Below are positions 1 to 36,457 of a stretch of 36,457 nucleotides of DNA, piece after piece. The notes beneath the pieces were generated by a model. That model had not been told where the DNA came from, made no database searches, and saw only the letters and a list, made by a program, of their open reading frames with translations. Numbering within the stretch: position 1 is the first letter of the stretch; each line of letters begins with the position of its first letter. The stretch covers positions 1 to 36,457 of the forward strand of contig JAADGR010000378.1 in the NCBI GenBank assembly GCA_013152225.1, written 5' to 3'. Made by a program: the position numbers and the translations under genes. This DNA comes from Calditrichota bacterium. Its GTDB lineage: Bacteria > Zhuqueibacterota > Zhuqueibacteria > Residuimicrobiales > Krinioviventaceae.

Positions 1-229
1 CGCAGAATCTGTGATTCCGAATAAAAGCACTTCCGGCGAACGGACAGAAACAGCGGTTCTTTTTTCACACGGCAAAGAAAAAGTGTCAGGCGTTTCGACT
101 GCAAATATTACCGCCGAGGATCGCGCAATTTCTGATCCTGTAAAAGCCGGTGTTTCGGATGCAAAAGCTGAGCATTCTCAAACGAAAGCGAATGCCAAAG
201 CCGCAGAATCTGTGATTCCGAACAAAAGA
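1..229 (+). repeat. Two copies of a 28-nt segment 201 nt apart inside fliK
   Basis: Bases 1-28 and 202-229 are the same apart from one substitution (T/C) and encode AESVIPNK in the same frame. The spacing is 67 codons. The sequences diverge directly after the shared segment. Because the first copy touches the window edge, more copies may lie upstream. It looks like a decayed internal duplication in the variable part of FliK. Confidence 0.6.
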
Positions 230-1066
230 ACTTTTGTTCCACAAGGTGATTCTGGCAGAAATGTGATACAGACGCATGCAAGCACAAGTCCTGCAATTCT
301 GAAGGCACATTTGCAAGGCGTTATCCGGCGGAGATGGGCTTTAAACAATACGGCAAATTCTCTCAATGGAATATCCGCTGCGGCAAAGAACAACAGTAAT
401 GCTCTAGTCAATGCGTCGAATCCTGCGTCCCATTATTCGCAGCAGTCAATGCAAAATAAAAAGGATGGATCGCAGAATCCGGGAACTTTACTTGACAAAA
501 CAATTCTTGCCAGGTTTGGAAAACATGCTGATAATGCCCTGCCTCCGATTTCATCATTTGATGGTTTTGGTGCAGGTCAGAAAATCACAGCAAATCCTGT
601 CAATTCGATTATGCAAAATACATCTGCACCGGCAACTGTTTCTGCCCTCAGTTACTGGATCGCCGATGGTGCAAAACTAATGATTTCCAGCAAAGAGTCT
701 TTTTTAAGCGTCAAGGCCGAGTCTGATGAATTAGGAAAGCTTGTCATTCAGATGGGACATGATAATAAAAAATTTGCTATTACCATCCACGTTCAGTCAG
801 AGCAGTCCAAAATGCTGTTGGAGAATTCTTTGCCCGAACTTAAACAGCAATTGGCGCAAAAAGATATGCTTTTATCTGACATTCGTGTTTTGATTAATGA
901 TAAACCGGAACGTCGTTTTTCCGGTGGTTCAAGGTCTAACGATAAAAAATGGCAGGAATCAAGAAAAAGGAAAACAGACTCCGGAGTGAGTCAATTGAAT
1001 GATAAAATGGCAATGGATATAAGACGAATTGAATCGCGTTGGTCGACGTATCAGGCTGTTGCATAA
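2..1066 (+). CDS. fliK: Flagellar hook-length control protein FliK, 5'-truncated by window edge
   Basis: FliK is the exported molecular ruler that sets hook length and switches export specificity through FlhB. The frame is open to the left edge, so the true start lies outside; the GTG at 11 is probably internal. The visible N-terminal two thirds is low-complexity, rich in Ser, Asn, Ala and Lys, as is usual for FliK. A compact domain at about nt 690-900 (FLSVKAESDELGKLVIQMG, then LPELKQQLAQKDMLLSDIRV) matches the FliK C-terminal substrate-switch domain. The last 40 residues are basic. flgD follows after 17 nt, the usual fliK-flgD order. The octapeptide AESVIPNK occurs at the window edge and again 67 codons later. 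Identification rests on the C-terminal domain and on context. Confidence 0.85.
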   Translation, partial: AESVIPNKSTSGERTETAVLFSHGKEKVSGVSTANITAEDRAISDPVKAGVSDAKAEHSQTKANAKAAESVIPNKRTFVPQGDSGRNVIQTHASTSPAILKAHLQGVIRRRWALNNTANSLNGISAAAKNNSNALVNASNPASHYSQQSMQNKKDGSQNPGTLLDKTILARFGKHADNALPPISSFDGFGAGQKITANPVNSIMQNTSAPATVSALSYWIADGAKLMISSKESFLSVKAESDELGKLVIQMGHDNKKFAITIHVQSEQSKMLLENSLPELKQQLAQKDMLLSDIRVLINDKPERRFSGGSRSNDKKWQESRKRKTDSGVSQLNDKMAMDIRRIESRWSTYQAVA

Positions 1067-1083
1067 ATGATGGAGTGTAGAGT

Positions 1084-1752
1084 ATGCAAGTTTCAAGTGT
1101 TGATAATAGTTCTGCTGCAAGTGCATTATCCGCTGCACCTGGGAATCAGGACCTCGATAAGGATGCATTTTTGCAATTGTTGGTAGTACAGCTTAAAAAC
1201 CAGGATCCGCTTAGCCCCATGGATAATACCGCGTTTGTAGCGCAATTAGCTCAATTCAGTTCTCTTGAACAACTATCCAACATGAATAGTAGTTTGCAGA
1301 GCAGTGCGCTTGTAACGCAATCCATGAACAATTCAGTCATGGCCGGATTGATCGGAAAGAATATCCGCGCAACCGACAATACCCTGAATCTGGAGGCGGG
1401 AAGTCCTGCCGGTTTCGCGTATCAAATTAAGCAAGGTGCGAATGTACAAGTGGAAGTTTATTCCAGTACCGGTGAGCGCATAAGAAAAATAAATTTTGGC
1501 TCGCAAGCAGAGGGGGTGCACAATGGTGTGTGGGATGGGAAAAACAATTCGGGACAGGACATGCCGGCAGGGAAATATTATTTTAGTATCTCCGCATCGG
1601 ATGCGGAGGGTAATTCTATACCAATAAGTCCGATAGTTGAAGGGAAAGTCACAGGCATACGTTTTGTCGATGGCAAAACATATATTATGCTTGGAAATAT
1701 CGAAATAGATCCGACAAACATAATTGATATATCTGAAATGAGCGGCATATAA
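1084..1752 (+). CDS. flgD: Flagellar hook capping protein FlgD
   Basis: FlgD caps the growing hook and promotes FlgE polymerisation, and leaves when the hook is complete. At 222 residues it has the normal length. The conserved N-terminal export and assembly region is clear (FLQLLVVQLKNQDPLSPMD at about residues 30-48, then FVAQLAQFSSLEQL). The C-terminal half (about residues 95-215) carries the FlgD Ig-like and tudor-like segments, including GVHNGVWDGKNNSGQDMPAG. The ATG at 1084 is preceded by a GGAGTGTAGAGT purine-rich stretch. It lies between fliK and the small flagellar-operon gene and is probably co-transcribed with flgE. Confidence 0.96.
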   Translation: MQVSSVDNSSAASALSAAPGNQDLDKDAFLQLLVVQLKNQDPLSPMDNTAFVAQLAQFSSLEQLSNMNSSLQSSALVTQSMNNSVMAGLIGKNIRATDNTLNLEAGSPAGFAYQIKQGANVQVEVYSSTGERIRKINFGSQAEGVHNGVWDGKNNSGQDMPAGKYYFSISASDAEGNSIPISPIVEGKVTGIRFVDGKTYIMLGNIEIDPTNIIDISEMSGI

Positions 1753-1776
1753 AATAATTGAGAGGAGGTGAGTTTC

Positions 1777-2169
1777 TTGGCAGAGAGTAGTGCAAGCGTT
1801 CACGGTATTAGGAGAGTGACAAGTGCAGAGCGTTTGAAACGTACACATTCGCCTGCCGAACTGAAGCAAAAAGTTAGTTTTGAAAAAATACTCGAAAGTA
1901 AAAAATCGGAACTGACAGAGATTAAGTTTTCGCAACATGCGCAAAATAGGCTGCGTGAGAGGAATATCACGATGAGTTCGAACGATTATATGCGCCTGAG
2001 AAATGCAATGCACAAGATATCGCAAAAAGGCGGGCGTGAGTCACTTGTTTTGATGGACAATCAGGCGTTTCTTGTGAGCGCGGAAAACAGGACTGTGATC
2101 ACTGCGATCGATGGTTCAAACATGCGCGAGAATGTTTTCACCAATATTGACAGTGCAATAATTATTTAA
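1777..2169 (+). CDS. Small flagellar operon protein (TIGR02530-type) between flgD and flgE
   Basis: A 130-residue protein of the family annotated only as flagellar operon protein, found between flgD and flgE in many bacteria; its molecular role is not established. The family-like block is in the second half: FSQHAQNRLRERNI, then GGRESLVLMDNQAFLVSAEN, then RTVITAID. The open frame runs from a GTG at 1768, but that codon is part of a strong Shine-Dalgarno (AGGAGGTG, 1763-1770). The TTG at 1777 sits 6 nt after it and is the better start. No signal peptide or membrane segment is seen. Family assignment is from memory of the conserved block. Confidence 0.82.
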   Translation: MAESSASVHGIRRVTSAERLKRTHSPAELKQKVSFEKILESKKSELTEIKFSQHAQNRLRERNITMSSNDYMRLRNAMHKISQKGGRESLVLMDNQAFLVSAENRTVITAIDGSNMRENVFTNIDSAIII

Positions 2170-2174
2170 TGAAC

Positions 2175-2225
2175 GGGCTGGACCCTGTTGGGAAGCCCAG
2201 TGCTGCCGACTGATTGACGCAGCAC
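2175..2225 (+). other. Two adjacent inverted repeats in the flgE leader
   Basis: GGGCT (2175-2179) can pair with AGCCC (2194-2198), with an inner CCC/GGG pairing. Directly after, GTGCTGC (2200-2206) is a perfect inverted repeat of GCAGCAC (2219-2225) with a 12-nt loop. No T-run follows, so this does not look like an intrinsic terminator. It probably forms an RNA structure 5' of the abundant flgE message. No known riboswitch core was recognised. Confidence 0.45.
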
Positions 2226-2253
2226 CGGAATACAAAAATAAGGAGAAAGAACT

Positions 2254-4230
2254 ATGTTACGATCATTATTTTCCGGGGTCTCTGGATTAAGAAATCATCA
2301 AATTCAGATGGACGTAATAGGAAACAATATCGCAAACGTAAACACTATTGGTTTTAAAGCAGGTAGGGTGACATTTCAGGAAAGTCTGTCCCAGGCCCTG
2401 CAAAACGGTCGCAAACCCAGTGGCAACATGGGCGGCATCAACCCGATGAATGTTGGACTTGGAATGACAGTCGCAAGCGTGGATCATTTGTTTACGCAGG
2501 GAAATCTGGAAAGAACCGGCAATCCCCTGGATTTGGCGATTCAGGGAAATGCATTTTTTGTACTCAATGATGGAAACAATGATTATTTTACCCGGGCCGG
2601 GAATTTTCAAATCGATGCCGCCGGCAATCTTGTTTTCGGCAATAGCGGTTATCATGTTCAGGGAAGAATGGCTGATTCAAACGGTGAAATTTCTTCTGCC
2701 GCGCAGGTTCAGGATGTTCGTTTGCCATTTGGACAGAAAGTAGCGGCAAAAGCAACTACACTTGTTAACTTTTCGGGAAATCTCAATTTCGACACTTTTC
2801 AAAGAGCACAAACTTTATCATCGTCTTATGCAACAAACGCCAAAGTCGTTGGCGGTGCTTTGACGGCGCCGTTGGATTTAACAACAGCGAATGAACTGAC
2901 TGTGACTATCGACGATGATGGCGGCAGTACCATAAGTGAGACTCTTACGCTTAATCCGACAACATACGGTACAGTGAGTGCGGTTGTTGCGGCCATTAAT
3001 CAGCAAATCCAGAGCAATCGTGCTTTGAACGGCGAAGTTATCGCTGAAGTCGTAAATGACGGAGGAAACGAAAAAGTCTCTATTCATACAACCGATAAAG
3101 GCGGTTCCACAACGACTCTGGCGCTCTCCGGTTCTGCCACGACGCCTCTTAGTTTAAGTACATCCGCGGTAACAGGAACGGTCGCTACAACGGCACTTAA
3201 AGACCTGAATTTTATCAGCGAGAATCTGAGTACAGGCGATGAAATTCGTATCAACGGTACCAATCACAATAGTGAGAGTATAAGTGGGACATACACCTAT
3301 ACAGATGGTGATACTGTCCAGGACCTTTTGGATAAAATGAAAGAAATTTTTAGTGACGCCTCTGTTTCGCTGGCCGCCGATGGTACTCTAAAAATCGAGG
3401 ATGCGATGGCCGGAGCTTCCAAAACAACCGTCAGTATGACTTTTTTTGATAAAGAGACATCTACAATTGCAATTATGCCGACATTTGACATCACCAAAGA
3501 TGGAAGAGATGCCGGCGAACATGAATCAAGTATTTCCGCTTATGATAGTAAGGGCGCTACTCATACTGTAACGCTCAAATTTACAAATAATTCGACGACG
3601 GATGAGCCGGATTTGTGGCGCTGGGAAGCAATTGTCGATAACGGAGAAATTGTACCGGACAGCGGGAATCGCGGTGTGGCCAAGTTTAATCCGAATGGAA
3701 GTCTCGCATATTTTCAGTCCGAAGATGGACTGCCGCTTACATTTGAACCCGGCAATGGTGCAACAACAATGAGCATCACTGTCGGTGCCGGAAAGGCAAA
3801 TTCATTCAGTGGTCTTACCCAATTGAAAAATCCTACGACCGCCGTTGTGACTGAACAGGATGGGTATGGTCTGGGTGATCTTTACGATATTTCTTTTGAT
3901 ACAACAGGAAAAGTAACAGGACATTTTACTAATGGTGTAAGTCAGGTCCTTGCCCAAGTGGCATTAGCAACTTTTTCAAATGAGGCCGGTCTGGCAGATG
4001 TGGGCGAGAATATGTTTACTGTTGGGGATAACAGCGGAATGGCGATTAAAGGATGGGCCGGTACAACGGTGCATGCAGATATTGCCGCTGGACACTTGGA
4101 GATGTCTAACGTTGATCTTGCCCAGGAATTCACAAACATGATCGTCGCACAGCGTGGTTTTCAGGCAAATGCTCGTGTCATTACAACGAGCGATACTTTG
4201 CTTGATGAAATTGTACGACTCAAGAGATAA
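2254..4230 (+). CDS. flgE: Flagellar hook protein FlgE (long form)
   Basis: FlgE polymerises into the universal-joint hook. The N-terminus (LFSGVSGLRNHQIQMDVIGN, NIANVNTIGFK) and the C-terminus (FTNMIVAQRGFQANARVITT, ending in DEIVRLKR) are the conserved rod/hook coiled-coil segments D0. At 658 residues it is longer than the roughly 400 residues of enteric FlgE. The excess lies in the middle (about residues 190-400). There, two stretches beginning NELTVTIDDDGG and GDEIRINGTNHNS look like beta-rich domains of the flagellin/hook IN type inserted between the core domains. AAGGAGAAAG at about 2240-2249 is a good Shine-Dalgarno for the ATG at 2254. Central domains of FlgE vary widely in length, so function should be standard. 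Confidence 0.96.
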   Translation: MLRSLFSGVSGLRNHQIQMDVIGNNIANVNTIGFKAGRVTFQESLSQALQNGRKPSGNMGGINPMNVGLGMTVASVDHLFTQGNLERTGNPLDLAIQGNAFFVLNDGNNDYFTRAGNFQIDAAGNLVFGNSGYHVQGRMADSNGEISSAAQVQDVRLPFGQKVAAKATTLVNFSGNLNFDTFQRAQTLSSSYATNAKVVGGALTAPLDLTTANELTVTIDDDGGSTISETLTLNPTTYGTVSAVVAAINQQIQSNRALNGEVIAEVVNDGGNEKVSIHTTDKGGSTTTLALSGSATTPLSLSTSAVTGTVATTALKDLNFISENLSTGDEIRINGTNHNSESISGTYTYTDGDTVQDLLDKMKEIFSDASVSLAADGTLKIEDAMAGASKTTVSMTFFDKETSTIAIMPTFDITKDGRDAGEHESSISAYDSKGATHTVTLKFTNNSTTDEPDLWRWEAIVDNGEIVPDSGNRGVAKFNPNGSLAYFQSEDGLPLTFEPGNGATTMSITVGAGKANSFSGLTQLKNPTTAVVTEQDGYGLGDLYDISFDTTGKVTGHFTNGVSQVLAQVALATFSNEAGLADVGENMFTVGDNSGMAIKGWAGTTVHADIAAGHLEMSNVDLAQEFTNMIVAQRGFQANARVITTSDTLLDEIVRLKR

Positions 4231-4233
4231 CTT

Positions 4234-4274
4234 AGACGCATGGCGGGCGGCATATTCGTCGTCCGTCATGGTCT
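4234..4274 (+). other. Long hairpin between flgE and motA
   Basis: CATGGCGGGC (4239-4248) pairs with GTCCGTCATG (4261-4270) over 10 positions including two G-U pairs, with a 12-nt loop. AGAC (4234-4237) and GTCT (4271-4274) extend the stem across one bulged base. No U-tract follows directly. It starts 4 nt after the flgE stop and may protect the 3' end of flgE mRNA or attenuate read-through into motA. Confidence 0.5.
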
Positions 4275-4339
4275 GCAGTTAAAAATGTAGAACAGATGAG
4301 TAAAGGTTAAATCTTTTTAGGGAGTGATTAATACAAAAA

Positions 4340-5113
4340 ATGGATATTGCGAGCTTAATTGGAATTATATCTGGTATAGGCCTCATTGGGTTTACAATAA
4401 TGTCGCGAAGTGGATGGCAATTTTTTTTCAGCTTGAATTCATTTTTCATTGTTATGGGGGGAACTATGGCAGCAATTTTAATCAATTATCCACTCAAAGA
4501 TGTTTTGAGTGTTTTTAAAATAGCCAGTAAGGTTTTTATGCACAAAGCAATTCCCATTCATGAGACAGTAGAATATTGGAATAAAATAGCGCAAAAAGCT
4601 CGTCAAAATGGTTTACTAGAGTTGGAAAATGAAATTGAAGGTGCAGATGAATTTACCAAAAAGGGCATTCAATTCCTGGTGGATCAGGTGGATAGTGACA
4701 TTATGAACGATATTCTTACTACGGAAATAATTTACATCCAGGAACGGCATAATCTGGGGCAAAAAATCTTTACATCTTTGGGAAATTATGCACCGGCATT
4801 TGGAATGGTAGGAACCCTGATTGGCCTGATCCAGATGTTGCAGAAATTAAACGACCCCAGCCAAATCGGTTCGGGCATGGGCACTGCTCTTATTACAACA
4901 TTTTATGGTGCTGTGATGGCAAACCTTCTCTTCCTTCCCATGGCAGGTAAGCTCAAAACTCGTTCAAAGCAAGAAGTGCAGGAGAAAGAACTGATAGTTC
5001 TTGCCATCAATTCCATTAAGGATGGAGACAATCCACGGTTGATGAGAGAAAAATTAGTGACATTTTTGTCTCCAAAACTCCGATTAGGAGACAAAACGGA
5101 AAATAAAAGATGA
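4340..5113 (+). CDS. motA: Flagellar motor stator protein MotA
   Basis: MotA forms the membrane pentamer of the stator and couples ion flow to torque on FliG. At 257 residues it has the normal length. The expected membrane segments are seen near residues 5-22, 30-50, 150-172 and 185-205. The conserved segment YAPAFGMVGTLIGLIQML contains the proline-glycine-rich third helix start. The cytoplasmic loop lies at about residues 55-145 and is charged. ATG 4340 is the first in-frame start. The GGAG at 4321-4324 lies 15 nt upstream, which is long. The last codons overlap motB (ATGA-type junction at 5110-5113), so the two subunits are probably made in coupled amounts. Confidence 0.95.
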   Translation: MDIASLIGIISGIGLIGFTIMSRSGWQFFFSLNSFFIVMGGTMAAILINYPLKDVLSVFKIASKVFMHKAIPIHETVEYWNKIAQKARQNGLLELENEIEGADEFTKKGIQFLVDQVDSDIMNDILTTEIIYIQERHNLGQKIFTSLGNYAPAFGMVGTLIGLIQMLQKLNDPSQIGSGMGTALITTFYGAVMANLLFLPMAGKLKTRSKQEVQEKELIVLAINSIKDGDNPRLMREKLVTFLSPKLRLGDKTENKR

Positions 5114-5928
5114 GTCGAAATTCCAGAAAAAATTCGTGTCAAGGCGATGACTGCGAGGAAATCGCTTCCTGGATTGTCAGTTATGGCGATCTGATGACAC
5201 TATTGCTTACATTTTTTATTCTGATTACTTCGTTTTCAACCATGGAACTAATAAAGTTTCGAAAGTTCATGGGAGCAATGCGTGGCGCAACAGGCGCTCT
5301 GTTAGAGCAAAACGGTTCGAGCGTTGTGCCAACCCATGTAACGCCATTTGGCTCGCCGGTGATGGTCCACGATGTTATGATGACAAGTGATGCTTTTAAC
5401 AAGCTAATAATTGAAGCTGATAAACACAATGGGAGCGGAAATGGGATCGCAATTGAACAATTGAAGGATGGCATTCGTTTCAGAATATCCAGTCCCTTCT
5501 TGTTCGAGTCGGGGCAGGCAATACTAAAGTCCAGGGCTTTTCACCTTCTTGATTTAATGGCTTTCATTATCAAAAGAACAAGCTGTAGCGTCATAATTGA
5601 AGGGCACACGGATGATGTTCCGATTCATACTGTTCGATTTCCTTCTAATTGGGAGCTTTCCACAGTCAGGGCCCTGAGTGTGCTCAAGTATTTTGCAAAT
5701 GTATGCGATGTTGATCCGCGAAAACTTGTTGCCATTGGGAGAGGAGAGTATAAACCGATTGCACCGAATGATACAGCAGCGCATCGCCGACAAAACAGGC
5801 GGGTGGAAATTTATCTCAATTGGGAAAATAAAAGCGGGAAAGAACTGCTCGAGGAAAGAAATAACAAGAATTTCGAGTCTTCCAAAAAGACAGATGGCAC
5901 TAAAAAAATAAAAATTACGAATCGATAA
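5110..5928 (+). CDS. motB: Flagellar motor stator protein MotB
   Basis: MotB anchors the stator to peptidoglycan and carries the ion-binding aspartate. The single transmembrane helix (about residues 20-42) reads SYGDLMTLLLTFFILITSF, with the essential Asp at about residue 27. The C-terminal half (about residues 145-250) is an OmpA-like peptidoglycan-binding domain: VIIEGHTDDVPI, FPSNWELSTVRA, GRGEYKPIAPNDT, RRQNRRVEIYL. The C-terminal tail is Lys/Asn-rich. The start overlaps the motA stop. The coupling ion (H+ or Na+) was not decided from the sequence. Confidence 0.95.
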   Translation: MSRNSRKNSCQGDDCEEIASWIVSYGDLMTLLLTFFILITSFSTMELIKFRKFMGAMRGATGALLEQNGSSVVPTHVTPFGSPVMVHDVMMTSDAFNKLIIEADKHNGSGNGIAIEQLKDGIRFRISSPFLFESGQAILKSRAFHLLDLMAFIIKRTSCSVIIEGHTDDVPIHTVRFPSNWELSTVRALSVLKYFANVCDVDPRKLVAIGRGEYKPIAPNDTAAHRRQNRRVEIYLNWENKSGKELLEERNNKNFESSKKTDGTKKIKITNR

Positions 5929-5999
5929 AAGCATTTTCTGAGTGAACCCTTGTGAATTAGCCAAGAGGGATTTTAAAGTTTACTTATAAAGGTTGCGGT

Positions 6000-6512
6000 A
6001 TGAAAAAACATGCAAGTAAAATAATTATTTTGGCAGGTATCATTCTTTTTCAGGTTGCTTTGGCATTTATCCTGATAAAAATATTGCTTCCCCAAACGAC
6101 TAGTGGAGAGAATGATTCAAAAAAAGAAGCTAAACAAGTGGTGAAAAAACAAACTTCAAAATCAAAAGATGGATCATTAGAGAAATCAGAATTATCTACA
6201 GCTATTCTTAAAAACTCGGCAATGATTAATATTGAGGATTTAGTGGTCAATCCCAATGGCTCTAAGGGTAAAAGATATTTGATCATATCCCTGTATATTT
6301 ACTTAACGGATAAAAGCTTGCAGGAAAAGCTTGATGTTGAAAAACCGGCGATTAAAGACGGATTAATATCATTGTTGTCGCAAAAACCCAGCGAGATTCT
6401 TAGTGATGTCAGCAACCAGGCAAGTTTACGCAAAGAAATCAAGCTCACTATAGAAAATATTTTGCAACATAAAGTGTTCAAGGTGTACCTGACAAAATAT
6501 GTGATGCAGTAA
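6000..6512 (+). CDS. fliL: Flagellar basal body-associated protein FliL
   Basis: FliL is a single-pass inner-membrane protein that rings the stator and supports torque under load. The 170-residue product has one N-terminal transmembrane helix (about residues 7-29), then a Lys/Ser-rich linker. The periplasmic domain has the typical MINIEDLVVNPNG and RYLIISLYIYLTDKSLQEKL segments and the end KVYLTKYVMQ. It lies between motB and fliM, the standard position. The start at 6000 follows AAAGGTTGCGGT, only a modest ribosome site. Confidence 0.93.
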   Translation: MKKHASKIIILAGIILFQVALAFILIKILLPQTTSGENDSKKEAKQVVKKQTSKSKDGSLEKSELSTAILKNSAMINIEDLVVNPNGSKGKRYLIISLYIYLTDKSLQEKLDVEKPAIKDGLISLLSQKPSEILSDVSNQASLRKEIKLTIENILQHKVFKVYLTKYVMQ

Positions 6513-6582
6513 ATTTTATTGCAAGCGCCAAAAAATGATCTGGGGTGCAAATAGGATTACCTGAAAGGTGAACAAAGCCAAG

Positions 6583-7524
6583 ATGCAGATTTCAGAAATG
6601 AATATGGAACAGAAGATCGGTAAGGAGACGGAGCAAGGGAAAATTCAGAAATATGATTTTCGTCGCACCAGAAGGCTGTCCAAAGACCAACGCGATGGAC
6701 TTGCAATTGTCTGTCAATCTTATTCAAAATTGCTGTACACTTATTTTGCAACACTTTTTCGTTTGTCGATTGAAGTGAATTTTGTTTCTATCGATGAGAT
6801 GAAGTATGGGGAATTTGTCGAGTCGCGTCCGGTTCCCGATTGTATATGGACTTTCCAAACAGGAAGGTCGGGCGATTTTGCTCTCATTAATATGCAAGCA
6901 GAAATGATATTAATTATTGTCGAGCGGTTATTTGGCGGCAGTGGCCGGACAAATGTTGCTGTGCGTCCCACAACCGAGATTGAAAAGAATATTATGCACC
7001 GCGTCATTGATCGAGTCTTAAAGATGTGGGATCAATCATGGCAAAATTTTATCGAAGTTGAATCGAAACAAAAAGCTTATGAAACCAAACCATTTCTTGT
7101 ACAAATGGTTTCGCCCACCGATGCAGTGGTCAATATTGTTTTTAATGTAAAAATATTCGATGTAGATTATCTTTTGAACATTTGTACACCGTTGACTGTT
7201 TTAGAGCCTCTCATTACTTCAATTTTGGAAAAATCCTCAAGCAAAAAAAGACCCAAAAAAGTCGATGAGAAAGAAATGCAGATCGTTAAATCGACTGTTT
7301 CCAAAGCGGGATTGCTTATTGCTGTCTATTTGGGGAAAATTAAAATGAGCTTGGGAGATTTTATGAGTTTGGAGGAAGGTGATGTTATTAGAACGGATCA
7401 GAATATTCACAAACCACTTTTGGCAATAGTTCAAAATAAACCAAAGTTCTGGGTGACACCGGGTCTTGCAAATAATCGTCGGGCTATTAGAATTGTACAA
7501 GCATGTCAAGATGAGGAGTTTTGA
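6583..7524 (+). CDS. fliM: Flagellar motor switch protein FliM
   Basis: FliM is the middle C-ring protein linking FliG to FliN. The central domain (about residues 20-230) shows the family blocks RLSKDQRDGLAIVCQSYSKL, SVDEMKYGEF-like (IDEMKYGEFVESRPVPD) and EMILIIVERLFGGSGRTNV. The C-terminal SpoA-type domain is at about 235-305. The frame is open from a GTG at 6568, but GAAAGGTGAAC at 6563-6573 reads as the ribosome site for the ATG at 6583. A stop codon at 6562-6564 excludes any upstream extension. The usual N-terminal CheY-binding motif (LSQxEIDALL) is missing; the first residues read MQISEMNMEQKIG, at best a degenerate version. Length (313 residues) is otherwise near normal. Confidence 0.94.
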   Translation: MQISEMNMEQKIGKETEQGKIQKYDFRRTRRLSKDQRDGLAIVCQSYSKLLYTYFATLFRLSIEVNFVSIDEMKYGEFVESRPVPDCIWTFQTGRSGDFALINMQAEMILIIVERLFGGSGRTNVAVRPTTEIEKNIMHRVIDRVLKMWDQSWQNFIEVESKQKAYETKPFLVQMVSPTDAVVNIVFNVKIFDVDYLLNICTPLTVLEPLITSILEKSSSKKRPKKVDEKEMQIVKSTVSKAGLLIAVYLGKIKMSLGDFMSLEEGDVIRTDQNIHKPLLAIVQNKPKFWVTPGLANNRRAIRIVQACQDEEF

Positions 7525-7525
7525 G

Positions 7526-8404
7526 TTGAATGAAAATACTTTATTAAAGAACATTGGTGAATTTAACACTGCTTTAAAAGACCGCAGTATCGATCTGCTG
7601 GGAAATATTCTTAACGCACCGATTACACTTGATATGAAAGAGACGAAGAATTCTTCTTTTGCTGAAATTCAAAATATCATCGGTGCTGAGGCCATCAGCG
7701 TAGAAATACCAGTGGATGACAACCCGCAAGGTATGGTATATCTTGCAAACGCAGAATTAATGCCGGAATTGGCACAATACTTACGCCGGGAGGGAGAGGG
7801 CACAGCACAAGTTCCGCAATCCATGCAATTAATCCTGGATGCCGCCGACCAGCTTTCGGCTCTCAAAAAGCAAATCATTAAAGAAAAGTATAAAAAAGAT
7901 GCAAATTTTGGAAATCCCAGTATTGTTTTGTGGCAGGGCAAGTCCGAAGAAATTTTTGAAAATGGTGTAGCAACTTATTTTTCGGGTTCAATCGGCGGAG
8001 ATAAAATATTCAATGTTGTCAGAATTATCCATACAAAAGTAGCGAATCATTTAATGGGGGGCACCCATGGGACAGAAAAGATGACGGTGCAAAAAAGCGA
8101 TTTTGAACAATTTTCTTCTGCGGATGTCGGCATTGCAAATGCCCATTCGATTGAATTTTTCAACGATCTGGAGTTGGAGATTTCCATCGAGTTGGGAAGA
8201 ACAACAATGGTTCTCAATGATATTTTAAAGTTAAGTAATGGCAGTGTCGTCGAGTTGGACAAGTTTGCCAGCGAATTTGTTGATGTTTATGTGAACAATA
8301 AAAAATTTGCCGAAGGTCAAGTTGTCGTTGTTGATCAGAATTTTGCCGTTCGAATAACGAATTTGATTTCTTCCGATGAAAAATTAGCCTCGGTTGTAAG
8401 CTAG
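7526..8404 (+). CDS. fliN: Flagellar motor switch protein FliN, FliY-like long form
   Basis: This is the outer C-ring switch component. The C-terminal 80 residues are a classic FliN SpoA domain (DLELEISIELGRTTMVLNDI, LSNGSVVELDKFASEFVDVY, VVVDQNFAVRITNLIS). The preceding roughly 200 residues resemble the CheC-like N-terminal half of FliY, so this is a FliY-type protein of 292 residues rather than a short FliN. Whether it has CheY-P phosphatase activity cannot be judged, because the phosphatase motif is not clear. TTG at 7526 is preceded by GAGGAG (7513-7518) at 7 nt and lies 1 nt after the fliM stop, so it is preferred over the ATG at 7511. Confidence 0.88.
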   Translation: MNENTLLKNIGEFNTALKDRSIDLLGNILNAPITLDMKETKNSSFAEIQNIIGAEAISVEIPVDDNPQGMVYLANAELMPELAQYLRREGEGTAQVPQSMQLILDAADQLSALKKQIIKEKYKKDANFGNPSIVLWQGKSEEIFENGVATYFSGSIGGDKIFNVVRIIHTKVANHLMGGTHGTEKMTVQKSDFEQFSSADVGIANAHSIEFFNDLELEISIELGRTTMVLNDILKLSNGSVVELDKFASEFVDVYVNNKKFAEGQVVVVDQNFAVRITNLISSDEKLASVVS

Positions 8405-8441
8405 GCTTTGGCTGAAGAATTTAATTTTGGTGAAAAGTTAT

Positions 8442-8954
8442 ATGATAAAAGTAAATAAGAAAAAGTGGGCGGTCATCATCGTTTTTGTTCTTTTATTTTT
8501 GCTAACAATGACGATGATTTCTTTTTCAGGAGATGCGGGGAACCAGGTACCAGGTAACGCTCAAGGCGGGGACGTTCAAGAGCAGATGCCCTCACAGTTT
8601 AACTTTTCGCACGCCATCGTCCGAACCATTGCGGCGCTCATTTTTGTCATTGTTCTATTATTTGCGTTTGTATATGGCGTCAAGTGGTTGCAAAATAAAA
8701 CGAGCCAGGCTCGCAATGCTTTCCAGATAATGGGTGTTGTTTCCAGTTTATCGCTCGGCCCGAAAAAGGGCGTTTATTTGATCAAAGTTGTCAACCGGCT
8801 GCTCGTGATTGGGGTGACTGAGGGCAATATTTCATTGCTTGCTGAACTGGACAAGGACGAGGCACAAATCGTAGACCAGAACTCGGCCAAAAACCCGAAA
8901 CCGTTTGCTTCTGCACTTGCCGCACAGTTGTCGAATTTTGGTGGATCAAAATGA
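8442..8954 (+). CDS. fliO: Flagellar biosynthesis protein FliO
   Basis: FliO helps assemble the FliP ring of the export gate. The product (170 residues) has an N-terminal hydrophobic segment (about residues 8-27), a short periplasmic stretch rich in Gly and Gln, and a second transmembrane helix (about 57-77). A cytoplasmic domain follows with the FliO-typical FQIMGVVSSLSLGPKKGVYL and RLLVIGVTEGNISLLAEL. The ATG at 8442 follows GGTGAAA at 7-8 nt; a TTG at 8427 and a GTG at 8430 are possible but weaker. The stop overlaps the fliP start by 4 nt. Confidence 0.9.
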   Translation: MIKVNKKKWAVIIVFVLLFLLTMTMISFSGDAGNQVPGNAQGGDVQEQMPSQFNFSHAIVRTIAALIFVIVLLFAFVYGVKWLQNKTSQARNAFQIMGVVSSLSLGPKKGVYLIKVVNRLLVIGVTEGNISLLAELDKDEAQIVDQNSAKNPKPFASALAAQLSNFGGSK

Positions 8955-9730
8955 AGAAAATGTTACAATTGATAAAAACGGGCGGACGAAAAATAAAACT
9001 CCCGGCCTGTTTCACTTTTATGCTTGCCCTGCTCATTATCCCCGGAAAAGTCATGGCCATTCCCAAAATATCGATTGGCATTGACCAGGCTTCCAAACCA
9101 GGTGATGTTGCTGTTACCCTGCAGATTTTGCTGCTTCTGGCAATTCTTTCGCTTGCCCCGGCGCTGATTATTATGGTTACCTCCTTTACCCGCGTAACCA
9201 TCATTCTTTCGTTTTTAAGGCACGCTCTTGGAACCCAGCAAGCGCCGCCTACTCAGGTCATGGTTGGCTTGTCCATCTTTCTGACTGTCTTTATCATGGC
9301 GCCGGTGTGGCAGAATATTAACACGGAAGCGCTACAGCCTTATATGAAAAAACAAATCAGCCAGAAAGAGGCTTATAAAAAAGCTTTAAAGCCGTTGCGC
9401 GAATTTATGTTCAGGCAGACGCGTGAGAAGGACCTTGCGCTCTTTGTGAACATGGCAAAAATGGAAAAACCCGATTCGCAGGATGAGATTCCGACGTATG
9501 TTTTGATTCCGTCGTTCATCATCAGTGAGTTCAGAATTGCTTTCCAGATTGGATTTTTGCTGTATGTTCCGTTTCTCATGCTGGATATGGTCGTCTCCAG
9601 TGTGCTGATGGCCATGGGAATGTTAATGCTGCCGCCAATTATGATTTCACTGCCTTTTAAACTCATTTTATTTGTACTCGTTGATGGCTGGTATCTAATT
9701 GTCGGTTCGATCGTTGCAGGATTCAGGTAA
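8951..9730 (+). CDS. fliP: Flagellar export gate protein FliP
   Basis: FliP is the main subunit of the FliP-FliQ-FliR export channel. At 259 residues it has the typical length, with a cleavable-looking signal peptide (to about residue 37, ending KVMA) and four membrane segments. Family blocks: LAILSLAPALIIMVTSFTRV, FLRHALGTQQAPPTQVMVGL, DEIPTYVLIPSFIISEFRIA, FQIGFLLYVPFLMLDMVVSS, VLMAMGMLMLPPIMISLPFK. It overlaps fliO by 4 nt and is followed by fliQ, fliR, flhB and flhA in the usual gate order. Confidence 0.97.
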   Translation: MKKMLQLIKTGGRKIKLPACFTFMLALLIIPGKVMAIPKISIGIDQASKPGDVAVTLQILLLLAILSLAPALIIMVTSFTRVTIILSFLRHALGTQQAPPTQVMVGLSIFLTVFIMAPVWQNINTEALQPYMKKQISQKEAYKKALKPLREFMFRQTREKDLALFVNMAKMEKPDSQDEIPTYVLIPSFIISEFRIAFQIGFLLYVPFLMLDMVVSSVLMAMGMLMLPPIMISLPFKLILFVLVDGWYLIVGSIVAGFR

Positions 9731-9740
9731 GGAGAATTTC

Positions 9741-10010
9741 ATGTCGCAGGAAATGGTATTACAAATCATTAACAAAGCAATTATAACAACGCTGATGGTT
9801 TCCGCACCATTGCTTATTGCGGGATTGGTCGTCGGTTTGATCGTTGCTATTTTTCAGGCTGTTACGCAAATCCACGAAATGACGTTGACATTTATCCCCA
9901 AGATTCTGGCGATCTTTATCACGCTCATTATTTTATTGCCATGGATGCTCGGCAAATTTATTTCGTTTTCCACACAAATTTTCAACAGCATTCCAACATT
10001 TAGCCGGTGA
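9741..10010 (+). CDS. fliQ: Flagellar export gate protein FliQ
   Basis: An 89-residue, two-helix membrane protein of the export gate. Signature parts are LLIAGLVVGLIVAIFQAVTQ and IHEMTLTFIPKILAIF, as in FliQ. The open frame extends upstream to 9699 inside fliP, but AAGGAG at 9729-9734 points to ATG 9741 as the start. It lies 10 nt after the fliP stop. Confidence 0.96.
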   Translation: MSQEMVLQIINKAIITTLMVSAPLLIAGLVVGLIVAIFQAVTQIHEMTLTFIPKILAIFITLIILLPWMLGKFISFSTQIFNSIPTFSR

Positions 10011-10043
10011 TACAAATTATTCTGGAGTTATACGCTTTTTACG

Positions 10044-10820
10044 ATGTTTGGCATAAATCAAAATGAAATCGTTCTTTTTTTGTTGGTTTTCGCGCGGATT
10101 TCTGCTGCTCTTGCGGTTTTCCCAATACTCGGATCGAACAGCGTTCCGCTTTATACGAAGATAGGTTTGGGTTTGTTTTTAAGCTTTTTAATCATGCCTG
10201 TGGTGGCCAACACAACGCTGCCACAACATTTAGCGACGGCTGTTATTATTTTTAATGTTGGTAAAGAAGTTATTGTCGGGCTTTTGATGGGCTTTATTTC
10301 CACATTGTTATTTGCCGGTATCGAGATCGCCGGAACATTAGCCGGTATGCAAATGGGTTTTGGAATTGTCAACGTAATCGATCCGCAAACACAGCGACAG
10401 GTTTCCATTATCAGTCAGTTCCAGATTTTGATGGTCTCTATGATTTTTCTGATCATCGATGGGCATCATTTTTTGCTCAGCGGACTGAATCAAAGTTTTG
10501 AAGCAATTCCACCTATGGCGGCTCATTTTCGTTCTGTTATTTTTGACATTAATATGAAAATGACAGCAAATATCTTTGTTGCCGCAATTAAGGTCGGTGC
10601 TCCGGTCATCGTTGCTTTGCTGCTTACCAGCTTTGCCCTGGGATTGATCGCACGCGCCGTGCCGCAAATGAATGTTTTTATCGTGGGACTGCCGTTAAAA
10701 GTCGCTATCGGATTAATGGCACTCGCTTTTTCATTACCTTTTGTTACGCGTCTTTTTGAAAAAATGTTTATTCAGTTTAGGGTGGATTTTTTCACGCTAA
10801 TCAGAGCAATGTCACCGTGA
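10044..10820 (+). CDS. fliR: Flagellar export gate protein FliR
   Basis: FliR is the single-copy gate subunit that closes the FliP-FliR spiral and contacts FlhB. The 258-residue protein is highly hydrophobic with about six membrane segments. Recognisable blocks include FARISAALAVFPILGSNSVP, GKEVIVGLLMGFISTLLFAG, GTLAGMQMGFGIVNVIDPQT and ALGLIARAVPQMNVFIVGLP. The nearest purine-rich site (GGAG at 10024-10027) is 16 nt from ATG 10044, so translation may be weak or coupled to fliQ. flhB follows 10 nt downstream. Confidence 0.95.
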   Translation: MFGINQNEIVLFLLVFARISAALAVFPILGSNSVPLYTKIGLGLFLSFLIMPVVANTTLPQHLATAVIIFNVGKEVIVGLLMGFISTLLFAGIEIAGTLAGMQMGFGIVNVIDPQTQRQVSIISQFQILMVSMIFLIIDGHHFLLSGLNQSFEAIPPMAAHFRSVIFDINMKMTANIFVAAIKVGAPVIVALLLTSFALGLIARAVPQMNVFIVGLPLKVAIGLMALAFSLPFVTRLFEKMFIQFRVDFFTLIRAMSP

Positions 10821-10830
10821 GATATTAGAA

Positions 10831-11895
10831 ATGGCTGAGGAATCTTTTCAGGAAAAAACAGAGCGCGCAACACCCAAGCGCAGGCAGGAAGCAAGGGAGA
10901 AGGGAAATGTCCCCCGTAGTATGGAGGTCAATTCGGCAGTGATCCTGCTCATTGTCAGTCTTGCCTTTTTGTTATTGGGAAACCACTTGTACAGGAACCT
11001 GCTGGCAATTATGGCAAAGGTTTTGGGACATCTGGATTCCATTTCAATTACAACCGCAAGTTTTCCGATGTTGATGAGAAACGCTGGAATTGCTTTTACA
11101 GGTCTCGTGGGTCCGATTCTGTTGAGCATCATCGTTGCCGGCGTTGTCTCAAATATCATTCAGTCGGGACTCGTTTTTTCCGGCCATTCCATTGAACCCA
11201 AGCTGGAAAAAATCAGCCCGCTCGCCGGCTTCAAACGGCTGTTTGCTTTGCGTTCTCTCGAAGAACTGGTCAAAAACATACTCAAAATGTTCATTATCGG
11301 CTACATCGGATATGTTACTTTACGCGGTGAGCAAAGTCACTACCTGGATCTTGTCGATCAGGATGTTGCGCAAATACTGGCGTTTGTTGCATCCATCAGT
11401 TTAAAGTTGTGTGTCCGTGTTGGTGTTGTTTTCATTTTTCTTGCTATCCTGGATTTTGCCTATCAAAAATACGAGTATGAAAAAAACCTGAAAATGACCA
11501 AGCAGGAAATAAAAGATGAATATAAGCAAATTGAAGGTGATCCGTTAATCAAATCGCGGATCAGGAGTTTACAGAGAGAACGGGCGCGTCATCGGATGTT
11601 CGCGGATATTCCTGAAGCCGATGTCGTTATTGTAAACCCGACGCATGTTGCCGTGGCCATGAAATACGATCCGGAAAAAATGTCGGCGCCCAAAGTGGTC
11701 GCCAAAGGAATGCGCAAGGTAGCGGAAAGAATCAAACAGCTTGCGCGGGAACATAATATACCCATAGTCGAGCGTCCTCTTGTGGCCCGCATGCTTTACA
11801 AATCAGCGGATGTCGGCGATGAAGTACCGGCCGATCTTTATCAATTGGTTGCTGAGATTTTGGCTCATGTTTATCAAATGAAGAATAAAATTTAA
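10831..11895 (+). CDS. flhB: Flagellar export gate switch protein FlhB
   Basis: FlhB is the autocleaving export-switch protein. The N-terminus reads ERATPKRRQEAREKGNVPRS, the standard FlhB opening, followed by four membrane segments up to about residue 210. The cytoplasmic domain carries the self-cleavage site NPTH at residues 269-272, the same numbering as in enteric FlhB, within VVIVNPTHVAVAMKYD. It continues with PIVERPLVARMLYKSADVGD and the end EILAHVYQM. Length 354 residues. All key residues for FliK-dependent switching are present. Confidence 0.97.
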   Translation: MAEESFQEKTERATPKRRQEAREKGNVPRSMEVNSAVILLIVSLAFLLLGNHLYRNLLAIMAKVLGHLDSISITTASFPMLMRNAGIAFTGLVGPILLSIIVAGVVSNIIQSGLVFSGHSIEPKLEKISPLAGFKRLFALRSLEELVKNILKMFIIGYIGYVTLRGEQSHYLDLVDQDVAQILAFVASISLKLCVRVGVVFIFLAILDFAYQKYEYEKNLKMTKQEIKDEYKQIEGDPLIKSRIRSLQRERARHRMFADIPEADVVIVNPTHVAVAMKYDPEKMSAPKVVAKGMRKVAERIKQLAREHNIPIVERPLVARMLYKSADVGDEVPADLYQLVAEILAHVYQMKNKI

Positions 11896-11917
11896 GCAGA
11901 GTTAGGAGTTGCATCAC

Positions 11918-13999
11918 ATGCCCAAAGGCTTTAGTTTATCCTTTTTAACGCGGAACGCTGATGTTGCATTGGCGCTGGGTGTCATTGGAATACTTATCGT
12001 CATGCTCGTTCCCATGCCAACCGCAGTGATGGATTTTCTGCTGGCAGTGAATGTTGCCCTGGCCTTGCTCGTTTTGCTCGTTTCAATGTACATTACCAAT
12101 CCGCTGCAATTTTCCGTGTTTCCGGGTATGTTGTTAATTATTACCCTTTTTCGTCTTTCATTGAACGTGGCCACAACACGGCTCATTCTTGGCGACGCGT
12201 ATGCCGGCAAGATGATTTCAGCTTTTGGGAACTTTGTCGTAAAGGGCAATTATGTTGTTGGCTTTATCATTTTCCTGATTTTGGTTATTATCAATTTTAT
12301 CGTCATTACCAAAGGTGCCGGCCGTGTGGCTGAAGTTGGTGCCCGCTTTACTTTGGACTCCATGCCGGGTAAACAAATGAGCATCGATGCCGACCTGAAT
12401 GCCGGCGTTATTGACGAGGTTGAAGCACGACAGCGCCGTGATCAAATTTCCCAGGAGGCAGATTTTTACGGTGCAATGGATGGTGCCAGCAAGTTCGTTC
12501 GCGGTGATGCCATTGCCGGTCTCATCATTACCATGCTCAATATTGTTGGCGGATTTATCGTCGGCGTGGCACAAATGCACATGGGCCTGAACCAGGCTTT
12601 GACTACTTATACGCGTCTCACTATTGGTGATGGCCTGGTATCGCAAATTCCGGCGCTTATTATTTCCACATCCGCCGGTATAATCGTTACCCGGGCTGCA
12701 TCCAATTCAAATTTGGGACAAGACCTGGTAAAGCAACTCTTTTTCAATTCCAGGGTCGCTTATATTGTTGCAAGCGTTTTGGCTCTTTTGGCAATCTCAC
12801 CCGGTTTGCCATTTGTACCGTTTGTGGTGCTTGCAACCGGTATGGGTGCCGTTGGATATGTCATTAAAGAGCAGCCTGCGGAAGCCGATGAGATCGAGGA
12901 TGAAATCGGAGAGGAACCTGAGAGAGAGGATGATATTCAGTCCTATTTACGCGTGGAACCGCTGGAACTTGAAATCGGCTATAATCTTATTCCCCTGGTG
13001 GATATCGAACAACAAGGCGATTTGCTTTCGAGGATTAACCAAATCCGAAAACAATGTGCTATGGATTTGGGGGTTATTATTCCTCCAATCCGCATCCGTG
13101 ATGATATGCGTCTTCAGCCGAACGAGTATATTATGCTCATTAAAGGGAATGAAGTTGCGCGCAACAGTTTAATGCTGGGGCATTATCTCGCTTTAAATCC
13201 GGGCATTGAAAAAGAAGAATTGCAGGGCATGAAGGTCAAAGAACCCGCTTTTGGCTTGCCTGCTGTTTGGGTCAAAGGAGACGAAAAAGAAAAAGCCGAA
13301 TTAATGGGCTATACACTGGTGGCACCGGCAGCAGTCCTGGCCACTCATTTATCAGAGCTGCTGAGAATTCACGCCGCACAGATCATCACCCGCCAGGACG
13401 TTCATGATCTGTTGGAAAATCTGAAAAAGGATCAGGCCGCCCTTGTGGGTGAGTTGATCCCGGATGTTCTGTCAACCGGTTCTGTGGAAAAGGTTCTTAA
13501 AAACTTGTTGAGTGAAAGAGTGTCCATCCGTGATCTTGGAACAATCATGGAAACCCTGGCCGAGCATATTCATGAATCCAAAGACCTTGATTTATTGACC
13601 GAGCATGTGCGGCAAGCACTCAGCCAGTCTATCATTATGCAATACCAGGATCGTGAAGGCAGAGTGAATGCGCTAACACTGGACCCGGATTTGGAACAGA
13701 TGCTGAACAATGCTCTGGCTGAAGCAAAGAAATCCGGAATTGCCGGTACACAGGCGCTTGGCTTTTACCTGTCGACAGATGTTTTGCAAAAATTGCTGTC
13801 GGCATTGTCCGATGTGATTAACCAAATGGAAGCAGAAGGTCGTCAGCCGCTCATCATTACTTCACCATCCCTGCGGCCTTATTTGCGCAAACTTGTTGAA
13901 CCTATATTTAAAACGCTCAGCATATTATCGTACGCTGAGATTCCTGCTCATATTGAAATTCAAACAACTGGAATAGTGAGGCTAGACAATGAGGGTTGA
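11918..13999 (+). CDS. flhA: Flagellar export gate protein FlhA
   Basis: FlhA forms the nonameric export ring that docks chaperone-substrate complexes and uses proton motive force. The 693-residue product has about eight membrane helices in the first 320 residues. The FHIPEP signature region is GMLLIITLFRLSLNVATTRL near residue 70, and the conserved loop includes FTLDSMPGKQMSIDADLNAG and RRDQISQEADFYGAMDGASK. The cytoplasmic domain (about 330-693) includes RITRQDVHDLL-like (IITRQDVHDLLENL) segments. TAGGAG at 11903-11908 supports ATG 11918 over an in-frame TTG at 11909. The 3' end overlaps flhF by 11 nt. Confidence 0.97.
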   Translation: MPKGFSLSFLTRNADVALALGVIGILIVMLVPMPTAVMDFLLAVNVALALLVLLVSMYITNPLQFSVFPGMLLIITLFRLSLNVATTRLILGDAYAGKMISAFGNFVVKGNYVVGFIIFLILVIINFIVITKGAGRVAEVGARFTLDSMPGKQMSIDADLNAGVIDEVEARQRRDQISQEADFYGAMDGASKFVRGDAIAGLIITMLNIVGGFIVGVAQMHMGLNQALTTYTRLTIGDGLVSQIPALIISTSAGIIVTRAASNSNLGQDLVKQLFFNSRVAYIVASVLALLAISPGLPFVPFVVLATGMGAVGYVIKEQPAEADEIEDEIGEEPEREDDIQSYLRVEPLELEIGYNLIPLVDIEQQGDLLSRINQIRKQCAMDLGVIIPPIRIRDDMRLQPNEYIMLIKGNEVARNSLMLGHYLALNPGIEKEELQGMKVKEPAFGLPAVWVKGDEKEKAELMGYTLVAPAAVLATHLSELLRIHAAQIITRQDVHDLLENLKKDQAALVGELIPDVLSTGSVEKVLKNLLSERVSIRDLGTIMETLAEHIHESKDLDLLTEHVRQALSQSIIMQYQDREGRVNALTLDPDLEQMLNNALAEAKKSGIAGTQALGFYLSTDVLQKLLSALSDVINQMEAEGRQPLIITSPSLRPYLRKLVEPIFKTLSILSYAEIPAHIEIQTTGIVRLDNEG

Positions 14000-15464
14000 A
14001 CGATTTAAAGCTGCGACCCTGCGGGGTGCAATGAAAGCGGTCAAAGAAAAACTCGGCGAGGATGCGGTGATTTTGCATTCAAAATCTACAAACGATACGG
14101 TCGAGATTATCGCCGCAGTGGATGAACCGCAAAGAGAGTTGCAAAGCATTACACCTGCAGAGAATCAAAAAGATGTGCTCACTGAGGTGGGCACTTACAG
14201 CCGTAATGTGAGGGCTGCAACTATCCCAAAGAAGACGAAAGTAAAAAGAATGCCCGAGGCGGAGCCTGCAGCAATAGAAAAAAGTGGAAAAGCTCACGGC
14301 AAAAACGGGCATAATGGCTACAGCAAAATTTTCGCTGATGGTTCTTCCGGTGAGAATTCTCTTCCCGAAAATGGGAATGGCAAAGCGCATGAGCGCACAG
14401 AGGGTGCCGAAGATTTTGAAAAAACTGTTCGGCGCGCCGAAGAATTCAGCAAAATTCTTCATAAAGAGATGTCTTTTATGGAGCATCAGAGGCAGCTCTG
14501 GCTGCAATCGCAGGCCAATCTGGATAAGCTTCGAAAAGAGATTGCAGAATTGCGCCAGTCCATGTTACAGCAGGAACTGGCCTCTTTGAAAGAAAAAGCC
14601 GAGTTGATGAAGAAACAAAAAAACGCCAGGAAAGCAGGCCCCCGACCGTCCGGTAGCAAAAATCGTGAGCAGTTCTATCGGGAATTAACAACCCATTTGG
14701 AAGGGCGGGGGATTCCCAAAAACCTGATCCGGACAATCCTTAAAAATGTCAGGGCCGGGGTTATCGCCCGGAAATTGAATCTGAACACCAAGTCGGGGAT
14801 GAGAGGGCTGAAGGACATTTTGTCGCAAGAGATTATGAAAATGATTCCCGTTTCCAATCTGGAAGAAGGAAGGACAAATAAGCAACGAGTCGTTGCTTTA
14901 GTCGGACCTCCGGGAGCCGGGAAAACAACGACCGGCCTTAAATTGGCGATAAAAAATTCCCTGATTCAAAATAAAAATGTTGCTATGGTGCTTGTGAGTG
15001 ATTCCGTCAGCGCGACAGCGAAGCATTTGGAATTACTGGCAAAAGCCGCCAATTTGCCACTGGCAGTTGTGGAAACTGCCGAGGATCTTGTTGCTGCGAT
15101 CAAATCAAATTCGGACAAAGACATGATCGTTATTGACTTTGCCATGAGAAAAGCCAGAGATAAGAGTGGAATACCCGAATTACATGCTTTTCTGAAAGCA
15201 GCTTCTCCCGGTGAGACGCATCTGGTCATTCCAATGACTTTGCAGCCGGATAATGCGGTCAAGGTGGCAAATGCGTTTAAAACGGTGCATTTTAATCATA
15301 TTATTCTTTCCAAGATTGACAAGATGCAAAACCTGGGTGGCATGCTGAAATTATTCCACGCGACGGGCAAGCCGCTATCATATTTGTGTAACGGTACCTC
15401 AATACCGGATAATATCGAACCTGCTGTCGCAGAAAAACCACCACGAATGATTTTGAAAGGATGA
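13989..15464 (+). CDS. flhF: Flagellar placement SRP-type GTPase FlhF, degenerate catalytic motifs
   Basis: FlhF is an SRP-family GTPase that sets where flagella form. The N-terminus (MRVERFKAATLRGAMKAVKE, then LGEDAVILHSKS) is the FlhF signature. Next come an Asn/Gly/Lys-rich linker (about residues 75-140), a coiled-coil-like segment (about 150-215) and the NG domain. The P-loop GPPGAGKTTT (306-315) is intact, SKID (441-444) fills the G4 position, and the end PLSYLCNGTSIPDNI is typical. Two catalytic motifs are not canonical: the DTYR position reads D-S-V-S (338-341) and DTAGR reads D-F-A-M-R (383-387). The protein may bind GTP but hydrolyse it poorly. Length 491; it overlaps flhA by 11 nt. 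Confidence 0.92.
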   Translation: MRVERFKAATLRGAMKAVKEKLGEDAVILHSKSTNDTVEIIAAVDEPQRELQSITPAENQKDVLTEVGTYSRNVRAATIPKKTKVKRMPEAEPAAIEKSGKAHGKNGHNGYSKIFADGSSGENSLPENGNGKAHERTEGAEDFEKTVRRAEEFSKILHKEMSFMEHQRQLWLQSQANLDKLRKEIAELRQSMLQQELASLKEKAELMKKQKNARKAGPRPSGSKNREQFYRELTTHLEGRGIPKNLIRTILKNVRAGVIARKLNLNTKSGMRGLKDILSQEIMKMIPVSNLEEGRTNKQRVVALVGPPGAGKTTTGLKLAIKNSLIQNKNVAMVLVSDSVSATAKHLELLAKAANLPLAVVETAEDLVAAIKSNSDKDMIVIDFAMRKARDKSGIPELHAFLKAASPGETHLVIPMTLQPDNAVKVANAFKTVHFNHIILSKIDKMQNLGGMLKLFHATGKPLSYLCNGTSIPDNIEPAVAEKPPRMILKG

Positions 15465-15469
15465 AAAGA

Positions 15470-16297
15470 ATGATTGAACAGGAACGTCGAATTAAAGAGT
15501 TGATGGCTCTGAAGAACTCGGACAATTGTCCTGTTATCGCGATTACCAGCGGCAAGGGTGGTGTGGGTAAAACGAATATCGCCGCAAATCTTGCCATTGC
15601 GCTCGCTGAGAAAGGGGAAAAGGTACTGGTTGTGGATGCGGATACCAACTTTGCCAATGTCGATGTGCTGTTGGGATTGGCGCCCAAATTTACATTATTA
15701 AATTATGTGCTCGACGATCTGCCCATTCAAAAGATTTTAATGAAACATGAATCAGGGATCGATGTGATTCCAAACAGTTCCGGCAGCAGTGTCTGGAAAA
15801 ACATGGATCAGGTCATCAAACTAAAGTTATTTGAACTGCTTTACCAGATGAGAAAAAAGTACGATTATATTATATTAGATACTGCTGCCGGATTATCTCC
15901 GTTGACCATCGATCTTGCGATCCAGGCAAACCAGATTTTGATCGTAACGACAGCCGAACCCACTGCTATTTCCGATACGTACGCAATGATCAAAGTTTTG
16001 GATTCAGTACAGCAGGACTTGTCCATCGATCTGCTGCACAATATGGTGACATCAGCCACGGAGGTGACAGATGTTTACCAGCGCCTGTCCCTGGTGTTGC
16101 AGCACTTTTTAGACATAACCATTGGCATTGCCGGCTATATCGAACTCGATGATAAAGTCCGCCAGGCTATACAACAGCAGATTCCGGTACTGCTTTCATT
16201 TCCTGATTCTCCGGCAAGTTTGAATATTCACAATATTGCCGAGTCGATCCTGAATCAGGAGCGTGTTGTCCCTACGGTTTCGGAAACGTTGCAGTGA
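15470..16297 (+). CDS. flhG: Flagellar number regulator FlhG (MinD/ParA-like ATPase)
   Basis: FlhG is a MinD-type ATPase that limits flagellar number and activates FlhF. Deviant Walker A SGKGGVGKTNIAANLAIAL, Walker A' region VVDADTNFANVDVLLGL and switch II IILDTAAGLSPLTIDLAI are all intact. A C-terminal membrane-targeting helix is plausible in the last 20 residues (LNIHNIAESIL). ATG 15470 is preferred because TGAAAGGA lies 8 nt upstream; ATG 15461 overlaps the flhF stop and has the ribosome site too close. The N-terminus reads EQERRIK (residues 3-9), where FlhG proteins usually have the FlhF-activating DQAxxLR motif. Length 275. Confidence 0.93.
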   Translation: MIEQERRIKELMALKNSDNCPVIAITSGKGGVGKTNIAANLAIALAEKGEKVLVVDADTNFANVDVLLGLAPKFTLLNYVLDDLPIQKILMKHESGIDVIPNSSGSSVWKNMDQVIKLKLFELLYQMRKKYDYIILDTAAGLSPLTIDLAIQANQILIVTTAEPTAISDTYAMIKVLDSVQQDLSIDLLHNMVTSATEVTDVYQRLSLVLQHFLDITIGIAGYIELDDKVRQAIQQQIPVLLSFPDSPASLNIHNIAESILNQERVVPTVSETLQ

Positions 16298-16361
16298 AAA
16301 TAGTGTTTTGCATCGATTATGTTTTTTCTGTTTAATTTTAACTTTTAAAAGAGGTGATAAA

Positions 16362-16610
16362 ATGAAAGATCTTATAAGCGCTACAAGCATTCTTTTTGCG
16401 TCCGTAATTCTTGTTATTTGTATCTTCCAGGATGTTCATTTTGAGTCTGCATTGCTGAGAGCGGGTATTAGTTTTTTATGCGCCTATTCGATCGGCTTTA
16501 TCGCATTGGCACTTTTTAAAGTGACGATAAAAACAAAAAAAGTTGAAAGCGAAAAAGAAGAAGCGCATGAGACGATAGCACAGCCGGAAAATGCTGCTGC
16601 TAAAGCATAA
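16362..16610 (+). CDS. Small two-helix membrane protein, unknown function
   Basis: Not recognised as a named family. The 82-residue product starts at ATG 16362 behind a good ribosome site (GAGGTG, 16351-16356); the frame is open further upstream but without a ribosome site. Two hydrophobic helices are predicted at about residues 5-21 and 30-52, followed by a basic stretch (KVTIKTKK) and an acidic, Ala-rich cytoplasmic tail. It sits between flhG and fliA, 64 nt after flhG. It might be a membrane anchor or partner for FlhG or the sigma factor, but this is inference from position only. Confidence 0.75.
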   Translation: MKDLISATSILFASVILVICIFQDVHFESALLRAGISFLCAYSIGFIALALFKVTIKTKKVESEKEEAHETIAQPENAAAKA

Positions 16611-16686
16611 TCGATGTCGGATGATCTTTCCGCAACACGGAATTTACTAATTGTCGGAATTATCGAAAACGTGGAGGAAATAAAGT

Positions 16687-17451
16687 TTGCATTTGGAAGT
16701 GGATAAAATATGGCGAGAGTATATGCAGACGAGGAATCCGATGGTGCGCAACCAGCTTGCCCTCGAATACCAAGGGCTTGTTCAATATGTCGCCCGGGGT
16801 TTTCAGTACGAGGGCGTAAGCGTTCTGGAGAGCAATGATCTGCTCAGTGCTGGAAACGTGGGCCTGTTGGAAGCCATTGAACGATTTGATCCGACAAGGA
16901 AAATTAAATTTGAAACTTTTGCAATATTGAGAATTCGCGGTGCAATTTTAGATACGCTGCGAAACATTGACTGGATGCCCAGATCGACGCGCAAAAATAT
17001 CAAGCAGGTCATCAGGGCTATTTCGGATTTGCAAGTGAAGCTAAAACGGGAACCGACCGAGCCGGAGATCGCTGAAAAACTCGGCATCAGCATTCGTGAC
17101 TATGGCAAGATTTCAAGTTCCATGGTTTCTGTTCGATTTGTCTCTTTACAGGATATTGTTTCACTTACCGGCGGAGGTGAAACGAGCAGGAACGAATTTA
17201 TCGAAGATACTGATAATGGATATGAGGAAGAAATTGAAGATTATAACGAATTAAAAGAATCAATATACGAAAAAATTAAAAGCCTGCCTGCAAAGGAGCG
17301 GCTGATACTAATTCTTTACTATTACGAAGGACTGAATCTGGCGGAGATAGCAAAAGTATTGAATGTAACGGAATCGCGCGTGTGTCAGTTGAATTCCCAG
17401 GCATTAATGCGGCTGAAAATTGTGTTGAGGCAGGAAAAAGTGTATGGCTAA
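16687..17451 (+). CDS. fliA: RNA polymerase sigma-28 factor FliA
   Basis: FliA directs transcription of late flagellar genes (flagellin, motility, chemotaxis). The 254-residue product shows sigma region 2 (GLVQYVARGFQYEG, DLLSAGNVGLLEAIERFDP, FETFAILRIRGAILDTLRNI, DWMPRSTR), where RGAILDTLRNIDWMPRS is diagnostic of FliA. Region 3 is KREPTEPEIAEKLGISIRDY, and region 4 is LPAKERLILILYYYEGLNLA with a helix-turn-helix EIAKVLNVTESRVCQLNSQA. The start is TTG 16687, 9 nt after a strong GTGGAGGAAA (16671-16680). No adjacent anti-sigma gene flgM was found. Confidence 0.95.
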   Translation: MHLEVDKIWREYMQTRNPMVRNQLALEYQGLVQYVARGFQYEGVSVLESNDLLSAGNVGLLEAIERFDPTRKIKFETFAILRIRGAILDTLRNIDWMPRSTRKNIKQVIRAISDLQVKLKREPTEPEIAEKLGISIRDYGKISSSMVSVRFVSLQDIVSLTGGGETSRNEFIEDTDNGYEEEIEDYNELKESIYEKIKSLPAKERLILILYYYEGLNLAEIAKVLNVTESRVCQLNSQALMRLKIVLRQEKVYG

Positions 17452-17474
17452 AACTTGTTATGGAGGGACGAAAA

Positions 17475-17801
17475 ATGTCCACACCCATAGATGTGCCCCA
17501 AAACATAAATATCCAGGTTCCCCATATTGAAAAAGTTGTACAACCGACCAGACCCGAACCCGGCAATAATTCTTCAAATCAATCCCAGTTGGAAACAAAA
17601 ACCGGACACGAGGACGAGCACCAGAAAATTAAAGACCGGAAGCAAAAGAAACGTCGTCGGGATCGATTTGAGAAAAGCGCCGACAATGGCGAACCCAAAC
17701 CGTCTGGCGAACAGGAACCGGTTCAAAGTTATGACAACGAAAATGATTTTCCGCAAACGAGTCTTCCTGAAATTGGCCGCAATATAGATTTGTCCGCCTA
17801 A
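17475..17801 (+). CDS. Small charged, probably disordered protein downstream of fliA
   Basis: Not recognised. The 108-residue product begins at ATG 17475, with GGAGGG at 17462-17467 as ribosome site, 23 nt after fliA. It is hydrophilic throughout, rich in Glu, Lys, Gln, Asn and Pro, with a basic patch (KDRKQKKRRRDRF at about residues 55-67) and no membrane segment. The short C-terminus SLPEIGRNIDLSA is the only part that looks conserved-like. FlgM was considered, but the FlgM helices and basic C-terminal signature are absent. Good ribosome site and tight spacing argue it is a real gene of the fliA operon. Confidence 0.7.
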   Translation: MSTPIDVPQNINIQVPHIEKVVQPTRPEPGNNSSNQSQLETKTGHEDEHQKIKDRKQKKRRRDRFEKSADNGEPKPSGEQEPVQSYDNENDFPQTSLPEIGRNIDLSA

Positions 17802-17849
17802 GATGTTTTGAAACGATTTTGTGCAAGCAGGTAAGAACTATCCTTTCAG

Positions 17850-17864
17850 GGGAAAATATTTCCC
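17850..17864 (+). terminator. Possible weak terminator hairpin after the fliA operon
   Basis: GGGAAA (17850-17855), loop ATA, TTTCCC (17859-17864) is a perfect 6-bp hairpin 48 nt after the last stop of the fliA block. The following bases (ATTCTTAAAA) form only a poor U-tract; a T-run occurs later, near 17892. It may end or attenuate the upstream unit. Termination activity is uncertain. Confidence 0.35.
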
Positions 17865-17945
17865 ATTCTTAAAAACTATCCCAAAGAGTCCATTTTTTAT
17901 TCCCCTCCAAGTTATTGATTTTACGACACCGAGAAAGTAGACTGA

Positions 17946-17960
17946 TGGCATATATTTTGA
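17946..17960 (+). promoter_or_regulatory. Candidate sigma-54 promoter of the flgF-flgL block
   Basis: TGGCA (17946-17950), six bases, TTGA (17957-17960) matches the sigma-54 core TGGCAyr-N4-TTGC in geometry (GG-N10-Gx). The deviation is A instead of the strongly conserved C of the -12 GC. A start about 11-12 nt further would give a leader of roughly 35 nt with GGAGG before the TTG of flgF. Rod and ring genes are sigma-54 dependent in several polarly flagellated bacteria. No rpoN or activator gene is in the window. Confidence 0.3.
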
Positions 17961-18004
17961 ATGGTGTGAAATGAAAAGTTTCAGAATTTTTGGAGGTTAA
18001 ATTT

Positions 18005-18709
18005 TTGATTCAGGGATTTCAATTCAGCAAAGACGGCCTTGAGAACAAGAGCCGGGCCATTGAAGTTATTGCCAATAACCTGGCGAATGTGAGCAGCGTT
18101 GGATTTAAACGCAGTGATATGTTTAGTCAGTCATTGCGGGATGCACAAACCAATTCACGTGCCGAACCCATACCGAAAGAATCGATCGATTTTGCTCAAG
18201 GCTCAATTCAGTTGACGGGGAACCCGATGGATTTGGCCATCGAGGGCGATGGGTTTTTCTCTATTGATACAAAAGAAGGCATTCGCTATACGCGTCAGGG
18301 AAATTTCAAGCTCGATAGCGAAGCTTTTCTGACAACACCTGACGGCGATTATGTGCTGGGTAATGGCGGCAGAATCCGTGTTGAAGGAGAGATACGTTTT
18401 TCGGATGACGGCAAAGTTTTTCTCAACGGCGAGGAATCCAATCAGTTGGACATTGTAAGTATCAGCGACAAATCAAAACTTTACCGGGCGGGAAGCGGCT
18501 TGTTTGGCGTGAGTGATGAACGCGTAGTCTTGGAAATGCCCGAGGCCATAAAAATCAGGGCGGGTTCTTTGGAAGCTTCAAATGTGAATGCTATTGAAGA
18601 AATGGTCAAGTTAATTGAAACGTATCGTCAATTTGAAGCAGACCAGAGAGCGTTAAAAGCACAGGATGAATCCCTGAGCAAAGCAGTAAATGATGTGGGC
18701 CGAGTTTAG
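18005..18709 (+). CDS. flgF: Flagellar proximal rod protein FlgF
   Basis: A rod protein of the FlgF/FlgG class, 234 residues. The N-terminal rod signature is AIEVIANNLANVSSVGFKRS, and the centre has GNPMDLAIEGDGFFSIDT and RYTRQGNFKLD. The C-terminus ASNVNAIEEMVKLIETYRQF closes the D0 coiled coil. It is shorter than the neighbouring FlgG and lies directly before it, so FlgF (proximal rod) is preferred. TTG 18005 is 8 nt after GGAGG (17992-17996); the in-frame TTG at 17990 is part of that ribosome site. First gene of the flgF-flgL block. Confidence 0.9.
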   Translation: MIQGFQFSKDGLENKSRAIEVIANNLANVSSVGFKRSDMFSQSLRDAQTNSRAEPIPKESIDFAQGSIQLTGNPMDLAIEGDGFFSIDTKEGIRYTRQGNFKLDSEAFLTTPDGDYVLGNGGRIRVEGEIRFSDDGKVFLNGEESNQLDIVSISDKSKLYRAGSGLFGVSDERVVLEMPEAIKIRAGSLEASNVNAIEEMVKLIETYRQFEADQRALKAQDESLSKAVNDVGRV

Positions 18710-18781
18710 GTCTTTATTTAAGAATATCGGATCTATGCCGATGATTAATAACAGGCGGGAATGATCCCGGAGGGCAATTGA

Positions 18782-19570
18782 ATGGATAAAACTTTAAGAA
18801 CCGCGGCGACCGGTATGCGGGCGCAGCAATTATATATCGATACCATTGCCAATAACCTGGCAAATGTAAATACCACAGGATTTAAAAAGAGTAAAGTCGA
18901 GTTTCAGGATTTACTGTACCAGACAATTCGTCCGGCAGGCGCACAAGTGGCGGAAGGAACAAAAACGCCGACGGAACTTCAGGTTGGTTGCGGGACAAAG
19001 CCGGTTGCAACGACAAAACTGTTTACCCAGGGCGATGTGGTTGCAACGGGAAATTCTCTTGACCTGGCCATTGAAGGTGAAGGTTTTTTTCAATTGCGCA
19101 TGCCCGACGGCACGTATTCCTATTCCCGGGATGGCGCGTTTAAAATATCCCGCGACGGTCAATTGGTCAATTCCGACGGGTATATTCTGGAGCCGGAAAT
19201 AACCCTGCCGCAGGATACCCAAAGTGTCATGATCGGCAGGGATGGTCTGGTTTCGGTTATGGTCTCCGGCACGAATGAAGCGCAAGACCTTGGGCAAATT
19301 GAATTAGCACGGTTTATTAATCCGAGCGGGTTGAAAAACATTGGGCGAAATTTGCTGCAAATGACTTCTCCTTCCGGCGACCCCATTATCGGGACGCCTG
19401 ATTTGGAAGGATTTGGCGGCCTCGGTCAGGGTTATCTCGAAAGTTCAAACGTCGATGTTGTGGAAGAGATGGTCAATATGATCACGGCCCAGCGGGCTTA
19501 TGAGATCAATTCGAAATCGATAAAAACAGCCGATGATATGATGGGGCTGGTGAATAATTTGAAACGGTAG
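18782..19570 (+). CDS. flgG: Flagellar distal rod protein FlgG
   Basis: FlgG builds the distal rod through the P and L rings. At 262 residues it has the exact family length. Family parts: TAATGMRAQQLYIDTIANNL, NVNTTGFKKSKVEFQDLLYQ, GNSLDLAIEGEGFFQLRMPD, YLESSNVDVVEEMVNMITAQ, RAYEINSKSIKTADDMMGLV. GGAGGGCAATTG precedes ATG 18782. flgF lies 72 nt upstream; a heptamer repeat block begins 6 nt after the stop. Confidence 0.97.
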   Translation: MDKTLRTAATGMRAQQLYIDTIANNLANVNTTGFKKSKVEFQDLLYQTIRPAGAQVAEGTKTPTELQVGCGTKPVATTKLFTQGDVVATGNSLDLAIEGEGFFQLRMPDGTYSYSRDGAFKISRDGQLVNSDGYILEPEITLPQDTQSVMIGRDGLVSVMVSGTNEAQDLGQIELARFINPSGLKNIGRNLLQMTSPSGDPIIGTPDLEGFGGLGQGYLESSNVDVVEEMVNMITAQRAYEINSKSIKTADDMMGLVNNLKR

Positions 19571-19575
19571 GAAAA

Positions 19576-19617
19576 CGGTTGATAGTTAATGGTTGAAGGT
19601 TGATGGTTAATAATTGA
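19576..19617 (+). repeat. Heptamer tandem repeat TGGTTRA, 6 copies, before flgA
   Basis: Six consecutive 7-mers of the TGGTTGA/TGGTTAA type with single-base variants (CGGTTGA, TAGTTAA, TGGTTGA, AGGTTGA, TGGTTAA, TAATTGA) fill nearly the whole flgG-flgA gap and end 7 nt before the flgA start. The same family recurs after flgH at 20987-21042. Confidence 0.85.
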
Positions 19618-19624
19618 TGGGAAA

Positions 19625-20398
19625 ATGGGATTGGGACGACTTGAGAAAATAAAATATTATTTGTCGACAGTTTTGTTTGTTTGCAGCTTTTCTGTTTTTG
19701 TGCCCGGATCGATTTCTTTTGCAAAAATTTCTTCCAAAGGGTCAAACTATTCCCAACAGCAAGTCGCTCTGATTAAAATGGCGTTACATCAGTTTGTAAA
19801 AGACCGGGCAAAAGATGAAGGGAAAATTGAAATTGCTCTGGTCTCTGTTCCTGAGAATTTTCCTCCGGGTGTCAAGCCACCGATTACTGTTTCGTGCAGG
19901 AGAAGGGGTGAAATTCTCGGGCGAACGGTTTTTATGATTTCTTTGACAAAAGGAAATGGCCTCCAGTCTTCCTTTCCCGTGGTTGCAAATGTCCGTCGGT
20001 TTCACAAGGTTTTTGTTTTGAATTCTAATGTGTCCCGTCGCCACATTTTAACGGAAAAAGATATTCGGCCTGAAACCCTGGAAGTTACCTGGTCCAGGAG
20101 TGAAAAGCCGGCTGACAATTCTTTCATTATTGGCAAGCGCGCCAAACGGAGGCTGGAAAAGGGACGCATGATTACCCGGTCGATGCTGGAGGATGTGCCT
20201 GTTGTTGAAAGAGGCGAACCCACCAATATGCAAATTCGCTCGAAAAATTTAAACATCACCATGCCTGTAGTGGCATGCCAGGACGGCATTATTGGTGAAG
20301 AAATTAAAGTGAGAAACAAATCAAACGGCGCTTATTACATTGCGCAGGTTCAGGATGCACAAACCGTCATTTTTAAATATAACAAGAGATTGAAATGA
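19625..20398 (+). CDS. flgA: P-ring assembly chaperone FlgA
   Basis: FlgA is a periplasmic chaperone needed for P-ring (FlgI) assembly. The 257-residue product has a Sec signal peptide (hydrophobic core about residues 11-30, likely cleavage after ISFA). The C-terminal half is the SAF-like FlgA domain: SRRHILTEKDIRPETLEV, then GKRAKRRLEKGRMITRSML, then ITMPVVACQDGIIGEEIKVR. The start ATG 19625 lies at the edge of the heptamer repeat and has only the repeat-derived GATGGGA as ribosome site, so TTG 19631 or a later start is possible. It overlaps flgH by 4 nt. Confidence 0.92.
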   Translation: MGLGRLEKIKYYLSTVLFVCSFSVFVPGSISFAKISSKGSNYSQQQVALIKMALHQFVKDRAKDEGKIEIALVSVPENFPPGVKPPITVSCRRRGEILGRTVFMISLTKGNGLQSSFPVVANVRRFHKVFVLNSNVSRRHILTEKDIRPETLEVTWSRSEKPADNSFIIGKRAKRRLEKGRMITRSMLEDVPVVERGEPTNMQIRSKNLNITMPVVACQDGIIGEEIKVRNKSNGAYYIAQVQDAQTVIFKYNKRLK

Positions 20399-20985
20399 AA
20401 AGATTATTGCCTTTATTATCGCCCCTTTACATTATCATTTTGATGATCCCCGTGCCAAGTCAGTGTCAGGCACAGCAAGTTTATGCATCATCTTTGTTTA
20501 CAGATCATCGCGCCAAACAGGTCGGAGATGTTGTCACTATTTTGATCGTTGAATATTCCAGTGCCCAAAGTGAAGCGAACTCCAAATCGAGCAAAATCAG
20601 CGACCATAGTTTTTCGTCGACGGGTGGAGCGAAATCGCTGGCTTATATGCCGCTTTACGGATTGAAAGGACAATTCAAAAACGGGTTTGATAACGGTGCG
20701 TCCACTTCGCGCAAAGGCAGCTTAACCGGCAAAATTACGGCAACAATTACCAAGGTGAATGAGAACGGAAATTTGGTTATCGATGGCCTGCGGGAAGTGA
20801 CGGTAAACGGCGAAAAAGAAAAGATCGGGATTTCCGGCACTGTACGCCCCGAAGATGTTAGAAGCGATAATACGGTCTATTCCTACAATGTTGCCAATGC
20901 GAGAATTCTTTACCAGGGAAAAGGCCTTGTTGATAAAGGACAAAGAGCCGGAATTTTGGATAAATTATTGGGATGGATTTTTTAA
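20395..20985 (+). CDS. flgH: Flagellar L-ring protein FlgH, no canonical lipobox
   Basis: FlgH forms the outer-membrane L ring, and its presence marks a diderm cell. Family parts: SLFTDHRAKQVGDVVTILIV near residues 34-53, GSLTGKITATITKVNENGNL, VIDGLREVTVNGEKEKI, GTVRPEDVRSDNTVYSYNVA and a C-terminus ending GWIF. Length 196 residues. The N-terminal signal sequence is clear, but the only nearby cysteine (C24) has Gln at -1 and Pro at -3, unlike the lipobox of most FlgH proteins; a signal-peptidase-I site after CQA is an alternative. The start overlaps flgA (ATGA). Confidence 0.94.
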   Translation: MKRLLPLLSPLYIIILMIPVPSQCQAQQVYASSLFTDHRAKQVGDVVTILIVEYSSAQSEANSKSSKISDHSFSSTGGAKSLAYMPLYGLKGQFKNGFDNGASTSRKGSLTGKITATITKVNENGNLVIDGLREVTVNGEKEKIGISGTVRPEDVRSDNTVYSYNVANARILYQGKGLVDKGQRAGILDKLLGWIF

Positions 20986-20986
20986 T

Positions 20987-21042
20987 TGGTTGATGGTTGA
21001 TGGTTGATGGTTAATGGTTAATGATTGATGGTTGATGATTGA
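20987..21042 (+). repeat. Heptamer tandem repeat TGGTTRA, 8 copies, after flgH
   Basis: Eight uninterrupted 7-mers: three TGGTTGA, two TGGTTAA, then TGATTGA, TGGTTGA, TGATTGA. They start one base after the flgH stop. Same family as 19576-19617. The period of 7 without spacers excludes a CRISPR array. Confidence 0.92.
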
Positions 21043-21058
21043 ACTGTTCAGTTTCAGG

Positions 21059-21100
21059 TATCAGATATCTGGTATCTGGTATCTGATATTTGGTATCCAA
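21059..21100 (+). repeat. Second heptamer tandem repeat TATCTGG, 6 copies, before flgI
   Basis: Six consecutive 7-mers: TATCAGA, TATCTGG, TATCTGG, TATCTGA, TATTTGG, TATCCAA. They are unrelated in sequence to the TGGTTRA repeat but share the period of 7, and lie 16 nt after it in the same flgH-flgI gap. ATATC/GATAT palindromic elements occur inside. Confidence 0.88.
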
Positions 21101-21141
21101 TAGTGTATGGGATATTCGGAATGTGTTATAGAAAGAAGATT

Positions 21142-22239
21142 ATGAAGCATTCGATTTGTTTTCTGTTTTTGGTATTTTCGTTGAGCACAAGCCAGTTGAG
21201 CGCGGCGACGCGGATTAAGGATTTGGTGGACATTAAAGGCTTACAGTACCGCCAGCTTATCGGTTACAGTCTTGTTATCGGGCTGGACGGCACAGGTGAT
21301 TCGCGCCGCGCTGCAATGACAGTCCAGGCTGTGCGCAACATGCTGACGAAAATGGGGATGAATCTTCCGCAGCACAATTTTAATGTGCGCAATGTGGCTT
21401 CTGTGATCGTGACGGCAAGAGTTTCACCGTTTGCCAAACCCGGAAGTAACGTGGATGTTTCCGTCTCATCGCTTGGAGATGCTTCAAGTCTTGAAGGCGG
21501 TACTCTGTTGTTAGCGCCATTGGCGGGGCCTGGTAATCAGGTCTATGCCCATGCCCAGGGGCCGGTGAGTGTCGGTGGCTTTAGTATTGAAACGATGAGC
21601 GGGGAACGAACAAGAAAAAACTATACTCTCGTTGGTCGTGTTCCCGGTGGAGCAACGATAGAGCGAGAGTTTGAATTCAGTTTTGTACAAGACCAGAAAA
21701 TGGAGATGTTGTTGCGCGAACCGGATTTTACATCTGCAACGCGCATTGCGGATGCAATTAATAATGAGCTTGGCAGTGGTGTGGCAAACGCTGTTGACCC
21801 GGGTCGGGTTGAACTGAAATTGGCCGATCCGACGAAAATAGTGTCGCTTGTTGCGAAGATTGAAGGGTTGGAGGTGGACGCTGATCAAGAGGCGAGGGTT
21901 GTGATAAATGAACGCACGGGCACTGTGGTTGTAGGTCAGCAAGTTCAATTGTCACCCACTGCCGTAGCTCATGGTAATTTGACGATCAAAATAAGTTCCA
22001 TGCCGTATGTTTCGCAACCGCCTGCATTCTCGAACGGTTCGACTGTGGTGGTGCCGCAAACCAGCACACAGATCACGGAAGAAAAGGGTGGCAGTGTTGC
22101 TGTTTTGAAAGGCCAGGCCAGTGTAGAGGACCTTGCTTCCATGCTGAACACTTTGCAGGTTTCACCGAGAGATATTATTGCTATTTTTCAGGCCCTTAAA
22201 GTTGCGGGCGCGTTGCGAGCTAAACTGGTCATAATGTGA
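21142..22239 (+). CDS. flgI: Flagellar P-ring protein FlgI
   Basis: FlgI forms the peptidoglycan-associated P ring. From ATG 21142 it has 365 residues, with a signal peptide ending about LSA before ATRIKDLVDIKGLQYRQLIG. Conserved parts are GYSLVIGLDGTGD, NVRNVASVIVTARVSPFAKP, GSNVDVSVSSLGDASSLEGG, GTLLLAPLAGPGNQVYAHAQG and the end LKVAGALRAKLVIM. The frame is open to 21103, but the upstream residues would spoil the signal peptide; GAAAGAAG at 21131-21138 serves ATG 21142. It follows the two repeat arrays and lies 16 nt before flgJ. Confidence 0.96.
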   Translation: MKHSICFLFLVFSLSTSQLSAATRIKDLVDIKGLQYRQLIGYSLVIGLDGTGDSRRAAMTVQAVRNMLTKMGMNLPQHNFNVRNVASVIVTARVSPFAKPGSNVDVSVSSLGDASSLEGGTLLLAPLAGPGNQVYAHAQGPVSVGGFSIETMSGERTRKNYTLVGRVPGGATIEREFEFSFVQDQKMEMLLREPDFTSATRIADAINNELGSGVANAVDPGRVELKLADPTKIVSLVAKIEGLEVDADQEARVVINERTGTVVVGQQVQLSPTAVAHGNLTIKISSMPYVSQPPAFSNGSTVVVPQTSTQITEEKGGSVAVLKGQASVEDLASMLNTLQVSPRDIIAIFQALKVAGALRAKLVIM

Positions 22240-22255
22240 GAACTCTGGTGCGATA

Positions 22256-23062
22256 ATGAGTCTTCAAGAAATTAAACCCGATTCCGATTATATTCCTGTC
22301 AAAAAGAGTCAGCCAAAGCAGGCGGACCGTGAGCGGCTGCGAAAGATTTGTTCCAATTTTGAGGCGATTTTTGTAGGAAAGCTTTTAAAATCCATGCGCC
22401 AGAGCAGCGGCAACGATTCGCTTTTCGGAGACGGACTGGGAGCGCAAACGTATCAAAGCATGTTCGACTCGAAGCTCTCTGAAAAGATTGCTCAGGATGG
22501 CGGCTTTGGCGTGGGCAGATTGTTATTCAATGAATTGTCTTCGCGCCTTCATTTGTCGGAAGACAAAAAAGAGATGCAGCCGGTCTCATTAAAAAAACTG
22601 GTCATGCCGCCGGCAAAATCTTTTAGCGGGAAACCGATTGAACAAAGCAAGGGCTATCATGAAATTATTAAACAAGCTGCCCAAAAATACAATTTGCCCG
22701 TTCATCTGCTTTATGGCGTTATTGCCCAGGAGTCCAATTGGGACCCCAGGGCGGTGTCCCAAGTCGGTGCAAAAGGGTTAATGCAGCTCATGGACGCTAC
22801 CGCTGCCGACATGGGAGTAAGGAATCCTTTTGATCCGGCGCAAAACATACACGGCGGCGCCAAATATTTACGCCAACAACTGGACCATTTTCAGGGCAAC
22901 GTCGAGTTGGCTCTTGCAGCATATAACGCCGGCCCTGGCAATGTTGAAAAATACGGCGGTGTGCCGCCGTTCAAAGAGACGCAGGATTATGTCGAAAAAG
23001 TGCTTTCGCATTCAAGAAAATACAATCAATTATTAAGTCACATAGAAAGCGAATCCGATTAA
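22256..23062 (+). CDS. flgJ: FlgJ-type rod-binding protein fused to a lytic transglycosylase (SLT) domain
   Basis: FlgJ caps the rod and opens peptidoglycan for it. Residues about 22-100 are the rod-binding domain (KICSNFEAIFVGKLLKSMRQ, then GAQTYQSMFDSKLSEKIAQD). After a linker, residues about 140-260 are an SLT-type lytic transglycosylase: GVIAQESNWDPRAVSQVGAK with catalytic Glu159, GLMQLMDATAADMGV, PFDPAQNIHGGAKYLRQQL and LALAAYNAGPGNVEKYGGVP. Enteric FlgJ carries a GH73 glucosaminidase in this place, so the enzyme half has been exchanged. No signal peptide, as expected for export by the flagellar gate. Length 268. Confidence 0.92.
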   Translation: MSLQEIKPDSDYIPVKKSQPKQADRERLRKICSNFEAIFVGKLLKSMRQSSGNDSLFGDGLGAQTYQSMFDSKLSEKIAQDGGFGVGRLLFNELSSRLHLSEDKKEMQPVSLKKLVMPPAKSFSGKPIEQSKGYHEIIKQAAQKYNLPVHLLYGVIAQESNWDPRAVSQVGAKGLMQLMDATAADMGVRNPFDPAQNIHGGAKYLRQQLDHFQGNVELALAAYNAGPGNVEKYGGVPPFKETQDYVEKVLSHSRKYNQLLSHIESESD

Positions 23063-23066
23063 TTTT

Positions 23067-23612
23067 ATGAATGAACCGATGCCTGAAATTATTGAGAATA
23101 TGCCGACGAAGATTGACGACACTTGGGTTGAGGAACTCATCAGTTTGACTCAGAAAGAAATATGCTCATACCGAATGTTTTTGAACCAGCTCAAAGCGCA
23201 GCAAAATGCCATCATCGACAGAGATGTTCTGCAAATTACCGAAAGCAGAGAACATGCTGAAGAATTTATGAATAATGCCAAGCAAAGCTCTCTCGATAGA
23301 CGCAATAAAATGCAGCATATCAGCGCGCAAATTCGCCCGACAAAAGAACTTCAATCCCTGGAACAAGTTATACCGATTGTGAAAAGACAATACGCTGCGC
23401 GCCTGAATGAGTTGCGAGAAAAACTAAAAAGCGTGTTGAATGAAATAAAAAGCTCAAATCAAATGACTGCTTTTCTTTTGACACAGTCTATAAATTATGT
23501 GAATAAGAATCTACGGTTGATTTATGATGCTGCTGATCAAAGCCAGGCTTATGCGGCGAACGGAGAAATGCAGCATTCAAAAAAATATTCTACGATGGTT
23601 CAAGTCGTCTAG
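23067..23612 (+). CDS. flgN: FlgN-like chaperone for FlgK/FlgL
   Basis: FlgN keeps the hook-filament junction proteins FlgK and FlgL soluble and delivers them to FlhA. The 181-residue product is almost wholly helical, rich in Gln, Lys and Glu, with long amphipathic coiled-coil-like helices (about residues 20-70 and 100-150) and no membrane segment. Sequence identity of FlgN proteins is low, so the call relies on size, helicity and the position between flgJ and flgK/flgL. ATG 23067 has no strong ribosome site and lies 4 nt after flgJ, suggesting coupling. ATG 23079 is an alternative start. Confidence 0.8.
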   Translation: MNEPMPEIIENMPTKIDDTWVEELISLTQKEICSYRMFLNQLKAQQNAIIDRDVLQITESREHAEEFMNNAKQSSLDRRNKMQHISAQIRPTKELQSLEQVIPIVKRQYAARLNELREKLKSVLNEIKSSNQMTAFLLTQSINYVNKNLRLIYDAADQSQAYAANGEMQHSKKYSTMVQVV

Positions 23613-23714
23613 AAATGGTAAAAGAAAAAGTGGACATTTTATCATACCGTTAAAAATATCCTTTACTCTTAAATCAACAGAATCATTCATACAGAAAGAA
23701 ATCAGGAGAATACA

Positions 23715-25085
23715 GTGCCATCAGTAGGTAATTTGATGGAAATTGCGCGGCGTGCTTTGTCAAGTCAGCAGATTGCTTTAACGACGACAGGACATAACAT
23801 TGCCAATGCCAATACGGAAAACTATTCCCGGCAAAGAGTTGAGATACAGCCGACGAATCCATTACAACAATACGAATTTTTTATCGGCACGGGCGCCGAC
23901 GTTAGCGCAATTAAAAGAGTCAGCGACCAGTTCATTAATGCACAATTAAATCAGCAACAGCAATCTCTTGGTTGGTTTGAGACAATGGAATCCAAATATA
24001 CGCAATTGGAAGAAGTGTTTGGTGAACCTTCGGAGGTGGGCTTGAGCGAAGCAATCAACAATCTGTTTGATTCCTGGAACAACTTGGCCAATAACCCTGA
24101 TGATCTGAGCGCCCGGGATATTGTTTTGCATCGTGCGCAAAGTCTGGCACAGCGGTTTAATTCCATATCGGCAAGATTAACAAACATCCAGGACAGTATA
24201 AAGAAAGAATTTTCGAATTCAGTTGACGAATTTAACAGGTTATCCAAACAAGTTGCTGATATTAATTTAAAAATAGTATCAAGAAGCGGAGGTTCTAATT
24301 CTGGTGATCTGCTGGATCAACGAGACATACTTCTCAAACGTATGAGTGAGCTTGCCAACATAAAAATATCCGAAAGTGATAACGGGCAGGTCATGCTCAG
24401 TTTGAACGGAAAAGTTTTTTTGCAAAGAAATAACTATATCGAAATGGAAATGCCGAAGGAAAGCAGTAATCTGTCGGATTTGAAATGGTCGGACAGTAAA
24501 ACGCCGGTAAGCCTGCAAAACGGCATCATGGCAGCCCTGACAAAGTTTCACGATGAGGTCATTCCTGAATCCATCGAAGGGATTGATTCTCTGGCAGTAA
24601 GCATTGCTGAAAATGTTAACAGCATTCATGAGACAGGCTACGGTCTTGACGGCAGCACGAGCAACCGGTTTTTTGATCCGGCAACGACAAATGCTGCAAA
24701 TATAAAGGTTGATCAAAATATTGTTGCCGATGTAAGGAAAATTGCCACATCGAGTGATCTTAATAACGGCAACGGCGATCTTGCGCTTCAGATCAGCCAG
24801 ATTCAGGATAAAAACTTTAGCATTAAAAATAGCATGGCTACTTTTAGTGATTATTTTGCCAACATGATCGCTTCTATTGGAAGCTCAAAGCAGGAAGCGA
24901 CAGCAAACAAACAGGGGCAGCAACTTTTTGTCGGTCAACTCGAGGAAGACCGCCAGGCGATTTCCGGAGTTTCCCTGGACGAAGAGATGACGAATCTTGT
25001 GAATTATCAAAAAGCGTTTCAGGCCGCCGCCCGTCTCGTTACTCTGGCCGACGATCTGGCGGATACTGTGCTGAACATGGTGTGA
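23715..25085 (+). CDS. flgK: Hook-filament junction protein FlgK (HAP1)
   Basis: FlgK is the first hook-associated protein. The N-terminus LMEIARRALSSQQIALTTTG and HNIANANTENYSRQRVEIQP is diagnostic, and the C-terminus SGVSLDEEMTNLVNYQKAFQ, AAARLVTLADDLADTVLNM closes the coiled coil. Length 456 residues, short to normal for the family. The start is GTG 23715, 6 nt after AGGAG (23704-23708). The 102-nt gap to flgN shows no clear promoter. flgL follows after 22 nt. Confidence 0.95.
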   Translation: MPSVGNLMEIARRALSSQQIALTTTGHNIANANTENYSRQRVEIQPTNPLQQYEFFIGTGADVSAIKRVSDQFINAQLNQQQQSLGWFETMESKYTQLEEVFGEPSEVGLSEAINNLFDSWNNLANNPDDLSARDIVLHRAQSLAQRFNSISARLTNIQDSIKKEFSNSVDEFNRLSKQVADINLKIVSRSGGSNSGDLLDQRDILLKRMSELANIKISESDNGQVMLSLNGKVFLQRNNYIEMEMPKESSNLSDLKWSDSKTPVSLQNGIMAALTKFHDEVIPESIEGIDSLAVSIAENVNSIHETGYGLDGSTSNRFFDPATTNAANIKVDQNIVADVRKIATSSDLNNGNGDLALQISQIQDKNFSIKNSMATFSDYFANMIASIGSSKQEATANKQGQQLFVGQLEEDRQAISGVSLDEEMTNLVNYQKAFQAAARLVTLADDLADTVLNMV

Positions 25086-25107
25086 GAAATAGAGGCAAAG
25101 GAAAACA

Positions 25108-26226
25108 ATGCGAATTACAAGAGCATTAGTAAATAACACTCTTTTAAAGAGTTTGAATAATGCCAGTGATCTCCGGGTCAAATATTTTAAAGAAATTTCC
25201 ACGGGCAAGCGCATCAACACCGCTTCGGATGATCCTTTCGGGACTGCTCGATTGCTTGGCTTGAATAAATCGCTGATGCAAATGAATCGCTATCAAAAAA
25301 ATATTGACGATTCTAAAACCTGGGTCCAGTTAGCAGAAGGGGCACTTGACCGCATGAACGAAGTTATGCAACAAGCCATTTCAGTGGTTATGGCCGGCGG
25401 CAACGATACGTTGGATGCCGATGCGCGTGAGGCCATGGCAACGCAAATTCAGCAGTTCCTGAATACAATCGTCGACCAGGCCAACACAAAGAACGGCAGC
25501 GGATATGTTTTTGGTGGAACAGTGATTGATAGTCCGCCATTTACCCTCACGAATAAAGTTGAAAACGAAAGTTTTACTTCCTCCTTTGATGCAGCCGTGC
25601 AACTGGATCAAACAGATATTTCCGATGAGCAGGTCACAGTGACATCCTCGGATGGGTCGGTTACATTTGTCGAAGGTACGGATTATGAAATAGATCGCAA
25701 GCATGGGACGATCACTACACTTTCGACCGGCAGCATGGTGGACGGTACCGATTATTCCTTATCCTATACAACCAGAGACGCGAGCATTGTAACAGTTAAT
25801 GAAAAAGGAACGGATGGCAAAATAGTGCGCGAAATTGGCAAAGGACAAACCATGCAGGTGAATATCTCCGGCTCGCAGGCTTTTGTTCAGGATGTCAATA
25901 TTTTCCAACCGCTCATCGATTTGAAAAATGCATTGATGCGAAACGATGGCGATGCAATTCGCAGCAACAAAGAGGGTGTTCTTCAGGCGGAGGATCAGAT
26001 TGTTCGCTACCTGGGAAAAGCGGGCTTGAAGTATAATCACTTAACCGATATAGAGCAGGCGCTGGAAACTTTTTCTTTACAAATAAAGAGTATGAAATCC
26101 TCAATCGAGGACGTGGATATGGCGGAGGCCAGCGTGAACCTTGAAGTTCAGAATAATGCTTATAATGCGGCCCTGAAAGCCGGAGCAAAAATATTGCAGT
26201 TGAATTTGCTGGATTTTCTGGGATGA
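25108..26226 (+). CDS. flgL: Hook-filament junction protein FlgL (HAP3)
   Basis: FlgL links FlgK to the flagellin filament. Family parts: MRITRALVNNTLLKSLNNAS, TGKRINTASDDPFGTARLLG, YQKNIDDSKTWVQLAEGALD, RMNEVMQQAISVVMAGGND and the flagellin-like C-terminus IEDVDMAEASVNLEVQNNAY. Length 372 residues. The middle (about residues 150-245) contains an inserted beta-rich segment with GSVTFVEGTDYEIDRKHGTI and GTDYSLSYTTRD that resembles phage-fibre or surface-layer repeats. AGAGGCAAAGG precedes ATG 25108. Last gene of the flgF-flgL block. Confidence 0.95.
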   Translation: MRITRALVNNTLLKSLNNASDLRVKYFKEISTGKRINTASDDPFGTARLLGLNKSLMQMNRYQKNIDDSKTWVQLAEGALDRMNEVMQQAISVVMAGGNDTLDADAREAMATQIQQFLNTIVDQANTKNGSGYVFGGTVIDSPPFTLTNKVENESFTSSFDAAVQLDQTDISDEQVTVTSSDGSVTFVEGTDYEIDRKHGTITTLSTGSMVDGTDYSLSYTTRDASIVTVNEKGTDGKIVREIGKGQTMQVNISGSQAFVQDVNIFQPLIDLKNALMRNDGDAIRSNKEGVLQAEDQIVRYLGKAGLKYNHLTDIEQALETFSLQIKSMKSSIEDVDMAEASVNLEVQNNAYNAALKAGAKILQLNLLDFLG

Positions 26227-26233
26227 TTCAGGG

Positions 26234-26271
26234 GTGGGATAAAGCAAGTTATCCATATTATTTAATCCCAC
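26234..26271 (+). other. Inverted repeat after flgL
   Basis: GTGGGAT (26234-26240) and ATCCCAC (26265-26271) are perfect inverted repeats, and AAA/TTTA can extend the stem across one bulge. It lies 7 nt after the flgL stop. No T-run follows, so it may be an mRNA 3'-end structure or part of a factor-dependent terminator. Confidence 0.45.
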
Positions 26272-26282
26272 GCACATAACCC

Positions 26283-26300
26283 AGTGCAGTAAACTGCATT
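26283..26300 (+). other. Short tetraloop hairpin upstream of fliW
   Basis: TGCAG (26285-26289), loop TAAA, CTGCA (26294-26298) is a perfect hairpin extended by one G-U and one A-T pair. It is the second hairpin in the 170-nt flgL-fliW gap. The remainder of the gap is A/T-rich with no convincing promoter match. Confidence 0.4.
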
Positions 26301-26396
26301 TGAAAATTAGTGGTTAAAAAAATGTTGAAAAATTCTTTCGTAGAAAACACATATTTTAAAAGAAATAGAGAATCAAATTTCGGAGTATATTTTTAA

Positions 26397-26861
26397 ATGA
26401 TTTCAGTAGAAGTTGAAACTGAAAAAGCAATTTTTTCACCGGTACTGGGTGAGACAAGTTATCATGAGGATGAAGTGATCCTTTTTCCTGAAGGTCTTAT
26501 TGGTTTTGAGAACAACAGGAAATTTATCATTAAAACAAAAGATGGCTTTGAACCTTTTCATTGGCTGCTTTGTCTCGACGAGCCGGATCTGCTGTTCCCG
26601 GTTATTGATCCCTTTCTGATTATGAAAGATTATCGTCCCAGGCCGTCGGGCAGCGAGTTGCAAAGCGTTGGCATCGAAAATAGCCGGGATGCCCGGTTTT
26701 TAGCTGTGGTAACCGTTGGCCAAACTGTTGATCAGGTCTCTGTTAATCTGAGGGGACCGATTGTCATTAACAAATCGAGGAATTTGGGAAAACAAATAAT
26801 TTTAATGGAGAGCCAGTATCTCGTAAAACACCCTATCAAGGCAGGACGCTACAACAATTAA
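26397..26861 (+). CDS. fliW: Flagellar assembly factor FliW (CsrA antagonist)
   Basis: FliW binds CsrA allosterically and relieves CsrA repression of flagellin translation, while flagellin competes for FliW. The 154-residue product has the family blocks ILFPEGLIGFENNRKFIIKT, EPFHWLLCLDEPDLLFPVID, VVTVGQTVDQVSVNLRGPIV and INKSRNLGKQIILME. CGGAG at 26381-26385 is 11 nt before ATG 26397. csrA follows within 25 nt, the standard fliW-csrA pair. Confidence 0.95.
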   Translation: MISVEVETEKAIFSPVLGETSYHEDEVILFPEGLIGFENNRKFIIKTKDGFEPFHWLLCLDEPDLLFPVIDPFLIMKDYRPRPSGSELQSVGIENSRDARFLAVVTVGQTVDQVSVNLRGPIVINKSRNLGKQIILMESQYLVKHPIKAGRYNN

Positions 26862-26885
26862 CACAAAATGCCAGGGAAGGCAAAA

Positions 26886-27188
26886 ATGCTTGTTTTGACA
26901 AGAAAACCGGGGGAGACTATTGCAATCGGCAAGGATATACGTATTTCGATTGTTGAGATTGATGGACGCAGCGTTCGAGTCGGAATCGAGGCTCCAAAGT
27001 CTGTGACCATTTACAGGGGAGAAATTTACGAAAAAGTTCAGGAACAAAACCGCCAGGCCGCTCGCCAGGGGCTTAACACCGATATTAAATTTTTAGCCGG
27101 TAAACTCGCAAAAAATGTGAGCGGATTTGCGGAAAACCCACCTTTTATTCAAAACGACAATAAAGAGGAGCGATTTGATGAGCAGTAA
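26886..27188 (+). CDS. csrA: Carbon storage regulator CsrA with long C-terminal extension
   Basis: CsrA is a dimeric RNA-binding translational repressor recognising GGA in hairpin loops. From ATG 26886 (AGGGAAGG at 26873-26880 as ribosome site) the product starts MLVLTRKPGETIAIGKDIRI, followed by GIEAPKSVTIYRGEIYEKVQ, the conserved CsrA core with the RNA-binding arginine region. The core ends near residue 60; about 40 further residues follow, against 61 in enteric CsrA and about 74 in Bacillus. C-terminal extensions are typical of FliW-controlled CsrA, and this one is unusually long. The 3' end overlaps the next gene by 11 nt. Confidence 0.95.
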   Translation: MLVLTRKPGETIAIGKDIRISIVEIDGRSVRVGIEAPKSVTIYRGEIYEKVQEQNRQAARQGLNTDIKFLAGKLAKNVSGFAENPPFIQNDNKEERFDEQ

Positions 27189-28272
27189 CGTGGGAAGTGA
27201 TGAAAAAAAAACAAAAGCCCAAAAGAATGCTGTAAATGGGAATGATCCGCTGCAGCAGGTCGATGAATTGATTATGTCCGGCAGGGAGGATGAAGCCTTG
27301 GCGATATTGAAAAACCAGGTCGATGCGGGAACGGAACCGGTTGCAAAAGCCTGTTGCCAAATTGGTGTCGCCTATAGCAGAAAGAATGATTTTGTGCAAG
27401 CTGAAAAATACTTTGTCAGAGCCGTGAAAGCGGATCCAAAGTTGAGTGAAGGATTTTATAATCTGGGCTGGATTTATCAAAGAAAAGGTGATTATGACAG
27501 TGCGCTCGCATTTTACAAAGAAAGTCTCGTGGAGAGAGGGGATGACGGCGAAGTTTATGAAGGAATGGGTGATTGCTGTTTGGCCCTGGAAAAATACGAC
27601 GACGCGCTCGCTTTTTTCGACGCTGCGTTGCAGCTTTGTCCGGATTCCATTCACGCCGCGTTAAATTTGGCGAAAATTTATTTAATGAAAAATGCTTCCG
27701 ACAAGGCCCAGGAAGTCCTTAATCTGGCTCTCATCTCAAACCCTAATGAAACTGAAATTCACTTTTCCCTCGGGGCGATTCAAAAGGAGATGGGGAATTA
27801 CGAGCATGCGCTGGCGCATTTTCACAAAGTGGTTATGTATGATGAAACGAACACCTTTGCATTCAACGAACTGGGTGAGTGCTGCCAGGCTCTGGGGCTG
27901 GCAAAACAGGCCGAACCTTTTTTCGCCCAAGCTGCAAAGCTGGATGAGACGAACCTGACGCCAAAGCTGAACCTTGGTGAACTCTATTATAAAAAACATC
28001 GCTATGACCAGACTGCTGTCATTTTGCAGCAATGGCTGGATGACTCCATGGATCAGATTGAACTTGAAAACGGAGATATTGATCACCACGGTGAACTGGT
28101 ACCAACTTTAAATATGCTGGCAGATGCGTACAACAAGTCGAAACAATTGAGTCGGGCAAAGGAAGTTTGGCAGCTTTCCCTGGAAATTGATGAAAACCAG
28201 GATGAAATAAAAAAGCTGATGAATCAATCCGATGTGCGCAGTTATGATAAAGTCAGCCTGAGTTTGGACTAG
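27178..28272 (+). CDS. TPR repeat protein coupled to csrA
   Basis: A 364-residue soluble protein made almost entirely of tetratricopeptide repeats, roughly eight units from about residue 27 to 340. Examples are EGFYNLGWIYQRKGDYDSAL, GEVYEGMGDCCLALEKYDDA and EIHFSLGAIQKEMGNYEHAL. No catalytic domain or signal peptide is seen. ATG 27178 follows GAGGAG (27165-27170) at 7 nt and lies inside the 3' end of csrA, so translation is probably coupled. TPR proteins often act as scaffolds in glycan and flagellar systems; here the role is unknown, and its neighbours suggest flagellin modification. Confidence 0.85.
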   Translation: MSSNVGSDEKKTKAQKNAVNGNDPLQQVDELIMSGREDEALAILKNQVDAGTEPVAKACCQIGVAYSRKNDFVQAEKYFVRAVKADPKLSEGFYNLGWIYQRKGDYDSALAFYKESLVERGDDGEVYEGMGDCCLALEKYDDALAFFDAALQLCPDSIHAALNLAKIYLMKNASDKAQEVLNLALISNPNETEIHFSLGAIQKEMGNYEHALAHFHKVVMYDETNTFAFNELGECCQALGLAKQAEPFFAQAAKLDETNLTPKLNLGELYYKKHRYDQTAVILQQWLDDSMDQIELENGDIDHHGELVPTLNMLADAYNKSKQLSRAKEVWQLSLEIDENQDEIKKLMNQSDVRSYDKVSLSLD

Positions 28273-28280
28273 GTTTTTTT
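28257..28280 (+). terminator. Possible weak intrinsic terminator over the TPR gene stop
   Basis: CCT(G)AGT at 28257-28263, loop TTGG, ACTAGG at 28268-28273 gives a 6-bp stem with one bulged G, followed at once by seven T (28274-28280). The stem includes the stop codon. The next gene starts only 12 nt later with no room for a promoter, so it may reduce rather than stop read-through. Confidence 0.35.
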
Positions 28281-28291
28281 GCAATGATGAT

Positions 28292-31200
28292 GTGAATAAA
28301 ATTGAGGGTGTTTTGAAAAAAGAATTGAAGAATTTGTCGTCTTTTCAAAAACTCGTAGAAGAAGCAAAATCCCTGAGAGAAGAAAATCAATTCATTTCTT
28401 CTCTATCAAAGTATGAACAAGCTCTCGAACTAAATCCGCAAGGTACACCTGCCCTATATGGAAAAGCGGTAATTTGTTCTGTACTGGGAAGGCTGGATGA
28501 AGCGATTCGGATGTTCGAAAAGGTGGCCGCTTTGGAGGGAAATGATGCTTCAATATACAATAATCTCGGCGTCCTTTGTTTCAAACTCGATCGACTGGAT
28601 GAAGCCAAAGAACATTTTACCAAAGCGTTGCAATTGGACGGGAATTATCAGGAAGCGCTCTATGGCCTGGGAAAAGTTTTGTTGAAACAGGGACAAAAAG
28701 AGGAAGCGATTGCTGCGCTGGAAAAATGTAAACATTTTAAATCCGCACAAGGAGAACTGGCGAGACTCTTGCGCAGAGACACAGAACCGGTGCGGCAAAA
28801 ACCGCCGGAAAGCATTTTGATCATTATGGAGCAGGGCATCGGCAACATGGTGATGATGACGCCCGCGCTGCGCGCCATTCGCAACCATCTGCCCAAAGTG
28901 CATCTGGCAGTATTGGGAACTGAACCCGCAGTGCAGGTCATCCACAGTTGGCAGGTTGTGGATGAGGTATTCACCACGCTGCCGCAAAGTAACTTTGATT
29001 TGATGATGTTTTCGATCTGGTCACAAAATATCAAAGCGCATTGGGGAGAACATCTGAAAACTTTATCGCAGGAAATCTATTCCGCTCCTGTCGCAAATTT
29101 CGATGTACACGAAAGCGATCTGCATTTGCAAATGGCGCGGCACATTGGCTATCAAGGCCCGGTCCCTGCGCCGTTTTGTATGTCTGCTGAAACAACCTTT
29201 GATTTACCGCAAAAAGGCCGCGTCATCGGCATTGCGGATACGGCATTGGATGTAAAAGGTTGGGAAAGAAAACGCTGGCCGTACTATCCACAGTTGGCAG
29301 AAAAGTTGATTGAAAATGGTCATGCGGTTGTTTTGATTGGCGGAAAATCCGAGGCGGAAAAGTTTCATCCCGAAGCCTGGCCGCGCCAGGTGCAGAGTTT
29401 CATGGGGGCACTCAGCCTGCAGGAAACGGCTTCTTTAATTCAAAAATGTGATGTTGTGGTTACCAATGACAGCGGACCGGCTCATGTCTCGGCGGCACTG
29501 GGCACTCCGACGCTGGTTCTGTTCGGTCCGACCAAAATGTCCAAAAACATTCCTCTTGGCGAAAAAGTGAAAGCCGTTAGCCTGGATTTGGATTGCAGCC
29601 CCTGTCAGTACAGCGAGCGCTGGGAGGCGTGCAATGACTGGCGCTGCATGAACGAGTTAACGGTGGATCGTGTTCTGCCATTTCTTTTCGAAAAAGACGA
29701 GTTTAAATCAACGCGTATCAGGATCAAAACACGAGGGAATGAAAAGCTTTTGCTGGTTGGGAAAAACTATGCGGATTGCCAAATTATAGAAAAAGACCGC
29801 CGTCTGTTTGTTACAAAAGACGGTATAGAAGAGTCGCTTACGGTTCATCTTGTCGGTGCCGGAAAAGCAAATTATCCCTGGGGTATGGAAAATGAAATTT
29901 CCCGTGCTCTGAAGGAAATGGGAATTCAAGTTATTGAAACCGACTATCGTCTTGAACGGGAAAATTTCTCTGCCCTTTTTTCCCGGCCGGCGCATTTCAT
30001 GCTCGTTTGTAAAGGGTCCGGCATTTCACCTGACCTCATCAGAAAATATCCCGGCCGCACGCTTTTGTGGTACCAGGATGATGTTTTTACTACCGCGCAT
30101 GCTCCCCGGGATTTGGCTTATAACGGCAGCGCTTTTGATACGGTCTATTCTTTTGACAAGTCGGCTGTGGACGAATATAAGAAATTCGGCATAAAAGATG
30201 TGCGTTGGCTTCCCCTTGCGGCCAGCCCGGCTGTCCATCGGAAAATGGATGTGCCAAAAAAATATGATGTTTCCTTTGTCGGCAATATTCATCCCAACCG
30301 CAAACCTTTTCTTGAGAGATTACAGAAAAAATTTAATATACACATCGAACGCGCTTTCATGGATGACATGGTGAGAATATTCAATCAGTCCGGGATTGTG
30401 CTTAACCTGGGAATTGGTCCCACAGGAATTCAGCAAAGAGTTTTCGAGGTGCTGAGTTGTGGGTCTTTCCTTTTGACAAACGAGATTCCGGAAGCAGATC
30501 GTTTGTTTGAGAACCACAGGCACCTTGTTTATTTCAATGAAGAAAATATTGAAGACCTGATTTCCTATTATCTCGAACATGAACAAGAACGCGAAAATAT
30601 TGCTTATGAAGGTTATCTGGAAGCGCACGAAAAACATACTTTTCATCATCGGATGCACGTCTTGTTAGGACATGTTTTCTCCGACAACCTCCCGGAAAAG
30701 ACAAGGTCTTCAAAGCGCGGTGATGCAGTGCAGCGCTCCCGTCAGGAGAGGCCCAAAAAACGATTGCTTGTTTTTTGGCACGGGATCGGTGATAATGTGA
30801 TGGCAACCCCGGCGCTGCGTGCATTTCGGGAAAAGCATCCCCATGATTTTATCGGCTTTATGTATCTTAAAAGAATTCACAAAGACGGACTCATGAAGGG
30901 CAATCCGTACATTGACGAACTGTACACATGCAGTGATGCGTGGGACGATTATCCGAACTATGAAACCGGCGTTACCGCTGTGATAGAAGAAGCGAAGACT
31001 GTTGCCAGGCGTGAGGGGTATGATGAGATCATTCCCATTACCATGCGCGCCTGTTCTCTGGAGCGCCATCGTATTGATCGGATTGCCTATGAACTCGATG
31101 TCGAGCCGGAGAGTTATGACACGGAACTTTATGTTTCCAATGCCGACCGCAAGCACGCTGAGGCGATTTTCCGCCAGTGGGGAATTAAAGAAAATGATTT

Positions 31201-32689
31201 TGTCGTTGCCATCCACCGCCGCGGAGCGAATGTAAACAAATTCTGGGATGTTGAACAGGCTCAGAGATTTGTCGAGATGATGAAAAAAAACGTCGATGCC
31301 AGGTTTATTGCATTTGAAACGCACACTGATTTGGATCGGGAAACCGGGCCGCAATTCCGCGGGGACGGGATTTTCAGTACAGCGGAAGTGGACAATGTAA
31401 CGTTAAGGCTTTCGGCGGCTTTGATCGATCGCTGCAACCTTTTCGTGGGAATCGATTCGGGTCCCATGTGGCTTGCCACAACCACCAGTACACCGGTCGT
31501 CGCTCTTTTCACAATGACGTGGATGCACCAGAGCGCACCGCTGAATACAAATAGTTTACTTGTTGCTTCCCAAAATGCCTGGGAAATGTGCAGCAATGAA
31601 TTTAAGGACAAAAATCAAGACAGGATTGTTTATGATGCAACAGGAGGGACGACTGTTCGTGCCGAAACCGTGTTGTCTGCTGTTAACCGTATTTTCCCGC
31701 AGAACGGGAATTTGGCGCCTTTGCAAAAAGTGGCGAAAACGCGTCTCCAACTGCCGCGCGCATTTCATTCGCAACGAGCATACTGGGGGGCCTTTCTTAC
31801 CCTGGCGTGTACGGCAAATTGTTCTTACTGCATTCAAAAGATGGACTATGCTTCATTCCAAATTGCCAGGCGGACGAATATCCTTTCCGGCAGACAGTGG
31901 GTTCATTTTTTAAATGCCATTGAACATAAACCGAACCAACCTATCGCTTTGATCGGAGGTGAGCCGTCGCTACACCATGATTTCATCAAGATACTGAATG
32001 ATTTGGAAGGCTATGTGGTCACCGTTACCACAAATCTGATTTCCAAGCATTTTAACAATGTCGATGAATTTGTGCAAAAGTTGCATACAAAATCTTCGGT
32101 TCGTTTTAACACGTCATTCCATCCGGGTTTCATCTCTGCGGAGGACTATATCTCACGCGTGCAGCGGATGCGGGAACTGGGACTGTGGGTCGATCAGGTT
32201 GCCATGGTCGATCATCCGAACAGCAATTATCAAAAATACAAAGAGATTTTTGCTCGTCATGGCCTGGCTTTGCGCCCACAGACTTTTTTGGGCTACTGGA
32301 AGGGAAAACTTTATCCGACACCGGATGATCCCTATGCAACGAACGATCCGAGAGAACACGGCATTTATGATTTACGCCTTTATAAGGAAGGATTTTCCGC
32401 CCGACAAAAATCATCCATTTATTGCCAGACAAGAAGATTTCTAATCGCTCCGGACGGACTGGTGTACAATTGTCATTATCATCTTTACAGTAGAACAAAC
32501 CCGGTCGGCGACTTGCTAAAGAGTGAACTGAATCTGAAGGAAGACTATTACTATTGTGAGGATTATGGTTTTTGCAATCCATGTGATTTTCCCAATGTCC
32601 GCTTTAGGCGTATTAATGAAACAGTATTTTCTGAAATGGAAATGGAAAAAGCATTGGATTCGCGAAATGTTTTACAAAATATCAAATGA
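28292..32689 (+). CDS. Giant multi-module protein: TPR, GT9-like, CgeB-type GT, GT9-like, radical SAM
   Basis: A single 1465-residue open frame with five modules. Residues about 15-165 are TPR repeats (LGVLCFKLDRLDEAKEHFTK). About 174-462 resemble an ADP-heptose-type GT9 (QGIGNMVMMTPALRA; NDSGPAHVSAALGTPTLVLF). About 515-790 resemble CgeB-type glycosyltransferases (LLWYQDDVF, VSFVGNIHPNRKPFLERL, VFEVLSCGSFLLTNEIPEAD). About 823-1130 are a second GT9-like module (FWHGIGDNVMATPALRAF; GIDSGPMWLATTTSTPVVAL). About 1160-1435 are radical SAM: CTANCSYC (Cys1173, 1177, 1180), GGEPSLH at 1222, and SPASM-like cysteines 1378, 1394, 1422, 1428, 1431. Start choice is uncertain (GTG 28292 without a good ribosome site; TTG 28313 or 28325 possible). 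Probably builds or modifies a flagellar or surface glycan; substrate unknown. Confidence 0.85.
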   Translation: MNKIEGVLKKELKNLSSFQKLVEEAKSLREENQFISSLSKYEQALELNPQGTPALYGKAVICSVLGRLDEAIRMFEKVAALEGNDASIYNNLGVLCFKLDRLDEAKEHFTKALQLDGNYQEALYGLGKVLLKQGQKEEAIAALEKCKHFKSAQGELARLLRRDTEPVRQKPPESILIIMEQGIGNMVMMTPALRAIRNHLPKVHLAVLGTEPAVQVIHSWQVVDEVFTTLPQSNFDLMMFSIWSQNIKAHWGEHLKTLSQEIYSAPVANFDVHESDLHLQMARHIGYQGPVPAPFCMSAETTFDLPQKGRVIGIADTALDVKGWERKRWPYYPQLAEKLIENGHAVVLIGGKSEAEKFHPEAWPRQVQSFMGALSLQETASLIQKCDVVVTNDSGPAHVSAALGTPTLVLFGPTKMSKNIPLGEKVKAVSLDLDCSPCQYSERWEACNDWRCMNELTVDRVLPFLFEKDEFKSTRIRIKTRGNEKLLLVGKNYADCQIIEKDRRLFVTKDGIEESLTVHLVGAGKANYPWGMENEISRALKEMGIQVIETDYRLERENFSALFSRPAHFMLVCKGSGISPDLIRKYPGRTLLWYQDDVFTTAHAPRDLAYNGSAFDTVYSFDKSAVDEYKKFGIKDVRWLPLAASPAVHRKMDVPKKYDVSFVGNIHPNRKPFLERLQKKFNIHIERAFMDDMVRIFNQSGIVLNLGIGPTGIQQRVFEVLSCGSFLLTNEIPEADRLFENHRHLVYFNEENIEDLISYYLEHEQERENIAYEGYLEAHEKHTFHHRMHVLLGHVFSDNLPEKTRSSKRGDAVQRSRQERPKKRLLVFWHGIGDNVMATPALRAFREKHPHDFIGFMYLKRIHKDGLMKGNPYIDELYTCSDAWDDYPNYETGVTAVIEEAKTVARREGYDEIIPITMRACSLERHRIDRIAYELDVEPESYDTELYVSNADRKHAEAIFRQWGIKENDFVVAIHRRGANVNKFWDVEQAQRFVEMMKKNVDARFIAFETHTDLDRETGPQFRGDGIFSTAEVDNVTLRLSAALIDRCNLFVGIDSGPMWLATTTSTPVVALFTMTWMHQSAPLNTNSLLVASQNAWEMCSNEFKDKNQDRIVYDATGGTTVRAETVLSAVNRIFPQNGNLAPLQKVAKTRLQLPRAFHSQRAYWGAFLTLACTANCSYCIQKMDYASFQIARRTNILSGRQWVHFLNAIEHKPNQPIALIGGEPSLHHDFIKILNDLEGYVVTVTTNLISKHFNNVDEFVQKLHTKSSVRFNTSFHPGFISAEDYISRVQRMRELGLWVDQVAMVDHPNSNYQKYKEIFARHGLALRPQTFLGYWKGKLYPTPDDPYATNDPREHGIYDLRLYKEGFSARQKSSIYCQTRRFLIAPDGLVYNCHYHLYSRTNPVGDLLKSELNLKEDYYYCEDYGFCNPCDFPNVRFRRINETVFSEMEMEKALDSRNVLQNIK

Positions 32690-32710
32690 TAACATAACAC
32701 ATACAATTTC

Positions 32711-32902
32711 ATGGCTGCTGAGCCTTACGATTTGAAAAAGCCGCCCTCCGCGGGTGAGAATATAGAGTGGAAAAACAGAATATATGTAACGCATAAACAA
32801 ATTACGCAGCGAAAATGCGTTGCATATTTTGATGTGTCGGGTGAATGCGAAAGATCTTATCCGCGGAGGGGTTTGCCTGATTTGATATGCACTGTCGTTT
32901 GA
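32711..32902 (+). CDS. Possible small ORF, 63 residues, overlapping a palindromic element
   Basis: An open frame from ATG 32711 encodes 63 residues with two Cys, including RIYVTHKQITQRKCVAYFDV and YPRRGLPDL. It was not recognised. No ribosome site precedes the ATG, and most of its length coincides with nested inverted repeats, so it may be chance coding across a structured or mobile element. It is listed because it is + strand, fills the gap between two genes and has a non-random-looking composition. Confidence 0.25.
   Translation: MAAEPYDLKKPPSAGENIEWKNRIYVTHKQITQRKCVAYFDVSGECERSYPRRGLPDLICTVV
32744..32870 (+). other. Nested palindromic (structured) element upstream of the methyltransferase
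   Basis: The outer arms CCCTCCGCGG (32744-32753) and CCGCGGAGGG (32861-32870) are perfect 10-bp inverted repeats. Nested inside, ATATGTAACGCAT (32782-32794) pairs with ATGCGTTGCATAT (32815-32827) over 13 positions with one G-U, around a 20-nt loop. A third, alternative pairing ACGCA/TGCGT lies in that loop. GGGTGA occurs in both flanks between outer and inner stems. This could be a cis-regulatory RNA, a small RNA or a miniature inverted-repeat element. No known riboswitch core was recognised. Confidence 0.6.
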
Positions 32903-32931
32903 AAAACTATTATGTGTACAGGAGAAATAAG

Positions 32932-33711
32932 ATGGCTATTAAACTGATAACAAGTTCTGAGGATATTACAAAAGTCAAAGATAAAAGAGAGTACGCTCTC
33001 ATAACATTTGATGACCGGCTGACGCTTAATGAAAGCCGAAAGGATACGGCCAATATCGTGTTCAATCCGGAGGCCGGCTATTCACCAAGTTTTGGGGCGC
33101 TTTCGAGAAAAATGTGGGAGACAAATCAGGGACAAAAGTTCGCTCCTGTGGCAAGGGATTCAGATTTGAGCAATTATTTATACCAGCCGCGCTTTCGTAT
33201 CTTATTCGATCATCTGCTCTCCCGGCCATTAGACGCAACGCGCTTTCTGGATGTCGGTTGTTGTGACGCAAATGTAGCAAAAAAAGCTATCGAATTGGGT
33301 GTTCAGGATGTAACGGCGATCGATCTGCCGGAAATTATTCAGGAGATTAAACCTGTGGATGGCCTCAAACTTTTGGCCGCTAATTTAAATGAAGACTTTG
33401 TTGATGGAGAATTCGATGTCATCTATGCCGGTGAAGTGATAGAACATTTGTACAATGACTTTGCGTTTTTGCAACGCTGTTATGATCATACTGCAGAGAA
33501 TGGAGTCCTCATTATCACCACACCTCAGGACTCACCGGTGAAAAGATGGTATGAAGAAGGTACTCACCTTCGCTGCTATCCGGATCATACTCTTGCCGGA
33601 CTTGTTGCGTGTACCGGGTACGATGTGGAACGTTTTAATGTCCAACTCAACTTTACGAAAAATGGTTTACGGACTGTTGCCATTGTTTTTGCGCGAAAAG
33701 CCTCAATGTAG
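32932..33711 (+). CDS. SAM-dependent class I methyltransferase
   Basis: A 259-residue soluble protein with a Rossmann methyltransferase fold in the middle. Motif I is RFLDVGCCDANVAKKAIELG (about residue 102), followed by the acidic end of strand 2 at TAIDLPE. The post-I/motif II segment is FDVIYAGEVIEHLYNDFAFL, and motif III lies in GVLIITTPQDSPV. This pattern fits Methyltransf_11/23-type small-molecule or sugar methyltransferases. Residues 1-85 are not recognised. ATG 32932 follows GGAG (32921-32924) at 7 nt; the open frame extends to 32887 without a ribosome site. Context suggests methylation of a flagellar or surface glycan; the substrate is inferred, not shown. Confidence 0.85.
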   Translation: MAIKLITSSEDITKVKDKREYALITFDDRLTLNESRKDTANIVFNPEAGYSPSFGALSRKMWETNQGQKFAPVARDSDLSNYLYQPRFRILFDHLLSRPLDATRFLDVGCCDANVAKKAIELGVQDVTAIDLPEIIQEIKPVDGLKLLAANLNEDFVDGEFDVIYAGEVIEHLYNDFAFLQRCYDHTAENGVLIITTPQDSPVKRWYEEGTHLRCYPDHTLAGLVACTGYDVERFNVQLNFTKNGLRTVAIVFARKASM

Positions 33712-33741
33712 TAGCTTACTTTTTATTGAGAGCAGGGAAGA

Positions 33742-35508
33742 ATGAGCAGAAATAAAATCACCTGGGAAAAGAAAGCGAAAAAAGAATTAAATAATGCTAG
33801 CCTGACACTTTGCATGATTGTTAAGAACGAGGAAGAACATATCGCGCGTTGTTTGCAAAGTGTAAAGGATGCGGTGGATGACATTGTTGTTGTTGATACC
33901 GGTTCTACCGATCGAACGGTAGAGATTTGCAAAAGCTTTGGTGCTAAAGTTTACCACCATCCGTGGCAGGACAGTTTCAGCAAAGCTCGCAATCAGGCGC
34001 TTAAATATGTTAAAACAGAGTGGGCGCTGCAACTGGATGCGGACGAGGAGTTAGACCCAGCGGATATTCCATTGTTACGCCAAGCACTTTATGAGAAGCA
34101 ATTTAACAGTATCTGCGTGACAATTTTTAATGATTTACCGGAAGGCATTATTTCTAAATTTTATTACCGGCGGTTGTACCGGACAAAGATGGCGCATTAT
34201 GAAGGGCGGGTGCATAACCAAATTGTCGTTCCGGGAGCAGTGGGGATGCGAGACATTCGAATATATCATCATGGTTATAATCTTCCTCCTGAAAAAATGG
34301 CTGCCAAATATGAACGAACAGAGAAGCTTTTGCTCGGGCAAATCGAGGAAGAACCTGCCAATATTTTTTATCGGTTTAATCTTGTCAGAGTTTATCGTAA
34401 CAAACAAGAATATGATCGTGCAATTTCTGAGGGCTTGACGGCGTTGCAAATGCCAAATGTGCGTTCGCGTATTGGCTATTACCTCATGATCGTCAATGAT
34501 GTCTGCCACAGCATGCTCCTCGCACAACGTGCTCATAAAGTTTTTCCCCTTTGTTCGGAAGCGCTTAAAGTTGATCCGCTAAATATGGACTTGTTATTCG
34601 CTATGGCCGGCGCGTATGTGTCCATTGGCGCGTATAAGAACGCGATTCTCTATTATCAAAAATGGCTAAAAGCAAAACAAAAAACAGACGGCAAACCAAT
34701 CGATCTTGCGATGAGCGTCGATACCTATTCGCTGGATGCTGTTGTTTTGGAAAATATCGGCAAGTGTTACAAGTATATCGGACAATATGATCCGGCTATT
34801 GAGAATCTCGAAAAAGCAATTGCCGCCAACCCCGGTCGTCTCTCTCCTTATAAAGCTCTGGCTCTCTGCTATATTGAACAGCATGATTTGGCCAAGGCCA
34901 CGCACGTATTGGAGAGGTCGGTTTCGAAAAATATTGCCGATAGTTTTGTTTTCTACAAACTGGGTGTTTTGCTCCGGGAACTTGGCCATTTCGATCAGGC
35001 GCAAAAATATATGCAGCGATCGTTGCAGCTTGATGAGGACGCACCTGATGTCTGGAATGCGAACGGCCAGTTGCTCCTTGTGCGAGGCAAAACCGTTGAG
35101 GCTCTGCAAAATTTTAATCGATGTTTGCAAATAAATCCAAATCACTTGGGAGCTAAATTAAACAGATCTCACGCGCTTTTACTTCTTCAAAAAAATCAGG
35201 AAGCGCAAAAAGAGTTGATTGCCATCCTTTCATCCGAGCCGCAAGATTATGGAATTTTCAGCGAGGCAGGAGAGCTTTGCTGTACGCACCACTTGTTCGT
35301 TCCGGCAATTTCTTTTTATGAAAAATATCTGCAACAAAAGCCTAATGATGTGAAGGCATTGCATAATCTGGCATCGTGCTACGCGCAAACGGGGAATTTC
35401 GACTCGGCACGGATTGGTTATAGTGCTGTTCTAAACATTAATCCCTCTTATCAGCCAACAGTACAAAGTCTTGAATACTTGCAAAAAATATCAGCTTTGG
35501 TGGAGTGA
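33742..35508 (+). CDS. Family 2 glycosyltransferase with C-terminal TPR repeats
   Basis: A 588-residue fusion. The first roughly 200 residues are a GT-A family 2 glycosyltransferase: LCMIVKNEEEHIARCLQSVK, DIVVVDTGSTDRTVEICKSF, and the metal-binding LDADEEL. The rest (about 215-585) is TPR repeats (NIGKCYKYIGQYDPAIENLE, KLGVLLRELGHFDQAQKYMQ). This layout recalls SunS-like peptide glycosyltransferases and protein O-glycosyltransferases, where the TPR part holds the acceptor protein. AGGGAAG at about 33733-33739 precedes ATG 33742 closely. The next gene begins within its stop codon (TGATG). Likely acceptor is flagellin, by context only. Confidence 0.88.
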   Translation: MSRNKITWEKKAKKELNNASLTLCMIVKNEEEHIARCLQSVKDAVDDIVVVDTGSTDRTVEICKSFGAKVYHHPWQDSFSKARNQALKYVKTEWALQLDADEELDPADIPLLRQALYEKQFNSICVTIFNDLPEGIISKFYYRRLYRTKMAHYEGRVHNQIVVPGAVGMRDIRIYHHGYNLPPEKMAAKYERTEKLLLGQIEEEPANIFYRFNLVRVYRNKQEYDRAISEGLTALQMPNVRSRIGYYLMIVNDVCHSMLLAQRAHKVFPLCSEALKVDPLNMDLLFAMAGAYVSIGAYKNAILYYQKWLKAKQKTDGKPIDLAMSVDTYSLDAVVLENIGKCYKYIGQYDPAIENLEKAIAANPGRLSPYKALALCYIEQHDLAKATHVLERSVSKNIADSFVFYKLGVLLRELGHFDQAQKYMQRSLQLDEDAPDVWNANGQLLLVRGKTVEALQNFNRCLQINPNHLGAKLNRSHALLLLQKNQEAQKELIAILSSEPQDYGIFSEAGELCCTHHLFVPAISFYEKYLQQKPNDVKALHNLASCYAQTGNFDSARIGYSAVLNINPSYQPTVQSLEYLQKISALVE

Positions 35509-36457
35509 TGACCGAAAAATCCAAACCTTCAATTTCTTTATGCATGATTGTGAAAAACGAAGAGCGTTTTCTCGACCAATGCCTGGAAAGCGTTCGCGAA
35601 TTCGTAGATGAAATGGTCATTGTTGATACCGGTTCAACAGATCGAACCGTGGAAATTGCCAAACAATTCGGAGCAAAACTCTATTTTCACCAATGGCAAA
35701 ACAGCTTTAGCGAATCAAGAAATTTCAGCCTGCAGTTTGTGAGCGGAGACTGGGTTCTGCAACTGGACGCCGATGAAAAGCTGGAAAGAAAAGATATCCC
35801 TCTGCTCAAAAAAGTGATATCCGATCCGCACACGAACGCCGTTTTTATGCCGATTTTGAATGATTTGCCCGGAGGAGGAATTTCGAAGCATTATTTCCCA
35901 AGATTGTACCGTCGCGGTTCGGCGCATTATGAAGGTATCGTTCACAATCAATTGGAATTCACCGGCAAGTCGGTTACTGCTGAAATCAGAATTTATCACT
36001 ATGGCTATAACCTGACGCCGGAACAGATGGCGAAGAAAAACGAACGCAGCGCTCGTTTACTGGAAAAGCAACTGGAGGAAAATCCTGATTTTCTTTTCGC
36101 GTGGCATAATCTTATTCGTATTCACAGAAACGAAAAAAAATACGACCTCGTGATGCAGGAAGCGGATGCCCTGCTCTACCGAATTCCTTACGAACAGGAT
36201 ATTGCTGCTTACGTGATGATTGCTTATGATGCCGCGAGTTGCGCTTATCAAAAAGGCCTTTACCAGCGCGCTGAAAAGTACTGTCTGAATGCGATAGACA
36301 AAATGCCCGACTATTTGGATATTTATTATGTGTTGGGCTGCATGCGAATGGGGATGAGCAGGTATGGCGCGGCTATTTCGGAATTTAAAAAGGCGCTGAC
36401 TATTCTTGAAGAGCTGCGCCAAAAACCCACATTAACGCAATTGAAACTGGATGTCTT
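35508..36457 (+). CDS. Second family 2 glycosyltransferase-TPR protein, truncated by window end
   Basis: The frame is open from ATG 35508 to the last base (316 full codons) and continues beyond the window. It is a close paralogue of the preceding gene: LCMIVKNEERFLDQCLESVR, EMVIVDTGSTDRTVEIAKQF, LQLDADEKL, and RLYRRGSAHYEGIVHNQLEF. After about residue 185 TPR-like helices begin (AYQKGLYQRAEKYCLNAIDK). The ribosome site is GGTGGAG (35499-35505) directly before TGATG, so it shares one base with the upstream stop and is probably translationally coupled. The tandem pair suggests successive or specialised sugar transfers. Confidence 0.88.
   Translation, partial: MTEKSKPSISLCMIVKNEERFLDQCLESVREFVDEMVIVDTGSTDRTVEIAKQFGAKLYFHQWQNSFSESRNFSLQFVSGDWVLQLDADEKLERKDIPLLKKVISDPHTNAVFMPILNDLPGGGISKHYFPRLYRRGSAHYEGIVHNQLEFTGKSVTAEIRIYHYGYNLTPEQMAKKNERSARLLEKQLEENPDFLFAWHNLIRIHRNEKKYDLVMQEADALLYRIPYEQDIAAYVMIAYDAASCAYQKGLYQRAEKYCLNAIDKMPDYLDIYYVLGCMRMGMSRYGAAISEFKKALTILEELRQKPTLTQLKLDV

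Follow-up and report, generated by a model that had tools for sequence, protein, structure and literature searches.

Gene order around the fused gene

The window, i.e. the whole stretch of 36,457 nucleotides analysed here, comes from an uncultured member of the KSB1/Calditrichota group and ends in a series of genes on the + strand. These comprise fliW (26397..26861, matching PF02623), csrA (26868..27188, assigned by reading of the sequence and by BLAST matches, in many relatives, to small ORFs that follow fliW), a gene for a stand-alone TPR protein completing a recurring fliW-csrA-TPR unit (27178..28272), a long gene for a fused protein of 1465 residues (28292..32689), a SAM-dependent methyltransferase gene (32887..33711, PF13489/PF08241), and two TPR-GT2 glycosyltransferase genes. 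The first of the latter (33742..35508) was assigned by reading of the sequence and has homologues located between csrA and fliC in relatives; the second (35505..36457) is cut by the contig end. This gene order matches the position that a previous sequence-only reading of the same DNA had given for the fusion, between a fliW-csrA-TPR unit and a methyltransferase followed by two TPR-glycosyltransferases. The distance from the preceding TPR gene (stop at 28272), given there as 12 nt, is actually 19 nt.

On another contig of the same genome (C481), the end of a TPR-GT2 gene is followed by fliC-fliS-fliD, and in the sister genome G001 the same island runs into fliC. The flagellin genes, whose distance the sequence-only reading had proposed to establish, are thus part of the island, with the order fliW-csrA-TPR-[fusion-methyltransferase]-TPR-GT2-TPR-GT2-fliC-fliS-fliD. 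This is the position of a flagellin glycosylation island, between flagellar structural genes and flagellin. Two genomes of another family (G022 and G027) feature fliW-csrA-TPR-TPR-GT2-TPR-GT2-fliC without the fusion and the methyltransferase, so that these two genes are accessory cargo, whereas the rest of the unit is conserved. Sugar-nucleotide synthesis genes that would name the donor sugars are absent from the window.

Domain architecture and integrity of the fused gene

The fused gene is open over 1465 codons from a GTG start to its stop, and Pfam, NCBIfam and PDB matches confirm five modules, in the order TPR, GT9-like (GT9a), CgeB-type glycosyltransferase, second GT9-like (GT9b) and radical SAM, as the sequence-only reading had described. 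The TPR region (residues about 16–163, 28337..28780), proposed to bind the acceptor, flagellin, is matched by Pfam TPR families at about residues 20–150 and appears as helices in the AlphaFold model. GT9a (residues about 172–468, 28805..29695) and GT9b (residues about 818–1135, 30743..31696) correspond to two stretches matched by PF01075 in the whole protein. The best of these lies at residues 310–442 (E 1.5e-40). PF01075 scores 139.5 bits against a curated cut-off of 22, which places the protein in family GT9, and both places were above the cut-off in the genome search. GT9b was also located by NCBIfam TIGR02201 (residues 935–1132) and by a match to the GT9 structure 3tov in the PDB (E 8.7e-11). 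Between them, the CgeB-type module (residues about 512–797, 29825..30682) shows DUF3880 (PF12996, residues 615–667, 34.7 bits) and PF13524 (residues 681–792, E 4e-25, 88.9 bits) in the order expected of this type, with cut-offs near 25.

The C-terminal radical SAM module (residues about 1150–1450, 31739..32641) contains the CxxxCxxC motif for the radical SAM cluster (Cys1173, Cys1177 and Cys1180; 31808..31831). PF04055 matched residues 1170–1272 with 26.4 bits in the whole-protein scan, under its cut-off of 29.5, and narrowly passed with 29.9 bits when the module was scanned alone. Together with the motif, this assigns the module to the radical SAM superfamily, and alignment makes its place in its family firm. 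All four profiles named in the sequence-only reading (PF01075, PF13524, TPR and PF04055) were thereby recovered, the last one in the module scanned alone.

Structure prediction, also proposed there, bore out the N-terminal half only. AlphaFold modelled residues 1–808 as TPR helices followed by two alpha/beta glycosyltransferase units (pLDDT 73). The model of residues 805–1465 was of low confidence (pLDDT 38, from a two-sequence alignment with too few relatives), and the GT9b and radical SAM assignments therefore rest on sequence profiles. A fold search with the model of residues 1–808 revealed resemblance to WaaF, WaaC and 3tov and to TPR-glycosyltransferase proteins including OGT and SPINDLY, which in part represents superfold similarity, whole-chain TM-scores being low.

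The genome containing the window is a fragmented draft of 533 contigs, and a merger of separate genes by assembly or read error, the refuting case named in the sequence-only reading, had to be considered. It is extremely unlikely. In sister genome G001, residues 1–1166 are encoded in one frame on a single contig, from the TPR region through GT9a, CgeB and GT9b into the radical SAM module, and residues 1257–1465 lie on another contig. The two proteins are 97% identical overall, with every module junction covered, and 99% identical over the part on the second contig. Moreover, dN/dS is 0.10–0.23 in every module (0.098 in the radical SAM module), indicating purifying selection along the whole chain, and related fused proteins are found in many genomes. 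An assembly chimera was ruled out by the sister genome and dN/dS.

A conserved GT9-CgeB core with variable partners

The GT9a-CgeB pair constitutes a core that is common to other KSB1/Calditrichota genomes at 46–54% identity. In 8 of 9 carrier genomes, counting copies cut by a contig end as well as whole ones, the core comes directly downstream of fliW. The exception is G012, whose core lies on a 12.9-kb contig devoid of flagellar genes and whose fliW is followed by a different enzyme. The modules joined to the core vary by lineage: the complete module order was recovered in sister genome G001, and other genomes feature the core with different attached modules. More generally, a giant fused glycan enzyme is often encoded 3′ of fliW/csrA in this phylum, and in relatives lacking the core this position is occupied by sugar genes or by giant glycan enzymes of other kinds. 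Long fused glycan enzymes are also evident in anammox and deltaproteobacterial islands. Giant enzymes of other phyla also include the CgeB half, at 54–57% identity: that of a deltaproteobacterium (L042) is encoded upstream of csrA-flgL-fliW-TPR-GT2-fliC, and that of Brocadia lies in one island with fliC, at a distance of about 16 kb. Like CgeB-type glycosyltransferases in general, the CgeB half of the fused protein has both PF12996 and PF13524 above the Pfam cut-offs, but it is fused behind GT9 in fixed order and belongs to a sub-family, marked by the motifs NxPWGME and WYQDDVF, that occurs in flagellin islands of several phyla. The protein is thus less isolated than the sequence-only reading, which knew of no protein with this module order, had held: giant fused glycan enzymes after fliW/csrA are the more widespread phenomenon, and the tail of GT9 and radical SAM modules is the singular feature.

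Catalytic residues of the GT9 modules

The two GT9 modules are related to the heptosyltransferases WaaC and WaaF, and to TibC with its protein acceptor, by their matches to PF01075 and, for GT9a, also by a WaaF/WaaC fold. They differ from these enzymes in lying within a larger chain and at individual active-site positions. The catalytic Asp of the N-terminal GxGD motif, Asp13 in WaaC, is required in that enzyme (PMC5713226). GT9a has Asn185 at this position, as do all core GT9a copies checked, and GT9b has Asp834. Equivalents of WaaC Lys192 and Asp261 are present in both (Lys327 and Asp393 in GT9a, Lys983 and Asp1055 in GT9b), and in GT9b the DSGPxH motif has Trp1060 where His is usual. GT9a was therefore classified as GT9-like rather than as an active heptosyltransferase and, judging from its residues, may be non-catalytic or altered. 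With the family base lacking in GT9a and the usual His in GT9b, the activity of either module is uncertain.

One or both GT9 modules might then be devoid of transferase activity, leaving the TPRs as a scaffold for a CgeB-type transferase and a radical SAM enzyme. The Asn found in all core GT9a copies checked and the Trp in GT9b speak for this possibility, which we regard as rather unlikely overall, since GT9a, strongly conserved from family to family, retains the Lys and the second Asp, and GT9b retains Asp834, Lys983 and Asp1055. Both modules are under purifying selection, a constraint that would equally fit a structural or donor-binding role. Such a reduced enzyme would be compatible with the function proposed below, and would narrow it. 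The conserved loss of the catalytic Asp provides a clean test case for GT9 folds as non-catalytic partners.

Radical SAM module

Five invariant auxiliary cysteines (Cys1378, Cys1394, Cys1422, Cys1428 and Cys1431; 32423..32584), arranged as CX10GX4C and CX5CX2C, were found in 7 of 7 aligned family members. The CxxxCxxC and CX9-15GX4C motifs are shared with SPASM/Twitch enzymes such as the sugar dehydrogenases/epimerases BtrN, NeoN and HygY, and with STM4011-type radical SAM proteins. Unlike these, the module has five auxiliary cysteines, is fused to glycosyltransferases and lacks a Pfam SPASM match (PF13186 was found neither in the module nor in its four scanned homologues). The family is otherwise seen only as stand-alone proteins in Planctomycetota. 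Apart from sister genome G001, searches of its own phylum yielded no relatives of useful similarity; the phylum of L042 gave only weak generic radical SAM matches, and the PDB sequence search gave no useful match. Weak, near-full-length similarity to NF038073 was detected. One homologue adjoins flagellin genes (L072) and two others (L067 and L071) lie in surface-sugar loci in whose vicinity no flagellin was seen; the companion SPASM radical SAM gene near all three has no good counterpart in the genome of the window.

Peptide-modifying radical SAM enzymes frequently have auxiliary cysteines of the SPASM/Twitch pattern, weak profile matches include peptide maturases, and the TPRs of the same chain would hold the acceptor. 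The module could accordingly act on the side chains of the flagellin polypeptide, with the transferase modules glycosylating the same chain. We consider this unlikely, given that matches to MoaA and viperin-type enzymes are equally strong and that the L067 and L071 homologues belong to surface-sugar loci. Chemistry on a sugar is suggested by the location of the three homologues beside flagellin genes or in surface-sugar loci, and by NeoN, which epimerises a sugar within a finished oligosaccharide (PMC10991966).

Proposed role in flagellin glycosylation

On balance, and with moderate confidence, we propose that the fused protein is a single-chain multi-enzyme, guided by its TPRs, which assembles a flagellin glycan and completes one of the sugars by radical chemistry. 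Support for this comes from the island order up to fliC-fliS-fliD, the position of the core directly downstream of fliW in 8 of 9 carriers, the presence of the CgeB half in flagellar islands of other phyla, the low dN/dS of every module, and the resemblance of the N-terminal half to WaaF/WaaC, OGT and SPINDLY folds. Flagellin as the target, the order of reactions, the identity of the sugars and the radical SAM reaction are what we infer here. The N-terminal TPRs would hold cytoplasmic flagellin before export, as suggested by the flagellin glycosyltransferase Maf-1, whose TPR is cited in PMC13317340 as conferring acceptor specificity. The GT9-CgeB core would begin or lengthen an O-linked glycan, with transfer probably carried out by CgeB and the Asn-bearing GT9a being altered or serving mainly in binding. 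GT9b may then add a further activated sugar, heptose-like or other, to the chain. Next, the radical SAM module would alter a sugar of the growing glycan, epimerisation or dehydrogenation being our best guess. The neighbouring methyltransferase and the two TPR-GT2 enzymes would complete the modification. More tentatively, transferases and radical SAM tailoring in cis may serve to edit a sugar already attached to protein, the conserved GT9 without its base serving for binding or for an alternative chemistry.

GT9 enzymes are typically LPS heptosyltransferases, and the best fold match is 8qoy, a capsule-polymer multi-enzyme likewise joining several glycan enzymes in one chain; the likeness extends to fold types and domain order only, with low whole-chain TM-scores, as does that to the TPR-GT-B protein O-glycosyltransferases OGT and SPINDLY. 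The glycan could in that case belong to LPS core, capsule or S-layer, its flagellar position being incidental. This appears improbable: the core adjoins fliW in nearly all carriers and the CgeB half lies near fliC in other phyla, the same place in relatives without the core is taken by different giant glycan enzymes or by sugar genes, and a protein acceptor would go well with a TPR domain. A general role as an LPS heptosyltransferase was likewise considered and ranked low. Genomic neighbourhood alone is no proof of target.

As in the flagellin glycosylation islands with Maf and those of Geobacillus (GT2/GT4, PMC5109656) and Clostridium (PMC13317340), glycosyltransferase genes lie in a flagellar locus beside flagellin, and TPR-guided acceptor recognition is known from Maf-1. 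Those islands encode separate enzymes, whereas here a single chain unites a radical SAM enzyme with several transferases, and they differ from the window also in that no nonulosonic acid genes occur in it. The open-access literature searched contained neither a flagellin glycosyltransferase-radical SAM fusion nor any described overlap of flagellin glycosylation with radical SAM sugar chemistry, two fields that this gene joins. If the radical enzyme acts on a protein-bound glycan, it would provide a new route to unusual sugars after attachment. The sequence-only reading had suggested an assembly-line enzyme for a flagellar or surface glycan; a flagellin-linked multi-enzyme is upheld by the island and by the cores after fliW, but not an assembly line in full, GT9a lacking the catalytic Asp. 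The label implies that every module is active. In the slot after fliW/csrA, bacteria are seen to build glycan pathways from a constant core to which exchangeable modules are fused, and predictions from gene to glycan in uncultured phyla thereby become testable.

A fused glycan enzyme in a flagellar operon

The fusion protein is real and well supported. Window positions 28292..32689 (+) hold an open frame of 1465 codons, in which placement by Pfam and NCBIfam profiles confirmed the five modules, and their order, that the sequence-only reading had recognized by eye: TPR repeats (residues about 20-150), a first GT9 module, GT9a (match 310-442; module about 172-468), a CgeB-type glycosyltransferase (GT; DUF3880/PF13524; match 615-792, module about 512-797), a second GT9 module, GT9b (match 935-1132; module about 818-1135), and a radical SAM module (match 1170-1272; module about 1150-1450). 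The gap to the upstream gene, put at 12 nt in that reading, was measured as 19 nt. The assembly error it had allowed for was not borne out: in the sister genome (G001), residues 1-1166 lie in a single frame on one contig (C662) and residues 1257-1465 on another (C284), with 97% identity overall to the window's fusion. These two pieces cover all module junctions, the contig gap being 90 residues inside the radical SAM module only. Values of dN/dS between window and sister genome were 0.23 (TPR), 0.17 (GT9a), 0.10 (CgeB), 0.16 (GT9b) and 0.10 (radical SAM), and therefore indicate purifying selection on all five modules; because they rest on 78 synonymous and 43 non-synonymous changes in total, contrasts between modules are not to be read closely. 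An assembly artefact is ruled out by the sister frames across every junction together with purifying selection.

Among named relatives, MAGs of candidate division KSB1 and of Calditrichaeota are closest to the window's genome. The sister genome's record, titled Actinomycetota (L033, JAACEJ010000196.1), with a fusion gene 97% identical to that of the window, groups with KSB1/Calditrichaeota here, and its label probably reflects mislabelling or misbinning.

The window comprises a long flagellar operon (gene order read from sequence, fliW by profile): fliK-end, flgE, motA, motB, fliL, fliM, fliN, fliOPQR, flhB, flhA, flhF, flhG, fliA, flgF, flgG, flgA, flgH, flgI, flgJ, flgK, flgL, fliW, csrA, a TPR gene, the fusion, a methyltransferase and two TPR-GT2 genes, the second cut by the contig end. 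Another contig of the same genome (C481) carries a TPR-GT2 gene end followed by fliC (412 aa), fliS, fliD and a FlaG-like gene, and a single contig of the sister genome carries the methyltransferase, both TPR-GT2 genes, fliC (flagellin domains found) and a FliS-like gene. The fliW-csrA-TPR (~370 aa) unit (window 26397-28272) recurs across several families of the phylum (L145, L147, L159, L163); its TPR protein is a possible flagellin or FliW/CsrA partner.

A conserved core with exchanged tails

The GT9a and CgeB-type pair (residues about 171-803), here termed the core, has 46-54% identity to its relatives. A profile search of 82 phylum genomes found it whole, or cut by a contig end alone, in eight (G000, G001, G012, G025, G035, G038, G071, G074), and in G040 located the GT9 part of the core where a contig ends. 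The core comes after fliW in 8 of the 9 carriers, the exception being G012, whose copy sits on a short contig where no flagellar gene was seen. What comes after the core varies: the window has GT9b and radical SAM, while G025, G035 and G038 have a second CgeB-type GT and G012 a GT4-like region, as read from the sequence.

FliW is present in 37/82 phylum genomes, and in other lineages, too, giant fused enzymes follow its gene: a methyltransferase with several GT2, CgeB and TPR (G042), a chain of four GT2 with CgeB and TPR (G041), a TPR-GT4-methyltransferase enzyme (G002) and, after fliW-csrA, a sulfotransferase-like-GT2-methyltransferase-GT2 chain cut by the contig end (G045, L154:2-2485). The fusion belongs to a wider pattern, in which giant glycan enzymes replace one another between fliW and fliC and which lay beyond what the sequence-only reading could see. 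Two genomes (G022, G027) have fliW-csrA-TPR-TPR-GT2-TPR-GT2-fliC with no other gene between; the fusion and the methyltransferase are therefore accessory cargo, carried by a flagellin glycosylation unit that is itself conserved.

Outside the group, the core profile matched only the CgeB half in the genome collection (54-57% identity), in Candidatus Brocadia (1814 aa), Kuenenia hertensis (2076 aa) and a deltaproteobacterium (1585 aa), all multi-transferase chains. The deltaproteobacterial gene lies upstream of csrA-flgL-fliW-TPR-GT2-fliC. In Brocadia the gene shares a 198,889-base contig with fliC, fliS and fliD, and between them lie three TPR-GT2 genes, a second CgeB-like gene and sugar genes, an undercount since the scan used two short peptide patterns.

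Glycosyltransferase motifs and predicted structure

The GT9 enzyme WaaC requires Asp13, Lys192 and Asp261 (PMC5713226). GT9a keeps Lys327 and Asp393 and has Asn185 at the place of Asp13; the Asn occurs in all six aligned core copies (window, L021, L022, L023, L024, L088). Ordinary stand-alone GT9 proteins with a readable motif in these genomes all have Asp, the exception being a stand-alone protein of G054 closely related to the core (GIGN). GT9a is therefore a GT9 by family profile and fold, yet lacks one catalytic feature. It may be inactive, rely on a different base, or serve to bind a donor or an acceptor. This conserved change is, along with the radical SAM tail, the surprising part of the finding. 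GT9b keeps Asp834, Lys983 and Asp1055, with Trp1060 at the place of a His in aligned GT9 enzymes. An island in G035 holds two core paralogues (L022:6556-10293 and L022:13787-17368) with complementary motif losses: one has GIGN and keeps the second Asp motif, the other has GIGD and has lost the second motif (VAGGLAH).

For residues 1-808 a model of fair quality was obtained (pLDDT 73, pTM 0.43), with TPR helices and a pair of alpha/beta transferase units; none was usable for residues 805-1465. Foldseek matched the 1-808 model to WaaF, WaaC and 3tov, and over longer stretches to OGT, SPINDLY and 8qoy, a capsule multi-enzyme. Since TM-scores over the whole chain are low, the matches point to types of domain rather than to orthology.

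The radical SAM module and a proposed mechanism

Besides CxxxCxxC, the radical SAM module has five cysteines (1378, 1394, 1422, 1428, 1431) arranged CX10GX4C and CX5CX2C, invariant in 7 family members. The CX10GX4C part fits the SPASM/Twitch signature, although the Pfam SPASM model gave no match to the module. BtrN and NeoN are radical SAM enzymes of this type that act on sugars. NeoN epimerises a sugar of assembled neomycin (PMC10991966). By analogy, epimerisation or dehydrogenation is therefore our best guess for the module.

The data show the modules, their motifs, the selection on them and the gene neighbourhood. In the most likely mechanism, for which the target, the activity of each module, the order and the sugars are all putative, the TPRs would hold the flagellin while it is still cytoplasmic and not yet exported, as the TPR of Maf-1 does (PMC13317340). 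The GT modules would then assemble an O-glycan of short length, one sugar of which would be altered by the radical SAM module. Completing the glycan would fall to the methyltransferase and the TPR-GT2 enzymes. A single chain would retain each flagellin on the same enzyme over several steps.

Among the 82 phylum genomes the radical SAM module occurs in the two sister genomes only; its other relatives are six separate proteins in Planctomycetota (29-38% identity), one adjoining flagellin genes (L072) and two in surface-sugar loci (L067, L071). The two homologues with the highest local identity to the window's module (36-38%; L068:7706-8986, L070:1266-2597) have a TPR-like C-terminal extension. 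Near three of the six lies a related SPASM-type radical SAM gene (L067:10417-11589, L071:257-1360, L072:1557-2609), with 27-35% identity among the three. In flagellin or surface-glycan islands of Planctomycetota (L040, L041, L071, L182), transketolase genes, which are split into halves in L040/L041, repeatedly occur with NAD epimerases and with B12-binding or SPASM radical SAM enzymes, a set that suggests an unusual sugar pathway.
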